64,000 nt of DNA, taken from contig NZ_CP036274.1 in the NCBI RefSeq assembly GCF_007747655.1, forward strand, positions 7,130,001 to 7,194,000. The letters are read 5' to 3'. The notes under the pieces were generated by a model. It did no database searches and had not been told where the DNA came from. It saw only the letters and a program-made list of their open reading frames with translations. The first letter of the stretch is position 1. The number at the start of each line of letters is the position of its first letter. This document shows positions 1 to 64,000 of the stretch, piece by piece. A program made the position numbers and the translations under genes. Source of the stretch: Anatilimnocola aggregata. GTDB taxonomy: Bacteria > Planctomycetota > Planctomycetia > Pirellulales > Pirellulaceae.

Positions 1-474
1 CGCAGCTCGTACATCACCGGCCTGCACTTGCAGAACGAAGTGCTGAAACGACGGCTCGTCAGTCGGCGAGTGCGACGTCTCGATCTTGGGTGCCGGCAGT
101 GCCGGGGCAGAAACGTACATCGGGCCGACGAGCGCTGGGCGCGGCGTTGTCGCAACCAGATCGTGACTGGTCCCTTCTTCGGCCACTACCGAATAATCCT
201 GCGGACCAACATCGTCGGTGCGAAATTGATTCGTTGCGGGCTGGACTTCTTCAGCAGGCATGTTGGCGAGCATCTGCGTGATGTGCGATAACTTCACGCC
301 AACTTGTTCGTAGACCGCATCGATGTCGTTCATATACGACTCGCCGCGGGCGTCGCTCAAGATCTCCTCCGCAGAGTCGAGCACACGCTCGGTTAATCGC
401 TCGGCCAGAATTTCACGAGCTTCTGTCAGGATTGCAATCGCGCGATTGCGCGGAGGCTGGTTGCTGTCGACCAT
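1..474 (-). CDS. Unknown protein, 3' end cut by window edge
   Basis: An open frame of 158 codons runs from an ATG at 474 to base 1 without a stop, so the gene continues beyond the left edge. The N-terminus (MVDSNQPPRNRAIAILTEAR) leads into a charged, probably helical stretch up to about residue 70, including ESYMNDIDAVYEQVGVKLSH. After that the protein becomes rich in Pro, Ala, Thr and Glu and looks disordered. There is no signal peptide, membrane segment or catalytic motif that I recognise. Codon use matches the neighbouring genes, and the opposite-strand frames here look like shadows. The next gene in this orientation is the cyclophilin 233 bp upstream. Function unknown. Confidence 0.6.
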   Translation of the reverse strand, partial: MVDSNQPPRNRAIAILTEAREILAERLTERVLDSAEEILSDARGESYMNDIDAVYEQVGVKLSHITQMLANMPAEEVQPATNQFRTDDVGPQDYSVVAEEGTSHDLVATTPRPALVGPMYVSAPALPAPKIETSHSPTDEPSFQHFVLQVQAGDVRAA

Positions 475-661
475 GGTGTTGCACAACTCGATGCGAAGTG
501 GCAGGCACAAGGCGGGAAGCAGGGGGACGATGAGCCGAGGGAGAAGAACTACGGACTCTACCGATCCTTACACCTCTAGCTTATTCAGACCGCGGTCCAA
601 AGAAAAGTATTTTGAGAAAATCGCTGTCTTCTAAGTGAAAACACCCGGTTTTGATCACTTA

Positions 662-688
662 ACGACTGGGGGCAGATGCCCCAGTCGT
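662..688 (-). terminator. Perfect 10-bp inverted repeat after the cyclophilin gene
   Basis: ACGACTGGGG (662-671) pairs perfectly with CCCCAGTCGT (679-688) around a 7-base loop, 19 bases past the stop of the minus-strand cyclophilin gene. The position suits a transcription terminator, but no T-run follows on either strand, so a Rho-type 3' end or a palindromic repeat is also possible. A related ACTGGGGC/GCCCCAGT dyad occurs at 42981-43014. Confidence 0.45.
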
Positions 689-707
689 GAGCGTATTGGC
701 AGTTGGA

Positions 708-1151
708 CTACTTCTTCTCGGCAACTTCCGCAACGGTGACGCTCTTCATCACGTCGCCTTGCTTGATGCTGTTGACGACATCCATGCCTTCAATCACTTT
801 GCCGAACACACTGTGCTTGCCATCGAGCCACGGCGTGGCAACGTGGGTGATGAAAAACTGCGAACCGTTGGTGTTCGGGCCAGCGTTGGCCATCGAGAGA
901 ATGCCCGGGCCGCTGTGCTTCAGATCCTTGTGAAACTCGTCTTTGAACTTGTAGCCAGCGTCGCCGGTGCCGTTCCCTTTGGGGCAGCCGGTTTGGATCA
1001 TGAAATCCTCGATGACGCGATGGAACTTGATGCCGTCGTAGAACTTCTTGCCAATCAGCGTTTCAAAATTCTCGACGGTCTTCGGCACCTTGTCGCCGAA
1101 TAGTTCCAGCTTGATGGTGCCTTTGTTGGTTTCGATCGTGGCGACTTTCAT
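708..1151 (-). CDS. Cyclophilin-type peptidyl-prolyl cis-trans isomerase
   Basis: 147 residues, the usual length of a small bacterial cytoplasmic cyclophilin (PpiB type). These enzymes catalyse cis-trans isomerisation of X-Pro bonds and help protein folding. Visible family motifs are [21 protein letters not shown], which carries the catalytic Arg and the Phe/Met/Gln of the active site, then [20 protein letters not shown] and the C-terminal [18 protein letters not shown]. There is no signal peptide, so it is predicted to be cytoplasmic. It is flanked by about 210 bp on the upstream side and a perfect inverted repeat downstream, so it is probably monocistronic. Confidence 0.95.
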
Positions 1152-1365
1152 GGTTTGCTCGTTGAGGGAGGGGCTGGTGTCTAGTGGCTAAGGAAAACGC
1201 AGTCCGCTTGAGGAACTGCCTCCACTTATTAGGCCCGGCTCAGGCAGTTTCGACAAGGGGCAGGACGAGTGAGGCAGGGTTAACGAGACGAAGCGATAAA
1301 GAGAAAGTAAATCGACGCTCAAGGGTATTCTCTTTGCAGCCCTTTATCCGTTCCTCGCTCCGTCC

Positions 1366-3324
1366 CTACTTCTTCAGCTTCAATTGCTCGGACAAGAACA
1401 TCACTTCGACCGCGCGCAGATAGTCGGCGTTGTCCTTCTTGCCGAAGCCATGACCTTCGTTGTCGGCGTACACCGTCCACACCGATTTTCCTTGGCCACG
1501 TACTTTGGCGGCGATCTGCTCGGCTTCACTAAAGGGAACTCGCGGATCGTTCTTGCCGTGAGCCACGAGCAGGGCCGAGCGGATTTTCTCCGCATGGTTG
1601 GCAGGGCTGATCTTATCGAAAACAGCCTTCATCGCGGGATCGCGCTCGTCGCCATATTCCACTCGGCGCAAGTCTTGACGATAGGCGGCCGTCGTTTGCA
1701 GGAAGGTATTGAAGTTGGCAATGCCCACGTTATCGATCCCCGCGCGAATGCGGTCGCCGTAGTGCACCAGCGAAGCTAGGACCATGTAGCCGCCATACGA
1801 ACCGCCACTTACTGCGACCCGATCGGCATCGAGTTCAGGCTGGGTTTTAATCCAATCGAGCAGCGCGCCAATATCGCGCACGCTGTCTTCCCGCTTCTCG
1901 GCATTATCGAGCTTGAGGTAGGTTTTCCCATAGCCATTGCTGCCGCGTACGTTGGGCAGAATCACGGCAACGCCCAATTCGTTCAGATAAAACTGCGTGC
2001 TACCCGTAAAATAGGGCTGCGACTGACTCTCTGGCCCGCCGTGAATGCTGATAACCACCGGGACCTTGTTGTCTGCCGAGGCTGTTCGCGGCTTGTAGAA
2101 CCAGGCGGGGATTTGCCGGCCATCGAACGAGGGAAACCGGATTGCAGTCGGCTTGATGAACGTTGCGGGATTGAGTCCACCGACTTCGCTCATCGTCCAG
2201 CGAGTCAGATTACCCGACTCGAGTTCCAGCGAATACGCATCGGCAGGTGCATCGGGCCGCGCGAGTGTCATCCCCACGTGTTTGCCGTCGGGCGAGAACT
2301 CAAGGCTGCTCACAATGCCGAGCGGCAGCTTAAGCTCCCTCTTTGCCAATGTTCCGCCCGCCTTAGGAGTCAGCAGAAAAACCTGGCTGGCACCATCGGC
2401 ATTTACCGCAAAGACCACCGCGCCGGACTTTGGCTCCACTTCGATATCGGTCACATCCCATTCGATCTCAGGAGCCAGCCATTCGTACTTGCCACTAGCG
2501 AGGTCAAGTCGCGCTAGCTGAGCGAACTCTCCTTGGGTATCCGTAGCCAGATAGACGTTCTTACCATCGGGCGAGAACGCGAGCGGCCCGAAGGCACCTT
2601 TCTCTTTGCCAGGCAGCGGCAAATCGCTTCGCTTGTTGGTGCTCAGATTGAAGATTGCCGGATAGGACTCATTAACCGAGACATACTTCAGCAGTAGTAG
2701 TTGTTTGCCGTCTTGCGACCAATCGACGGCCGACCAGAATTCCTTCTCGGTCTCCATCAGCATTTGCAACTCGCCGCCGCGGCAATTAGCGATATAAAGA
2801 TCGGTATCGCGGCCGTTGCGTTTGTTGCTGCCAACAATCATTTGCGAGCCGTCGGGCGAAACTGCACCGAGATTATTGCGGCTCTTGCCATCGGTGAGCA
2901 GCTTGGTTTCAAATCGCTGCCGATCGAGGAGATAAACCTGGTTGTTCTCACTGCCGCCGCTGCTCATTGAGAGAAGCACGGCTTCGTCCTTGGCCTGTGG
3001 GATAAAGCCGCCACTCACTGGCTCATCGAAAAAAGTGATCTGTTCGCGACGTCCACCCGGTTCATAAACGCGGTGCAATTGCAAGGAATTGCCAAACCGC
3101 GTGCGGATCAGAATTCCCTTCCCTGCTGGATCCCAGCCAGCAAATCCCGCGGCCCTCAGGCTCTGATATTGCTGCAACCGCCTGGCAAGCGAGGGGGGAA
3201 CTACCGGCACTTCTTCGGTTTGAATGGCTCCGGGGCGCAGCGGGTCCGCTGGTTCGTCCGCCGAGACGGCAAACTGCGCGGCAACGCTGAGCATGCCGGC
3301 TACAACGAGATTTCGGCAATTCAT
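1366..3324 (-). CDS. Secreted S9-family prolyl oligopeptidase-like peptidase
   Basis: 652 residues. The start at 3324 gives a signal peptide (MNCRNLVVAGMLSVAAQFAVSA, cleavage near ADE), has a GGAG a few bases upstream, and overlaps the amidase stop in an ATGA. The N-terminal half contains TolB/WD-like propeller repeats (several SPDGK motifs). The C-terminal half is an alpha/beta hydrolase with the nucleophile in GGSYGGYM (about S509), an acid in GKNDPRVP (about D593) and a His in NEGHGF (about H625), spaced as in S9 peptidases. It probably cleaves oligopeptides outside the cytoplasm. A longer upstream frame exists but lies inside the amidase gene and was not used. Confidence 0.93.
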   Translation of the reverse strand: MNCRNLVVAGMLSVAAQFAVSADEPADPLRPGAIQTEEVPVVPPSLARRLQQYQSLRAAGFAGWDPAGKGILIRTRFGNSLQLHRVYEPGGRREQITFFDEPVSGGFIPQAKDEAVLLSMSSGGSENNQVYLLDRQRFETKLLTDGKSRNNLGAVSPDGSQMIVGSNKRNGRDTDLYIANCRGGELQMLMETEKEFWSAVDWSQDGKQLLLLKYVSVNESYPAIFNLSTNKRSDLPLPGKEKGAFGPLAFSPDGKNVYLATDTQGEFAQLARLDLASGKYEWLAPEIEWDVTDIEVEPKSGAVVFAVNADGASQVFLLTPKAGGTLAKRELKLPLGIVSSLEFSPDGKHVGMTLARPDAPADAYSLELESGNLTRWTMSEVGGLNPATFIKPTAIRFPSFDGRQIPAWFYKPRTASADNKVPVVISIHGGPESQSQPYFTGSTQFYLNELGVAVILPNVRGSNGYGKTYLKLDNAEKREDSVRDIGALLDWIKTQPELDADRVAVSGGSYGGYMVLASLVHYGDRIRAGIDNVGIANFNTFLQTTAAYRQDLRRVEYGDERDPAMKAVFDKISPANHAEKIRSALLVAHGKNDPRVPFSEAEQIAAKVRGQGKSVWTVYADNEGHGFGKKDNADYLRAVEVMFLSEQLKLKK

Positions 3325-4694
3325 CGAGGAGTCTCCAGCAAGGGAGGTCGAGCGTATTGATGCAAGATTCGTTCGCACATGCCTGCCATCGCAAACACCT
3401 GGGGACTGGTGAACGCGATGAATTGCAAGCCGCAGGGCAAGCCATTGGCTGCCAGGCCACAGGGGATGGTGATGGTCGGCAAACCCAAGAAGCTCCAGGG
3501 AGCGTTGAAGGCCGGATTGCCAGTGGTTGACGCATCGGGAGCGGGCGTAGTTGTCGCCGGCATCACCAGGCAACCGAGCAAGTCGCCTTGCGAATGAAGC
3601 AATTGAGCGAGTTCATTGCGCACCTGATTCTGCATCCGCAGCGCTTCGCAGTAGTCGACGGCGCTGACACCGAGTCCCTCTTGAATGAGGGTGGTAATGC
3701 ATGGGCCGAACTTTTCGGCTGCGGCCTTAAACTCAGCCCGATGATGTTCGGCTGCTTCCACCACCATGATTCGCTTGTGCCAGGTGAGCACACTATTGAA
3801 CGATGCGGGGAGCGAAAGTTTTCGCACTTCAAACGACGCCCGCAGCCGTTCGAGTGCGGCCGCTGTAGTGGCCTGTACGAGCGGATCGGCCTGCTCGAGC
3901 AGCGGGCTATCGACCACAAACAGCGTCCGATAAACGCCGTAACAATCGAGCCAATACTCAAGGTCGTGCTCGGCCCAGGGCCGAGTGACAGAAGCGTCCA
4001 CTCCGCCGCTGGCCCGGGCGGCTAATTGCTGCCAGACGAGATACAGGTCACTCACCCGTCGCGCGATCGGCCCCACATGATCGAGATGAAAACTGAGTGG
4101 CTCGACTTGTTCCAAACTCACTTCGCCCCACGGCGGCTTGAATCCCGCGACGCCGCAATATGAGGCAGGACGCGTGATCGAACCGCCCGTCTGCGTGCCC
4201 AGCGCGGCGAAGCACATTTCCATGGCAACCGCGGCAGCACTGCCACTGCTGCTGCCGCCAGGAGTGTGAGCCGCGTTCCACGGATTCTTCGTGGGAGGTG
4301 GATCGAAGGCAGCGAACTGCGTGGTGACTGTTTTGCCGAGTAAGATTGCCCCAGCTTCTCGAAGTGCAGCAACAACCGGAGCATCTTTGGTCGCCGGTAA
4401 CTTTCCACGCAGTGGCGAACCGCAGCGGGTAGGCATGCCAGCGACATCAATGATGTCTTTAATGCCAATCGGAATGCCGAACAACGGGCTAGCTGGTTCT
4501 TCTCCATCGGCCAGCGTCGCCCCCAGTCGCTTGGCCTCTTTCAATGCGCCCGCTCGATCCACCGTCACCCACGCTTGCACCGCAGGTTCGTACTGGTCGA
4601 TGTTCGCCAGGCACTGCTCCACCAAATCAAGCGGACGAAGCACCCCGTCGCGAATCAATTCAGCAGCACGGGCAATGGTGGGAAGGTCGGGCAT
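3321..4694 (-). CDS. Amidase (amidase signature family)
   Basis: 457 residues. Amidase-signature enzymes hydrolyse amide bonds with a Ser-cisSer-Lys triad. The Lys is in GIPIGIKDIIDVAG (about K79), the cis-Ser in TPGGSSSGSAAAVA, and the nucleophile in GTQTGGSITRPAS (about S172). The start at 4694 (MPDLPTIARAAELI) was chosen because upstream residues are low complexity; there is no clear Shine-Dalgarno site. Its TGA overlaps the ATG of the following S9 peptidase by four bases, so the two are probably translationally coupled. GatA is the best-known relative, but no gatB or gatC neighbour is present, so a catabolic or detoxifying amidase is more likely. Substrate unknown. Confidence 0.92.
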   Translation of the reverse strand: MPDLPTIARAAELIRDGVLRPLDLVEQCLANIDQYEPAVQAWVTVDRAGALKEAKRLGATLADGEEPASPLFGIPIGIKDIIDVAGMPTRCGSPLRGKLPATKDAPVVAALREAGAILLGKTVTTQFAAFDPPPTKNPWNAAHTPGGSSSGSAAAVAMEMCFAALGTQTGGSITRPASYCGVAGFKPPWGEVSLEQVEPLSFHLDHVGPIARRVSDLYLVWQQLAARASGGVDASVTRPWAEHDLEYWLDCYGVYRTLFVVDSPLLEQADPLVQATTAAALERLRASFEVRKLSLPASFNSVLTWHKRIMVVEAAEHHRAEFKAAAEKFGPCITTLIQEGLGVSAVDYCEALRMQNQVRNELAQLLHSQGDLLGCLVMPATTTPAPDASTTGNPAFNAPWSFLGLPTITIPCGLAANGLPCGLQFIAFTSPQVFAMAGMCERILHQYARPPLLETPR

Positions 4695-4872
4695 GGGGGA
4701 AGGCAGGGTGGAAGGGAGAAAGGGTGGAAGGGATGAGGAGTTACGGACTAGGTTATCATTTTCGAAAGGCGAACGGCACTGGCGAATGGTGAAGGAACCT
4801 CGCAGAATGATTGGGTGATTCAACTGGATTATCGCTTCGTCCCTACCACCCTTTCTCCCTTGATCCCCCTCA

Positions 4873-5382
4873 ATGCGCACCACGTTCCAGCCCGAGCTAG
4901 TTCATCCCAGTGCTTTCATTGCCGCGGGCGCAGTGGTACTGGGCGACGTATCACTGGCCGAAGATAGCAGCGTGTGGTTCAACGCGGTCATTCGCGGCGA
5001 TACCGAAGCGATTCGGATTGGGGTCGGCTCGAACGTGCAAGATGGCTGTATTTTGCACGCCGATCCCGGTCGGCCCTGCATCTTGGGAGACCGCGTAACA
5101 CTCGGTCATGGTGCCATCGTGCATGGCGCCATCGTCGAAGACGATTGCCTGATCGGCATGCGGGCGGTCGTTATGAATGGGGCCAAGATCGGCCGCGGCA
5201 GCATCGTGGGCGTGGGTGCCGTCGTCATGGAAAACATAGACGTGCCGCCGGGAAGCATCGTGCTAGGCGTGCCCGGCAAAGTGATTCGGCAGGCATCCGA
5301 AAAAGACTTCGCCAAGATTCGACATGCGGCAGATCACTATGTTGCCGCCGCGAAGGCTTACCAGTCCACATCGTCGCGCTAG
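4873..5382 (+). CDS. Gamma-carbonic-anhydrase-like left-handed beta-helix protein
   Basis: 169 residues built from hexapeptide repeats (for example GAVVLGDVSLAEDSSVWFNA, then NVQDGCILH, LGHGAIVHGAIV, NGAKIGRGSIVGVGAVV) that fold as a trimeric left-handed beta-helix. His residues in ILHADPG and GHGAIVHG match the metal ligands of the YrdA/PaaY/gamma-carbonic anhydrase group. The C-terminal helix (EKDFAKIRHAADHYVAAAKAY) is also typical. The activity of such proteins is often unproven, so carbonic anhydrase function is an inference. It is transcribed divergently from the amidase gene, and its stop is only two bases from the stop of the convergent FAD-Rieske gene. Confidence 0.9.
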   Translation: MRTTFQPELVHPSAFIAAGAVVLGDVSLAEDSSVWFNAVIRGDTEAIRIGVGSNVQDGCILHADPGRPCILGDRVTLGHGAIVHGAIVEDDCLIGMRAVVMNGAKIGRGSIVGVGAVVMENIDVPPGSIVLGVPGKVIRQASEKDFAKIRHAADHYVAAAKAYQSTSSR

Positions 5383-5384
5383 TG

Positions 5385-6914
5385 CTAGGAGTGCTTTACA
5401 GGCGGCAAGTTCACGTTCGCCGGACCGCTGATGACTTCGCCATGCTGGTTGAAACGGCTGCCGTGACAAGGGCAATCGAAGGTGCAATCGCCGTGGTTCC
5501 ATTGCACGATGCAGCCCAGATGCGGGCAGACTGCCGAGTACTCATGTATCAGACCAGACTGATCGCGGTAAGCAGCGATTTTCTGCAATCCGCGCCGCAC
5601 AATGGCTCCCTGTGACGGCGGAATGTCATCGACAGAACTGACATCTCCCGGCGTAACCCAAGCCGCGTATTGCGAAGCAACATTCAGGTTCTCTTTGACG
5701 AAATCGGTGAATCCGCCGACCGGCTTGCGCGACGGATCGTAAAGACTCGTCCAAGGATTTTCTCTGCCCACAATCAGATCGGTGATGAGCATGCCAGCAA
5801 TCGTACCGTGCGTCAGCCCCATGCCTGAATCACCAGTCGCAACGTAGATCTCCGGGTCATCTCCCGGATTACGACCGATATACGCGAGCCCATCGAGCGT
5901 TTCCATCACCTGCCCCGACCAACGGTACTTCAGTTCTTGGGCTTGGGGGAAGTGAATGCGAGCCCAACTTTCCAGCCTGGCATAGCGGGCTTCTGCATCG
6001 TCATGCTGACCTGTTTTTGCATCCTCGCCCCCCACAATAAGCAAGCACTCATCCGCCGCCGGTGACGAGCGGTCTTCAATGCGAACATAGTGGTAAGGAT
6101 CAAGCGTGTCCCACAGCAGGGCCCGCGCGACAGCGTTCCGCGGTGCTCGTAAGGCAACGACATAGCTCAGGTAGGCCGCCTGCTTTAAGTGGATAGCAAA
6201 GATGTCATTCACGGGAATGTTCGTCGCCACGACGACTGACCTGGCACGCACTTCGGTTCCGGACGGGCTGACTACTCGCTTGACTTCGCCGGGCTTAATC
6301 GATTCTGCGTGGCACTGTGAGACGATTCGGCCGCCAGATTTTTGAATTGCCGTCGCCAGAGCATTGAGGTATTTCAGCGGCTGAAACTGAGCCTGCCTGG
6401 TAAATCGCAAACAGGGTCCCGTATCGAACGCAGGAAACGGAGCTTTGGGAACTCGCTCAACTTCCACGCCAGCTTTCCTTGCCGCCACCAGTTCTGCGTC
6501 GAGATTGTCCCACGACTTGTCGGGCGGATTGAACAGATAGCCGTCAACGCGGCTAAAATCGCACCAGATGCTCCGCTCTCGAACGATACTCTCGATTCGC
6601 GAAATGGCAGCGGTGTGACTTTCCGCCGCTAAGCGGCAGGCCTCTTCACCACGCCGCATCGCCAGTTCAGTAAACCGATCGTCGAGCACACTCGATAAAT
6701 GAGCGCTGGTTTTTTGAGTCTGACCGCCGCCCACGCTTCCGTCGTCCAACACCACTACCGAACGTCCCTCGCGCAATAGGTGATATGCAGTCGACAGCCC
6801 CGCTATACCGGCGCCAATCACGCAGACATCGGCATCGACATCACTCGTCAGCCCCGATTCGCCCAGTTGATGAGGAATATCTTGCCAACAGGACTTGTGA
6901 TTGGGACGAGTCAT
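5385..6914 (-). CDS. FAD-dependent oxidoreductase with C-terminal Rieske domain
   Basis: 509 residues. The N-terminal part is a DAO-type flavoprotein with the dinucleotide motif VCVIGAGIAGLSTAYHLL near residues 30-45. The C-terminal 60 residues form a Rieske [2Fe-2S] domain with ligands C463 and H465 (CPHLGC) and C481 and H484 (CPCHGS); the spacing C-x-H-x15-C-x2-H is canonical. This architecture suits a soluble amine or amino-acid oxidase that passes electrons through the Rieske cluster. There is no signal peptide. It lies about 100 bp downstream of the DUF2383 gene on the same strand. Exact substrate unknown. Confidence 0.9.
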   Translation of the reverse strand: MTRPNHKSCWQDIPHQLGESGLTSDVDADVCVIGAGIAGLSTAYHLLREGRSVVVLDDGSVGGGQTQKTSAHLSSVLDDRFTELAMRRGEEACRLAAESHTAAISRIESIVRERSIWCDFSRVDGYLFNPPDKSWDNLDAELVAARKAGVEVERVPKAPFPAFDTGPCLRFTRQAQFQPLKYLNALATAIQKSGGRIVSQCHAESIKPGEVKRVVSPSGTEVRARSVVVATNIPVNDIFAIHLKQAAYLSYVVALRAPRNAVARALLWDTLDPYHYVRIEDRSSPAADECLLIVGGEDAKTGQHDDAEARYARLESWARIHFPQAQELKYRWSGQVMETLDGLAYIGRNPGDDPEIYVATGDSGMGLTHGTIAGMLITDLIVGRENPWTSLYDPSRKPVGGFTDFVKENLNVASQYAAWVTPGDVSSVDDIPPSQGAIVRRGLQKIAAYRDQSGLIHEYSAVCPHLGCIVQWNHGDCTFDCPCHGSRFNQHGEVISGPANVNLPPVKHS

Positions 6915-7013
6915 GTGTCACCGTTCAGAGACAGGGAAACATTCGGCAGCAACTGCGTGCTGACAGGCGCTCTCCCGGCAATGAGATAAAGGAAGTGGTC
7001 TTTAAACAAGCGA

Positions 7014-7457
7014 TTAGGAAGCATGTTGCAGTGATTGCAACCGCTCGAGCGTTGCTATGTGGGCCCTGGTTTGAGGTAGTAGCACGCCGTTAATCAACGA
7101 TTGGGTCAAAGCTGGCAGTTCGTGCGATTGAACTGCAGATTCATAAGTGCTGAGGCCGGTTTCTTCGCCTTGCTTCAAGGCTGTTAGAGCAGGACCGTTA
7201 CCAAACAATTGGGCCGTCGATTCGATTGCCTTCGCGAACGTTCCCCAACTGCCAGAGCTAGTTTCCGGATCGCCACCAAACTCGCGAATCTGTTTTCGTA
7301 GCAGTGAAACAGCTTCACTATGCTCGTCACGAATTTGTGCAAGCTGTAGCGCGCCATGTTCGCTATCGACCTTGCGCAATGCTTGCTGATAAGTCTCAGT
7401 GGCCGCCAATTCGCCACGGAGCAAACCGTTCAATGTGTCCAAATGGGGTGTAGCCAT
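7014..7457 (-). CDS. DUF2383/PA2169-family four-helix-bundle protein
   Basis: 147 residues from the ATG at 7457, which has GGGAG about ten bases upstream. The sequence is almost wholly helical with ferritin-like spacing of acidic residues and His: MATPHLDTLNGLLRGELAAT, then ETYQQALRKV and IRDEHSEAVSLLRKQIREFGG, and later KQGEETGLSTYE. This matches the PA2169/DUF2383 family of small four-helix proteins often found with stress genes. Metal binding is possible given the Glu/His pattern but is not shown. Cytoplasmic. It is followed on the same strand by the FAD-Rieske gene. Confidence 0.8.
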   Translation of the reverse strand: MATPHLDTLNGLLRGELAATETYQQALRKVDSEHGALQLAQIRDEHSEAVSLLRKQIREFGGDPETSSGSWGTFAKAIESTAQLFGNGPALTALKQGEETGLSTYESAVQSHELPALTQSLINGVLLPQTRAHIATLERLQSLQHAS

Positions 7458-7683
7458 TGTTCGTATCTCCCACGCTGGCATGATCCTTAAATTGCTTACC
7501 TAAGTTCTCGCCCGCTGCCGCTATTAGCTGGCAAGCACTCAGTGCAAGGTTCATGCCGTCAAGTATCTGAGATAGATGCTATCCAATTGAAAGGATAGAG
7601 CCTGCACGAGATGCCCACTCGGGCCGTGCAGCTTGCGAGATGCCGAAATCACCGCTGAGGTGTTTAGTAGTGCCAGCTCAGAA

Positions 7684-9165
7684 TTAGCGAGCATCTTTAT
7701 CACCCGGCTTCTTCGCCGTTTCGTCCTTGGGCTTGGCGGCAGCTGGCGTTGGTTCGCTCTTGTCGTCGCGCGGTGGATCGAAGAAGCGGCAGCCGGCGAT
7801 GATTTCCTGGTCGATATGAGCGTACTTCTCGACGAGGCGTTGGTCGATGGTGAACACCACCGAGGCTCGCCGGCCAGCGGAATCGGACAAGTGATAATAG
7901 GTCCACTGAATCGGCAGTTCGGAGGCGAAGCCAGCGACGAGGAGCCGTTGCACCTTGATGCCGGCGTCGTTTACGTTTTCGCTGGCCTCGGTTATTTGTG
8001 CTTTCTGTTTCTCGAGCGCGGTTTTGACGTCGCCTTGAAACGTATCGAGCGCCAGCTTCTCGTCTTTGCTGAAGGACTTGAGTTTAGAAATATTGCATTG
8101 GGCCACGAGCTCGCCACGGTCGACCATCCGCAGGATGGCAGCGTCGTAGCGTTCGTTCATTACCCGCCAGCGGCGATCGTGAACGAGTTCGAAGCCACCT
8201 TTTTCGGAACGGAACGATAAGAGCGTTTCACCTGCTTTGGCCACGAGCGGCAATTTGCTGATCGATTCCTCACTGATTTCCGCCGCGCTGTCGGTAAGGG
8301 CGGTGAGCATGCGAATTCGCGAGGTTACGTCGTAACCGGGTTGGGCGTGGCCAATGGCGCGGTTCTCGTTGAGCGACAGGGCCAGCCAGGTAAGTAGCTG
8401 TTGCTTAGGATCGACGTTAAGCTTCGCGCGGATCGCGCATTCCGATGCCACGCCGCCGACAGCGCCAGACGCCTTCCCTTCCAGCGACAGAATCGCAATC
8501 CCATCACGCAACTCGTCGAACTTGCCGGTAATGTCCTGTTTGTGGACCGCGTCGAGGCTGAGAAGACGAACGACGGCCGCGTCGGTCAGGTTCCAAGTTT
8601 CGCCGACTTTCAACGCTTTGCCGGGGAGCAACAGTTCCGGCAGCACACCAGCGCCCGGCACATCGAGCAGTTCGAGTTCTTCGCGGCTGAGTGGACCAAG
8701 GGGCGAGAAGTAAGTGCCCGCATCACCTTCGGCCTGTAATACAACCAGTCGCCGATCGTCACGCAGTGAGTGTGAAAACTCAGTGTTCTTCAAATTGAAT
8801 TTGGTTTGGGCAGTCGAGTAATTGCGGACTAGCCGGACTGCGGCGGAATCTTTCACTGCGGGCAATCGTCGTTGCAAGAAGTCCAGTTCAGCGGTTACCG
8901 ACATGGGGAGGAACTTCACCTCCCGGCTGTCCGGGTTCATTTTCATTTGGCCGGAGGCTTCCACTGCCACTTTGACGTGCTGCGGGCGAGCCTCATTCGA
9001 GTTCACCGCCAGCATTACCGCTTCGTCAGCGGCGTAGAGCGGGAGGCCGCCTGCGGCGAGAGCCGCAGTGATCGCCGATTGCCGCAAAAACGATCGTCGC
9101 GTGCAACCAAGAAACAAGTTGGGTACCGAAGGCACGAAAGACTGGTGTTGGCGGAGGTGCGTCAT
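7684..9165 (-). CDS. Tat-exported protein of unknown function
   Basis: 493 residues. A twin-arginine signal is visible in CTRRSFLRQSAITAALAAGG (about residues 21-40), followed by LPLYAADE as a likely cleavage area, so the mature protein should be exported folded. The body is a mixed alpha/beta protein with no catalytic motif that I recognise; SFSKDEKLALDTFQGDVKTA begins a long helical segment near residue 360. The C-terminal tail is Lys, Pro, Ala and Asp rich and probably disordered. It reads like one of the many lineage-specific exported proteins of planctomycetes. The Tat signal is strong; the function is unknown. Confidence 0.8.
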   Translation of the reverse strand: MTHLRQHQSFVPSVPNLFLGCTRRSFLRQSAITAALAAGGLPLYAADEAVMLAVNSNEARPQHVKVAVEASGQMKMNPDSREVKFLPMSVTAELDFLQRRLPAVKDSAAVRLVRNYSTAQTKFNLKNTEFSHSLRDDRRLVVLQAEGDAGTYFSPLGPLSREELELLDVPGAGVLPELLLPGKALKVGETWNLTDAAVVRLLSLDAVHKQDITGKFDELRDGIAILSLEGKASGAVGGVASECAIRAKLNVDPKQQLLTWLALSLNENRAIGHAQPGYDVTSRIRMLTALTDSAAEISEESISKLPLVAKAGETLLSFRSEKGGFELVHDRRWRVMNERYDAAILRMVDRGELVAQCNISKLKSFSKDEKLALDTFQGDVKTALEKQKAQITEASENVNDAGIKVQRLLVAGFASELPIQWTYYHLSDSAGRRASVVFTIDQRLVEKYAHIDQEIIAGCRFFDPPRDDKSEPTPAAAKPKDETAKKPGDKDAR

Positions 9166-9840
9166 CTCGAATCCCTTCTTGAGACGAAATTCTCAAATTG
9201 AGATCGTCCCGTGTTTCCTGAATTACCCAAGTACCCATGCGACCGTTGTAATCGACCTGGGCGCATCGCAATCATCGGTAGTCGGACCTGCGGGGATGCA
9301 ACAAAACCAAACTGTCTGCGGTGGTCGTTCTGCTAGCAGACTGGCAGTTGTTTGAACGGCAATCGATGTGATCGACGGCCGTACAAACTTAATGGTTCTC
9401 GGTGTTTAGTGGTAATTTTCGCGTCGCCAGGTTCTGAGTAGTTGCAGTTGATTCGTCTTGCTCCTCAATTCCAAACACTATGCGCGAACATGAGTTAGGA
9501 CAAACGTGACTTACCCTTAGCTGGCGGTTTGCCGCGTTACATCGTCCAAGGTGTCCACCGCGGCACGTCAAATGCTCCCCTCTAAAGAGTCGCTCGCGTG
9601 AGTGTCATGCGGGCGGAGAAAACAACGAGGGTGATGGGGGATCGAAATTCCGAGTGTCTTGTAAGACTGCGGCATTTACCCAGGTATAGAGAGTTGCATC
9701 TAAAGAACAATTCACCCATTGCAAGCGTAGAGAGTGCAGGCAGTTAGCGAGTAAGATGCTCGCTGGCCACAGGCGACCCGGATCGGACGGGGAAGGGATT
9801 CCAGGAACAGCCGGCTGATCGGGTAGGAAAGAGGCTTATC
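9166..9840. other. 675-bp intergenic region before the sigma factor gene
   Basis: This lies between divergently transcribed genes, so promoters for both must be here. I find no credible coding frame, tRNA or long hairpin in it. A GAGG about eleven bases before the ATG at 9841 serves as ribosome-binding site for the sigma gene. A convincing -35/-10 pair could not be picked out by eye. Confidence 0.5.
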
Positions 9841-11508
9841 ATGCATGCCAGTTATGTCAACCCAGTGCTCAAGCAACTTCGCGATCAGCAAGTTCGTTTT
9901 GCTCCTCGCGATAAGAAAATCGAGCAAGTCAATCGCGCCGAGCGTCTGCTCGCCGAAATGGAAAAAGAACGCACTTACTCCTACGAGTATCTGTGCTATC
10001 GCATTACCGATTATCGCCCCGATTCGACGCAGCCCGTCGTGATGCAGGGGAGCGATGCCATTCACGACCTGCGCTTGTTCGTTGAAGACGTCTCGGACGC
10101 GGCGAACATTCCGGTCCAAGATGCTGGCGAGCCCGTCCACACCGTCGAAGAACTGAGCAAGCTGTTCAAGGTTTCGACCAAGACCATCGCGCGGTGGCGC
10201 GAACAAGGCCTCGTGAGCCGCCGCTTCGTCTTCGAAGGCCGGCGCAAGCGGGTCGGGTTCTTGCGCTCCAGCGTTGAGCGTTTCATGAACCAGAACGAAG
10301 AAAAAATCAAGCGCGGCGAACGCTTCAGCCAACTGACGGACGTCGAGAAGGTCGAAATTGTCGACCGTGCTCGTCGTTTGGCTGCGGCTGGCGGTTGCCC
10401 GTCGGAAGTGGCTCGTCGTGTTGCCAAGCGGATGAACCGGAGCGTTGAGACAATTCGCTACACCCTGCGCAATTTCGATCAGCAGAATCCCCACGAAGCC
10501 GTGTTTCCGGATCAAACCGGGCTGTTGTCGGACGAGCAGAAGCAGCGGATCTATCAGCAGTCGAAGCGCGGTGACTCGGTCGACGTGCTCGCAAAGCGGT
10601 ATTGCCGTACGAGGACCACCGTTTATCGCGTGCTGAACGAAGTGCGCGCGAAGCGGATTTTGGAACTGCCTTTGGAATACATGCATCACGAAAGCTTTGA
10701 CGTTGCGTCGAACGAGAAGGAGTTTCTCGGCCCAACACCAATGCCGGAAACGCCAACCCGCAAGTTGCGCAGCCCGAGTGGATTGCCGCCGTACCTGGCT
10801 GCACTCTACGAAGTGCCACTACTTGCTCGCGAGCAGGAAGCACACTTGTTCCGCAAGTTCAACTTCCTCAAGCACAAGGCCAGCAAGCTGCGTGAGCAGT
10901 TGCACCCGACTTCGGCTCGCACCACCGAGATGAACGAAATCGAGCAACTGTACGAAGAAGCAGTCAAGGTGAAGAACGAAATCGTGCAGGCTAACTTGCG
11001 TCTGGTGGTCTCGATCGCCAAGCGTCACGTCAGTGGCACGGAAGACTTCTTCAGCCTGGTTTCGGATGGCAACATGTCGCTGATTCGTGCCGTCGAGAAG
11101 TTCGACTACTCGCGCGGCAACAAGTTCAGCACGTACGCCAGCTGGGCCATTATGAAGAACTTCGCCCGGACCATTCCGGAGGAATACAAACGACGCGACC
11201 GGTTCCGCACTAGCCAGGACGAGCTCTTCGTCGCCCAAGCCGATCAGCGGCCCGATTCGCTCGGTCAGGAAGTCGTGCAGAATACGCTCGAAAAGCAGGT
11301 GGAGAAGATTCTCTCCCAACTCGACGAGCGGGAACGGCAGATCATCATCAGCCGTTTCGGCCTCGATCACAGCCAAGAACCGCTGACTCTGAAAGAAGTC
11401 GGCGAAGAAATGGGTGTGACCAAGGAACGTGTTCGTCAGATCGAATCGCGAGCCCTCACGAAGGCCCGCCAAGTCGCCCTGACCGAACACATTGAACTGC
11501 CAGACTAA
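9841..11508 (+). CDS. Large RpoD-like sigma factor with HTH-rich N-terminal half
   Basis: 555 residues. The C-terminal half is a sigma-70 protein: region 1.2-like SGLPPYLAALYEVPLLARE (about 313-332), region 2 from NEIVQANLRLVVSIAKRH (about 378) through KFDYSRGNKFSTYASWAIMK, and region 4 with LTLKEVGEEMGVTKERVRQI (about 510-530). The N-terminal half is unusual. It has no sigma 1.1 but a MerR/excisionase-like helix-turn-helix (VEELSKLFKVSTKTIARWRE, about 100-120) and two further HTH-like segments (about 170-217 and 230-277, with KRYCRTRTTVYRVLNEV). Region 3 looks very short. It probably directs RNA polymerase at a set of promoters; whether it is the housekeeping factor is unclear. A strong terminator follows. 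Confidence 0.9.
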   Translation: MHASYVNPVLKQLRDQQVRFAPRDKKIEQVNRAERLLAEMEKERTYSYEYLCYRITDYRPDSTQPVVMQGSDAIHDLRLFVEDVSDAANIPVQDAGEPVHTVEELSKLFKVSTKTIARWREQGLVSRRFVFEGRRKRVGFLRSSVERFMNQNEEKIKRGERFSQLTDVEKVEIVDRARRLAAAGGCPSEVARRVAKRMNRSVETIRYTLRNFDQQNPHEAVFPDQTGLLSDEQKQRIYQQSKRGDSVDVLAKRYCRTRTTVYRVLNEVRAKRILELPLEYMHHESFDVASNEKEFLGPTPMPETPTRKLRSPSGLPPYLAALYEVPLLAREQEAHLFRKFNFLKHKASKLREQLHPTSARTTEMNEIEQLYEEAVKVKNEIVQANLRLVVSIAKRHVSGTEDFFSLVSDGNMSLIRAVEKFDYSRGNKFSTYASWAIMKNFARTIPEEYKRRDRFRTSQDELFVAQADQRPDSLGQEVVQNTLEKQVEKILSQLDERERQIIISRFGLDHSQEPLTLKEVGEEMGVTKERVRQIESRALTKARQVALTEHIELPD

Positions 11509-11541
11509 GCTTGGCTGTCAATCACAAACGACAACCTTCGG

Positions 11542-11569
11542 GGGATGAGCGAAAGCTCATCCCTTTTTT
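11542..11569 (+). terminator. Rho-independent terminator of the sigma factor gene
   Basis: A perfect 9-bp stem, GGGATGAGC/GCTCATCCC, closed by a GAAA tetraloop and followed directly by six T residues. It starts 33 bases after the sigma gene stop. This is the most canonical intrinsic terminator in the window. Confidence 0.93.
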
Positions 11570-11768
11570 CGTATTCCCCTTTCGCCAGTGACTAGCATTC
11601 CCGCATCAGCGAGCAGTAGACTAACGCCTGCTCATCTTCGGCGTGTCCACTTTCATGGACCGCTGGTCATTGTTCCACTCTCTTTCTCCAGGGCAAACGC
11701 TCGCGCTGGTTCACCAATAGCCGAGTGCGCTTCAACTGGCGATTCTTTCTCTCATTAAGGATTCAACC

Positions 11769-12287
11769 ATGCCAAACCGATTGTCGTGGATCACCTGCGC
11801 ATTGATGCTAACGGCACTTTGTTGTGGTTGTTATCAGCAGCAGCCCGATCGCTGGGCGGAGGCTGATAAAGCGTCGAAGCAAAATCCTCATGCCGTCGTG
11901 CAGGAATCGGTCGCTGGCAACGAGTTCAATCGTTTTTTCCCGCAGGTCGAAACTCCGTGGGACATTGTCTTCAAGCAAGAGAAGACGGGTTTTGCCCAGG
12001 CCAGCTTGCAAAAGAGTGGCCGCGAGTTGGCGGTCCTCTCGGTCTCTGACACGACCAACAATGTGGAAGCCGCGGCCAAGTTCAAAGAATCGACCAAGTC
12101 GCTAGGCGGCATGCCAATTGTCGAGATCGGCGAGCAAGCCACTGCGGTTCTCGTGGCTGATCGTTTTCAAGTGCAAGTCAGGTCGATGGATCCGGAAATT
12201 GGTCCTGCCGAAAGGCAAGCATGGATCGAAAAGTTTAACCTGCAAGCCATCGGCCGCATTCAGCCTCCCGCGGCAGCAGCGAAGTAA
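11769..12287 (+). CDS. Putative lipoprotein or secreted protein, unknown
   Basis: 172 residues. A Lys/Arg-poor but hydrophobic signal segment (MPNRLSWITCALMLTALCCG) ends in a Cys that could be a lipobox (ALCCGC), so a lipid-anchored envelope protein is likely. The mature part is a small alpha/beta domain with no motif I recognise; PWDIVFKQEKTGFAQASLQ lies in the middle and the tail is Pro/Ala rich. AAGGA seven bases upstream supports the start. The next gene follows after 39 bp on the same strand and may be cotranscribed. Function unknown. Confidence 0.72.
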   Translation: MPNRLSWITCALMLTALCCGCYQQQPDRWAEADKASKQNPHAVVQESVAGNEFNRFFPQVETPWDIVFKQEKTGFAQASLQKSGRELAVLSVSDTTNNVEAAAKFKESTKSLGGMPIVEIGEQATAVLVADRFQVQVRSMDPEIGPAERQAWIEKFNLQAIGRIQPPAAAAK

Positions 12288-12326
12288 GCAAACAGCGCAC
12301 TGAAATGACCTATAGGAACCAACGCC

Positions 12327-13214
12327 ATGAGCAAATCCATCTATCAGATCGTCGACGACCTGCCCAAAATCAACATGACCGTCCGCATGCTGCATGCTCT
12401 CGATTGGGTTGTGCCTGGACAATGGCAGAACATCGTCGGCTTCGAGAATACGATCAAGGCTGTGACCGGCGAAACCGACCAAAAGCTCATTCAGAAGATC
12501 GGCGAGCGGGCGATCGCGCTCTACAACGACAAATCGCAAGGTTATCAGCGAGCCTTGTGGCTCTATCAAACCGTCGACTATGTGCAGGGGGTGGCCGGTT
12601 TCGGTGCCCTCCTTTCCAAATTGGGCGAGAGTTTCAGTTTCCTCTCGTTCCTCGATAAGCTCACACCCAAATCGGACACTACCCAGGCAGTCGACCTGGG
12701 ATTGAAGGTCGTTACGGAAATCGCCTGCTTCTGCCAGGTGAATGGCATTCCTGGCGATAGCGTTGGCGACTTCGTCGAATCGCTGGCCGACTACAAGCAC
12801 GAAGCCTTGATGCGAATGGCAGCAATGATTTGCGTCGACGGCCTGATTCCGCTCGGTCCCGACTTTCTCGACAAGGCCTTGGCATTGATCGACAAGACCG
12901 GGGCGTCTGGACTGGAAAGCAACAGCCGCTACAATCAAATCAAGGAGTACATCCCCGGCAAGAATACAGCCGAGCAAATCACCTTCATGCAAAAGGGACT
13001 ATCCTCGGTCAAGGATTGGTCGAAGTCGTTCGTCTCGTCGCATAACCTGGGAGTCGACAAGGTCGTGGCCAGCTTGCGCGGCACGTTGCCCGGCGTCGAG
13101 AGCCATTTGGACTATCTGGGCGCGTTCCTCGATATGAGCGTGAATTACTACGAACACACCGGCACGCAATCGATTGCCCGCAGTCTCATTTCGCGGGCTG
13201 CGGCAGAGATCTAA
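12327..13214 (+). CDS. Unknown, mostly helical protein
   Basis: 295 residues starting at MSKSIYQIVDDLPKINMTVR, with AGGA upstream of the ATG. There is no signal peptide. The sequence is predominantly helical with moderately hydrophobic stretches (for example YVQGVAGFGALLSKLGESFS around residues 86-105) that are too short or too polar to be clear membrane spans. I do not recognise a family. It may form an operon with the preceding lipoprotein gene. Coding potential is supported by length, codon use and the absence of a better frame on either strand. Confidence 0.65.
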   Translation: MSKSIYQIVDDLPKINMTVRMLHALDWVVPGQWQNIVGFENTIKAVTGETDQKLIQKIGERAIALYNDKSQGYQRALWLYQTVDYVQGVAGFGALLSKLGESFSFLSFLDKLTPKSDTTQAVDLGLKVVTEIACFCQVNGIPGDSVGDFVESLADYKHEALMRMAAMICVDGLIPLGPDFLDKALALIDKTGASGLESNSRYNQIKEYIPGKNTAEQITFMQKGLSSVKDWSKSFVSSHNLGVDKVVASLRGTLPGVESHLDYLGAFLDMSVNYYEHTGTQSIARSLISRAAAEI

Positions 13215-13606
13215 GCATCGAACCTAAACGTCCGGCAATTGATCTCGCTGGGTGATTGATCAACACCCCCCTTTTGCGGACATCACAGTTAACCCATTTC
13301 GCGGCAACGCTTTGCATCCAACTTTTCGAACTCGAAAACATCCTATCTGTTGAAAAACCCTCCCGGCACACCTCTGCCGCGATTCGTTTGTTGCCAGAAA
13401 AACCCACAAACGCTACACAGCCTGCACGCAGAACGTCCCGCGGGGCAGTGCACTATTCGTCCACCAGATTGCCAAAACATACGCTCTTATTTATCGCTAA
13501 GTAGTGACTATTTGTCAATAACATTCGCTGCAGATTTGCACTGCTTTTCCTGACCCGGTCCGAGTGAAACCACTCCGCCCGCTGCCAAAAAGTTCGTAGC
13601 AAGGAT
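13215..13606. other. 392-bp convergent intergenic region
   Basis: This separates two convergent genes. I see no coding frame of credible composition, no strong intrinsic terminator and no repeat. Local base composition is more AT-rich than the flanking genes, as expected for untranslated sequence. Confidence 0.4.
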
Positions 13607-15043
13607 TTAACCGGGATCGGCCGGGACTGCCGCGCCGATTCTCCCCTGCAGCGCAGTCAGCAGGTTCTGCATCACGCGGTCGTCCGGCTGAGCGGCAACA
13701 CAACTGGCGAGCAACTTTTCGGCCCGCTCTTGATCGCCGCGGACCAGATCGTGATAGACGAGCAAGAACCGCGCATCCATCGCTTCGCGATTGGCTTTCG
13801 CGAACTCCTCCAAATCGGCCGCTTGCTGCAAATAGACCTGCGGATCGTCGTAGAGCCTGGCAAGGGTTCCGGCATCCCAGCCCGGGCTGACGGCCAACAC
13901 CGAATAGAGCGCTGCTGCCGATTCCGAATAACGCCTGCGTGCAAACAGCACTAGCGAGCGGAACTCGTGCAAGTTGGGGTCGTTCGGCAGCAGCTGTATG
14001 GCTTCGTCGATCAGTTCGTTCGCCCGACCATACTCGCCCCGGCGGAACACCTCGCGAGCATCGTCAAACCGGCGAATCGCCCGCTCCGAGCGGACGAGCT
14101 CGTCCGACGACTCCTCGTAATTCGGCTCCGGCACGCGAATCGGCTGCGAGTAGTCATAGAGCACGGTGGTCGGCACCGCAGGTCGCACGTAATAGGGATT
14201 GCTGAAGGCGAAGTTCGTGGCGCTGAGCGTTATTCCACCGCTGGAATAACTGTAGTTGTAGTACGCGGGCCGGTAAGCGCCCGACCAGGTGGTCGGTTGC
14301 CAGTGATGGTGCAACTCGGGGTAATAAGCTCGCGGTGGGCGATAGCTGTTGCCCGCGTAGTTCCCCGGCCGGTTGAACGTGTTTTGATTGCCATAGTTTT
14401 TGTTGATGACGGTCGTATTCTTGTTGATCACCGTCTTGTTGACGGTGTTGTTGGTGACGTTGGTCACCGGTCGATTGACGATGGTCGTGTTGTTGTTCAC
14501 CGGCCGATTGATGACTGGCCGATTAACGTTGATGTTGGTGCTATTGTTCGGACGATTGATTGTGGGCCGATTGAAGTTAATATCGGGACGATTCACCACC
14601 ACGTCGGGACGATGATCGATCGGCCGGTTGAAGCCAGAACCATTGCTGCCCGGACGACTTCCCCCCGGACGATTAAATTCCGGGCGCGGGGTGACTGGTC
14701 GCTCATTGCCTGAGTTCCCAGGTCGATCGTTACTCGGTGGACGAAAGCTGCCAGGGAGGCGATTGCCGCTGCTGCTTGGCGGGCGCCCCGGAAGCATCGA
14801 AACGGTCGGCTTACGGCTAATTTCGCTGCTGCCACCTGGCCGGCCAAAACTGTTGCCGCCGGACTGCGGTCGGGCAGTGGGCCGCCCCGCAGAACTGAGT
14901 GAAGGACTGCCGACATTCGGCGTCGGCCGAGACGGCCTGCCGCTAGGCTGCTGCGGCTTTTTCGGGCCCTCGCGCGGCGGAACCGCCAGGGCAATCAGTG
15001 GCATGAGCAGCACGAAGCAAGCCCAGGAGATAGTCAGTTTCAT
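13607..15043 (-). CDS. Secreted Asn/Arg/Pro-rich repeat protein with C-terminal TPR-like domain
   Basis: 478 residues. The start at 15043 has AAGGAG at ideal spacing and gives a signal peptide (MKLTISWACFVLLMPLIALA). Residues from about 23 to 130 are a Gly/Arg/Pro/Ser-rich low-complexity tract. Then follows a striking Asn/Val/Arg/Pro repeat region built on NRP units (INRP, VNRP, NNNTTIVNRP) and a Tyr/Pro-rich stretch. The last 170 residues look like tetratricopeptide helices (AREVFRRGEYGRANELIDEA and a second LFARRRYSESAAALYSVLAV). It is likely an envelope or extracellular scaffold. It lies 13 bp downstream of the SnoaL-like gene, so the two are probably cotranscribed. Confidence 0.8.
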   Translation of the reverse strand: MKLTISWACFVLLMPLIALAVPPREGPKKPQQPSGRPSRPTPNVGSPSLSSAGRPTARPQSGGNSFGRPGGSSEISRKPTVSMLPGRPPSSSGNRLPGSFRPPSNDRPGNSGNERPVTPRPEFNRPGGSRPGSNGSGFNRPIDHRPDVVVNRPDINFNRPTINRPNNSTNINVNRPVINRPVNNNTTIVNRPVTNVTNNTVNKTVINKNTTVINKNYGNQNTFNRPGNYAGNSYRPPRAYYPELHHHWQPTTWSGAYRPAYYNYSYSSGGITLSATNFAFSNPYYVRPAVPTTVLYDYSQPIRVPEPNYEESSDELVRSERAIRRFDDAREVFRRGEYGRANELIDEAIQLLPNDPNLHEFRSLVLFARRRYSESAAALYSVLAVSPGWDAGTLARLYDDPQVYLQQAADLEEFAKANREAMDARFLLVYHDLVRGDQERAEKLLASCVAAQPDDRVMQNLLTALQGRIGAAVPADPG

Positions 15044-15056
15044 CGCTGTCTCCTTT

Positions 15057-15992
15057 CTATTTAGTGCGTACATATTTCTGGGTGGCATCTGGTAGTGGTT
15101 CGCCGCCAACTTCGCGTTCGAGCGCCTGCCAGGCGAGCGTGTCGGCGTCGATCGACTCCCAAGTCATCAGCGAGGAGCCGATTTGTCCATCGGGCAAGAC
15201 CGACACGATGGCCACGCGATAGACATTGCCACGCTTCGTCCAACTGCCGCCTCCAAAGCCGCTGCGGCTATCGAAAAACCACGACCGAAACCGTCCCTCG
15301 GCCGGATCGAAAGCAATGTAAGTCACCACGCGAAAGTCATCTTCGGCCGACTTCACGTGAAAGGTCTGCACAAGAAAGCTCTTGTCGAGTTGCCAATCGC
15401 AATCGAGCGTGATCTGGTGCTTTTCGGATTTCGCTTCCCATTTGCCGACCAGCCAGCCCAATTCCTCCAGCGGCGGCGATTGTTCCGCAGCGGCCGCTTC
15501 TTCAGCTTCGAGCGGTATATCGCGAGCGCTGCGAATCAGCCATTTGCCATTCACCTTGGTCCAAACCACGGTGTAGCGGCCGCTATCCTTGTCGCCGCTG
15601 GCGTCGATCAACTCCAGGATGCCGTCATCCATCGCCACATCCGGCGTTAAGAATTTGCGAGCCGCGGACTTCAGTTCCAACTTGCGGCCGGGATTGTTGG
15701 CGAAGCCCCGACGAAACAAAGCGGAAATCAAGTCCTTCCCTTCGTGAAATCGCCCGCGAATATCGACGAAGTCGGCGTCATCAGCCCAGTGGCTCATCAC
15801 CGCGTCGATGGTACCGGCACTATAGGCCGCGACGTACTTGTCGATCGTAGCCTGCAGTTCAGCCACGTTGGCAGCGGCGGGCGCCGGCACAACCGGAGGA
15901 GCGGTCTCTTGTCCCCAGACTGCAGTTGACTGAACAGCTGAGCTCGATAGAAACAACGCCGCGAGCAAGAACCCGAACCCAAAGCGAGACAT
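15057..15992 (-). CDS. Secreted SnoaL/DUF4440-like (NTF2-fold) protein
   Basis: 311 residues with a signal peptide (MSRFGFGFLLAALFLSSSAV) and a short Pro/Ala linker. Residues about 43-160 match the SgcJ/EcaC-type NTF2 fold: a helix (LQATIDKYVAAYSAGTIDAV), then SHWADDADFVDIRGRFHEGK and the closing strands VVWTKVNGKWLIRSARDIPL. The second half (from about 170) is a beta-rich domain with WLVGKWEA and WFFDSRSGFGGGSW motifs, of the kind seen after DUF4440 in planctomycete exported proteins. No enzymatic activity can be assigned. It is the upstream partner of the NRP-repeat/TPR protein. Confidence 0.82.
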   Translation of the reverse strand: MSRFGFGFLLAALFLSSSAVQSTAVWGQETAPPVVPAPAAANVAELQATIDKYVAAYSAGTIDAVMSHWADDADFVDIRGRFHEGKDLISALFRRGFANNPGRKLELKSAARKFLTPDVAMDDGILELIDASGDKDSGRYTVVWTKVNGKWLIRSARDIPLEAEEAAAAEQSPPLEELGWLVGKWEAKSEKHQITLDCDWQLDKSFLVQTFHVKSAEDDFRVVTYIAFDPAEGRFRSWFFDSRSGFGGGSWTKRGNVYRVAIVSVLPDGQIGSSLMTWESIDADTLAWQALEREVGGEPLPDATQKYVRTK

Positions 15993-16162
15993 AGCGTGAG
16001 CCTCCGCGAGAAGAGTGGCAAGGGTCGGTCAGGATAGCACGCCGCAGTGTTGATTTGCTATTAGCTGCTGCTGCGTGCGACACTTTTTTGTCTAATGATT
16101 CACGGCGCCCAACTGTTGCTCAACCGCAGCTTGTTCTCTCAATCTCAACAGAGAAACCACAA

Positions 16163-16582
16163 ATGGGATTTTCGACAGTCTACCTCCGTCCCTTTCATTT
16201 CGACCGACCGCTCGATCCGCAACATGCCGCCTCACTGCGGGAGTTCCATGAAACCGAGCACGAGTACGACGACGGCAATCCTGGCGGCGAGGGGATGCCA
16301 CCCACCTATTACTGTCAGTGGATACCCAGCGCAGATGGTCGCCAGTTGGAGTGGGACAAGAATGAGAAGTTCTACTTCGGCAAGGAATGGCTGGAGTATC
16401 TCATCCAACGATTCATAGCGCCTTGGGGTTATCAACTTAACGGTGCCAGCCCTTGGTATATTGACGAGTTTGAGGCAGCTGGCATCCTCATGGTTACGGA
16501 CAATGTCGTCTCGGATGAAGATCGGGACATTGGCTCCGTCAAACGCGAATTCGGCGAGTTTGACATCTACGGAATGGGGTAA
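16163..16582 (+). CDS. Unknown small cytoplasmic protein
   Basis: 139 residues if translation starts at the ATG at 16163 (MGFSTVYLRPFHFDRPLDPQ); a longer frame from 16055 is possible but its first 36 residues look non-coding. The protein is acidic and rich in Trp, Tyr and Glu (YYCQWIPSADGRQLEWDKNE), with no signal peptide or membrane segment. It resembles small self-contained proteins of unknown role, sometimes seen near polymorphic toxin immunity genes, but nothing here proves that. Only three bases separate it from the next gene, which suggests cotranscription. Confidence 0.6.
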   Translation: MGFSTVYLRPFHFDRPLDPQHAASLREFHETEHEYDDGNPGGEGMPPTYYCQWIPSADGRQLEWDKNEKFYFGKEWLEYLIQRFIAPWGYQLNGASPWYIDEFEAAGILMVTDNVVSDEDRDIGSVKREFGEFDIYGMG

Positions 16583-16585
16583 TCT

Positions 16586-17191
16586 ATGTCGTCAATCGTC
16601 AGTAAGTCGGCGTTAGCAGTTGCCACTCTTTTTCTGGTTGCCCCCTCGGCCAACGCCGAGCAATTTGTCCTCTTCGACCAGACGTTCACCTTCACCAAGG
16701 AAGACGCCGATAATTCGAAGCCGAGCAAGTCGCACTTTTACGTGAAAGGAGACATGCTCAATCCGAAGCGGCCCAAGGATTGGACCGCGCCGGTCGATTA
16801 TCGCAACGGCACCGTACATATCCGCTTGGAAGTGATCGAGAAGCCCGCCGGCGATGAGCCCACAACCTGGTCGTTGTGCTACATCCCCAACAAGGGACAA
16901 AAGAACGGCTATGGCTGCACCGGCACCAAGGTCTATAAAGAAAAGGGAGTCTACGAGCAGGATGTTTCCATGAAGACTTTTTGGCAAAACGATTCGATTG
17001 TCTGGTCCGAAGGGATCAAACAGATGGATCTGGTCATCAAAGACAACAGCGGTGGCGGTGGCCATGCGCACAAGCGAATGGATCACGAAAAATTCTTCCC
17101 AACGAAGGTGCGGATCACGATGATTCAAGTCGCCGCAGGCTCTAAGTACGACCCGACCCTGGTGCCTAGCCTGACAGCGAAACCGGACTAG
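16586..17191 (+). CDS. Secreted protein of unknown function
   Basis: 201 residues. The N-terminus MSSIVSKSALAVATLFLVAP followed by SANAEQ is a good signal peptide with an AxA-type cleavage site. The mature part looks like a beta-sandwich (for example WSLCYIPNKGQKNGYGCTGT with two Cys that could form a disulfide, and a Gly/His-rich loop NSGGGGHAHKRMDHEKFFP). I do not recognise the family. GGGGT lies just upstream of the ATG and the preceding gene ends three bases earlier. Confidence 0.72.
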   Translation: MSSIVSKSALAVATLFLVAPSANAEQFVLFDQTFTFTKEDADNSKPSKSHFYVKGDMLNPKRPKDWTAPVDYRNGTVHIRLEVIEKPAGDEPTTWSLCYIPNKGQKNGYGCTGTKVYKEKGVYEQDVSMKTFWQNDSIVWSEGIKQMDLVIKDNSGGGGHAHKRMDHEKFFPTKVRITMIQVAAGSKYDPTLVPSLTAKPD

Positions 17192-17245
17192 CCGCAGGGC
17201 GGTAAACCTGAGTAAAGAACGAAACCGGCGGAGTTCGTCCTGCAT

Positions 17246-18478
17246 ATGAGCCCCAAGAAAATATTAGTCTTAGGCGGTGGTTTTGCTGGGCTCTGGGGTG
17301 CCGTCGGTGCAGCGCGAAAGCTCGCGGAATTGGGACTTGGCCCGGAGGCAGTAAACGTCACGCTGGTGAACCGAGATCCGTACCACAGCATTCGCGTGCG
17401 TAACTACGAAGCCGACTTAGGCGGAATTCGCATACCCTTGGATGATGTGCTTGAGCCAATAGGTGTGCAACGCATCGAAGGCGATGCTGGTCGAATCAAT
17501 GTCGCCGCACAAACAGTCTTGGTGAAAGGAGCCAGCGGTTCGCACTGGCTCCCCTATGACCGGTTGGTGTTTGCCCTCGGTAGTCAACTCGTCAGGCCGG
17601 CCATTCCTGGCCTGGCTGAGTACTCCTTCGATGTCGACACCTACGACGGCGCGGCAAAACTTCAACAGCACATGCAAGCACTTTCGCAGCTGCCCGAATC
17701 GCCAGGGCGATATACCGTAGTCGTGGTTGGGGCAGGTTTGACCGGTATTGAAACGGTTGCGGAACTTCCCGCTCGACTGCGCAAAATCATGGCTGCGACG
17801 GGAACCGATCAGCACTGTCGTGTCATTTTGGCCGATCACAATCCGCATGTCGGTTCCGATATGGGGAACTCTGCGCTTCCGATCATCGAGGAGGCGCTAG
17901 CGAGCCTGGGGATCGAAACAATGCTGGGTGTGCAGATAGCAGGAGTTGGGCCAAACGGCGTCACCCTCGGCAGTGGCGAAGCAGTTCCCGCAGCGACGGT
18001 AGTCTGGTGTGCTGGCATGCGGGCCAATCCGCTGACGCAGCAGTTCGGCGTGGAGTTGAATCGCTTTGGGCAATTGGCCGTCGACGAGTTCCTGCGCGTC
18101 AAAAACGTGCCGCACGTATTTGCTGCTGGGGATTCGGCCACGGCAATGATGGACGAGCAACATGCGTCCGTTATGTCGTGCCAGCATGGGCGGCCGATGG
18201 GGCGATTTGCTGGGCACAACGTCGTCAGCGACCTGTTCGCCCAGCCGATGTTGCCCCTGCATATCGACTGGTATGTCACGGTGCTCGACCTCGGTTCTTG
18301 GGGAGCCGTTTATACCGAAGGCTGGGACCGCCATATGGTTGCTCAGGGGGCAGACGCCAAACAGACGAAACAGATCATCAATTGTCAGCGAATCTACCCG
18401 CCCCTCAATCGCAATCGCGATGAAATCCTGGCCGCGGCTGCTCCGGTTGTTCAGCGACCGCCGCAGTACCAACACTGA
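17246..18478 (+). CDS. NAD(P)/FAD-dependent oxidoreductase, NDH-2-like
   Basis: 410 residues with two Rossmann dinucleotide-binding motifs: ILVLGGGFAGLWGAVGAA at residues 6-23 for FAD and VVVVGAGLTGIETVAELPAR near residue 160 for NAD(P)H. A third FAD motif (VPHVFAAGDSA) lies near residue 290. Order and spacing match the pyridine-nucleotide-disulfide oxidoreductase family that includes type II NADH dehydrogenase, which passes electrons from NADH to quinone without pumping protons. The protein is shorter than many NDH-2 enzymes and lacks an obvious C-terminal membrane helix, so another electron acceptor is possible. GGAG lies upstream of the ATG. Confidence 0.87.
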   Translation: MSPKKILVLGGGFAGLWGAVGAARKLAELGLGPEAVNVTLVNRDPYHSIRVRNYEADLGGIRIPLDDVLEPIGVQRIEGDAGRINVAAQTVLVKGASGSHWLPYDRLVFALGSQLVRPAIPGLAEYSFDVDTYDGAAKLQQHMQALSQLPESPGRYTVVVVGAGLTGIETVAELPARLRKIMAATGTDQHCRVILADHNPHVGSDMGNSALPIIEEALASLGIETMLGVQIAGVGPNGVTLGSGEAVPAATVVWCAGMRANPLTQQFGVELNRFGQLAVDEFLRVKNVPHVFAAGDSATAMMDEQHASVMSCQHGRPMGRFAGHNVVSDLFAQPMLPLHIDWYVTVLDLGSWGAVYTEGWDRHMVAQGADAKQTKQIINCQRIYPPLNRNRDEILAAAAPVVQRPPQYQH

Positions 18479-18673
18479 GAAATGTTCTGGAACCCCATGC
18501 ATTTTGCCCGGCTTTCCATCCTTTGCGGAAGGATTGAATTACATGCTTGAGAGGGGCGCGAACCTGCGAATTTGGTCCGCGGTCCTGCTTAAGAGGCAGA
18601 TAGGCAATGCCCAGAGATCCGATTTTGCGGATCGATTTCGGCAGGCGGGGTGTGGAAACTGCCCTAAGTCGTC

Positions 18674-18701
18674 TTGCGTACTCGGGAAGCGTCACTATAT
18701 T
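18674..18701 (+). promoter_or_regulatory. Candidate sigma-70 promoter of the tRNA-tuf operon
   Basis: TTGCGT (18674-18679) and TATATT (18696-18701) are separated by 16 bases and lie about 40 bases before the first tRNA. The -10 matches the E. coli consensus at five of six positions and the -35 at three. The position before a stable-RNA operon makes a promoter here plausible. Confidence 0.5.
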
Positions 18702-18742
18702 AACTGGTTTTCGACACCGGAAAATCGCTACCGAGATAAGTG

Positions 18743-18815
18743 GCCAGCGTAGCTCAATTGGCAGAGCAACGGTTTTGTAAACCGTAGGTTGTGGGTTCAA
18801 GTCCCTCCGCTGGCT
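18743..18815 (+). tRNA. tRNA-Thr (anticodon UGU)
   Basis: 73-base cloverleaf. Acceptor GCCAGCG pairs with CGCTGGC. The anticodon stem ACGGT/ACCGT encloses the loop TTTGTAA with anticodon TGT. The T-loop GGTTCAAGTCC is canonical. CCA is not encoded. It is the first of four tRNAs upstream of tuf. Confidence 0.96.
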
Positions 18816-18911
18816 CTGCCGATCTAGTCCGATTTGGCACTTTTCGCAGTGTATTCAAGGTTTGTGGCCGGAAAGTTTGGTTTGCAGGTCTGTTGAAGTT
18901 GGTTCAAGTCT

Positions 18912-18994
18912 GGTGAGTTTCCCGAGCGGTCAAAGGGGACAGACTGTAAATCTGTTGACTTCGGTCTTCGGAGGTTCGAATCCTCCACTCACCA
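18912..18994 (+). tRNA. tRNA-Tyr (anticodon GUA)
   Basis: 83 bases with a long class II variable arm. Acceptor GGTGAGT pairs with ACTCACC, discriminator A. The anticodon stem CAGA/TCTG encloses CTGTAAA, giving anticodon GTA. The T-arm GAGGTTCGAATCCTC is perfect. The large variable arm is expected for bacterial tRNA-Tyr. Confidence 0.96.
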
Positions 18995-19122
18995 CTGGCT
19001 GGCCTTGGTCGCGATGCAAGTCGCCGTCTGTGGGCCCGCAAGTGATGGAAAATTGGTAGATTGGTGCTAGTCGTCGCAGTTCGTGTCCGGCGAGCTTGGT
19101 TTTGCAGGTGCTGGGTTGAATC

Positions 19123-19193
19123 GCGGGTGTAGCTCAATGGTAGAGCAACAGCCTTCCAAGCTGATGACGAGGGTTCGATTCCCTTCACCCGCT
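19123..19193 (+). tRNA. tRNA-Gly (anticodon UCC)
   Basis: 71 bases. Acceptor GCGGGTG pairs with CACCCGC. The anticodon stem CAGC/GCTG encloses CTTCCAA with anticodon TCC. The T-arm AGGGTTCGATTCCCT is canonical and CCA is not encoded. It is the third member of the cluster. Confidence 0.96.
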
Positions 19194-19272
19194 TTGCTGC
19201 TATGCCTGGCCAAATGACATTGGCTGGTCGGCGGAGCAAGGCTGCTGAAGGTGTTTGGTCGGTTTGAAGTTG

Positions 19273-19345
<73 letters not shown>

Positions 19346-19429
19346 CTAGTGATATGGCCGTTTAGTCCATATCCTGATGGAAGCAATGTTTCAGGCATCG
19401 ATTCACAAGGTAACGTAGGTAAGAAAGCA

Positions 19430-20626
19430 ATGGCCAAGGAAACTTTTCAGCGGACTAAGCCGCACTGCAACGTCGGCACGATCGGCCACATCGACCATGG
19501 CAAGACCACGACAACGGCAGCCTTGGTGTCGGTTCAGGCTGCAAAGGGCCTTGCTACAATCAAGTCGTATGCGGATATCGCCAAGGGCGGTACCGTTCGC
19601 GATGCCACGAAGACGGTGACGATCGCCGTGTCGCACGTCGAATACGAGACCGAAAAGCGTCACTACGCTCACATCGACTGCCCCGGACACGCCGACTTTA
19701 TTAAGAACATGATCACCGGTGCCGCCCAGATGGACGGTGCGATCCTGGTCGTGTCGGCTGCTGACGGCCCGATGCCGCAGACTCGCGAACACGTGCTGTT
19801 GGCTCGTCAGGTAGACGTCCCTGCACTCGTTGTGTTCCTCAACAAGATCGACCTCGTCGACGATCCCGACCTGCTCGAGCTCGTTGAAATGGAAATTCGC
19901 GAACTGCTCACCAAGAACGGCTTCCCCGGCGACGACATTCCAATCGTCCGCGGTTGCGCCCTGCCCGCTTACCAGAATCCTTCGGATCCTGCTGCTCGTA
20001 AGTGCATCGAAGACCTGCTCGACGCAGTCGATAGCTACATTCCCCAACCAAAGCGCGAAGAAGACAAGCCATTCCTTATGGCTATCGAAGACGTCTTCTC
20101 GATCGAAGGTCGCGGTACTGTCGCCACCGGTCGTATTGAGCGCGGCGTAGTGAAGGTTGGCGACGAAGTCATGATCATCGGTCTCAGCAAAGAGCCGACC
20201 AAGACCACCGTCACTGGCGTCGAAATGTTCCGCAAGGAACTCGGCGAAGGTCGTGCAGGAGACAACGTCGGTTGCTTGCTCCGTGGCGTTCGTCGCGAAG
20301 ACATCGAGCGTGGCCAGGTTCTCGCCAAAGCCAACTCGATCACCCCGCACACCAAGTTCGAAGCAGAAGTGTACTGCTTGTCGAAGGAAGAAGGTGGTCG
20401 CCACACTCCGTTCTTCAGCGGTTATCGCCCGCAGTTTTACTTCCGCACCACCGACGTGACCGGTACTGCCGACCTCGTCGGTGCCGACATGTGCATGCCT
20501 GGCGACAACGTCAAGGTTGTGGTCACACTGCACAAGCCCATCGCCATGGATGACGGCGTGCGTTTTGCTATCCGCGAAGGTGGCAAGACCGTCGGTTCGG
20601 GCGTTGTGACCAAGGTTGTTGAGTAG
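19430..20626 (+). CDS. tuf: Translation elongation factor Tu
   Basis: 398 residues. EF-Tu delivers aminoacyl-tRNA to the ribosome as a ternary complex with GTP. The P-loop is GHIDHGKT, switch II is DCPGHAD and the guanine-specificity motif is NKID. The start ([20 protein letters not shown]) is the conserved EF-Tu N-terminus; the longer upstream frame runs through the tRNA gene and was rejected. Switch I is unusual: residues 53-65 read [13 protein letters not shown], where most bacteria have an EEKARGITI-type sequence, while the magnesium-ligand Thr (T64) is kept. There is also a short insertion near [13 protein letters not shown]. It is preceded by four tRNAs and followed by tRNA-Trp and secE. 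Confidence 0.99.
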
Positions 20627-20738
20627 TCCAAGATAAATCTCAGCTGGCGGCCCTCGTTTGGGGTGTCGCCAGTGCTGGCAGATTTGTAGATTAATACAGG
20701 TGAGCCGCCGGTTTCTAGTAGATCCAGCGGCACCCATT

Positions 20739-20770
20739 GCCCGGGCCCTTTGCGGTCCGGGCGTTTGCTT
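20739..20770 (+). terminator. Terminator-like hairpin between tuf and tRNA-Trp
   Basis: A 9-bp GC-rich stem (20739-20747 with 20754-20762, one G-U pair) closes a 6-base loop and is followed by GTTTGCTT. It ends eight bases before tRNA-Trp. A second hairpin, CTGGCG/CGCCAG at 20644-20672, lies just after the tuf stop. Together they could reduce read-through from tuf or provide a processing site. The T-run is weak. Confidence 0.5.
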
Positions 20771-20843
20771 ACGGGTGTAGCTCAATTGGTAGAGCACCGG
20801 TCTCCAAAACCGGGGGTTGCGGGTTCGATTCCCTCCGCCCGTG
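20771..20843 (+). tRNA. tRNA-Trp (anticodon CCA)
   Basis: 73 bases, discriminator G as in other tRNA-Trp. Acceptor ACGGGTG pairs with CGCCCGT. The anticodon stem CCGGT/ACCGG encloses CTCCAAA, giving anticodon CCA. The T-loop GGTTCGATTCC is canonical. tRNA-Trp between tuf and secE is a widespread bacterial arrangement; rpmG, often beside it, is absent here. Confidence 0.96.
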
Positions 20844-21005
20844 CTGGCAGAAGGTTGGATTGCCGCAAGGCAATGTTGCCTCAGTAAAAGATGTTGCCTT
20901 AATAACTTGTTCAATTGGGGGACGGCGAGGATCGCCGGCTCCATGCTCGCTCAGCGATGCACTTCGGTGCCCTGCTGAAAGAGCAGCACCGCCGGGCAAG
21001 GGACC

Positions 21006-21452
21006 ATGTCAAAAGATAAAGCGGCGTCGAGTATGGGACTGAATTTGATTCTCAGCGAATTCCTGAGCACTGGGCTGTACAAGCGTAGCCAGGGTCGCCT
21101 CGCGCGCCAAATTACGTGCGTGGTGATCTGGGTAGTTGTCGCTTTTGGTGCCTGGCGATTGGCTGAAGCTGGCCTGCAGGGGCAGCAGAATGCTGTTCGC
21201 TACGGCATTGCTTCGGCAGTGCTGCTAGCTGGCCTCTGGATTGGCTATCGACTGGTAAACTATCCGCCATTCGCCGATTTTTTGATCGCCGTCGAAGCGG
21301 AAATGAACAAGGTCTCGTGGCCGACCTGGCGCGAGTTGTCGCGCAGCACCACGGTGGTGATTGTCTTGATTATCGGCCTGACGGCTGTCCTGTTTGCCCT
21401 CGATGCTGCCTGGCTGGGCATCTTGACGGCCCTTGGCGTTGCCAAGGGTTAG
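21006..21452 (+). CDS. secE: Preprotein translocase subunit SecE
   Basis: 148 residues. SecE clamps SecY in the Sec translocon of the inner membrane. The family signature is the amphipathic helix and start of the last membrane span, EMNKVSWPTWRELSRSTTVV (about residues 99-118). Two extra hydrophobic segments precede it (ITCVVIWVVVAFGAW and ASAVLLAGLWIGYRL), so the protein has three spans like E. coli SecE rather than one. AAGGGA lies just before the ATG. The leader between tRNA-Trp and the start holds small hairpins with GCAA and TTCG loops. nusG follows directly. Confidence 0.95.
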   Translation: MSKDKAASSMGLNLILSEFLSTGLYKRSQGRLARQITCVVIWVVVAFGAWRLAEAGLQGQQNAVRYGIASAVLLAGLWIGYRLVNYPPFADFLIAVEAEMNKVSWPTWRELSRSTTVVIVLIIGLTAVLFALDAAWLGILTALGVAKG

Positions 21453-21505
21453 GTTTGTTGTCCCGCATCGACGTTGGTTCTCGAGTACCGGTGAAGGCCC
21501 CGAAA

Positions 21506-22354
21506 ATGCATCCCGATAGTCCCGAAAATTCCGAGCCTGATGCTGGTCCTGCGACTTCCAGCGATGTGGTGCCGCCCGTCGAGCCAACTGCTGCCACGCC
21601 CGCACAGCCTCAGCCCGATGATGTCACGCTCTCGCCCGGTTCGCTCGCCGCCTCCAGCCAGGCTGGCGATCCTCCGCATCGCGCTACCGAAGAAGCGCAA
21701 TTGGATGCCACCGAGATTGACGAACCAGAAGTCGAAGCTGATGAGCCGGAAGCAGACGTTCCGGACCGCGAGCCGCTTGAGTTCATCGATGAATCGCGGC
21801 TCGACGACTCGCTGACGTTCGATTGGTACATCCTCAAAATCCAGGTCAATCGCGAAGACTCGATCAAGGACGCCCTCCTTCGCCGCATCAAGATGAATGG
21901 GGTGGAGCGGTACTTCAAAGACGTGGTCGTTCCCACCGAAGATGTGGCCGAGTTCACCAAGACCGGCAAGCGCAAGGTTGTCAAAAAGAAGCTCTATCCG
22001 GGCTACTTGCTGATTAACATGGCCGTCAACGATGAGTCGTGGTTCGCGATTCGTGAAACGGCCGGCATTGGCGACTTCACCGGCTCCGGCGGCAAGCCCA
22101 CGCCGATGTTGCCGCACGACGTTGAGACCATTCTGCGGAAGAGCAAGGTGCTCACCGACGAAGCGACTCCCGTCAAGTCGACCATTCCTTTCAAGAAGGC
22201 CGATCGTGTTCGGGTCAAGGAAGGGAACTTCCAAAACTTCGAGGGCGAGGTTGCCGCCGTCGATCAGGCCAACGGACGGGTCAAGGTTCTGGTGCTCATT
22301 TTTGGTCGCTCGACCGAGATCGAGTTCCAGCACTGGCAGATCGAACTCATTTAG
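21506..22354 (+). CDS. nusG: Transcription elongation/antitermination factor NusG with acidic N-terminal extension
   Basis: 282 residues from the ATG at 21506; an in-frame GTG at 21491 is an alternative start. The first about 104 residues are Pro, Ala, Glu and Asp rich and look disordered. The NGN domain follows (FDWYILKIQVNREDSIKDAL, then KKKLYPGYLLINM) and the KOW domain ends the protein (ADRVRVKEGNFQNFEGEVA, IEFQHWQIELI). NusG binds RNA polymerase and couples it to Rho or to the ribosome. Standard NusG is about 180 residues, so the extension is real and lineage-specific. It sits 53 bp after secE. Confidence 0.95.
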   Translation: MHPDSPENSEPDAGPATSSDVVPPVEPTAATPAQPQPDDVTLSPGSLAASSQAGDPPHRATEEAQLDATEIDEPEVEADEPEADVPDREPLEFIDESRLDDSLTFDWYILKIQVNREDSIKDALLRRIKMNGVERYFKDVVVPTEDVAEFTKTGKRKVVKKKLYPGYLLINMAVNDESWFAIRETAGIGDFTGSGGKPTPMLPHDVETILRKSKVLTDEATPVKSTIPFKKADRVRVKEGNFQNFEGEVAAVDQANGRVKVLVLIFGRSTEIEFQHWQIELI

Positions 22355-22445
22355 ACAAAGACAAGCCAGTCGCCGGTAATCGCCGCAGGCCGCGCGATTC
22401 CGCATTAAATCAAGTTTCCATTCGTTTTGTGAAGGCAGTAGTAGC

Positions 22446-22877
22446 ATGGCTAAGGTTAAGCAGGTTACGGGTCAGGCAAAGTTTCAAGTGACGGGTGGTC
22501 AGGCTACCCCGGCCCCGCCAGTTGGTACTTCGCTCGGTAAGTTCGGTATCAACCTCGGCCAATTCGTCTCGCAGTTCAATGAGCGAACTCGCGAATTCAT
22601 GGGGATTCCAATTCCCGTGGTCGTGACCGTTTATAACGATCGTTCGTTCGAATTCATCACCAAGAGCCCCCCCGCGTCAGCGTTGCTCAAAATGGCTGCT
22701 GGCTGTGCCAAGGGTGCAGGCGTGCCGAACAAAGACAAGGTCGGCAAGGTGACCAAGGCCCAAATCTTGGAAATCGTGAAAAAGAAAGAGGACGTCCTGA
22801 ACTCGATGGATCCCGAGCGTGCTGGCAGAATGATCGAAGGGACGGCTCGCAGCATGGGGATTGTTGTCGAAGGTTAA
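22446..22877 (+). CDS. rplK: 50S ribosomal protein L11
   Basis: 143 residues, the usual L11 length. It binds the GTPase-associated region of 23S rRNA. Conserved features are GQATPAPPVGTSLGKFGINL near the N-terminus, then FEFITKSPPASALLKMAAG and the C-terminal domain ending MIEGTARSMGIVVEG. GAAGG precedes the ATG. It begins the rplK-rplA-rplJ-rplL-rpoB-rpoC order that is conserved across bacteria. Confidence 0.98.
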   Translation: MAKVKQVTGQAKFQVTGGQATPAPPVGTSLGKFGINLGQFVSQFNERTREFMGIPIPVVVTVYNDRSFEFITKSPPASALLKMAAGCAKGAGVPNKDKVGKVTKAQILEIVKKKEDVLNSMDPERAGRMIEGTARSMGIVVEG

Positions 22878-22952
22878 TTCGAACCCCCTTGTCACCTAGC
22901 AGGCATCTCGCTAGGATACTCGATTCTCCGCATCCCGCACTATTCCCGCGAG

Positions 22953-22975
22953 GAGAGCCTGGGGCTCTCTGTTTT
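22953..22975 (+). promoter_or_regulatory. Short hairpin immediately upstream of rplA
   Basis: GAGAGCC (22953-22959) pairs perfectly with GGCTCTC (22963-22969) around a 3-base loop, followed by TGTTTT and the rplA ATG nine bases after the stem. The AGGAG that would be the Shine-Dalgarno site overlaps the left arm. It may control rplA translation or act as a weak attenuator. Confidence 0.45.
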
Positions 22976-22977
22976 CC

Positions 22978-23661
22978 ATGCCCAAGCAATCGAAGCGTTT
23001 TCGTGCCCTCCTCAAGGTCGCGCCGCCCACTAAGGACGTTATTTCCTTGGACAAGGCTGTCGAGCGCCTGAAGCAGTTTGGCAATACCAAGTTCGATCAA
23101 GCGATCGAAATCCACATGCGTTTGGGTGTTGATCCCAAGCAGGCCGACCAAATCGTGCGTGGTAGCGTGGTGCTGCCTCACGGCATTGGCAAGGCTCAGC
23201 GCGTTGCTGTGTTCGCCAAGGGCGAACTGGCTGCGGCAGCAACTGCTGCTGGTGCCGACTTTGTGGGCCAGGAAGAATTGGCTCAGAAGATCAAGGACGG
23301 CTGGACCGATTTCGATGTCTGCATCGCCGCTCCCGACATGATGGGTCTCGTTGGTCCGCTCGGTCGCGTGCTCGGCCCGCGTGGCTTGATGCCGTCGCCT
23401 CGCGCCGGCACCGTGACGCCCGATGTATCGCGCGTGGTCAAGGAATACAAAGCTGGTAAGGTCGAATTTCGCAACGACAACGGCGGCATTGTGCACGCAA
23501 TTGTTGGCAAGGCGAGCTTCGAAGCACCCAAGCTGAAAGAGAACATCGAGGCCTTCGTGCAGTACGTGTTGGGCCTGAAGCCAAACACGGTGAAGGGCAC
23601 TTACGTAAAGAGCGTGGCCCTTTGTGCCACGATGAGCCCGGCGGTTCGCATTGCAGTGTAG
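22978..23661 (+). CDS. rplA: 50S ribosomal protein L1
   Basis: 227 residues. L1 forms the mobile L1 stalk on 23S rRNA and often represses its own operon. Motifs include [20 protein letters not shown] and the RNA-binding segment [20 protein letters not shown], then [20 protein letters not shown]. The start [13 protein letters not shown] is the normal basic N-terminus. A short hairpin lies just before the ATG, where the ribosome-binding site should be. rplK precedes it by 100 bp. Confidence 0.98.
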
Positions 23662-23725
23662 TGATTGCTGTTTGCTGGCGTTTTGTTGGTCGGCAATTGG
23701 ATTTCATTGAGAATAGAAGTGCGGC

Positions 23726-24283
23726 ATGAGCAAGACACTAAAGCGTCTGATCACTGAAGAAATCAAGCAGCGGCTGCAGGGCGTGAACGACGCCGTGCTC
23801 GTCAACGTGATTGGCTTGGATTCTTCGAACACCTATAACCTGCGGCGCGAGCTGAAGAAGAAGGGCCTGTCGTTGATGGTGGTCAAGGCGAGCTTGGCTC
23901 GTCGCGCCACTGAAGGGACTTCGCTGGCGCCGGCATTCGAAGGTGGCGAGGGAAGCTTGGCAGTGGTCTATGGCGGCGAAGACTTCGTCTCGCTGGCCAA
24001 AGAGATGGCTGCAATCCACAAGAAGCCAGAGTTTGAAAAATGCCTGCCTCGCGGCGGCGTGATGGATGGCGAGAAGCTCTCGGCCGAAAAGATGAAGGAA
24101 GTGGCCAAGTGGCCCAATCGCGTGGGGCAAATCAGTTTGCTGCTCGGGCAGATTTTGTCGCCCGGAGCCAAGCTCCTCTCGCAAATCAATCAGCCCGGCG
24201 GTGCTCTGCTCAGCCAGGTCAAGAAGATTTCGGAAAAAGAGCAGGTTTCAGAAAAAGAGGGTGCCGAACCGGCTGCCAGCTAG
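23726..24283 (+). CDS. rplJ: 50S ribosomal protein L10
   Basis: 185 residues. L10 anchors the L7/L12 dimers to the ribosomal stalk. The N-terminal globular domain includes NTYNLRRELKKKGLSLMVVK and the C-terminal helix that binds L12 (LLSQINQPGGALLSQVKKIS). The tail has a short Glu/Lys-rich extension. Only 64 bp separate it from rplA, less than the long L10-binding leader found upstream of rplJ in some bacteria; a structured RNA lies instead between rplJ and rplL. Confidence 0.97.
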   Translation: MSKTLKRLITEEIKQRLQGVNDAVLVNVIGLDSSNTYNLRRELKKKGLSLMVVKASLARRATEGTSLAPAFEGGEGSLAVVYGGEDFVSLAKEMAAIHKKPEFEKCLPRGGVMDGEKLSAEKMKEVAKWPNRVGQISLLLGQILSPGAKLLSQINQPGGALLSQVKKISEKEQVSEKEGAEPAAS

Positions 24284-24362
24284 TTCGCTCCTATTTGTAT
24301 ATCTTGGGTGGCCCGCCGCGTGTGGCTGGGCGTTTACTAATTGGTGATTTTCAGCGGTAGTT

Positions 24363-24407
24363 GCGGTCGGTGCCGTCCAATCAAGGTATTGGGCACCAAC
24401 CGGCCGC
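24363..24407 (+). promoter_or_regulatory. Long structured RNA in the rplJ-rplL spacer
   Basis: Three stacked helices can form: GCGGTC/GGCCGC (24363-24368 with 24402-24407, one G-U), GGTGC/GCACC (24369-24373 with 24393-24397) and CCAAT/ATTGG (24377-24381 with 24388-24392), with a CAAGGT loop, a 3-base bulge and a 4-base bulge. It ends 23 bases before the rplL ATG and has no T-run, so translational control by L10/L12, or control of mRNA processing, is more likely than termination. The structure was folded by eye. Confidence 0.55.
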
Positions 24408-24430
24408 GGGTTCAGAAAGGGTTGTGTATC

Positions 24431-24817
24431 ATGGCTGACGTAGACATTTCGTCCTTGGGTGATCAAATCGCCAACCTGACGCTCAAGCAGGCCAAAGAGC
24501 TGAGCGATTACGTGAAGGATAAGTACGGTATCGAACCTGCTGCAGGCGGCGGCATGATGATGGCTGCACCAGCTGCTGATGCTGGCCCGGCCAAGGCTGC
24601 CGAGCAGACCGAGTTCGACGTCATCCTCACCGCTGCTGGCGACAAGAAGCTGGAAGTCGTGAAGGCCGTGAAGGCCATCACTGGCGCCTCGCTGATGGAC
24701 GCCAAGAAGTTGGTCGACGCTCCTCCAGCGAAGATCAAGGAAAAGGCCTCGAAGGAAGACGCTGCCAAGGTCAAGGCTGATCTCGAAGCTGCCGGTGCTA
24801 CTGTCGAATTGAAGTAG
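24431..24817 (+). CDS. rplL: 50S ribosomal protein L7/L12
   Basis: 128 residues. L7/L12 is the multicopy stalk protein that recruits EF-Tu, EF-G and other GTPases. It has the N-terminal dimerisation helices (LGDQIANLTLKQAKELSDYV), an Ala/Gly/Met hinge (AAGGGMMMAAPAADAG) and the C-terminal domain with EFDVILTAAGDKKLEVVKAV and ITGASLMDAKKLVDAPP. The ATG at 24431 with AAAGGGT upstream was preferred over an in-frame upstream start. A hairpin follows the stop. Confidence 0.98.
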   Translation: MADVDISSLGDQIANLTLKQAKELSDYVKDKYGIEPAAGGGMMMAAPAADAGPAKAAEQTEFDVILTAAGDKKLEVVKAVKAITGASLMDAKKLVDAPPAKIKEKASKEDAAKVKADLEAAGATVELK

Positions 24818-25227
24818 TTTTGGGTGGTAGATCGGCTGGCTGGAGTCGGTTCAGCTAGCTGTTCTTGGGTTTAACGGGGTTCCCTACTGGTCCCGTGATG
24901 GTTTTGCGCGTACGCTATGAAGAATGGCGGATGTTGTTTCCTAACTCTTGGCGCCGCAGGTGGTTTGTTGCTCTCGCGGCACAGGCAGGCAGAATTGATC
25001 GACACCCCGGACCCGTCCAGCGGTTTTTCGCTACTGGAATGGTGCGGGGTCGTCTCGCGCGCAGTCGGTGTTAACGGCGGCCCTTCACGTATTTCGTCAC
25101 CACTTGTTATGGCGGTGCTGAGCGGCTGTTAGCTGTTCGCATCGTCCGACCGGTTTCGCTGATAGCTCACGGATGACGCTCGGCGGTTGGCAGCAACTCT
25201 TTCTCCTGTTTGGAGTGTTTCCGGCTT
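24818..25227. other. 410-bp spacer between rplL and rpoB
   Basis: No frame here looks coding: the short plus-strand frames have no family features and poor codon use. The spacer holds the hairpin at 24835-24859 and the ribosome-binding site of rpoB (GGAG about 15 bases before the ATG). Many bacteria attenuate transcription or process mRNA between rplL and rpoB, so the length fits a regulatory leader. Confidence 0.5.
24835..24859 (+). terminator. Candidate attenuator hairpin after rplL
   Basis: GCTGGCTG (24835-24842) pairs with CAGCTAGC (24852-24859) through eight pairs including one G-U, with a 9-base loop. TGTTCTTGGGTTT follows as a weak T-rich tract. It begins 18 bases after the rplL stop. 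E. coli has a partial terminator in the equivalent position, so a partial terminator is plausible here. Confidence 0.45.
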
Positions 25228-28950
<3,723 letters not shown>

Positions 28951-29086
28951 CGCTGCACAAATCCAGGTGTCAGCGCACCGCAGTTTTTCGGTAGGAAGTT
29001 TCCAGTCCCGTTCACGTTGCACAAATTCGAAATCGCACAGATTCCACCGTGAGATCGCACGGTGATCCCTTTAGGAGTCAGACCCT

Positions 29087-32000
29087 ATGTCGTCCTCGTC
29101 CATTGGCGATACCAACTACGACCGCATTAATGACTACGCTTCGGTAAAGATTAGCCTGGCTCGGCCGCACGATATCCGCAGCTGGTCCTTTGGCGAAGTA
29201 AAGAAGCCCGAAACGATTAACTACCGCACGTACCGGCCAGAAAAAGACGGCCTGTTCTGCGAGCGCATCTTTGGCCCTGAAAAGGACTGGGAATGCGCTT
29301 GCGGTAAGTACCGCGGCATGAAGTACAAGGGCATGATCTGCGACCGCTGCGGTGTGAAAGTCACCCACAGCCGCGTCCGCCGTAAGCGGATGGGTCACAT
29401 CGAACTGGCCGCGCCAGTCGTGCACATCTGGTTCTTTAAGGCAATGCCGAGCCGGCTGGGCAACCTGCTGGATATGAAGACCAGCAGTCTCGAAAAGGTG
29501 ATCTACTTCCAAGATTACGTCGTGGTGAATCCCGGTACGACTGACCTCGAACGGGAACAACTACTGACAGAAGAAGAATACCGCGACGCGCGCGCTCAAT
29601 ATGGCGAAGGCTCGTTCGAAGCCGACATGGGTGCCGAAGCCGTCCGCAAACTGCTCGGCGGACTTGATCTGGTAAAGCTATCAGAAGAACTTCGTAAGAA
29701 TCTGTTCGAGACCAACTCGAAGCAGAAGAAGAAGGATCTGATCAACCGGCTGAAGATCGTCGAATCGATTCGCGACAGCGATAACCGTCCCGAGTGGATG
29801 GTTCTCGATGTTGTCCCGGTTATTCCTCCGGATCTGCGCCCGCTGGTGCTCCTCGATAGCGGCAACTTTGCGACGAGCGATCTCAACGATCTCTATCGCC
29901 GCATTATCAACCGCAATAATCGTCTGCGCAAGCTGGTCGACCTGAACGCGCCGGAAGTCATCATTCGCAACGAAAAGCGGATGTTGCAACAATCGGTCGA
30001 TGCCCTGTTCGACAACAACCGCTGCAAGCGCCCCGTGCTCGGTTCGAGCAATCGCCCGCTCAAGTCCCTCACGGACATGATCAAGGGTAAGCAGGGTCGT
30101 TTCCGCGAAAACCTGCTTGGTAAGCGCGTCGATTACTCGGCCCGTTCGGTGATCGTGGTCGGTCCTCGTTTGCGGCTGCACCAATGTGGTCTGCCGAAGA
30201 AGATCGCGCTCGAACTCTACCAGCCGTTCATCATTCGCAAGCTCAAGGAACTCGGTCACGCCGATACCATCAAGAGCGCGAAGAAGATGCTCGAACGGAA
30301 GGACGAAGAAGTTTGGGATATCCTCGAATCGGCCATTCAGAATCACCCTGTGATGCTGAATCGTGCTCCGACGTTGCACCGTATGGGTATCATGGCCTTC
30401 GAACCAGTGCTGGTCGAAGGGAACGCCATCCACCTGCATCCGCTGGTGTGCAAAGGCTTCAATGCGGACTTCGACGGCGATCAAATGGCCGTTCACTTGC
30501 CGCTGTCGATCGAAGCTCAGGTCGAGGCGCATACGCTGCTCCTTTCGCCGCATAACATTTTTGCTCCTTCGAACGGCCGCCCGATCATGAGCCCGTCGCA
30601 GGACATGGTTATGGGTTGCTACTACGTCACGGTAGAACTGCCAGGCTTGCTGGGCGAAGGAATGATCTTTTCTTCCGTCGCCGAAGCCGAAATGGCCTTC
30701 TCGATGGGCAAGATTCACTTGCACGCCCGCGTCAAAGTCCGCCTGCCACCATGGCAGAAGCTGAAGACCGAAGGCGAAGAGAAGCTTAAGGGTGGCGCGA
30801 TTATTCAAACCACCTACGGCCGCATGGTGTTTAACAACATCCTGCCAAAGGGGATGGACTTTTATAACAAGGCCATGAAGGGTAGCGATCTGGCCAGCTG
30901 CATCAGCGACTGCTACCAGGCGCTCGGCCGCAAACCGACGATTCAGCTGCTCGACGACATGATGCAACTCGGCTTCCGCGAAGCGATGCGGAGCGGTCTG
31001 TCGTTCGCGACGGACGATCTCGTGACGCCCGACTCGAAGGTGACCCACATCTCGGACGCCGAGAAGAAGGTGATGCGGTTCAAGAAGCTGTACGAACGTG
31101 GCGTCATCACCGAGAAAGAACGATACAACCAGGTGCTCGATACCTGGACGCACGCCCGCGAAGCGATCACCAGTGAAATGCGTGAAGCGATGCGTACCGA
31201 CGACCGCGGTGGTCACGGTTACGTGAACCCGGTGTACTTGATGGCGGACTCGGGTGCCCGAGGTGGTATCGAACAGATTCGCCAGCTCGCTGGTATGCGT
31301 GGTCTGATGGCCAAGCCGACCGGCGAAATCATCGAAACGCCGATCAAGTCGAACTTCCGCGAAGGTTTGACGGTGCTCGAATACTTCAGCTCGACGCACG
31401 GTGCCCGTAAGGGTCTGGCCGATACGGCTTTGAAGACGGCTGACTCGGGTTACCTCACCCGTAAGCTGGCCGACGTAGCTCAGAACGTGGTTGTAACGAC
31501 CTTCGATTGCGGTACGACCCAAGGTATCACCAAGGGAACGATTTATCGCGGTGAAAAGGTGGAAGTCAAGCTGTCCGCGGCCATCCACGGCCGCGTCAGC
31601 CGCCAAAGTATCGTGAATCCGATCACGGACGAAAGTATCGTGAAGGAAAACGAGCTGATTACTCCCGAGATTGCCAAACGCATCGAAGACATGGGTCTCG
31701 AGAAGATCCAAGTCCGCAGCTCGATGACCTGCGAAGCGCCGCTCGGTGTGTGCCGCCTGTGCTACGGCATGGATTTGGCAACCGGTTCGATGGTCGAAGA
31801 AGGCATGGCCGTCGGCATCATCGCCGCTCAGAGCATCGGCGAACCCGGTACTCAGCTGACCATGCGTACGTTCCACATCGGTGGTACGCACACCGGTCAG
31901 GTCGAAGAGCACGAAACCAAGTCCAAGCGCGACGGTATCGTCAAACTGACCCGCATTCGTTCGGCCAAGAACGAAGATGGCCAGGACGTGGTGCTGACGC

Positions 32001-33430
32001 GAAACGGCGAAATCACCCTGCTCGATGCCAAGGGTCGCGAACTCGAAAAGTATGACGTGCCGAACGGTGCCATCCTCAAGATTCAAGAGAACGAAACCGT
32101 CAAGGCTGGCCAGGTACTGCTCGAATGGGATCCGCACAGCATCCCGATTCTCGCCGAAGTTGCGGGTAAGGTCCGCTACGAAGACGTGGTCGAAGGGGAA
32201 ACTCTCCGCGTCGAGAAGGACAACAGCGGTAACATGCGGCGCATGATCATGGATCACAAGGGTGAACTACATCCTCAGATCGTGATCGAAGACTCCGAAG
32301 GGAAGCCGGTCGAAGTTTACTACTTGCCGGAACGAGCCCACATTGTGGTCGAAGAAGGCAAGATCGTGAAAGCTGGTTCGGTGCTCGGTAAGACGCCGCG
32401 TGAAGCAACCGGCATTGCGGACATCACGGGTGGTCTGCCGCGGGTTACCGAAATCTTCGAAGCTCGCAAGCCGAAGGATCCAGCTGTGATGGCTGAGGTC
32501 GACGGTATTGTCGAAATTCTGCAAGAGAAGCGGCGTGGTAAGCGAACGATCATTGTTCGCAGCGAAAGCGGCATCGAACGCGAGCACCTGGTGCCGCACG
32601 GCAAGCGGTTCCTCGTGCACGCTGGCGATCACGTCAAGGCTGGCCAGGCTCTGGTCGATGGCCCGCTCGTGCCGCACGACATCCTGCGGATTTCGGGCGA
32701 AGAAGCCCTGCAGCAATACCTGCTGCACGAAATTCAAGGTGTGTATCGCAGCCAACGCGTGGAAATCAACGATAAGCACATCGAGATCATCGTCGCTCGC
32801 ATGCTGCGGAAGGTGCGCATCGAAACTTCGGGCGATACCAACCTGCTGCCGGGTCTGGTGATGGATCGCTTCGACTTCCGTTCGGTGAATACGAACCTGT
32901 CGAAGTGCTTGAAAATCTCCGACAAGGGAGATGCCGATTTCGCCGAAGGCGCCATCGTGCCGAAGGAAGCGATCGAGCAAACCAACAGCGGCATTGATGC
33001 CCTGGGCGGAAAGACTGCCCGCGGCGTGAAGCCCAAGTCGGCGACGGCGAGCACGCAGTTGCTCGGCATCACGAAGGCGGCCGTGCAAAGCAGCAGCTTT
33101 ATCTCGGCGGCCAGCTTCCAAGAAACGACCAAGGTTCTCACCGAAGCGGCTTTGGCCGGCAAGGTCGATCACCTGGTTGGTTTGAAGGAAAACGTGATTC
33201 TGGGTCACTTGATCCCCGCCGGTACCGGCTTCCGTGCCTTTCAGGATTCGGAAGTTCGCTATCGCCCCGAAGCTTTGCAGGCGATGTCGCTGGAGAAGGA
33301 CAAGACCTTGGAGTCTGCTTTCCCGCTACTCCAGCAAGGCGACACCAACGGCAATGCGGCTGCCACAACTGCTGGCAGCAAGAGTGGCAGCAATGCCCTC
33401 GAAACCCTGTTGGGTGGCGGCAAGGATTAG
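29087..33430 (+). CDS. rpoC: RNA polymerase subunit beta'
   Basis: 1447 residues, a little longer than E. coli RpoC. The catalytic [15 protein letters not shown] motif places magnesium-binding Asp at D461, D463 and D465. The N-terminal zinc ligands are C70, C72, C85 and C88 ([19 protein letters not shown]) and the second zinc site includes [11 protein letters not shown]. The trigger-loop neighbourhood ([20 protein letters not shown]) is intact. The C-terminus carries a short Gly/Ser/Ala tail ([20 protein letters not shown]). AGGAG lies upstream of the ATG. It is presumably cotranscribed with rpoB. Confidence 0.99.
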
Positions 33431-33466
33431 ACAAACGAAGACTAGGTAATCTGGATGGGCGAATTG

Positions 33467-33487
33467 GGGCCGTCTCCACGGCGGCCC
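33467..33487 (+). terminator. Weak hairpin after rpoC
   Basis: GGGCCG (33467-33472) pairs with CGGCCC (33482-33487) over a 9-base loop, 36 bases past the rpoC stop, followed by GGTTTGCC. It may end the rpoBC transcript, but the T-run is poor. A separate promoter-like sequence follows before rpsL. Confidence 0.4.
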
Positions 33488-33534
33488 GGTTTGCCAAAAC
33501 GATGACAATTTCAGGGCCAGCCTTAGAGCTTGCC

Positions 33535-33562
33535 TTGACAGACCCGCCAGCATTGGTAGGCT
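33535..33562 (+). promoter_or_regulatory. Candidate promoter of rpsL-rpsG
   Basis: A perfect -35 box TTGACA (33535-33540) is followed after 16 bases by TAGGCT (33557-33562), a moderate -10 match. It sits about 70 bases before the rpsL ATG and after the rpoC hairpin, so the str genes may have their own promoter. Confidence 0.45.
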
Positions 33563-33631
33563 ATTGGATTCCCAATTCGGCGATAACAGTCGCGAACTAT
33601 CGATATAGAATTACGGACCTTGTAACGCGTT

Positions 33632-34000
33632 ATGCCCACGATCAATCAACTGGTACGCAAACCGCGTCGCCAAAAGCGTGTCTTCAGCAAGTCGCCCGTG
33701 CTGGAAAAGAACCCCTTCAAGCAAGGCGTTTGCTTGATCGTCCGCACGATGACTCCGAAGAAGCCTAACTCGGCTCTGCGGAAGATCACCCGCGTTCGTC
33801 TGTCGACGGGCCGCGAAGTGACCGTTTACATCCCAGGTGAAGGTCACAACCTGCAAGAACACTCGATCGTGCTCGTCCGTGGTGGTCGTATCCGCGATCT
33901 ACCAGGTGTGCGCTATCACGTCGTCCGCGGCGTCCGCGATACACTCGGCGTCAATGGTCGCAAGCAAGCCCGTAGCAAGTACGGGGCTAAGGGCAGCTAA
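33632..34000 (+). CDS. rpsL: 30S ribosomal protein S12
   Basis: 122 residues. S12 lies at the decoding centre and is the classic streptomycin target. Conserved blocks are [13 protein letters not shown], then [20 protein letters not shown] around the Lys equivalent to E. coli K42, and [19 protein letters not shown] around the second resistance cluster. Both clusters look wild type. There is no clear Shine-Dalgarno site before the ATG. rpsG follows at 134 bp. Confidence 0.99.
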
Positions 34001-34134
34001 GCCCACCGAGAGCACCCGCTCTCGCCTGAGAATCATTTGCCGCTGCTCGTCAACAACCGACAGCGGCCGCGGCGGATCGAGCGATCCGCCGTCTTGGCTA
34101 GAACATCACCGCATTTGCAATTTCCGGATTTCGT

Positions 34135-34605
34135 ATGGGCAAGATTACTGCCAGTGCAACGTCGCTTAAACCCGACCCGCGTTATCGTTCGATCCTCGCC
34201 GGCAAGTTCATTAACTGCCTGATGTACAGCGGCAAGAAGAGCGTCGCGCAAGTTCTCTTCTATGCAGCCCTGGACTACATCAAAGAGAAAATTCCGGATC
34301 GCGAACCGATCGAGGTGTTCCACACCGCGCTCGAAAACGTGAAGCCCTACATCGAAGTTCGCTCGCGCCGCGTGGGTGGTGCCGCCTATCAAGTGCCAAT
34401 GCAGGTGAACCGCAATCGTCAGCAGTCGCTGGCCATTCGCTGGCTGCTCGCCGCTTGCCGCGAGAAGAAGGGGCGTCCGATGTATCTGAAATTGGCCGAC
34501 GAACTGATCGCCGCCTACAACAAAGAAGGCGTTGCCTTCACCAAGCGCGAAAACGTCCACCGCATGGCCGATGCGAACAAGGCGTTCGCTCACTTCGCCT
34601 GGTAG
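34135..34605 (+). CDS. rpsG: 30S ribosomal protein S7
   Basis: 156 residues, standard size. S7 nucleates assembly of the 30S head and contacts E-site tRNA. Typical features are [20 protein letters not shown] at the N-terminus, [16 protein letters not shown]-like block (here [20 protein letters not shown]) and the C-terminal [20 protein letters not shown]. It is followed by a strong intrinsic terminator, so fusA is probably transcribed separately, which departs from the usual rpsL-rpsG-fusA operon. Confidence 0.98.
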
Positions 34606-34621
34606 TTTTGCTGATAAAATC

Positions 34622-34655
34622 AAAGCCGCGGTGCCTGCAAACATCGCGGCTTTTT
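34622..34655 (+). terminator. Rho-independent terminator after rpsG
   Basis: A 12-bp stem (34622-34633 with 34642-34653, AAAGCCGCGGTG/CATCGCGGCTTT, one G-U pair) with an 8-base loop runs into a five-T tract. It begins 16 bases after the rpsG stop and separates rpsG from fusA. Confidence 0.88.
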
Positions 34656-34768
34656 CGTGCGCCGACCGAATTCAAGTTCTGAGTTTTGAGTTCAGAGCTT
34701 TGCGACCAGAGTACTCGAACAATGCTTGTCTCAGAACTCTAAAACCTTAGAACGCAGAACTGATATCC

Positions 34769-36859
34769 ATGTCTCGCCAGATCGAAAAAATCCGGAACAT
34801 CGGCATTATTGCCCACATCGATGCGGGCAAGACGACGGTCACGGAACGCATGCTCTTCTTAAGCGGTGCCAAGCATCGGGTGGGCGAAGTCGACAAGGGA
34901 ACCACCGAGACCGACTCCGATCCTGAAGAGCAACAGCGCGGCATCACCATCTATGCGGCGTGCGTCACGTTCAATTGGAAGGATGTGATCATCAATCTGC
35001 TCGATACTCCCGGGCACGTCGATTTCACTGCCGAAGTCGAACGCTGCCTGCGTGTGTTGGACGGTGCCGTTGTCGTCTTTAGTGCCCGCGAAGGTGTCGA
35101 AGCCCAGAGCGAAACGGTCTGGCGCCAGGCCGATCGCTACAAAGTGCCGCGCGTCGCCTTCGTCAACAAGCTGGATCGCGAAGGAGCCAACTTCGAAGCC
35201 GTGGTCGGGCAAATCAGCGATCGCCTGCATGGCAATCCGCTGGTGATCGAAATTCCCGTGGGGCAAGGCCCACCGCATACGAGCAATCCGTTTCGCGGTG
35301 TGATTGACTTGATCGATCTGAAGTTCCTCACTTTCCCCACCGATCGCGACAGTCGCGACGTGAACATCGGCGAGATTCCCGAAGACATGCAGCTCGAAGC
35401 GCAAGCCTGGCGCGAGCAGATGCTCGAAAAATTGTATTCCTACAGCAACGAATTGATGGAGCTTGCACTCGAAGAAAAGCCGATTCCTTCCGACTTGATC
35501 CGCAAGGCCTTGCGCGAAGCGACTCTGGCCATGCAAGTTCAGCCGGTGCTTTGCGGTTCCGCCTTGCACGGCATCGGCGTGCAGCCGGTGCTCGATGCGG
35601 TGCAGTACTATCTGCCGAGCCCGGTCGATTTGCCTCCAGTCGAGGGCGAGAGTGTTGGCGAAAAGAACAAGAAGACCATTACTCGCAAGGCAAGCAATGA
35701 CGAGCCGATGTGCGGGCTGGTGTTCAAAGTGCTGCCGGCCAAGACGGGCGATATTCACTGGGTGCGAGTCTATTCCGGCGTGCTGAAGTCGAATAGCCGC
35801 GTGCTTAATCCAGGCAAAGACCTGAAAGAGAATGTTGCCCAGCTATGGCAGATTCATGCGCAAAAGAAAGATAAGGACGGCCAGGTCGATAGCATCGAAG
35901 CGGGGGACATCGTCGGCGTGATTGGAATGCGCCAGTCGATTACGGGCGATACCATTTGCGACACACGCGAGCCCATTTTGCTGGAGACGATCAAGTTTCC
36001 CGAGACGGTCATTTCGATGGCTATCGAGCCAGAGAATAGCACCGAGCGAAAGAAACTCAACGACACGCTCGACATGCTCAAGCGGCAGGATCCAACCCTG
36101 CATGTAGTCAGCGGCGAAACGGGCCAAACGCTCATCAGCGGTATGGGCGAATTGCACCTCGAAGTGATGAAGAATCGCTTGCTGCGCGACTTCGCCCTGA
36201 ATGTGAAGTTCCACAAGCCGCAGGTCAGCTATCGCGAGACAATCGACCACGCCGTGGAAGTCGTTGGTGAGTGCCATCGCATGATCGCCGGGCAGCAGTT
36301 GTTCGCCAAGGTCCGCATCAAAATGGAGCCCGTGCAGGGTGCTGCTTCGCCGGTGACGGTCCTCAACTTCAGCCCCGTCGATGGCGTGCCTCCCGAACTC
36401 ATGACCGCTGCAGTGGAAGAACTCAAAGCGGCCGGCGAAGGTGGCGGGCATATCGCAGGCTTCCCGCTGATCAAGATTCGCGTCAGTGTGCTGGGGGGTG
36501 AATGGAACCCGGAACAGACCGATATTCGCGCCATGAAGATCGCTGCTTCGGACGCCTTTGAGAAGGGATTGGAACAAGGGGGCAAGGTCTTGCTCGAGCC
36601 AATCATGAAGCTCGACATTGTGACGCCCGACGACTATCACGGCGACTTCGTCGGCGACTTGCAACGCCGGCGCGCGATCATCGCCCGCACCGATAACCGC
36701 GGCACGCTCACCACGATCGAAGCCCATGCCCCGCTCAAGGAGCTATTCGGTTACTCCAGTGCAATGCGGAGCCTGAGCCAAGGTCGGGCAAGTTGTTCGA
36801 TGGAGCCCCTGATGTATGCTCCGGCACCGCCCGAGGTGGTGAAGACGTTTGAGATGTAG
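34769..36859 (+). CDS. fusA: Elongation factor G, divergent class
   Basis: 696 residues. EF-G drives GTP-dependent translocation and, with RRF, ribosome recycling. The P-loop is GIIAHIDAGKTT, switch I ends QQRGITIYAA, switch II is DTPGHVDFTAEVERCL and the specificity motif is NKLD. Domains II to V are complete, including ISGMGELHLEVM and the domain V end YAPAPPEVVKTF. Blocks such as GEVDKGTTETDSDPEEQQRG and VTFNWKD look closer to mitochondrial EF-G2 and to the spd-type EF-Gs described in spirochaetes and planctomycetes than to canonical EF-G. That subclass call is inference. It sits after a terminator downstream of rpsG. Confidence 0.96.
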   Translation: MSRQIEKIRNIGIIAHIDAGKTTVTERMLFLSGAKHRVGEVDKGTTETDSDPEEQQRGITIYAACVTFNWKDVIINLLDTPGHVDFTAEVERCLRVLDGAVVVFSAREGVEAQSETVWRQADRYKVPRVAFVNKLDREGANFEAVVGQISDRLHGNPLVIEIPVGQGPPHTSNPFRGVIDLIDLKFLTFPTDRDSRDVNIGEIPEDMQLEAQAWREQMLEKLYSYSNELMELALEEKPIPSDLIRKALREATLAMQVQPVLCGSALHGIGVQPVLDAVQYYLPSPVDLPPVEGESVGEKNKKTITRKASNDEPMCGLVFKVLPAKTGDIHWVRVYSGVLKSNSRVLNPGKDLKENVAQLWQIHAQKKDKDGQVDSIEAGDIVGVIGMRQSITGDTICDTREPILLETIKFPETVISMAIEPENSTERKKLNDTLDMLKRQDPTLHVVSGETGQTLISGMGELHLEVMKNRLLRDFALNVKFHKPQVSYRETIDHAVEVVGECHRMIAGQQLFAKVRIKMEPVQGAASPVTVLNFSPVDGVPPELMTAAVEELKAAGEGGGHIAGFPLIKIRVSVLGGEWNPEQTDIRAMKIAASDAFEKGLEQGGKVLLEPIMKLDIVTPDDYHGDFVGDLQRRRAIIARTDNRGTLTTIEAHAPLKELFGYSSAMRSLSQGRASCSMEPLMYAPAPPEVVKTFEM

Positions 36860-37007
36860 ATGACATACTGGAACTTTGGCCCAAATTTTCTACTTGCTAG
36901 GCCGGGGACTCGTCGATATTGTTAGGAGTAATGCAGGGGCTCTGCTGACAACATGATTCTCTTCTGCGAGCTGTCAGCGGTCGGAACAGAAGTTTGAGGT
37001 CCGATCC

Positions 37008-37811
37008 ATGCCCCGTTTCTCTGCCTCGTGGCGATTGCGCCACCTGTTGGCGGTCGTCGCCACTTTCTCCATTTCCTTCGTGATTGGTTCTTTCGCTCAG
37101 GGTAACAGCCCGGACGAAACACTGCCGCAACCCCTGTTTGCCGCGATCGCCGCGGGTGATCTGGAAGCCCAGGTCGTGCCGCGCGACTCCAAGCGGCTGA
37201 CCATTCAGTTCAAGAACAAGACCGACCGGCCCCTGACCATTCAAATGCCGGCCGCCATGGCAGCGGCTCCAATTCTGGCCCAGCAACAGCCATTCAACTT
37301 CTTTCCAGGTCAACCGAACAATCAGCAGCCAAACAACCGCCAGCAGTCGCCGCAGCAATTGGGCATGCCCGGCATGAATAACAACAACGGCGGGAACAAC
37401 AATCTCTTTGGAAACGGGATCTTCAACATCCCCGCCGGCCGAGCCATCAAGATTAAGGCTGACTGCGTTTGCCTCGAATATGGCAAGCCGGAGCCCGATG
37501 CTCGGATGAAGTACGAACTGAAGCCGCTGGCAGAGGTTTGCGACAAACCCGAGTTGGCGACCATGCTCCGCTCACTCGGCGATGAGCAAATCGACCAGCG
37601 CGTGGCCCAGGCTGCTGCCTGGCACCTGACGAACGAGCTCGGCTGGGACGAACTGGCCGGTCTGGTGAGTCGCCGAGTTGGCAGCTACACCGAGCATCAG
37701 TTCACTTCCGCTCAAATTGCGGTGGCCAAGCGAACTCTGGGCCAGATTGCCAGTAATAAGCAATCGCCCAAAGTCGGAACCGTAGCGTCGAAGTCTGCTA
37801 CCACCCGATAG
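37008..37811 (+). CDS. Secreted protein with Gln/Asn-rich linker, unknown
   Basis: 267 residues. The N-terminus (SWRLRHLLAVVATFSISFVI, then GSFAQG) is a signal peptide with a probable cleavage at AQG. A beta-rich segment follows (VVPRDSKRLTIQFKNKTDRP), then a Gln/Asn/Gly/Pro-rich linker at about residues 88-140 (including NNNNGGNNN), and then a helical C-terminal part (LATMLRSLGDEQIDQRVAQA). I do not recognise a family. GAGG precedes the ATG. It is an exported protein of unknown role that stands alone between fusA and an SDR gene. Confidence 0.72.
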   Translation: MPRFSASWRLRHLLAVVATFSISFVIGSFAQGNSPDETLPQPLFAAIAAGDLEAQVVPRDSKRLTIQFKNKTDRPLTIQMPAAMAAAPILAQQQPFNFFPGQPNNQQPNNRQQSPQQLGMPGMNNNNGGNNNLFGNGIFNIPAGRAIKIKADCVCLEYGKPEPDARMKYELKPLAEVCDKPELATMLRSLGDEQIDQRVAQAAAWHLTNELGWDELAGLVSRRVGSYTEHQFTSAQIAVAKRTLGQIASNKQSPKVGTVASKSATTR

Positions 37812-37926
37812 AGCAGCCCGCTACACCAGTCTGCACCGTTCTCCCCAAAATGCGGTCCACAAGTTACCATCAGCAGCAAGCAATGCGGATGGTAACAGGG
37901 CGGCGGATCAGTAGATTGGGGCTCTC

Positions 37927-38712
37927 ATGGCGAGTGGTTTTCTAGAACAGCTGTTTGGACTGAATGGACAGACAGCTGTCGTGATTGGCGGAACGGGCGT
38001 ACTTGGCGGCGCGCTGGCCGAAGGGCTAGCTCAGGCAGGGGCTAATGTCATCGTGGCCGGCCGCTCTCACGAACGTGGTGCAGAGCGCGTTGCCGCGATT
38101 GAGCAGGCCGGTGGTCGCGGGCTCTATTTGGAAGTGAATGCCGAGCAGCGCGAGTCAGTTCAGCAACTCCTGCGCAGCACCCTTGCCCGCTTTGGCAAGG
38201 TCGACATGCTGGTCAATTGCGCGGGGACCAACTCGGCCGTTCCCTATGCCGAGATAACCGACGAACAGTGGAACTCGGTGGTTACGAGTCAACTCTTTAC
38301 CACACACCTGGGTTGTCAGATCTTCGCGCCTCAAATGGCCCAGCAGGCCGATGGCGGCAGCATTCTGAATATCGGCAGCGTGACCTCGCACTTGCCGCTG
38401 TCGCGCGTCTTCGCTTATTCAGCAGCCAAGGCGGCGGTCATCAACCTGACGAAGAACGTCGCGCGCGAATACGCCACGCAGAAAGTCCGGGTCAACGCGA
38501 TTTGCCCAGGCTTTTTCCCGGCCGAACAGAACCGGAAAATTCTCGATGCCCAGCGTGTCGAGAATATCATGCGGCAAACGCCGATGGCCCGCTTTGGCGA
38601 ACCCAAGGAACTGGTCGCCGCTGCGATTCTGCTTCTCTCCCGTGCTGGTGGCTCGTTTATCACGGGTGAAGACTTGTACGTCGATGGTGGTTTCACTTCA
38701 ATGCGATTCTAA
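37927..38712 (+). CDS. Short-chain dehydrogenase/reductase
   Basis: 261 residues. Classical SDR with the NAD(P)-binding TAVVIGGTGVLGGALAEGLA at residues 18-37, NAG-type motif NCAGTNSA, catalytic Ser and the YSAAKAAV pair (YxxxK). The ending GSFITGEDLYVDGGF is typical. It oxidises or reduces an alcohol or sugar acid; the closest feel is to the gluconate/mannonate-type oxidoreductases, but substrate cannot be assigned. zwf follows only 44 bp downstream, which hints at sugar-phosphate metabolism. Confidence 0.9.
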   Translation: MASGFLEQLFGLNGQTAVVIGGTGVLGGALAEGLAQAGANVIVAGRSHERGAERVAAIEQAGGRGLYLEVNAEQRESVQQLLRSTLARFGKVDMLVNCAGTNSAVPYAEITDEQWNSVVTSQLFTTHLGCQIFAPQMAQQADGGSILNIGSVTSHLPLSRVFAYSAAKAAVINLTKNVAREYATQKVRVNAICPGFFPAEQNRKILDAQRVENIMRQTPMARFGEPKELVAAAILLLSRAGGSFITGEDLYVDGGFTSMRF

Positions 38713-38756
38713 GACTCCGCTGTTTGCTTTTGACTGTTTGTAATCAGGACACGCTC

Positions 38757-40217
38757 ATGCCGCACACGGTTGTGATCTTTGGTGCCTCTGGCGATCTAAC
38801 TAGTCGCAAGCTCATCCCCGCGCTCTATCTCTTGCATCAAAAGGGACGACTGCCAAAAGAGACTCGCGTGGTCGGCGTGGCGCGCACTCCCTTCTCGCAC
38901 GATGCCTGGCGCGCGGAACTCGAAACCAGCACCAAGAAGTTCACTGGCAAGGAATTCGACGCCACCGCCTGGCAAACGTTTGCCAGCACCATTTTCTATC
39001 AGCGGGGCGACATCGACGATGCAGCCAGCTTCACGGCGCTCAAGTCGTTCCTGGAGACCGACATCGAAAAAGGAGCGCCGGCCAGTCGTTTGTATTATCT
39101 GTCGACCAGCCCCACGCTGTACGAAGCGGCCATCGAGCAATTGGGGGCCGCTGGCATGGCGGAAGAATCCCAGGGGGTGCGGCGGATCATTATCGAAAAG
39201 CCTTTCGGCACCAATCTGGCTTCGGCAAAAGCGCTGAACATCGCCACGCACAAGGTTTTTAGCGAGAAGCAAGTCTATCGCATCGACCATTACCTGGGCA
39301 AAGAGACCGTCCAGAACCTGCTGGTGCTTCGCTTTGCCAATACGATTTTCGAGCCGATCTGGAATCGCAACTACATCGACCACGTGCAGATCACGGTGGC
39401 CGAAGAGGTCGAGGTGGGGAGTCGTGGCGGCTACTACGATAAGTCCGGCGTGCTTCGTGATATGTTTCAGAATCACATTCTGCAACTGCTGATGATTACC
39501 GCCATGGAAGCGCCGGTCCGTTATCAGGCCGACTTCATTCGCGATGAGAAAGTGAAAGTACTGCGGGCCATCCGTCCGCTGAGCGGAGCCGATTTCGCCA
39601 ACTGCACGATCCGCGGCCAATATGCGGGCTATCGTGAAGCCAAAGACGTGCCGCCCGATAGCAACGTGGCCACCTTTGCCGCGCTAAAGTTGCAAGTCGA
39701 CAATTGGCGCTGGAACCGAGTGCCGTTTTATCTGCGCTCGGGCAAAGCGATGAGCTGCCGGACAACGCAGATTGTGATTCAGTTCAAAGAGCCACCTCAA
39801 CTCCTCTTCGGCGATGGCCCGCGCTCCAACCTCGATGCCAACAAGTTGGTGATTCAGATTCAACCGGCGGAAGGAATCCAGATTCACTTCCTAACCAAGG
39901 TTCCCGACGCTGGCATGAAGCTGCGAATGACCGATCTGAACTTCAGCTTCAGCCGCGAATACGTCGGCAAGTCCCTGCCCGACGCTTATCAGCGCCTGCT
40001 GCTCGACGCCCTCAATGGCGACGCCAGCCTCTTTGCCCGCAGCGACGAAGTGGAGCTTGCCTGGGGAATTATCGACCCTATCCTCGCGGCGTGGCAAAGC
40101 CCCGCAGCACCGCCGCTCGAGTTCTATCCGCCCGGCCAATGGGGACCGGATCTCAGCGACCAATGGATGCACGAGCAAAAACGCAGCTGGTTTGATGTCT
40201 GCCCGGTGCTGCACTAA
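38757..40217 (+). CDS. zwf: Glucose-6-phosphate 1-dehydrogenase
   Basis: 486 residues. It oxidises glucose-6-phosphate to 6-phosphogluconolactone with NAD(P)+ and opens the oxidative pentose phosphate and Entner-Doudoroff pathways. The coenzyme motif is VIFGASGDLTSRKL at the N-terminus. The substrate-binding signature RIDHYLGKETVQNLL holds the catalytic His (about H178) and Lys (about K182). The ATG at 38757 starts the conserved N-terminus, so the longer frame was dropped. It is probably cotranscribed with the upstream SDR gene. A GC-rich hairpin ends the transcript. Confidence 0.98.
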   Translation: MPHTVVIFGASGDLTSRKLIPALYLLHQKGRLPKETRVVGVARTPFSHDAWRAELETSTKKFTGKEFDATAWQTFASTIFYQRGDIDDAASFTALKSFLETDIEKGAPASRLYYLSTSPTLYEAAIEQLGAAGMAEESQGVRRIIIEKPFGTNLASAKALNIATHKVFSEKQVYRIDHYLGKETVQNLLVLRFANTIFEPIWNRNYIDHVQITVAEEVEVGSRGGYYDKSGVLRDMFQNHILQLLMITAMEAPVRYQADFIRDEKVKVLRAIRPLSGADFANCTIRGQYAGYREAKDVPPDSNVATFAALKLQVDNWRWNRVPFYLRSGKAMSCRTTQIVIQFKEPPQLLFGDGPRSNLDANKLVIQIQPAEGIQIHFLTKVPDAGMKLRMTDLNFSFSREYVGKSLPDAYQRLLLDALNGDASLFARSDEVELAWGIIDPILAAWQSPAAPPLEFYPPGQWGPDLSDQWMHEQKRSWFDVCPVLH

Positions 40218-40232
40218 CAGCACCTTGAACAT

Positions 40233-40254
40233 GCCCCCGGATTGCGCCGGGGGC
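40233..40254. terminator. Bidirectional terminator-like hairpin between convergent genes
   Basis: GCCCCCGG (40233-40240) pairs perfectly with CCGGGGGC (40247-40254) around a 6-base loop in the 60-bp gap between zwf and the minus-strand beta-propeller gene. No strong T-run follows on either side, but the position fits a shared terminator. Confidence 0.6.
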
Positions 40255-40277
40255 GAAGTTGCGACTACTGCGAATAA

Positions 40278-41690
40278 TTATCGTTCCGAAGCTGGAATGT
40301 GAATGGCTGCGAACGAGGTCAGACCAAAGCCAATCGGCTTCATCTTGGCGGGTCGCAGGCGATCGGCAGGGTGCCCGTTGAAGTTGACATAGAGCACACT
40401 CCCATCCGGGCTGAGCTTGATGCCGTAGGTGCCACCAGGAACATATTCCAGTTCCTTGTTGAGCGTCGGTGCCAAGAATGCGATGACCTTTTGCGTACGA
40501 GTGGCAATCTCGTACTGAATCACGGGTGTGCCGTCGAGCCACGCTTTGCCGTGAGCGCCGGGCAGGTAGTACATGTACTTCTCGTCGGGCGAGAGTTCGC
40601 ACACGGCAACGTACGAGCCGGCCAGCCAATCGCTGCCGAGCATTTCGAGTTCGTCTTTGCGCGTGTCGTAGCGGAACAGCTGCGTGTTCTTGTAGGTGAT
40701 GCCGTAGATCTGATGATCCTTCGTCTCGCGCGTCGTGCAGCGCATGCCCGGCGAGCCCTTGAACACACTGTTCGTTTTGTGGATCACCTTGTCGGCGAGA
40801 TTCAACCGCATGATCGGGGCATCTTCGCCGTTCAACTCACCGTTGAAGTAAATCGTGCCATCGTTGCCGAGAGCGAAGTTGCGATTGAAACCAACGCTCT
40901 TGTCTTCGCCTTGATAGACGGGCTTGCCGGTCTTCATGTCGAGGCACCAGAGTGCGTTCCCTTCGCCGGATTCCAGATTGCACCACCAGAGATTTCGTTC
41001 TTGATCGAGAATCGATGTCGCTGTGCAACGGCGGGGCGGCAAACTGGCAAAAACACTTGTCTTGCCGGTTTTGGGGTCCCAACGATAAACCTGACCGCCA
41101 GGAAGTCCGTCGTGAAAGCCGTGCGTCGGCAGCTTGGCGCGATTGCCATCGTTGAGCGTGCAGCTGAAATAGATCATGCCGTCCGGACCTTCATCGACTT
41201 TGGCATGGACCTTCGACCAGGCTGGTTGTCCCATCTTCGGCGGAATCACCTGGTTCATATCGACGATCTGCGTCAGCTGCGAAACCTTCGGATCCCAGCG
41301 ATAGATAAAGCAGCGCGCGTCGCCGCCGACATCGTTGCCGTGATCGCCAATCGCGACATATACGTTGCCATCTTTAGCGATGCCAATATCACCCCAAGAC
41401 GACCACAAGCGGCGCGTGGCCGCTTCGGTGCCCAGCTGTTCGTGCAAGGCGATCTCCACGCGGGGAGGAGTCTTCGCCATTACGAACTTGGCCGAGCCTG
41501 CTTGGGCCGCTAGTTCGGCAACCTTCTCAGGTACATCGAGAAACGATTTGTCTTCGACGACCGCGGTCCCTTTCGTTGCACCTTTGAGTGGTGGCGGCCA
41601 AGGTGTGGCCTCTTGAGCGAAGTTGGTTTGCCATACGCCGCTAATGAGAAAAACGACGAGCCAGAGTGAGCGCGCGAAAGTGGTGGGCAT
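40278..41690 (-). CDS. Secreted beta-propeller-like protein, unknown
   Basis: 470 residues with a signal peptide (MPTTFARSLWLVVFLISGVW, cleavage near NFAQE). The mature part shows repeated propeller-type strands: DIGIAKDGNVYVAIGDHG, then DEGPDGMIYFSCTLNDGNRA, VYRWDPKTGKTSVFASLP, and SPDEKYMYYLPGAHGKAW. Such repeats suggest a six- to eight-bladed propeller for binding or catalysis in the periplasm. No enzyme motif is evident. It is transcribed divergently from the SDR gene at 41756, with 65 bp between them. Confidence 0.8.
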   Translation of the reverse strand: MPTTFARSLWLVVFLISGVWQTNFAQEATPWPPPLKGATKGTAVVEDKSFLDVPEKVAELAAQAGSAKFVMAKTPPRVEIALHEQLGTEAATRRLWSSWGDIGIAKDGNVYVAIGDHGNDVGGDARCFIYRWDPKVSQLTQIVDMNQVIPPKMGQPAWSKVHAKVDEGPDGMIYFSCTLNDGNRAKLPTHGFHDGLPGGQVYRWDPKTGKTSVFASLPPRRCTATSILDQERNLWWCNLESGEGNALWCLDMKTGKPVYQGEDKSVGFNRNFALGNDGTIYFNGELNGEDAPIMRLNLADKVIHKTNSVFKGSPGMRCTTRETKDHQIYGITYKNTQLFRYDTRKDELEMLGSDWLAGSYVAVCELSPDEKYMYYLPGAHGKAWLDGTPVIQYEIATRTQKVIAFLAPTLNKELEYVPGGTYGIKLSPDGSVLYVNFNGHPADRLRPAKMKPIGFGLTSFAAIHIPASER

Positions 41691-41755
41691 CAGTTAGAAT
41701 CCTCGAGGTGGGAAGAAAGGCGGGACTACGCAATTTCATCCGGAGTAGCGGCTCG

Positions 41756-42526
41756 ATGCAAGTAAAAAATTCGACCTTTCTGGTGACCGGTGGCGCTTCG
41801 GGTTTAGGACAAGGAACGGTTCGCCGCTTGGCGCGGGCTGGTGCGAATGTCGTCATCGCCGATCTGAATACCGCAGCCGGTCAAGCGATGGTGGACGAAC
41901 TAGGTGCGGACAAGGTCGTGTTTCAATCAACCGACGTCACATCTGCCGAGAGTGCCCAAGCGGCCGTCGATCTCGCCGTTCAGCGTTATGGCGGCTTGCA
42001 AGGGTTGGTAAATTGTGCGGGCATTCTGGGGGCCAGCCGCGTGCTGGGCAAAGAAGGGCCACACGATCTGGCCCTCTTTCGCCGCGTGATCGAAGTGAAC
42101 CTGATTGGCACCTTCAATATGATTCGCCTCGCTGCCACTGCGATGGCCCAGGGCCAGCCCAACGAAGAAGGTGAGCGGGGCGTTATTGTTTGCACTGCAT
42201 CGGTCGCCGCTGAAGAAGGACAGATCGGCCAGGCTGCTTACTCCGCGTCGAAAGGTGGCGTGGCCTCCATGACGCTGCCCATTGCTCGCGAACTGGGCAA
42301 GCACGGCATTCGCATCGTCTCCATCGCTCCCGGCGTGTTCGAAACCGCCATGATGCAAGCCGCCCCGACCAACGTACGCGATTCACTTGCCGCTCAGATT
42401 CCGTTTCCTTCGCGCTACGGCAGGCCTGATGAGTTCGCTCAGCTCGTGCAACAGATTGCCGAGAACACTTATTTCAATGGAACCATGATTCGGCTGGATG
42501 GTGCAATCAGGATGGGAGCGAAGTAG
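41756..42526 (+). CDS. SDR, 3-hydroxyacyl-CoA dehydrogenase type-2-like
   Basis: 256 residues from [20 protein letters not shown], which carries the Rossmann glycine motif. Other SDR features are [11 protein letters not shown], the catalytic [14 protein letters not shown] with Tyr and Lys, and the [12 protein letters not shown] stretch. The overall pattern, including [20 protein letters not shown], matches HSD17B10/3-hydroxyacyl-CoA dehydrogenase type 2, which oxidises short-chain 3-hydroxyacyl-CoA with NAD+. A role in fatty-acid or branched amino-acid degradation is an inference. The upstream in-frame codons were excluded because they precede the conserved N-terminus. Confidence 0.9.
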
Positions 42527-42529
42527 GGA

Positions 42530-42561
42530 ATTGCAGAATGTAGATTGCAGAATGCAGAATG
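42530..42561. repeat. Short direct repeat after the SDR gene
   Basis: Two adjacent 14-base units, ATTGCAGAATGTAG and a near copy, followed by a further partial CAGAATG. It starts just past the stop of the SDR gene. Such short tandem units are common intergenic debris; no function is inferred. Confidence 0.55.
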
Positions 42562-42722
42562 AAATACAGCGCGGAATTCTCTGTTCAATAGCAGTCTTGA
42601 TGCGACCGCTACAGCTTACCAGCGTTCTGCAGGTGGTATCTTTCGCAAGTGAATGTTCAGGGCGGTACAGGCTGTTCGATGAAGAAGAGGCAGTGAAGCC
42701 TTCTTCTAGGAGCTTGCCGCTG

Positions 42723-42965
42723 ATGAACGGATCTGAATCTGCGGAAAATGCGGTCGCCCGTCACTCGTTGCTGGCAGAGCTTGATGCCCGGCAGGACGAA
42801 GTACTGGCAGCCCTCGATGCCCTTAACGATCGAATTGAAGCTGCTCTGCGGGACGCGATTCCGCACGACAAGCTAGCGGAGGATTCCGCTGCGAAGTCGG
42901 CAGAGCTAGAAATCGTCGAACTCCCCGCAGCGGTAAAGCATCTGCCCATCAAAAAGGCAGCGTAG
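42723..42965 (+). CDS. Small helical protein, unknown
   Basis: 80 residues from the ATG at 42723, which has AGGAG eleven bases upstream. The first half is a probable coiled coil (HSLLAELDARQDEVLAALDA and NDRIEAALRD), and the tail is hydrophobic and Lys rich (VELPAAVKHLPIKKAA). No signal peptide or membrane span. A longer upstream frame overlaps the SDR 3' end and the direct repeat, so I reject it. Small acidic helical proteins of this type are frequent in planctomycetes; function unknown. Confidence 0.6.
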   Translation: MNGSESAENAVARHSLLAELDARQDEVLAALDALNDRIEAALRDAIPHDKLAEDSAAKSAELEIVELPAAVKHLPIKKAA

Positions 42966-42980
42966 GTTTTTCGGCGCACT

Positions 42981-43014
42981 ACTGGGGCACACTGATTACA
43001 GGTTTAGCCCCAGT
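42981..43014. repeat. Inverted repeat upstream of folE
   Basis: ACTGGGGC (42981-42988) pairs perfectly with GCCCCAGT (43007-43014) across an 18-base loop. A second small dyad, TCGCCC/GGGCGA (43014-43019 with 43025-43030), adjoins it. It may terminate the upstream small gene or belong to a palindromic repeat family, since a related dyad is at 662-688. Confidence 0.45.
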
Positions 43015-43111
43015 CGCCCAAATCGGGCGAACACCGCTCGTTCCCCAGCCTTCCCTTGCCGCGCCTGCGAAACTACGATGCAGGATTGCCGTTTTTGCAG
43101 GGGAAAGGTGA

Positions 43112-43783
43112 ATGACCGAACAGAATTTTGACGCGAATGACGACCCGTGCATCAGCGGGGGGAGTGCAGCTCAATTGCAGGGCTCGGCTCATGGCGCGGT
43201 AGCCGGGGATCCCAAACCCGTGGACTTGCCGCGGATCGAACGAGCCGTGCGCGAAATTCTCGCTGCGGTGGGCGAAAACCCCGATCGCGAGGGACTGCTC
43301 GAAACCCCTGCGCGCGTGGCTCGCATGTACGCTGAAATGTTCGCCGGTCTGCACCTCGATCCGCGCGAGCACTTGCGCAAGTTCTTCACGGAAGAATACG
43401 ACGAGGTCGTGCTGGTGAAGGACATCAGTTTTTGCAGCATGTGCGAACATCACTTGCTGCCGTTCATCGGCCACGCGCACTTGGCGTATGTCCCCGATGG
43501 CAAAGTCATCGGTCTGAGCAAATTGGCCCGCGTGGTCGAAGTGGTCGCGCGGCGGCCGCAAGTGCAGGAACGCATGACGGAAGAAATCGCCAGCCTGCTG
43601 GTGAACGACTTGGGTGCCAAGGGAGTGGCGGTCGTCGTGGAAGCTTCGCACAGCTGCATGACCATTCGCGGCATTCGCAAACCGGGCAGCATGTGCGTAA
43701 CGTCATCGATGAAAGGGCTGTTCCGCTCCAACCTCTCGACCCGCGCCGAAGTGATGCAACTGATCTACGGCGGCAAACGGTAA
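43112..43783 (+). CDS. folE: GTP cyclohydrolase I
   Basis: 223 residues. It converts GTP to 7,8-dihydroneopterin triphosphate, the first step of tetrahydrofolate synthesis. Zinc ligands fit C111, H114 ([11 protein letters not shown]) and C182 ([10 protein letters not shown]). Other blocks are [20 protein letters not shown], then [20 protein letters not shown] and [11 protein letters not shown]. About 35 residues at the N-terminus are a variable extension. AAAGG lies before the ATG. A short palindrome separates it from the following membrane protein gene. Confidence 0.98.
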
Positions 43784-43792
43784 TCTTCGTAG

Positions 43793-43810
43793 CGTGGGCT
43801 TCAGCCCACG
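43793..43810. repeat. REP-like palindrome CGTGGGCTTCAGCCCACG
   Basis: An 18-base palindrome with 8-bp arms (CGTGGGCT/AGCCCACG) and a 2-base centre, ten bases after the folE stop. GTGGGCTTCAGCCCAC-type palindromes are widespread in intergenic DNA of many bacteria, so I read it as a repeat or terminator remnant and not as coding sequence. Confidence 0.6.
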
Positions 43811-43820
43811 TCATAGTAAC

Positions 43821-44642
43821 GTGATTTGGCAAACGCTAGTTGAATTCCTCTGTCGACTGACTTTCGGCGTTGCGGCGTCGATGACGTTGATACCTGCGCA
43901 GTGGGTTACGAGCGGTTTCTTTCGCGTTCACCTTTGGGTACTGATGGGGCTGCAAACATTCGCCGCTTTGGCACTCTGGTCGCTGCGAGCGGGAAGCCCG
44001 GCCGGCGAAGGGGTCGTCTTTTGGCAAGTCGTGGCCGCTGTAATCGCCGCCGTGGTGAGTTACCTGGGCGCCGTGATTTGGATGTATGAAGCGCGTAGCG
44101 CCGGCAAAGCTGCACTGATCATTGTGGCAGCGGCCGCGTTCTTCATTTGCCTGGCACCGAGCGCAATGAGCCCTGGCGCAACCACCAGCGTAACCGCTGC
44201 GCCAATTGTGTCGCCCGGCATCAAAACGGTGGAAGTACTCAGTGGTGGCCTGCTGGTGGGATTGATTACCACCGCGATGCTGCTCGGACATTGGTACCTG
44301 AACACACCGACGATGAAGCTCGAACCGCTCCAGCGACTCCTCGTCTACCTGGCCATTGCTATCCTCGTTCGGATGGTCATCAGCGTCATCGGCACCAGTT
44401 GCGAAGCGGCCCGCTTGCTGCAGACCTCCGGGGGCCTGCAAACATCGTGGTTAGTGTTCATTTCACTCCGCTGGTTTGCCGGGCTGCTGTTGCCGCTGCT
44501 ACTCACTTACCTGACCTGGCAAACGCTCAAGATCCCCAATACGCAGAGTGCGACTGGCATCCTCTATGCCGGCGTCATCCTCGTCTTCATCGGTGAACTC
44601 GCTGCCCAGATGCTCTCCGCTGCGACTTCGTTTCCGTTATGA
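43821..44642 (+). CDS. Integral membrane protein, unknown
   Basis: 273 residues if it starts at the GTG at 43821 (VIWQTLVEFLCRLTFGVAAS); a longer frame would run through the palindrome and is unlikely. There are seven or eight hydrophobic spans, among them WVLMGLQTFAALALWSL, then FWQVVAAVIAAVVSYLGAVI and ALIIVAAAAFFICLAPSAM, and three near the C-terminus. There is no recognisable transporter or enzyme motif. The start codon is uncertain. The next gene, a Zn-ribbon membrane protein, follows at 23 bp, so the two may be cotranscribed. Confidence 0.72.
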   Translation: MIWQTLVEFLCRLTFGVAASMTLIPAQWVTSGFFRVHLWVLMGLQTFAALALWSLRAGSPAGEGVVFWQVVAAVIAAVVSYLGAVIWMYEARSAGKAALIIVAAAAFFICLAPSAMSPGATTSVTAAPIVSPGIKTVEVLSGGLLVGLITTAMLLGHWYLNTPTMKLEPLQRLLVYLAIAILVRMVISVIGTSCEAARLLQTSGGLQTSWLVFISLRWFAGLLLPLLLTYLTWQTLKIPNTQSATGILYAGVILVFIGELAAQMLSAATSFPL

Positions 44643-44665
44643 TTGGAGTAGCCTGAGTAGCACCC

Positions 44666-45163
44666 ATGAACGTTACCTATCGTTGTCCTCATTGCGACGC
44701 AGTGGCCTCCGCCGAGTTGACGGAACCAGCCGGCGACTTTTCCTGCACCGCCTGCCAGACCGCCATTCATCCTCCTGCGGGGGCGATCCGCGAAGGGAAA
44801 GTGTTGCAGTGCCTGATCTGTCCTTGCCAGGAACTTTACGTTCGCAAAGACTTTTCGCAGACGGTCGGGATCGGCATTATCGCCATTGGCTTTATCATCA
44901 GTAGCGTGTTCTGGTTCTATCGCATGCCCCTCTGGACATATGGCACTCTCTTCGCGACTGCCATTATCGATCTGGTGTTGTACGTAACCGTGGGCAACGT
45001 GTTGCAGTGTTATCAATGCCAGGCGCAGTACCGCGGCATCAAGGAACTAGAGCAACACGAGGGCTTCGATCTCGAAACCCACGAAAAGCATCGCCAGCAG
45101 CAGATTCGGCTGGCTAGGGCCGGTGTCGGTGCCAGTTCACAATTGCCCCCAGTGCGCGAGTAA
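44666..45163 (+). CDS. Zinc-ribbon membrane protein, unknown
   Basis: 165 residues. The N-terminus carries CxxC knuckles (YRCPHCDA, FSCTACQ and later CLICPC) that suit zinc ribbons. Two hydrophobic spans follow (GIIAIGFIISSVFWFY and the YGTLFATAIIDLVLYV segment), then a last CYQCQ and a charged, probably cytoplasmic tail (EGFDLETHEKHRQQQIRLAR). Its arrangement suggests a small zinc-containing membrane protein. It shares strand and short spacing with the preceding membrane gene. Function unknown. Confidence 0.75.
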   Translation: MNVTYRCPHCDAVASAELTEPAGDFSCTACQTAIHPPAGAIREGKVLQCLICPCQELYVRKDFSQTVGIGIIAIGFIISSVFWFYRMPLWTYGTLFATAIIDLVLYVTVGNVLQCYQCQAQYRGIKELEQHEGFDLETHEKHRQQQIRLARAGVGASSQLPPVRE

Positions 45164-45259
45164 ATATGATAAAGTTAGGACAGGCACGGACTTCGGCTGC
45201 GATGCGTTCATCTTTCTGCCTGTCGGCAACTTGCTCAACAACGTGACTAACCTCCCACG

Positions 45260-48241
45260 ATGGACCCTCAGCGCGAACGTATCCAAGCCGATCTGAGGGG
45301 ATTACTCTCCGGGCAGGTTCGTTGCGACGATGCGTTCGTGCAAATGTACAGCACCGACGGCAGCATCTATGAAGTGGCTCCGCTAGGTGTCGTGCGGCCG
45401 CGCAGTGTGAACGATGTGCAAGCCGCCGTTCGTTACGCTGCCGATAACGTGATTCCCCTGCACGCGCGCGGGGCAGGTACTGGCCTGGCCGGCGAATCGC
45501 TTGGTCCGGGCCTGGTGATCGACTTCTCGCAGGGAATGCGTCGAATTGTTTCCGTGGCCCAGGATCATGTCGTCGTCCAGCCCGGCGTGGTCCTCGGACA
45601 GTTGAATCGCTACCTGGCCGCCTTTGGCAAACAGTTTGGTCCCGATCCGGCAACTGGCGGTGTAACAACCATCGGCAGCGTCGTAGCGCTCGATGCTTCG
45701 GGCAGCAATTGGCTCCGCTATGGTTCCGCCCGCAAGCACGTTCGCAGTTTGCAAGTTGTGCTGGCCGATGGCGAAACTTTCGAAGCGGGCCGTCATCCCA
45801 TCACCGATGACCCCGCGCTTGATCCCAATCCCCGGCGGCGCGAAATTGTCAAACGGCTCGCCGAACTCCTTCAGCGGGAAGATGCCGTTATCCGCGCGAA
45901 TCAATCGAAAGCGTGGGTGAATCGCTGCGGCTATCACTTGAGCGATGTCCTCAGTGACGGCCAGCTCGACTTGGCGCGACTCATTGCGGGCTCCGAAGGG
46001 ACGCTCGCACTAATCACGCAGCTGACGCTCGGCATTGTGCCGATACCCAAGCATCGCGGTCTCTGCCTGATGTTCTTCGACCGTCTGGAAGCGGCCGCAA
46101 CCGCGGCCAGCGAAGCACAGTCGCTGGGTGTGAGCGCTTGCGACCTGATGGATCGTCGAATTCTTTCACTGGCCCGCGATCTCGACCCGCGTTATGCGCA
46201 GGCGATTCCGCGCGAAGCCGAAGCAATGTTGATGGTGGAGCAATTGTCCGACGATGCCGGACAGGTTTTAGAAACGTTGCAGCAGGTGGCTGTCCGCTGG
46301 CAACGGCGTCGCCGGCTGGCGTTTGGCTTTCATCTGGTCTTGGCACCGGATGAATACGATCTGTTCCGTCGCCTCGCCCGGCGCGTCTCACCCACTCTCT
46401 TTCGCGTGCAAGGTTCCGAACGACCGGTGCCGTTCATCGAAGACGTCGCGGTTCCGCCCGATGTGCTCCCCGAGTTTCTCGTCAAACTGCAAAACGTCCT
46501 CAAGAACTACCAGGTCACCGCATCATTCTTCGCGCATGCGGGACATGGTCAGATTCACGTTCGCCCGTTTATGGATTTGTCGAATCCAGCCGACATTCAG
46601 AAAATGCCGGAGTTGGCGACGCAGCTGTACGAAGAAGTCCTGGCCGTCGGCGGCACAATCAGCGGCGAGCATGGCTGCGGGCTGAGTCGAACGTGGTACG
46701 TCCGTCGGCAAACGGGCCTGCTCTACGACGTGCTGCGCGAGGTGAAACGGATCTTCGATCCCGAGAACCTGCTAAACCCCGGCAAAGTCGTGGCCGATGT
46801 GCCGCAGCCGTTGACGAAGAACCTGCGCTTGTCAGCCGCGGATATCGCCATCGACGAACGGATCACTTCTGAATCGCAAATCGCCGAAGCGGAAGCCAAG
46901 AAGCGCGAGCCGCTTGATTTGCATCTCGTCTGGCGACATCTGCCGCAGGTGGAATCCGAAAGTTGCAACGGCTGCGGCCGCTGCCGGACCATGTCCCCCG
47001 AAATGCGCATGTGTCCGATTTTTCGCTATGCACCTGCCGAAGAAGCCTCGCCCCGCGCGAAGGCGAACCTCATGCGGGCCGTGTTGCAGGGGCAACTGCC
47101 GACGACCTCACTCGCCGGCGAAGAGCTGAAAGAAATCGCCGACCTTTGCGTTAACTGCCATCAGTGCCGGCTGGAGTGTCCCGCCGAAGTCGACATTCCC
47201 AAGCTAATGGTTGAGGCGAAGAGCCAGTACGTCGTCGCCAATGGACTCGATACCACCGACTGGCTGCTCGCGCGGCTCGATTGGGTTTCGCGCTGGGCCG
47301 CGCGGTTTGGCCCGATTGCGAACTACGCGCTGCATACGCGTTGGACTCGCTGGGTGATCGAAAAACTCACGGGCCTGGCCCAAGGACGAAAGTTGCCCAA
47401 GCTTGCGGCGACGACATTCCTCCGCCGGGCCGATCGGAATCGCCTGACTCGCCCAGCACGTCGCACCGGCGGCAAAATCCTGTACTTCGTCGACGTCTAC
47501 GCAAATTGGTACGACACCCAACTTGCTGAATCCCTCGTCGCGATCATGCAACATCATGGCATTGCCGTGTATGTGCCGCCGGGACAACTCCAATCGGGCA
47601 TGGCCCGCATTTCGCTCGGCGATGTGGAGCGCGCTCGCAAGTTAGCGGCGCGCAATGTCGCCTTACTTGCCGATGCGGTACGCCAGGGATATCAAATTGT
47701 TTGCACCGAACCCTCGGCAGCACTCGCGCTCACGCACGAATATCCCAACTTGCTCGACGATGACGATGCTCGCCTGGTCGCCGAGCACACGACTGAAGCC
47801 TGCGCTTACTTGTGGAAGCTGCATCAGATTGGCCGCTTGGAACTTGACCTTCGTCCCATCAATCTCACGCTCGGCTATCATCAACCTTGCCACTTGCGGG
47901 CCCTCGATGTAGGTTCACCCGGCGAAAGCTTGCTCCGGCTGATTCCGGGACTAAGTGTCAAGCGGATCGAACGCGGCTGCAGTGGCATGGCCGGCACCTT
48001 TGGTTTACGGCGCGATAACTACCGGGCCAGCTTGCGGGCGGGCTGGGGGCTGATTTCGTCTTTGCGCGATCCGCTCATTGATCTAGGGACGACCGAGTGC
48101 AGCGCGTGTAAAATTCAGATGGAGCAAGGGACGACGAAGCCGACCATTCATCCCCTCAAGATGTTGGCGCTTGCGTATGGCCTGATGCCCGAAGTCGAAT
48201 CGCTGCTGACGGCCCGGGGTGAGGAGTTGTTGGTGACATGA
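45260..48241 (+). CDS. FAD-linked oxidase/dehydrogenase with Fe-S and CCG domains (YdiJ/GlcD type)
   Basis: 993 residues. The N-terminal half is a PCMH/GlcD-type FAD-binding domain (IPLHARGAGTGLAGESLGPG near residues 68-87) and a C-terminal FAD-oxidase domain (VGGTISGEHGCGLSRTWYVR). Then come [4Fe-4S] ferredoxin motifs, CNGCGRCRTM and CVNCHQCRLECP, and a CCG cysteine-rich domain (YHQPCHLRALDVG, then ERGCSGMAGTFGL and TECSACKIQMEQG). This architecture oxidises 2-hydroxy acids such as D-lactate or D-2-hydroxyglutarate and passes electrons to a membrane acceptor. Substrate unknown. Its TGA overlaps the ATG of moaD. Confidence 0.92.
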   Translation: MDPQRERIQADLRGLLSGQVRCDDAFVQMYSTDGSIYEVAPLGVVRPRSVNDVQAAVRYAADNVIPLHARGAGTGLAGESLGPGLVIDFSQGMRRIVSVAQDHVVVQPGVVLGQLNRYLAAFGKQFGPDPATGGVTTIGSVVALDASGSNWLRYGSARKHVRSLQVVLADGETFEAGRHPITDDPALDPNPRRREIVKRLAELLQREDAVIRANQSKAWVNRCGYHLSDVLSDGQLDLARLIAGSEGTLALITQLTLGIVPIPKHRGLCLMFFDRLEAAATAASEAQSLGVSACDLMDRRILSLARDLDPRYAQAIPREAEAMLMVEQLSDDAGQVLETLQQVAVRWQRRRRLAFGFHLVLAPDEYDLFRRLARRVSPTLFRVQGSERPVPFIEDVAVPPDVLPEFLVKLQNVLKNYQVTASFFAHAGHGQIHVRPFMDLSNPADIQKMPELATQLYEEVLAVGGTISGEHGCGLSRTWYVRRQTGLLYDVLREVKRIFDPENLLNPGKVVADVPQPLTKNLRLSAADIAIDERITSESQIAEAEAKKREPLDLHLVWRHLPQVESESCNGCGRCRTMSPEMRMCPIFRYAPAEEASPRAKANLMRAVLQGQLPTTSLAGEELKEIADLCVNCHQCRLECPAEVDIPKLMVEAKSQYVVANGLDTTDWLLARLDWVSRWAARFGPIANYALHTRWTRWVIEKLTGLAQGRKLPKLAATTFLRRADRNRLTRPARRTGGKILYFVDVYANWYDTQLAESLVAIMQHHGIAVYVPPGQLQSGMARISLGDVERARKLAARNVALLADAVRQGYQIVCTEPSAALALTHEYPNLLDDDDARLVAEHTTEACAYLWKLHQIGRLELDLRPINLTLGYHQPCHLRALDVGSPGESLLRLIPGLSVKRIERGCSGMAGTFGLRRDNYRASLRAGWGLISSLRDPLIDLGTTECSACKIQMEQGTTKPTIHPLKMLALAYGLMPEVESLLTARGEELLVT

Positions 48242-48483
48242 TTGTCTGGGTCAAACTGTTTGCCGCTGCCCGGCAACGTGCTGGCACGCCAGCGACGAAT
48301 TTTTCGTTAGCCGAAGGAGCCACCGTGCGCGACCTGCGGGCAGCCATTGTGCAAGAGTACCCGACTTTGGCCGATTTTTTGCCTCATTGCCGGATTGCTG
48401 TCGATCGGGACTTCGCGCCAGACGACCATGTACTGACGGAAACTCAGGAGGTCGGCATCATTCCGCCGGTAAGTGGAGGATGA
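48238..48483 (+). CDS. moaD: Molybdopterin synthase sulfur carrier subunit MoaD
   Basis: 81 residues with a beta-grasp fold ending in the required Gly-Gly (IIPPVSGG). MoaD is thiocarboxylated at that C-terminus and donates sulfur to precursor Z in molybdopterin synthesis with MoaE. The N-terminus (MIVWVKLFAAARQRAGTPAT) is typical. Its ATG overlaps the preceding stop (ATGA). moaE and moaA follow, so the function in Moco synthesis is well supported. A palindromic element starts at its stop codon. Confidence 0.95.
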   Translation: MIVWVKLFAAARQRAGTPATNFSLAEGATVRDLRAAIVQEYPTLADFLPHCRIAVDRDFAPDDHVLTETQEVGIIPPVSGG

Positions 48484-48558
48484 GCCGGAAGCGTCAGCAC
48501 CCGGAGATCTTACCACTAGTAAAAGTCGATACTCTCCGGGCGCTAACGCTTCCGGCTC
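48482..48558. repeat. Large REP-like inverted repeat between moaD and moaE
   Basis: Two 26-base arms (48482-48507 and 48533-48558) pair through GAGCCGGAAGCGT/ACGCTTCCGGCTC, AGC/GCT and CCGGAGA/TCTCCGG with two small mismatched positions, across a 25-base centre. The left arm overlaps the moaD stop codon and the right arm ends eight bases before the moaE ATG. Elements with the GCCGGAAGCG theme look like REP/BIME-type repeats of planctomycete genomes. Confidence 0.82.
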
Positions 48559-48565
48559 AGGAACC

Positions 48566-48997
48566 ATGATCCAACTTGTTCACGAACCGATCGATACGCA
48601 GGCCATTCTGGCGGCAGCGGCACACCCGCATGCCGGTGCGGTCGTGCTGTTCTTGGGTGTGACCCGTCAACTGACGGCGGGGCGCGAGACGGAATCGCTC
48701 GACTACGAATGTTATCCCGAAATGGCGATTTGCAAGTTGAGAGAGTTAGAAGAACAGGCCCGTGCGAAATGGCCGCTGCTCCATTGCGTCGTCGTCCATC
48801 GGCTGGGGCATTTGGAAATCAGCGAGGCCAGCATTGCGATCGCCGTGAGTTCGCCGCATCGGCGCGCGGCGTTTGAAGCGGGGCAGTGGTTGATTGACAC
48901 CATCAAAGAGGTGGTTCCCATTTGGAAGCAGGAGAACTGGCAGGATGGTTCCCGCGAATGGGTCCACCCTGGCACCGGTTTACCGAAAGCAACATGA
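48566..48997 (+). CDS. moaE: Molybdopterin synthase catalytic subunit MoaE
   Basis: 143 residues. MoaE binds precursor Z and, with MoaD, makes molybdopterin. Visible motifs are GVTRQLTAGRETESLDYECY near residue 31, then VHRLGHLEISEASIAIAVSS and the catalytic-Lys region KEVVPIWKQENWQDGSREWV. The ATG at 48566 starts the conserved sequence; upstream in-frame codons are part of the REP-like repeat. The TGA overlaps the moaA ATG. Confidence 0.96.
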   Translation: MIQLVHEPIDTQAILAAAAHPHAGAVVLFLGVTRQLTAGRETESLDYECYPEMAICKLRELEEQARAKWPLLHCVVVHRLGHLEISEASIAIAVSSPHRRAAFEAGQWLIDTIKEVVPIWKQENWQDGSREWVHPGTGLPKAT

Positions 48998-49995
48998 CAG
49001 AGCGTGAGCCACTTTACGATGCGCTGGGACGCGTGCATACCAGCTTGCGAATCAGCGTGACCGACCGCTGCAACATTCGCTGCTTCTATTGCATGCCCGA
49101 GGAGAACGTGCGCTTTCGCCCTCGCCACGAGTTGCTCACCTTCGAAGAAATTACGCGGCTCGCGCGGGTCATGGCTTCGCTGGGCGTCAACAAGTTGCGA
49201 CTCACCGGCGGTGAACCACTCGTGCGTGCTGAGTTGCCAAAGCTCGTCGCACAATTGGCAGCTGTGCCAGGCATCCACGAAATTGCCCTCACCACCAACG
49301 GCATTTTGCTGGCCGAGCAGGCTCAAGCACTGAAAGATGCCGGGCTGACACGGGTGAACATCAGTTTGGATGCGATGACCGAAGAGACTTTTCGCCGCAT
49401 CAGCCGGCGAGACGGTCTCGACCGGGTAATCGCCGGCATTCATGCTGCCAAGCATGTTGGCCTGGCACCGATTCGGCTCAATACGGTTGCGATCAAGGGA
49501 ATCACCGAGCCCGAGATTCCCGCGCTCGCCAGGTTCGCCCGCGACGAGCAGCTGGAACTGCGTTTTATTGAGTTCATGCCACTGGACGCCGATCAACAAT
49601 GGAATAACGACCAGGTGCTGACGGGCGAGGAGATACGGCGGCAGTTGGAAGCAGCGATTGGACCTTTGGAACCAGCGGATCGCCCCGATCTGAGCCAGCC
49701 GGCGATGGACTATCAGTATGCCGACGGTAACGGGCGGATTGGCTTCATTAATCCGGTCTCGCAGCCATTCTGCGGCGACTGCAATCGTCTGCGCGTAACT
49801 GCCGAGGGCCAACTGCGGAATTGTCTATTCTCGACAGTCGAATGGGATGCTCGGGCGCTACTCCGCGCGAGTGCCACCGACGACGAACTGGCTCAATTGA
49901 TTCGCGATTGTGTCCGCGCCAAGAAACCCGGCCACGGCATCGACTCCAGCGAGTTTATTCGCCCGCAGCGAGCCATGTATCAGATCGGCGGGTAG
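48994..49995 (+). CDS. moaA: GTP 3',8-cyclase MoaA (radical SAM)
   Basis: 333 residues. It makes the precursor of cyclic pyranopterin monophosphate from GTP with two [4Fe-4S] clusters. The radical SAM cluster ligands are C26, C30 and C33 (CNIRCFYC) and the C-terminal cluster lies in PFCGDCNRLRVTAEGQLRNC. GGEPLVRAEL and ITTNG-type blocks (LTTNGILL) are present. The protein ends in Gly-Gly, as needed for MoaA activity with MoaC. moaC is not in this window. It starts inside the moaE stop (ATGA). Confidence 0.97.
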   Translation: MTEREPLYDALGRVHTSLRISVTDRCNIRCFYCMPEENVRFRPRHELLTFEEITRLARVMASLGVNKLRLTGGEPLVRAELPKLVAQLAAVPGIHEIALTTNGILLAEQAQALKDAGLTRVNISLDAMTEETFRRISRRDGLDRVIAGIHAAKHVGLAPIRLNTVAIKGITEPEIPALARFARDEQLELRFIEFMPLDADQQWNNDQVLTGEEIRRQLEAAIGPLEPADRPDLSQPAMDYQYADGNGRIGFINPVSQPFCGDCNRLRVTAEGQLRNCLFSTVEWDARALLRASATDDELAQLIRDCVRAKKPGHGIDSSEFIRPQRAMYQIGG

Positions 49996-50005
49996 GGCAG
50001 ACCTT

Positions 50006-51163
50006 GTGACCGAGCCACGCATCTATCTCGATAACGCAGCCACTAGTTGGCCGAAGCCACCCGGCGTTTATCAGGCTGTCGATGACTACCAGCGCAACAA
50101 TGGCGCTGCTGCGGGGCGCGGCGTTCATCGCTCGGCACAAGCGGCCGAGCGGATTGTGTCGCAATGTCGCAAGCGAATTGCCGATCTGCTCGGTGCCCAA
50201 TCACCGGAGCAAATCGTCTTTACACTCAATGGCACCGATTCGCTCAATTTGGCTTTGCATGGTGTGCTCAAGACCGGCGATCATGTGGTCACCAGTGTAT
50301 GCGAACACAACAGTGGGCTGCGGCCACTCAGACATCTGGCCGATACCCAGGGAATAACCTTCGACACCGTCGGTTGCGACCGCGAAGGGTTCATCAACCC
50401 TGCTGAAGTGCGAAGCGCGATTCGTCCTCACACGCGTTTGATCGCGCTCACCCACGCGTCGAATGTGACTGGGGCAATTCAACCGCTGGCAGAAGTCGGT
50501 GAAATTGCGGCCGAGAAGCATGTACTGTTTTTGGTCGATGCTGCGCAGTCGCTCGGTCATTTTGGAGTGAGCGCGGGCAAACTCGGTTGCCACTTGTTGG
50601 CAGCCCCTGGACACAAAGGGCTGCTTGGTCCGCTGGGGACCGGGTTCCTCTATCTGGCTCCCGGCATGCAGGACGAGCTATCGGCCGTGCGCCAAGGCGG
50701 AACAGGTACTCGGAGCGACGACGACCATCAGCCCGAGTCGCTGCCCGACAAATACGAATCTGGCAATTTGAATGTCCCCGGCATCGCGGGCTTGAGCGCC
50801 GGACTCGCCTGGCTGACTGAAGCAGGGATCGACAAGATTGCAGGGCACGAGCGCGATCTCACACAACAGCTTTTGAGCCAGTTGAGCGAGCTTCCCCCCG
50901 TCACAATCTATGGTCCTCGCTCAGTTGAACGGCGCGTCGGCGTGGTCAGCTTCAATGTGGCTGGCTTTGATCCGCAAGAAGTGGCTGCTGGGCTCGACGC
51001 AGTGGCCGGCATCGAAGTGCGCTCCGGTCTGCATTGTGCGCCGCGCATGCATCAAGCACTGGGGACTTCTCCTGCTGGCACTGTCCGGGCGAGCATCGGG
51101 CCCTTCACAACTGGGGACGATATCGACTCCCTGGTGGCCGCCTTACGCGAGCTGTCTTCCTAG
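50006..51163 (+). CDS. Class V aminotransferase / cysteine desulfurase family protein
   Basis: 385 residues with a GTG start ten bases after moaA. The PLP-binding Lys is in APGHKGLLGPLGTG, with VDAAQSLGHFGVSAGKLG before it; the C-terminal RSGLHCAP holds the conserved Cys that carries persulfide in NifS-like enzymes. The N-terminus (YLDNAATSWPKPPGVYQAVD) is typical. Such enzymes release sulfur from cysteine. Its position behind moaD, moaE and moaA suggests that it supplies sulfur for MoaD thiocarboxylation, an inference. Confidence 0.9.
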   Translation: MTEPRIYLDNAATSWPKPPGVYQAVDDYQRNNGAAAGRGVHRSAQAAERIVSQCRKRIADLLGAQSPEQIVFTLNGTDSLNLALHGVLKTGDHVVTSVCEHNSGLRPLRHLADTQGITFDTVGCDREGFINPAEVRSAIRPHTRLIALTHASNVTGAIQPLAEVGEIAAEKHVLFLVDAAQSLGHFGVSAGKLGCHLLAAPGHKGLLGPLGTGFLYLAPGMQDELSAVRQGGTGTRSDDDHQPESLPDKYESGNLNVPGIAGLSAGLAWLTEAGIDKIAGHERDLTQQLLSQLSELPPVTIYGPRSVERRVGVVSFNVAGFDPQEVAAGLDAVAGIEVRSGLHCAPRMHQALGTSPAGTVRASIGPFTTGDDIDSLVAALRELSS

Positions 51164-51500
51164 CAACCATATCGGGGGGTGTCCAATTAAGGGTTTCTTA
51201 ATTGAACAGCAGTTAGCGCAACTCTCGGGTTTCCGAGCGATTGGTGTCCAATTAGGAGGGTCGTAGTTGAACACTTTGGTTGAACGTGCAAGGCTTGATT
51301 CTGCCGTGGCGAGTCGAGAACAGTGCAGTCATTGAGCGGTCAGACGGGCTGGTCCAAGTTGGTCCTCCTGAGCGAATAAGACTTTCTTGCTCTCATCACT
51401 GGCTACCGATACGATGAACGAGTTGAAAGGGCCAATTCCGGGGCTGATTGAATTCTTGCCAAGCTAACACCGCTGCCAGAGCGGTTGAAGGAGCACTGCC
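51164..51500. other. 337-bp intergenic region with two-hairpin repeat
   Basis: This separates the class V aminotransferase from a secreted TPR/coiled-coil protein. It holds the repeat at 51180-51273. The rest has no credible frame or strong hairpin; a promoter for the downstream gene is expected here. Confidence 0.5.
51180..51273 (-). repeat. Two-hairpin repeat element, copy A
   Basis: Read on the minus strand, a hairpin with arms TGTTCAA/TTGGACA (51267-51273 with 51245-51251) is followed by ACACCAA, a 31-base conserved core (51202-51232) and a 12-bp hairpin TGTTCAATTAAG/CTTAATTGGACA (51197-51208 with 51180-51191, 5-base loop). The T-G pair exists only on the minus strand; on the plus strand it is a C-A mismatch, which marks minus as the likely RNA strand. 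Copy B is at 62606-62702 in the opposite orientation. Confidence 0.8.
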
Positions 51501-52787
51501 ATGCAGGTGCCAATGTCCCGTGGTCTATGCGCGTTCTTGTTTTTGCCCTTTGCCGCGTTCGCGTCCGCTGATGAAGCGGAGACCAAAGCAGGCATCGTGC
51601 GAATGATGGAGGTTGGCTGGAGTGTGACGCCCACAGCGCGCTCGGCAGCTGATGCCAAGTTTGTCGAGTTGCAGGCCATCGCGCCGGGTGATCCACGCTT
51701 GCTGACTGCTGCGTCGCTCGTCCTGCTGCAGCAGCGCCGTTATGAAGAGGCAGGGAAAAAGCTGGAAGAATTGCTGGTTCAGGATCCCGATAACATTCTG
51801 GCCCTGCGGGCGAAATGCTGGTTGGCTGCGACCTTCAAGAACTTTGGAGTCGCGATGGTTGACGCCGAGAAGTTGCGAGCGGCCTTGCCCGCTGCATCCA
51901 CACAGGAAGAGGCGGCCAGCGAAGCGGACGCTCGCGAAAACCTGGCATTTCTCGGTCGGCTGTGTGGGTATCTGTCGGGGCCCGCTGCCGAGAATGTGGA
52001 CCAACTGGCCCGCAAAGAGCTTGAGAAAACGATCATCACCGGCTTGAATGCCGACCGCCTCTTGATCTTTGAACAAGCTCGCGATGGCGTGACGCAAAAG
52101 TTCTTCGAACTGACCGACACTAAGACCGATGTCGAAGCCAAGAACATCGAGGATCGCAAAGTTGAAGCTGGCAAAACGCTGCAAGATGTCGAAGCGACGC
52201 GGCAGGAGATTGCCGACCGGGTAAAAGACCTGGAAGCTCTCGCGGCCAAACTACAGAAGGAATTGAACGATGAATTGGCAGATATCGCTCGGCTCGACCG
52301 GCCACTGGTCGCAGAGCTGCAACGCTTAGAAGTGCGCGCAGCGTCGATCAGCAACGACCTAGGTAATACCGAGGTTCAGATCGATCGCTTGCAGTTTCAA
52401 TTGAATCGCGAGAAGGACCCCGTGGTGCGCAGCCTGTTGCGCCGCGATATCGATCAATTGGTTTTTGTAGCCAATCGCATTTCGAACGATCTGTCTGCTC
52501 TCAATCGCCAGGCACAAAACGTACAAGGTCAACGTGCCCAACTTGCCCAGCGGCAAGCCCAAGCCCAGAACAACTTCGGGGGGCAAATCAATCGGGCGAA
52601 CAACGAACTGGTAGCGCTCGGCAAACGTGAGAAGCGGGCTGATTATGAAGAGAAGAAAGCCAAGCGACCAGTGACGGGGAGTTCCACACGAACCGTGGCC
52701 CTGTCTTCACTGGTGACCGCGCTTAGCACCTACGACAAGTTCCCGCTGGAAGCGGCGCGTCAGCGTTTGCTTAACGAACTACGTTAG
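51501..52787 (+). CDS. Secreted TPR and coiled-coil protein, unknown
   Basis: 428 residues. A signal peptide (MQVPMSRGLCAFLFLPFAAF, then ASADEAE) leads into TPR-like helices (about residues 55-150, with LVLLQQRRYEEAGKKLEELL). A long Gln/Glu/Arg-rich coiled coil follows from about 200 to 390 (TRQEIADRVKDLEALAAKLQ and similar heptads). The last part is basic and Ser/Thr rich. This looks like an envelope scaffold or tether. It begins the run of exported proteins up to 62.5 kb. Function unknown. Confidence 0.75.
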   Translation: MQVPMSRGLCAFLFLPFAAFASADEAETKAGIVRMMEVGWSVTPTARSAADAKFVELQAIAPGDPRLLTAASLVLLQQRRYEEAGKKLEELLVQDPDNILALRAKCWLAATFKNFGVAMVDAEKLRAALPAASTQEEAASEADARENLAFLGRLCGYLSGPAAENVDQLARKELEKTIITGLNADRLLIFEQARDGVTQKFFELTDTKTDVEAKNIEDRKVEAGKTLQDVEATRQEIADRVKDLEALAAKLQKELNDELADIARLDRPLVAELQRLEVRAASISNDLGNTEVQIDRLQFQLNREKDPVVRSLLRRDIDQLVFVANRISNDLSALNRQAQNVQGQRAQLAQRQAQAQNNFGGQINRANNELVALGKREKRADYEEKKAKRPVTGSSTRTVALSSLVTALSTYDKFPLEAARQRLLNELR

Positions 52788-53281
52788 GTAAGCGCCAAGA
52801 TGTGGAACCTCCCGCAATCGCGTGAGGAACACACCACGCGAGGAGCGATTCATCGCTAGCACTGCGCTGCATCATTTCCGGATTTCCCCGCAAGATTACT
52901 CAAGTTCTCGGGTTTTCCTCTTTCAAAAATGTAGAAATCCACGGTACGTTTTGTATATCTTACAAAGGTCGATCGACAGCAGAGAGCAATCCTCCCGCCG
53001 GACAAACGCGGGAAGACCTTGCCCCGCAAGAGGTTGCACTTAGCCTAGGGACGCCCGGTAAGATTGATGGAAGAAACTGGCCCCGCGATTGCTTAGAGGT
53101 GATTCGAGGTCAGATCATGGCACTCTCGCACGATGCGGGAGAGCGAAATTAGGGTCAGCACGAGTCGGATGCCCTGCCTCAGCCGTAGTGACTGGTTCAG
53201 CTGGTTTGGTTGGTTGACTACGTCTGTCGCTATAACTCCCGATTCGTGAATGATCACAACTCTCTGGAAGGATCCAAGAGC
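52788..53281. other. 494-bp intergenic region
   Basis: No credible coding frame. A 7-bp dyad TCGCGTG/CACGCGA (52818-52841) lies shortly after the upstream stop but lacks a T-run, so at most a weak terminator. GGAAGGA about ten bases before 53282 serves the next gene. Promoter elements are expected but none stands out. Confidence 0.4.
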
Positions 53282-54682
53282 ATGGAAGCTCGCCGTGTCA
53301 TTGCCGCGCACATTGCGCTGTTCACGCTGCTGCTGTCGCCCGTCGTTACGTTCGGGGCCAGCGTTCGTTCACAAAACTTTATTGTGAGCGCCCCCACCAA
53401 AGCCCTCGCCCAGGAAATTTGCGAAGCGGCCGAAAGCCAGCGACGCGACCTGGCCATCGAATGGCTTGGGCAGGAATTGCCACCGTGGTCGCAACCCTGC
53501 CCCGTCGAGTGCCAGATTCATCCGCAGCTTGGTGCGGGCGGAGCGACCCAATTCAGCTTCAGCCGCCAAGGCGTGCCTTTTGGCTGGACGATGTCGGTAC
53601 AAGGCTCTCGCGAGCGAGTGCTCGACTCGGTATTGCCCCACGAAATCACCCACACCATCTTTGCTTCGCACTTTGGCCGACCACTGCCCCGCTGGGCCGA
53701 TGAAGGTGCTTGCACCACGGTCGAGCACACCAGCGAAAAGCGGAAGCAAGAGAAGTTCCTCATCGACTTTTTGATGACCGAACGAGGTATCCCCTTCAAC
53801 AAGATGTTTGCCATGAAGGAGTATCCACCAGATATGCTGCCGCTGTACGCTCAGGGCTATTCGCTGGCCCGCTACTTGATCATGCAAGGTGGTAAGCGGA
53901 AGTATGTGCAGTATGTGGGCGAAGGGATGCAGACCGACAACTGGCCAGCCGTCACTCGCAAGTATTACGGCCATAAAGATCTCTCGGACCTGCAAGTGAC
54001 CTGGCTGGAATGGGTGCGGCTGGGAAGTCCCATGCTGGACAGCGTCGAAGGGCGCAGCGACGTGATGGTGGCCAGTAACAATCGGCCGACCGCGGTTCAA
54101 CAAGTGGCTCAGCAGGTTGCCCCTGTGAACAACGCGATAGTCGCTACACCCCAGACCCATGCCATGCCCAACATCGTTCACCAGCCAGCCGCACCGGTCG
54201 CTCCCGCTGGGAATTACGGCTCGTATTCGCAGCCCGCAGGTGCAGTGTCGCCTCCGCGACCCGACTTTGGTTCGGCCACCCGACCAGAAGCTCAGGCCAG
54301 CAATGTGGCTCGCCCTTATTCAGAAGGCTGGTACTCGCGCCAGGCTCGCCAAGGAACTGACGCCCCTCAAGCTCAACAAGCAGCAGAAAACTCCGGGAAT
54401 CTGGCAAATCAGCAGTTGTTGGTTCCCCCACCGGCCCCAGTACCTGTACAATCGCAACTTCAATCGAATGGCGAACGGGCAAACGTTGCTCCGCCAGCGA
54501 ATCGTCGCGTGATGATGGAGTGGTCGCGACCGACGAATCAGCCTTGGGATCCTGCCTCCGAATTGGCCGCGAATCCTGCAGTTGCGAATTTCTCGGCCCG
54601 AGTCCCTTTGGAACCACGCAGTGCCGAACAGTTGACACGCCGCGACCTGCCCGCTGAAGCCAGTGATCAGGCGTGGCGGTAG
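53282..54682 (+). CDS. Secreted gluzincin-like zinc peptidase with low-complexity tail
   Basis: 466 residues. The start at 53282 has GGAAGGA upstream and gives a signal peptide (RRVIAAHIALFTLLLSPVV, cleavage near FGAS). The zinc motif is HEITH (about residues 120-124), and LPRWADEGACT supplies the third ligand candidate E141 17 residues later, as in MA-clan (gluzincin) peptidases. From about residue 260 the protein is Pro, Ala and Gln rich (PAAPVAPAGNYGSYSQPAGA) and probably disordered. An exported peptidase or putative inactive relative; substrate unknown. Confidence 0.82.
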   Translation: MEARRVIAAHIALFTLLLSPVVTFGASVRSQNFIVSAPTKALAQEICEAAESQRRDLAIEWLGQELPPWSQPCPVECQIHPQLGAGGATQFSFSRQGVPFGWTMSVQGSRERVLDSVLPHEITHTIFASHFGRPLPRWADEGACTTVEHTSEKRKQEKFLIDFLMTERGIPFNKMFAMKEYPPDMLPLYAQGYSLARYLIMQGGKRKYVQYVGEGMQTDNWPAVTRKYYGHKDLSDLQVTWLEWVRLGSPMLDSVEGRSDVMVASNNRPTAVQQVAQQVAPVNNAIVATPQTHAMPNIVHQPAAPVAPAGNYGSYSQPAGAVSPPRPDFGSATRPEAQASNVARPYSEGWYSRQARQGTDAPQAQQAAENSGNLANQQLLVPPPAPVPVQSQLQSNGERANVAPPANRRVMMEWSRPTNQPWDPASELAANPAVANFSARVPLEPRSAEQLTRRDLPAEASDQAWR

Positions 54683-54688
54683 CGAAGG

Positions 54689-54707
54689 GCGAGGCTATGA
54701 GCCTCGC
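54689..54707. repeat. REP-like palindrome GCGAGGCTATGAGCCTCGC
   Basis: A perfect 8-bp dyad (GCGAGGCT/AGCCTCGC) with an ATG centre, between the zinc peptidase stop and the alpha/beta hydrolase start. It resembles a second REP-like palindrome type. No T-run follows. Confidence 0.6.
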
Positions 54708-54730
54708 TCACAAAGAAACGAAGCAAACGG

Positions 54731-55702
54731 ATGCAGACTTCCTTATCCCCGGCCCAGCGGCGCCTTCGAGTTCACTGGTTTGCCCTACGTCTCGCGGTGA
54801 CCGCAGTCGGTCTGCTGGTTATCGTTCTCTTCTCGTCGTTGATTGTGTCGCTAATTGCCGAAGAGACGCCGCCCCAGGAACAAGCAAAGCAGCCGACGAT
54901 CGATCTGAAGTCGATTCAGCCCGATTTGCAGACGCCCGCGATCGAAGATGCTCCACCTGCAGCGGGGAAGCGTGTCAAACAACAATTGCCGCAGTATCGC
55001 GATAGCAAACTTTTCCATGCTCTCTATCTTCCGACCGACTGGACACGCGAACGCCGCTGGCCAGTGATTGTCGAATATCCTGGTAATGGGCCCTATTCGA
55101 ACTCCCAAGGAGACACGAATAGTGGATTCGTCGAAGACTGCAATCTGGCCTACGGTTTGAGTGGCGGTAAAGAGTTCATCTGCGTTACTCTGCCGTTCGT
55201 AAACAGTGAGAAACAGGAACACCAGCGTCAGTGGTGGGGCAATCCGACTGCGACGGTGGAATACTGCCTGCAAGCGGTCGAACTGATTTGTCGCGATTTT
55301 GGCGGTGATCTCGACCAGCTTGTGCTCTGCGGATTCTCACGTGGCGCAATTGCGTGCAACTATATCGGCTTGCGGGACGAACGGGTTGCAAAACTATGGA
55401 AATGCTTCGTCGTGCACAGTCACTACGATGGCGTACGCCGCTGGCCCTACGACGACAGTGACCCTGAATCAGCTCGCGCCCGCTTGGCGCGATTAGCAGG
55501 ACGACCTCAATGGATTTCGCACGAGTCTAGCATTGCAGCAACAGAAAAGTTTCTGGACGATTCGCAAAGCCAGGCGAAGGCTTCTCTCGGCCAATTCACC
55601 TTCGTCTCACTCCCCTTTGCGAACCATACCGATACGTGGGCGCTGCGCGATATTGAACCCCGCCGCGCTGTTCGCGCATGGCTCCGCGAGCGGCTAAAGT
55701 AG
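54731..55702 (+). CDS. Membrane-anchored or secreted alpha/beta hydrolase-like protein
   Basis: 323 residues. One N-terminal hydrophobic segment (LRLAVTAVGLLVIVLFSSLI, about residues 19-38) is a signal anchor or signal peptide. The catalytic domain has strand VIVEYPGNGP, a typical nucleophile elbow GFSRGA (Ser), and a late His in FANHTDTWALRD. The length and topology suit a polyhydroxybutyrate-depolymerase or esterase-like alpha/beta hydrolase. Substrate unknown. It follows the zinc peptidase gene closely. Confidence 0.8.
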   Translation: MQTSLSPAQRRLRVHWFALRLAVTAVGLLVIVLFSSLIVSLIAEETPPQEQAKQPTIDLKSIQPDLQTPAIEDAPPAAGKRVKQQLPQYRDSKLFHALYLPTDWTRERRWPVIVEYPGNGPYSNSQGDTNSGFVEDCNLAYGLSGGKEFICVTLPFVNSEKQEHQRQWWGNPTATVEYCLQAVELICRDFGGDLDQLVLCGFSRGAIACNYIGLRDERVAKLWKCFVVHSHYDGVRRWPYDDSDPESARARLARLAGRPQWISHESSIAATEKFLDDSQSQAKASLGQFTFVSLPFANHTDTWALRDIEPRRAVRAWLRERLK

Positions 55703-56054
55703 CAATCTAAGCCTAATACGTTGGCTGCCGGGTAATTTCTTTTCGCATCCGGCAAGTTTCTGCAGATTTTGCAGATGTTCTTCGCGCGTTCATACAACGC
55801 CAACATTGGCCATCTAAAACATGCCTCATCGGACTGACAGAGCGCTTGACTGACGCAGAAGTGCCACAAGCTGGGTAATTCATGCGGACGTTAAGTGTTT
55901 TGCCTCGGTAAGTACAGGCATCTTCACAATTTCTTCACTGGGGGCACACGCGACCTTGATCCTGGTTCTGCCTAATGCTTTGCACCTTAGGAGCCACACT
56001 CGGTCCTGCCTACCTCAACGAGCGCGAATGGATTCGCAAACTGGAGAATTTTCG
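55703..56054. other. 352-bp intergenic region before the first DUF1559 gene
   Basis: I see no credible coding frame, no tRNA and no long hairpin. GGAG about twelve bases before 56055 supports the chosen start of the DUF1559 gene. A promoter for the pseudopilin genes is probably here but was not located by eye. Confidence 0.4.
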
Positions 56055-57212
56055 ATGCCCACCAAACAAATTTACCCTTTGAAACCGCTTCCACGAGCTA
56101 AGAACATGCGACTTCATCGCGCATTTACTCTCGTTGAAATGCTGGTGGTAATTTCGATTATCGGTATCCTGGTCGCTCTGCTCCTGCCTGCTCTTGGCGT
56201 AGCGCGTGAAACGGCTCGCTCAGTCGCATGTCAGAACAATCTGCGTCAGTTCGGCATTGGGTTGATTGCTCACTCCGAGCGAAACAACGGGGCAATGTGT
56301 ACCGGCGCATTCGATTGGCTAAACGACGGAGCCGTGACGGAAAAAGGCTGGGTTGCTGACCTGGTGAATGTTGGTACTCCCACTGGGGAGATGTTGTGTG
56401 CATCGAATAGCGCGCGGGTTTCCGAGACGTTTTATGATCTGCTCCAGGCCCCGACGGCTAGTTTTGAAGCAGATAGCTGCGTGCCGCGATTGGGTACCCC
56501 AGTAACCAAAGAGCCGGATGGGTCGGATCTTTTTAATGCGTGTCGCAACATCGTCAAAAATGCGCCCGGAGTTGGTTCGACAGGCCGGAACAACGTCGTC
56601 CTCAAAGAAATTTACGCCAAGGCCTATAACACGAATTACACAGCTAGTTGGTACTTGGTGCGTGGCGAACCGATGGTCGGTGCCTCCGGCAATCTTCAAG
56701 TTGCTAATGGCGCTTGCGGTCCGGCATCCCTCGCCAATCGGCAGTGCTCGACTGGCCCGTTGCGGACGTCCGTTCTAGACACCTCCTCAACTCCCTCTAG
56801 CGCTGTTCCGCTGATCGGCGATGGCGGGTTGGTAACGCAAAAACCTTTGCCAATCGATTTTGAGGACTCGCCGTCAGGCTCCGCCACCGCCCGATCGTTC
56901 ACGACCGGCCCGGTGTTGATATCGAGCTTGAGTATGCCCACTTTCAGCGGTGCGATGCGTGATGGTCCATCAGGCTGGTGGGCAACGTGGCACAAGCAAG
57001 TGCTGCAGGACTATCGCGGCTTTGGAGTTGTACATCGCAACTCGTGCAATATCGTGTTCGCCGACGGTAGCGTGCGGGGAATCGGTGACAAGAACCGCGA
57101 TGGTTACATCAACAACGGCTTCGGTGCGATCGGCGGCTTTACGACAACCGCGCCCGATGTCGAAACGACCGAATTGCATAGTTCGTTCGCAATTGATCCT
57201 AAAAAATTCTAG
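56055..57212 (+). CDS. DUF1559 pseudopilin-like protein, copy 1
   Basis: 385 residues from the ATG at 56055 ([20 protein letters not shown]); an internal ATG at 56106 is an alternative. A type IV prepilin-like segment, [20 protein letters not shown], gives a cleavage site after Ala and a hydrophobic N-terminal helix. The rest is a beta-rich domain ending in the H-X9-DG signature ([12 protein letters not shown]). DUF1559 proteins are greatly expanded in planctomycetes and probably assemble in the envelope. It is the first of two such genes, 66 bp before the second, and a DUF1573 and a PilM-like gene follow. Confidence 0.92.
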
Positions 57213-57278
57213 CAGTGTTTGTCGCTGCTGACTTTGTGACTCTTTCTGTTGGCAATTGTTTTTTTGGAGGTTCGGGGG

Positions 57279-58592
57279 ATGAAAAAATCGATTCGTGGTG
57301 CGTTTACTTTGATCGAGTTACTGGTGGTCATCGCGATCATCGGCATCTTGGTCGCCTTGCTGCTCCCAGCGATCAGCAAAGCTCGCGAAGCTGCGCGCGG
57401 TGCGCAGTGCAAGAACAACCTGCGTCAGTTCGGCATTGGGTTCCACCTGTTTGCCGACAAAGACCCACAAGGCCGCCTCTGCACAGGTGCCTATGACTAC
57501 CTGCGCGATGGTTGCACCGACAGCTACGGCTGGGTCGCCGACCTGGTGAAAATCGGCGCTGCCCGGCCTGCTGAAATGCTGTGCCCAAGCAATGCGGTTT
57601 TACACTCGGAAAAGACAAATGAGTTGCTTGGTGGCGACACCAGCAACGGCGGCAAGGATGGCGTTCCAGTTTCCCGCTTGGCATCTGGTCAGTGTGGCAA
57701 CAACAATTACAAAGGAACCATCACTGGCGGTGGTACTGCCGGCTTTGTCGGCACTGGACCTGCTGCGACGGATGCGAAGCGTCCTTTCGCCGTTGCCCAC
57801 GCCTTCTTTGCGGAAGGCCTGAGCAGCAACTATGCGTCGAGTTGGCACTTCGCCCGCACAGGCGTTCGCGTCGTCGATATGGGTGAGGATGTGATTGTTC
57901 GCAAGACTGGCATCGCAGCGGAAGATACCAAGCCTGGCGTTAAAGGGCTCAGTACCACGATGGGTGGCCTGACTCGCCGAGTTGCCGAAACCGCCAGCGT
58001 GCCCTCCTCGTCGATCGCTCTGCTGGGCGACGCCGGTCCTGGTGACATCAACGAAGCAGTGCTAACACATACGATCGAACAAAACGGTGAAGACACCAAC
58101 GACTTCATCTCGACCGCCCTCAATAGCAAGAAGCAACGTCTGTGGGCCAGCCAGGGCATGCTACTCGCTGAAACGATGAACGATGGTCCAGCCTATTTTG
58201 ACGCCGCCAAGTTTGCTGTGAAGCTGATTGCCAAAGAAGCAATCCTGTCCGATCAGGTCGCTTGCGATTTCAAGAATAACTGCCCTCCCCCAATCGGCCC
58301 AGGCGGATCGGCAGGAACTCGTACTTACCTGCAAGACACTCGTGACTGGTTTGCCGTTCACGACGGTGGCCGCAATGCCTCCTGCAACATTGTGATGGTC
58401 GACGGTAGCGTCAAGTCGTTCCAAGACAATAACGGCGACGGCTTCCTGAACCCAGGTTTTGCTGTGAGCGGCATTACAGCTGCTACTCAGGCCTCGATTG
58501 GTTACAGCAACGGTGACTTGGAAATTCAGCCCGGCGAAATGTTCAACGGCGTGTTTCTGAACCGCCTGACCAAGGGCAAGTTCGAAGAGTAA
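57279..58592 (+). CDS. DUF1559 pseudopilin-like protein, copy 2
   Basis: 437 residues with GGAGG eight bases before the ATG. The N-terminus ([20 protein letters not shown]) is a class III/IV prepilin signal cleaved after Ala. [20 protein letters not shown] is shared with copy 1 (QFGIG and the NNLR block). The C-terminal His-DG motif is spaced H-X13-DG ([16 protein letters not shown]) instead of X9. A longer central part than in copy 1. The pair probably arose by duplication and works as major and minor pseudopilins; the pilus-like role is inferred from family and signal. Confidence 0.93.
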
Positions 58593-58646
58593 ATCTGATG
58601 AGAAGTGCCAAAGCAATTGCTTTTGGCAATTCAAAAACTCGCTAAG

Positions 58647-58678
58647 GGCAGACGGCGCGCAGATGCGAGCCGTCTGCC
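58647..58678 (+). terminator. Perfect 10-bp hairpin between DUF1559 copy 2 and the DUF1573 gene
   Basis: GGCAGACGGC (58647-58656) pairs perfectly with GCCGTCTGCC (58669-58678) with a 12-base loop, followed by TCTTGG. A less perfect dyad near 58607-58629 precedes it. Together they may reduce transcription into the DUF1573 gene or stabilise the pseudopilin mRNA. No strong T-run. Confidence 0.5.
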
Positions 58679-58728
58679 TCTTGGCAGTTATAGCAAGGTG
58701 TTGCCAAAGGGATCTGGGAAGGACCGAA

Positions 58729-59979
58729 ATGAACCGTGTATTCGTAGTTGGTATGTCAATCTGTGCCCTATGCTGCGTGGCCATTGTTGCCCTGGCATCG
58801 CAAAGTGTCTTCCTCTTTAGGCATGCCAAGACTGACGGTCTGCGAGTTGTCATAGGCGAGCGAGGTGGAGCACAGATTGCCCCCGAATACCTCAATCCAG
58901 CTGCCTTCAAGGACGACGCCACTGCACCGCGCCTGCCTCGCGCCTTAGTGCCAGAGAAAAATTACGACTTCGGCATCATGAATCCACTTACCGAAGGGAA
59001 GCATGAATTTTTCATTCGGAACGTAGGCACCGCCCCACTGCTTGTCGACATCGAATCGACAACCTGCAAATGCACCGTGGGGGGAGTCAGCAAGAAAGAA
59101 GTCGAGCCAGGTGGCGAAACCAAGGTTACGCTCGAGTGGAATACTGGCCGCAATCTGTTTTTCACTCATGGCGCGGTGGTCAAAACAAACGATGCGTTTA
59201 ACCGGACCATCGAACTTGTTGTCGACGGTAAAGTTCGCATGCTGGTCGGCAGCAATGTGAGGGAACTGATCGTCCCGAATATCGAGCCTGGTCAAGATAA
59301 AGATGCCGAATTCCTGCTCTATTCTCAGCTTTGGGACGAGCTAGTGGTCGCCGACATCTCTTGTGGCATCAGCGATCTCAAGTGGCAAGTGGTTGCGATG
59401 AAGCCAAGCGAAGCGCCCGAGCTCGACGCCAAAGTAGTGCGACGGGTCAGAGTCACAGTTCCAGGTTCGTTGGCCTCGGGCGATTTTGCGGACAGCCTCC
59501 GGATTATCGCGAAGCGCCCCAAGGCATCACCGGTGTCTGATAGTGCCAACGAGCAAACCGCTGCGTCGGAAGAATCTGAAGCGACAGAAACAGAGATTTT
59601 TGAATTGGCGATGCACGGCACCGTGCTCCGCCGTTTCGCATTATTTGGACCTGTGGTGCGCGGAGACGGAGTCTTGGAGTTAGGAGACATCCGCCACGGT
59701 CGCGGTAAGAAGTTCGTTATTCGCGGCAAAATTCGAGACGAGGTACGGACCCTTGGTGAATGCAGTGTGCAAACCACACCAGACTTCCTAAAAGCAACAT
59801 TTGTCGAACGCCAGGGTGAAGACTCTGCGGTTGGCTTATATGAGCTCCATCTGGAGATTCCGGCGACTGCACCCGCTTGTCAGTTCCTGGGATCCCCCGA
59901 GGGGGAATTGGTCATTAAGTCGTCACATCCACGCCTCGGCGAACTGCGCTACAAGGTTCAGTTTGCGATTACCCCGTAG
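58729..59979 (+). CDS. Secreted or membrane-anchored DUF1573 protein
   Basis: 416 residues starting at MNRVFVVGMSICALCCVAIV with GGGAAGGA upstream. This segment is a signal peptide or anchor. Residues about 75-140 are an Ig-like DUF1573 domain: NYDFGIMNPLTEGKHEFFIR, then STTCKCTVGG and PGGETKVTLEWNT, in which the Cys pair CKC is characteristic. Two further beta-rich segments follow. DUF1573 proteins are exported and frequently accompany DUF1559 and PilM-like proteins, as here. Structural or assembly role inferred. Confidence 0.85.
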   Translation: MNRVFVVGMSICALCCVAIVALASQSVFLFRHAKTDGLRVVIGERGGAQIAPEYLNPAAFKDDATAPRLPRALVPEKNYDFGIMNPLTEGKHEFFIRNVGTAPLLVDIESTTCKCTVGGVSKKEVEPGGETKVTLEWNTGRNLFFTHGAVVKTNDAFNRTIELVVDGKVRMLVGSNVRELIVPNIEPGQDKDAEFLLYSQLWDELVVADISCGISDLKWQVVAMKPSEAPELDAKVVRRVRVTVPGSLASGDFADSLRIIAKRPKASPVSDSANEQTAASEESEATETEIFELAMHGTVLRRFALFGPVVRGDGVLELGDIRHGRGKKFVIRGKIRDEVRTLGECSVQTTPDFLKATFVERQGEDSAVGLYELHLEIPATAPACQFLGSPEGELVIKSSHPRLGELRYKVQFAITP

Positions 59980-60016
59980 TTGTTCCGCTCCTACCGCCCC
60001 ACCCGCTGGAATGAAA

Positions 60017-62545
60017 ATGTCAGTTGCAGCCGTCGACTTTGATCCGTATCGGGATTGGCTAAAGGTGGACGATGTTGCCCACCCGCTGAACGCCTATCAG
60101 TTACTGCGTCTCGCTCCGTTGGAAGCGGACTTGTCAAAAATTCGTGTTGGCTACATGCGCCAACTCGACGCGCTCGATGCGAAGGGTGACCATGGCGACG
60201 GAGCACTAATCGACCGCCTTCGAGGAGAGCTTCAACAGGCTTTCGACCTGCTGTGCGATCAGGATCGTAAGGCGGTACTCGATGCTCAGCTGCGGCGTCG
60301 AACGAACACTTCAGTGCCGCAGCCTTCAGCCGAAGCGGTGGCCACCGCGGGGCACACCGTTCAATGCCGTCGATGCCTGAAGGGGAATTCACCCAATCGT
60401 CGGTTCTGCGGCGACTGTGGCCAGCCATTATGGGAGAAGTGTCCGCAGTGCGCTGCCGAAGTATCCGTCGCCGAGCGATTCTGTGGTGGCTGCGGTGCCA
60501 ACATCCGCGGCGAACTCGAGCAAAAGGAACGCACTTTCCGCGAGCAGCTTTCGGCAGCTAAACAAGCAGCCGATGCTTTGCAGTTCGATGCAGCAATTTC
60601 CCGCTTCCGCAAACTAGCAGCAATCGACGATATTCGCTTCGAATCACTCGCGCGCGAAGCGCTCGCGGCCGTGGAGGAAACCGAACAGCGACGAGCGACA
60701 CTTCAAGTCCAAATTGAAGAGTCGTTTCGGCGGGCTCAACAACTGATAAGTGAGCACTCGTATGAACAGGCGATTTCGATCCTAAGCGATGTGCCGGCAG
60801 CACTTCGTACGAGAGAGTTGGAGAAACTGCTGGAACGCTCCAAGTCCGTTCGCCAAGAGTTGCTTCAATTGAGTGGCGAAATCCGTCAGGCAATGGAGCA
60901 GAAGGAATACACGGGCTTGCTCCTTAAGATCGAACGCCTCCTGTCGCTAAAGCCAGGGCATACGCAGGCCCAAGGAATTGCGAATCAGTTGCGCGAGCAC
61001 TTTTATAAACAGGCAAAAGCCAAAGTCGCTACCTGCCGGTATGCAGATGCGGTTGATATCCTGACTCAAATTCCCGAGTCGTTTCGAACCCCCGAAACAA
61101 ACACGCTTGAGGATTCCGCCTCCGAGTTGGCGGCCCTGCTGAATAGCGTGCAGAACGAACCCTTGGCTATCGGCTCGTTGCAGGGAATCGCAGACAAACT
61201 TGGCAAGTTTGCCCCCCAGAATCAAGAAGTGACGAAGCTTCGCCAACGGCTGGCCGATCGCTTAGCCAAGGCCCCTTCGCAAGAACGAATGGCCGCTGCC
61301 GATTGGCAACCTGCACCGGTCAAGTCGGCAATCGGGCCTCCTGTCGACTGGCTTGCACACTTTACCCGCGTGCAATCCCTAGACGAAAAAGTCAAATCCA
61401 CACTTGCGGACCATCCGGGCGAGTTCTTCATCGCACTCGGTCTCGCCCTGCAAGGCGTCGAACAGGCCGAGGTGCCGCTGAATCTAATCACAGCCGAAAA
61501 AGGAAGTGTTCTTGCGCGATTCAAAAGCGTCTTTGGCCGCAAGTCACCAGCCATGGTCTGGGGGCTCGATCTGGGCGACCATGCCCTGAAAGCCATCAAG
61601 CTGGTGCGGGACGAAAAGACCGGCCAACTGCACCTAGCTGCCTGTGAATATATTTCTCACGAGCGATCGCTGGGCGGTAGCGATGCGGATATGATTCGGG
61701 CCGAAGTGCAGGAGAAGACACTCGCTGATTTCGCCGGTCGTAACGACCTCAAGGGGTGCCAGGTGATTGCGGCAATCGCCGCCCAGCGGGTGCTCGGGCG
61801 GTTTTGCGAATTGCCTCCCCTGCCAGCCAAAAAAGTGGCCGCTGCAGTCGAGTTCGAAGCCAAGCATCAATTCCCCATTCCGCTCGACGAGTTGAAGTGG
61901 GCCTATTACGTGCTCGATGAAGCCGAAGGCAAAGCGGCGGACGAGGCTCCGCGGCGAATCATGATCGTCGCGGCCCGCAACTCGCACGTGCAAGAGCGAT
62001 TGGCACTTTGCAAACGAGCCGGGATCGAAGTGTCGGTGCTGCAGAGCGAATGTGTCGCCCTTCATAATGCGATTCGCTTCGAGTTTGGCACACCTCCCGC
62101 AGCGGAAGAAAAAAAAGGAGACGCCAAAACCTCTTCCCAAAAGGCTCCGCCTGTCGTAAATCCCGCCAGCGTCGAAGAAGACGTGGCCCTTGCCATCGTC
62201 GATATAGGTGTAAGTTCGACGAGTGTGCTCGTTTCGTCCTCACGCGGGCTTTGGTTTCGTACATTCGGTCAGGCTGGCAACAACTTCACCAATCAATTGG
62301 CAAAGCAATTACAGGTGACGCACGAGCAGGCCGAGCAGCTCAAGCGCTCACCGTCCAAAGCCCGGAGGTATCACCTGTTTCTGGCAGCCACGCAGCCGCA
62401 GTTGGTGCAACTGGCCGGCGAAATCGAACGTTCGCTAGCTAGCTATCACAAGCAAAACTCCGCCCTCGATATTAGCCGAGTGTACGGAATCGGCGGTGGC
62501 TTTCAAACCCACGGACTGCTGCGGCAACTGCGATTCGGGAAGTGA
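60017..62545 (+). CDS. J-like head, zinc ribbon and PilM-like fusion protein
   Basis: 842 residues from the ATG at 60017 (an ATG at 60011 is equally in frame). Residues 1-60 resemble a J-like head (DFDPYRDWLKVDDVAHPLNA, then YQLLRLAPLEADLSKIRVGY). Residues about 117-163 contain four CxxC knuckles (CRRC, CGDC, CPQC, CGGC) of a double zinc ribbon. A helical, TPR- or coiled-coil-like region runs to about 460. From about 513 a PilM/FtsA-type actin fold starts (MVWGLDLGDHALKAIKLVRD), with VALAIVDIGVSSTSVLVSSS, AEQLKR and GIGGG. PilM normally organises type IV pilus assembly at the inner membrane. It directly follows DUF1559 and DUF1573 genes. Function inferred. Confidence 0.85.
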   Translation: MSVAAVDFDPYRDWLKVDDVAHPLNAYQLLRLAPLEADLSKIRVGYMRQLDALDAKGDHGDGALIDRLRGELQQAFDLLCDQDRKAVLDAQLRRRTNTSVPQPSAEAVATAGHTVQCRRCLKGNSPNRRFCGDCGQPLWEKCPQCAAEVSVAERFCGGCGANIRGELEQKERTFREQLSAAKQAADALQFDAAISRFRKLAAIDDIRFESLAREALAAVEETEQRRATLQVQIEESFRRAQQLISEHSYEQAISILSDVPAALRTRELEKLLERSKSVRQELLQLSGEIRQAMEQKEYTGLLLKIERLLSLKPGHTQAQGIANQLREHFYKQAKAKVATCRYADAVDILTQIPESFRTPETNTLEDSASELAALLNSVQNEPLAIGSLQGIADKLGKFAPQNQEVTKLRQRLADRLAKAPSQERMAAADWQPAPVKSAIGPPVDWLAHFTRVQSLDEKVKSTLADHPGEFFIALGLALQGVEQAEVPLNLITAEKGSVLARFKSVFGRKSPAMVWGLDLGDHALKAIKLVRDEKTGQLHLAACEYISHERSLGGSDADMIRAEVQEKTLADFAGRNDLKGCQVIAAIAAQRVLGRFCELPPLPAKKVAAAVEFEAKHQFPIPLDELKWAYYVLDEAEGKAADEAPRRIMIVAARNSHVQERLALCKRAGIEVSVLQSECVALHNAIRFEFGTPPAAEEKKGDAKTSSQKAPPVVNPASVEEDVALAIVDIGVSSTSVLVSSSRGLWFRTFGQAGNNFTNQLAKQLQVTHEQAEQLKRSPSKARRYHLFLAATQPQLVQLAGEIERSLASYHKQNSALDISRVYGIGGGFQTHGLLRQLRFGK

Positions 62546-62605
62546 GCAGGCACAAGCCACGCTCGCTCCTTCGCCGCGATTTCGCCACTTCAATATGCGC
62601 CTAAA

Positions 62606-62702
62606 CGTTCAATTATTAGTCGATAGTTGAACACCAACCCCCAGCCAAACCCGAGAGTTGCGCTATCTACTGTTCAACAATCAACCCGATTGTTGAACAC
62701 CC
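62606..62702 (+). repeat. Two-hairpin repeat element, copy B
   Basis: A hairpin with GTTCAA/TTGAAC (62607-62612 with 62627-62632, extendable by U-G and A-U pairs to an 11-bp stem with a 4-base loop) is followed by ACACCAA, the conserved 31-base core (62647-62677, 29 of 31 identical to copy A) and a perfect 12-bp hairpin TGTTCAACAATC/GATTGTTGAACA (62671-62682 with 62688-62699, 5-base loop), then ACACC. Compared with copy A, four pairs of the last stem changed on both sides and one T-G became T-A. Confidence 0.82.
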
Positions 62703-62814
62703 TCCTGCCTTGTAGTTGGCGCAAAGAGATATCTACAGAGAACTCGTGAGTGGCCGAAGTCAATCGAATCAGGCCACCATCCACGAATTCAATCTGTCTC
62801 TTTAGCAGCTTGCC

Positions 62815-63093
62815 CTAACGAGCATAGGCTGGAGTTCGCGAAGCGCGGAAGAAGCCGAATTTCTCGAGCGACTTGTAAACTTCGTCGAGCGTCTTCTCGC
62901 CAAAGTTGGCGATGCTCAGCAATTGGGCTGGCGTGCTGTTAAGCAGATCGCGAACAGTGAAGATGCCTCGTTCTTCCAGGCAGTTCGTCGTGCGAACCGA
63001 GAGGCCAATTTCGGCGGTGCTCATTTCCAGACGTTCTTTCATCTGGCGAGCGGTTTCTTCCTGACGGCTGAGCGGAATGCGGGTACGGCTCAT
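62815..63093 (-). CDS. Free-standing RNA polymerase alpha-CTD-like protein
   Basis: 92 residues from the ATG at 63093, which has GGAAGGGA at good spacing. The second half, IGLSVRTTNCLEERGIFTVR and DLLNSTPAQLLSIANFGEKT then LDEVYKSLEKFGF, is clearly the C-terminal domain of the RNA polymerase alpha subunit: two helix-hairpin-helix-type elements with an L-x-x-R-T-x-N-C-L start and the conserved FGEKTLDE (NxGKKSLxE in E. coli). The N-terminal assembly domain is absent. It may act as a small DNA-binding regulator. It stands alone with its own ribosome-binding site. Confidence 0.85.
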   Translation of the reverse strand: MSRTRIPLSRQEETARQMKERLEMSTAEIGLSVRTTNCLEERGIFTVRDLLNSTPAQLLSIANFGEKTLDEVYKSLEKFGFFRASRTPAYAR

Positions 63094-63313
63094 GACGGGA
63101 TTCCCTTCCAAAACAGGATCGAACTGAGCGGGACTTGGCCGAGTTCCCAGTCGTTGGGAAGTTATCGGCCGAGCGAAACTATAACGATTGCGCAACTAAT
63201 TTCAACTCGCTAGCATCCATTTTATCAAAAATGATTCATGACATGACAGCAGGCGGACGCTAGCAAGGCAAGGGAGCAACTCTCCCCTAAACGCTAACAT
63301 TTCAACCATCGAC

Positions 63314-63685
63314 TCAGCGAGGCAGCTGTTGAATGAGCTGCTGGTCGGAGTCGTAGACCTCAAACCGGTGTTCGACGGCCGCTTGGGCCAACTGGCCAGA
63401 TAAGGCTCGCACGAACGCTACGACCTCGTCCAATGAGCCGGCCACACAACCGTTCAGCAGATGGCGCGACGGCTCTTCGAGCGGAATCGACTCGAACTCT
63501 GCCACGTCGCTGGCGAACCGCAGAATCTCGTCGCCGTTGAACTGCGATACATGCACAAAGGCCCGCTGCTCGCCGACCACCGGCGTCACCGCGTGCAGAA
63601 TGACATTCAGCCCCTGCGGTGCCTGAATGTGGCCGTAGACGTTGTTGACCTCGGGAATCTTCGGATTGGTCATTGGACTGCCCAT
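63314..63685 (-). CDS. Unknown small protein
   Basis: 123 residues from the ATG at 63685 (MGSPMTNPKIPEVNNVYGHI); an ATG at 63673 is equally possible. A GGAAG upstream of 63685 supports it. The protein is mixed alpha/beta with VILHAVTPVVGEQRAFVHVS and a C-terminal helix EVVAFVRALSGQLAQAAVEH; no signal peptide and no family recognised. It lies 37 bp downstream of the YjbQ gene on the same strand and is probably cotranscribed with it. Confidence 0.65.
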   Translation of the reverse strand: MGSPMTNPKIPEVNNVYGHIQAPQGLNVILHAVTPVVGEQRAFVHVSQFNGDEILRFASDVAEFESIPLEEPSRHLLNGCVAGSLDEVVAFVRALSGQLAQAAVEHRFEVYDSDQQLIQQLPR

Positions 63686-63722
63686 TCCTTTCTTCCAGCG
63701 TACAACCGGTTCAGCTACTAAC

Positions 63723-64000
63723 TTACTCCCCAAGGAGCTTGATTAACACACGTTTCGCCCGGTTTCCGTCGAACTCAAAGTAGAAGATGTGTTCCCACGG
63801 CCCCAGGTGCAATTTGCCGCCAGTGATGGCGACGACTACTTCTCGCCCCATCACCTGCCGCTTGAGGTGAGCATCGGCGTTGTCTTCGCCCGTGCGATTG
63901 TGGTGATACCGATCGCTCGATGAATCAAACGGCGCCAGCTTCTCTAGCCATACCTCGTAGTCGTGATGCAGCCCACTCTCGTTGTCGTTAATGAACACAC
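63723..64000 (-). CDS. YjbQ-family protein, 5' end cut by window edge
   Basis: The frame is open to base 64000, so the N-terminus lies outside the window. The visible 91 residues carry the YjbQ/UPF0047 core: [20 protein letters not shown], then [20 protein letters not shown] and [18 protein letters not shown]. This family forms trimers with a conserved His pocket and shows weak thiamine-phosphate-synthase-like activity in some members. The family is recognised with good confidence; its physiological role is not settled. Confidence 0.9.

Follow-up and report, generated by a model that had tools for sequence, protein, structure and literature searches.

Two related families of apparent miniature palindromic interspersed repeats in Anatilimnocola aggregata, one of them built on a two-hairpin unit

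Introduction

Do two similar stretches of DNA, each with two hairpins around a common core and with stems that differ by compensatory changes, mark an isolated structured element, or are they members of something more widespread? The question is raised by a stretch of 64,000 nucleotides of the planctomycete Anatilimnocola aggregata (assembly GCF_007747655.1, contig NZ_CP036274.1, positions 7,130,001 to 7,194,000; hereafter the window), in which a sequence-only reading had noticed such a pair, had considered the double changes unlikely by chance and had taken them as a sign of selection on RNA or DNA structure. We present a computational follow-up of this locus covering the two copies, their relatives in the host genome and elsewhere, the covariation of their arms and the explanations that may account for them.

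Results

Two copies in the window

Both copies carry the hairpin-core-hairpin layout at coordinates that were checked on the sequence (Table 1), and the details reported for them are upheld: the 31-base core has 29 identities between copies 1 and 2, and inspection of the last stem by eye shows that positions 8, 9, 11 and 12 and all four of their partners differ with pairing kept, one T-G pair being T-A in the other copy. The span 51180-51273 originally given for the element holds for its hairpins and falls short as its extent, being only the middle of a unit that reaches about 166 bp in fuller copies. The sense strand was defined as the strand with GGGGGTG ahead of the first hairpin (plus for copy 1, minus for copy 2), opposite to the strand quoted by the sequence-only reading, and the arms were named HA5, HA3, HB5 and HB3 from 5' to 3'.

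On the plus strand, the best fold of copy 1 is one long hairpin, while its minus strand folds as two; copy 2 folds with two hairpins on both strands. Irrespective of strand, the window copies fold better than shuffled sequences (z -3.6 to -6.7). A third hairpin within the core, hinted at by the fold of copy 2, was rejected upon analysis of 93 copies (mean z -0.18 sense, -0.46 antisense). The genes neighbouring the copies are ordinary ones, namely an RNA polymerase alpha C-terminal domain protein (62815-63195, minus) and a class V aminotransferase (49910-51163, plus). No intrinsic terminator was found in 51100-51350, the region scanned around copy 1; Rfam at gathering scores returned only five tRNAs in the window, and two weak matches far below gathering score on six loci.

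Table 1 Features of the two-hairpin repeat and of repeat X in the window
Feature	Position	Strand	Basis or sequence
Copy 1, whole covariance-model match	51172..51282	+	R1 111.3 bits, E 2.5e-28; among the 53 model-building copies
Copy 1, first hairpin (arms HA5, HA3)	51180..51208	+	TGTCCAATTAAGGGTTTCTTAATTGAACA
Copy 1, conserved core, with GCGYAACTCTCGGGTTT inside	51209..51244	+	alignment A2
Copy 1, second hairpin (arms HB5, HB3)	51245..51273	+	TGTCCAATTAGGAGGGTCGTAGTTGAACA
Copy 2, whole covariance-model match	62597..62707	-	R1 104.2 bits, E 2.9e-26; among the 53 model copies
Copy 2, first hairpin (HA)	62671..62699	-	TGTTCAACAATCGGGTTGATTGTTGAACA
Copy 2, conserved core	62634..62670	-	read from the sequence
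Copy 2, second hairpin (HB)	62606..62633	-	TGTTCAACTATCGACTAATAATTGAACG
Repeat X copy (GTTTTTCAACA..GCAAAAGGGGGGTGTTGATCAA)	13253..13358	-	R2 match 13252-13281, E 2.6e-5 for the window; aligned with 44 others

Family size and distribution

Searching the 9.0-Mb host genome with an 18-base core and up to three mismatches returned 61 places, against 14 for the reversed pattern, and the exact hairpin pattern GGTGTYCAA..TTGRACA gave 97 matches, some of them on both strands, against none when reversed. The 138 matches of the covariance model R1 were collated into at least 94 distinct places after removal of antisense duplicates and of four matches judged too short or too divergent (4165418, 6036893, 7858507 and 6394701), with the entry at 3671846 positioned from a separate analysis; this number is a lower bound because R1 scored 150 of the 2089 first-look candidates. 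R1 and the alignment A2 were built from 53 of 60 fetched copies, with L014, L034, L037, L041, L043, L054 and L060 excluded as truncated, divergent or chance, and the alignment A1 from 50 of the 60. Beyond the 94, about 31 more copies of the unit were recognized (16, 9 and 6, one of them weak), many with decayed or lost inner arms and several assigned by eye. The search for further copies, by which the sequence-only reading had proposed that it be judged, did not refute it: at least 94 places were found, and the stems of the 53 aligned copies pair more often than after shuffling. What had been read as a pair is a high-copy interspersed repeat.

Model searches covered relatives up to the same order. 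Across 59 other genomes R1 gave a single match, a divergent copy in the sister species, whose genome is the sole other member of the genus among those searched and in which a DNA search found no second copy. By eye, this copy has the same layout and the common tail GAACRAGTTGRTTGAAA, and its arm and core letters differ; none of its neighbours recurs beside any fetched copy except for a weak match of an ATPase-like protein (to L018; 33%, E 1.3e-7). The left-end model R2 matched in none of 39 other genomes, a 20-letter core pattern was found nowhere in one scan of genome contigs from which the host's own records may be missing, and no match was obtained in a phage collection or in a plasmid collection, one copy serving as query in each. 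Seven stretches of viral contigs contained a 17-letter pattern, the best R1 match among them having an E value of 0.044. Among the genomes searched, the repeat is nearly confined to A. aggregata, and it looks like a new repeat family rather than an isolated regulatory RNA.

Genomic context and age

As many as 92 of the 94 copies overlap no gene predicted by our own codon-based calls, compared with 11.9% of random placements in the window. The copies are scattered in both orientations with a spacing along the genome that fits random scatter, and where a neighbour was called on either side, as in 69 copies, the flanking genes take all four arrangements (L+R+ 25, L-R+ 18, L+R- 13, L-R- 13). No orientation bias along the chromosome was detected (permutation p 0.85 for 94 copies, 0.71 with 16 more, 0.98 for 32 copies of the repeat X described below) in a test run without a located origin or terminus, as GC skew of the fetched stretches gave no usable signal. 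Identity between copies reaches a maximum of 96.4%, with a median of 81% to the nearest neighbour, and the family is therefore old. Among the copies examined, neither recent movement nor an empty site was found. Copies L162 (7818342) and L186 (7499135) have the left flank in common too and therefore both seem to lie within a larger duplicated stretch.

Full unit and outer ends

Fuller copies measure about 166 bp and are bounded by the outer inverted repeats GACGTAAGTY/RACTTACGTC, the right one occurring also as RA(C/G)TTACGTC, with an interior of the order arm-arm-core-arm-arm. The arms are copies of a single motif (TGTYCAA.. or TGTTGATAAA..), whose orientation alternates from arm to arm about the conserved core. 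Within two mismatches, the left outer end was present in 11 of the 94 copies, the right one in 15 and both in seven (165-167 bp in total), against a chance background of 2.1% and 2.7% per end; a recognizable left end is missing from 83 copies and a right end from 79, so that inverted outer ends are confined to a small part of the set, for the most part divergent copies. The pair CGTAAGT..ACTTACG at a distance of 135-165 bp was found at eight places, seven of which are such elements and three of them new, against four places for the reversed-pattern control, and 15 of 21 hits of the left-end pattern had a partner end at 163-167 bp. No target duplication was evident by eye at the 166-bp ends. 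An outer closing stem in the main set was considered and rejected, the copies' own flanks pairing no better than swapped ones (permutation p 0.44, 57 of 60 fetched copies).

In L156, L159 and L161 the inner arms are gone and the outermost HA5 and HB3 still match (e.g. TGTTGATAAA/TTTATCAACA); the arms therefore behave like subterminal inverted repeats. Some variants were also observed. A longer subfamily of about 330 bp (L068, L070, L078, L079, L085, L090 and others) has extra common flanks and a possible inverted repeat end GGTAGTGGGCTGATTTGA, and was treated as a mosaic with another repeat because GGTAGTGGGCTGATTTGA is found elsewhere too; in L167, for instance, two inverted copies of it span 716 bp where no repeat is present. 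In a subset of copies (L036, L045, L122 and L125), TACTAACAA lies close to HB5 and an additional left end is located upstream at a distance of about 90-230 bp; in L036 that end belongs to a copy of repeat X (L232).

Repeat X

Besides the two-hairpin type, R2 matched GCAAAAGGGGGGTGTTGATAAA at many further places, and most of those fetched belong to a second repeat, designated X, with the 106-bp consensus GGTTTATCAACA-AANAGGATGATTTC ... GATGCACGCAAAAGGGGGG-TGTTGATAAACC, the ends GGTTTATCAACA/TGTTGATAAACC forming an inverted repeat that stops at about the 12th base. Of 45 aligned copies, 39 are of equal length and none overlaps a predicted gene; L213, an X copy by eye, failed the alignment pattern and is not among the 45. 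The copy in the window sits between a predicted plus-strand gene ending at 13214 and a predicted minus-strand gene with its 3' end near 13607. A direct repeat of at least 3 bases, as expected of a target-site duplication, was seen at the X ends in 0-2 of the 45 copies whichever offset was tried, a level similar to that of shuffled sequences. With at least 94 places found by R1, the roughly 31 additional units and the 45 of type X, the suspected two-copy RNA turns out to belong to a group of about 170 repeats within a single genome.

X carries both end modules of the two-hairpin repeat, GCAAAAGGGGGG-TGTTGATAAA and TTTATCAACA-AATAGGATGATTTC, in reversed order. The modules of the two-hairpin form face inward around the core, with GACGTAAGT/ACTTACGTC as outer ends; those of X face outward, and its middle resembles one of these outer ends (CGCAATTCG vs CGTAAGTCG, 7 of 9 letters), more closely so in individual copies, L209 and L251 among them. 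Sixty further left ends were fetched, and each was read with a partner end within about 0.17 kb (some by eye, L265 weakly), upstream in X and downstream in the two-hairpin type, the paired ends being too close together to enclose a transposase gene. No autonomous parent element was present among these 60. The examination covered all but a few of the R2 matches, which came from the 150 scored out of 1978 candidates, and a diverged parent could have escaped it.

Covariation of the arms

In the 53 aligned copies, 90.5% of stem cells hold a standard pair, against 83.4% after shuffling, and 107 cells are changed on both sides, against 51.2, neither value being reached in any of 500 shuffles; the two hairpins contribute 93.5% and 87.5% of standard pairs, respectively. 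The inner cross-helix HA3:HB5 around the core nevertheless attains 90.4% in A2, against 84.2% shuffled. Arm statistics were drawn from 93 of the 94 copies (one shorter than 108 nt was dropped), with HB arms set by a best-match rule and four copies with odd lengths (22, 32, 32 and 33) kept. At the four variable pairs of these copies, Watson-Crick pairing amounts to 78.0% in HA (44.9% shuffled) and 63.2% in HB (48.5%), and to 58.3% in the cross-pair HA5:HB3 (44.9%) and 64.5% in HB5:HA3 (45.6%); both hairpins and both cross-pairs exceed all 2000 shuffles, in tests uncorrected for the relatedness of the copies. Pair 4 fits in 73 of the 93 copies for HA5:HA3, 72 for HB5:HB3, 79 for HA5:HB3 and 66 for HB5:HA3, where 47-48 are expected. 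The view that covariation singles out the two-hairpin layout could thus not be sustained, given that all four arms vary together and that inner cross-pairing does about as well.

HA pairs with itself in 217 of 279 variable cells of the 93 copies. Wherever HA3 and HB3 are in conflict, HA5 fits HA3 in 102 cells, as opposed to 23 for HB3, and the first hairpin therefore has its own pairing, which is well supported. Its main arm types are paired in 96 of 111 and 63 of 78 cells, and the intermediate types CTT, ATA and CAA in 12 of 18, 8 of 12 and 5 of 9. Under the same conflict HB5 fits HA3 in 68 cells, as opposed to 57 for HB3, and in the 11 copies with an HB5 of type TTA this arm fits HA3 in 28 of 33 cells and its own partner HB3 in 3 of 33. 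The second hairpin keeps its outer approximately seven pairs, and its inner pairs are found in part of the copies only; as an own pairing, its inner part is not well supported. HA5 and HB5 are identical in 189 of 279 cells, where 1000 shuffles give a mean of 126 and a maximum of 166. Much of the remaining covariation can be accounted for by a single long hairpin or by a group of similar palindromic sites.

Discussion

Taken together, the observations are best explained by two related families of MITE/REP-like repeats, miniature, palindromic, interspersed and non-coding, which would have spread in this lineage and have since aged, a reading to which we assign a probability of about 0.72. The copies would have moved non-autonomously, with the arms and outer repeats as the putative sites at which a trans-acting transposase bound and cut; arms recognized as hairpins or cruciforms would have let copies with pairing arms keep moving, and the family may by now be mostly relic. 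This reading is favoured by the copy number and scatter, the intergenic placement and the fixed outer ends. Counting against it, no target duplication, autonomous copy, empty site or recent movement was found, and the core has remained conserved beside decaying flanks, as would not be required of a dead repeat.

The first thing to be weighed is whether the hairpins owe anything to coincidence. With the element at 94 or more places, paired changes recurring throughout the family and none of 2000 shuffles reaching the pairing of either hairpin, a chance pair has a negligible probability, in agreement with the sequence-only reading. The double changes may instead stem from mutation and not from selection. 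Palindrome arms may be copied onto one another through template switching or gene conversion, so that the two sides of a stem change together and the four arms of a copy become alike, and this would accommodate the coupling of all four arms at pair 4, the likeness of HA5 to HB5 and the TTA-type HB5 arms that fit HA3 instead of their own partner. It sits poorly with the preference of HA5 for HA3 over HB3 and with the intermediate HA types that are still paired, which lend weak support to stepwise change, and it explains the covariation and not the conserved core. Arm copying is accordingly held as a tentative alternative, the strongest of those considered here, and it can act together with the spread of miniature repeats. 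Since arm likeness is also obtainable by conversion or template switching, the selection on RNA or DNA structure suggested at the outset is likely rather than certain. The four coupled arms offer a test case of selection on structure versus arm-to-arm copying in bacterial palindromes, which bears on the reading of covariation as proof of RNA structure.

Two further explanations are improbable. The repeats could be moved by a host Y1 transposase (IS200/IS605-like, TnpA-REP), like REPs and TIR repeats. Y1 elements leave no target duplication, and none was found here. Seven Y1 loci were identified in the host genome at the Pfam threshold (L061-L067), each with inverted repeats of its own on either side (aligned over 24 to 113 bp) that differ between loci by eye, and the host therefore does keep such systems; in L063 there is additionally a 210-bp unit repeated in tandem, with 87% identity. 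REP dimers and Y1-linked TIR repeats are on record (PMC3733652). Against such movement, the core or arm pattern was absent from all seven loci within about 1.5 kb on either side, the loci matching the repeat set at best over 22 bp, located in a flank of a single copy (E 0.014), and the lagging-strand orientation bias it predicts was not detected among the 94 copies in the origin-free test given above. Slightly less probable still is a family of structured RNAs or mRNA-tail structures, in which the sense strand would be transcribed into two hairpins and an unpaired conserved core bound by protein or RNA. Stems that covary, folds better than shuffled ones and core letters far more conserved in the consensus than the loops are consistent with it, and so is an excess of G-T over A-C on the sense strand in stem pairs 1-9 (104 vs 40 cells, 46 vs 13 copies). 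That excess shrinks to 63 vs 32 cells (29 vs 17 copies, p 0.052) upon removal of the outermost pair, whose signal is mostly one HB change (34 vs 1) probably shared by descent, and to 24 vs 15 cells (20 vs 12 copies, p 0.11) at pair 4 alone, so that the strand preference of the covariation is no more than suggestive. The nearest genes lie in all four orientations, copy 1 has no terminator-like site in the region scanned, Rfam gave no match to the repeat at gathering score, and around a hundred copies in one species with nearly none in the relatives searched are unlike a conserved RNA.

It is doubtful, although conceivable from their common end modules, that the two-hairpin repeat and X are circularly permuted forms of one element. 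If true, this could indicate a circular intermediate that may be opened at two places, or an inside/outside use of ends, by an enzyme that would read hairpin DNA and leave no target duplication. A shared parent of the permuted forms would imply an unusual route of movement, one that is not known to be described for miniature elements.

Comparison with known systems

Typically, integron attC sites are imperfect hairpin DNA with the box pattern GTTRRRY/RYYYAAC. The motifs GTTGGAC/GTTGAAC with GTCCAAC seen here fit this pattern; they differ in that each box can pair with a neighbour a few bases away and that the copies are dispersed singly. MITEs, for which a target duplication is usual, resemble the present repeats in a size of about 0.1-0.17 kb, in having no gene seen inside, in being scattered between genes and in the terminal inverted repeats at a fixed distance in fuller copies, most of the 94 lacking recognizable ends. 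The repeats depart from MITEs in that no target duplication was seen and no parent found, in their four like arms and in the existence of two types with the same ends in opposite order.

The TIR repeats of TIRYT elements (PMC3733652) and the TnpA-Y1 class 3 elements (PMC6006769) are similar in forming inverted-repeat families or 'atypical secondary structures'; those flank a Y1 gene, whereas the repeat here flanks none of the seven in the host. Class 3 is stated there to occur principally in Planctomycetes, Acidobacteria and Proteobacteria (PMC6006769), and REP-family members are likewise reported in Planctomycetes (PMC3733652). The latter source further depicts REPs, BIMEs and REPINs as short, high-copy intergenic palindromes, often paired and in some families confined to a species, and REP dimers as able to fold apart or as one structure (PMC3733652), all of which is reminiscent of the present repeats. 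The unit here is however longer, 111-166 bp (106 bp in X) with hairpins of 27-29 nt each, against 20-40 bp for a REP, and it has a conserved core between two palindromes. REPs of the GTAG type have a linked RAYT/Y1 gene, whereas no linked Y1 gene was found here, and in place of the GTAG/CGTC tag at the hairpin foot, the A2 consensus has GGGGGTG or TTGGTG before and CAG or YTTAGG after the hairpins.

The supposition that no element of this layout has been described holds in the narrow sense, as no title or description found in searches of an open-access library matched just this layout or family, and fails in the wider one, REP dimers and MITEs being of the same kind. With neither the tag and Y1 linkage of REPs nor the target duplication of MITEs, the repeat is therefore assigned to neither named family proper, and it is filed with the small palindromic interspersed repeats.
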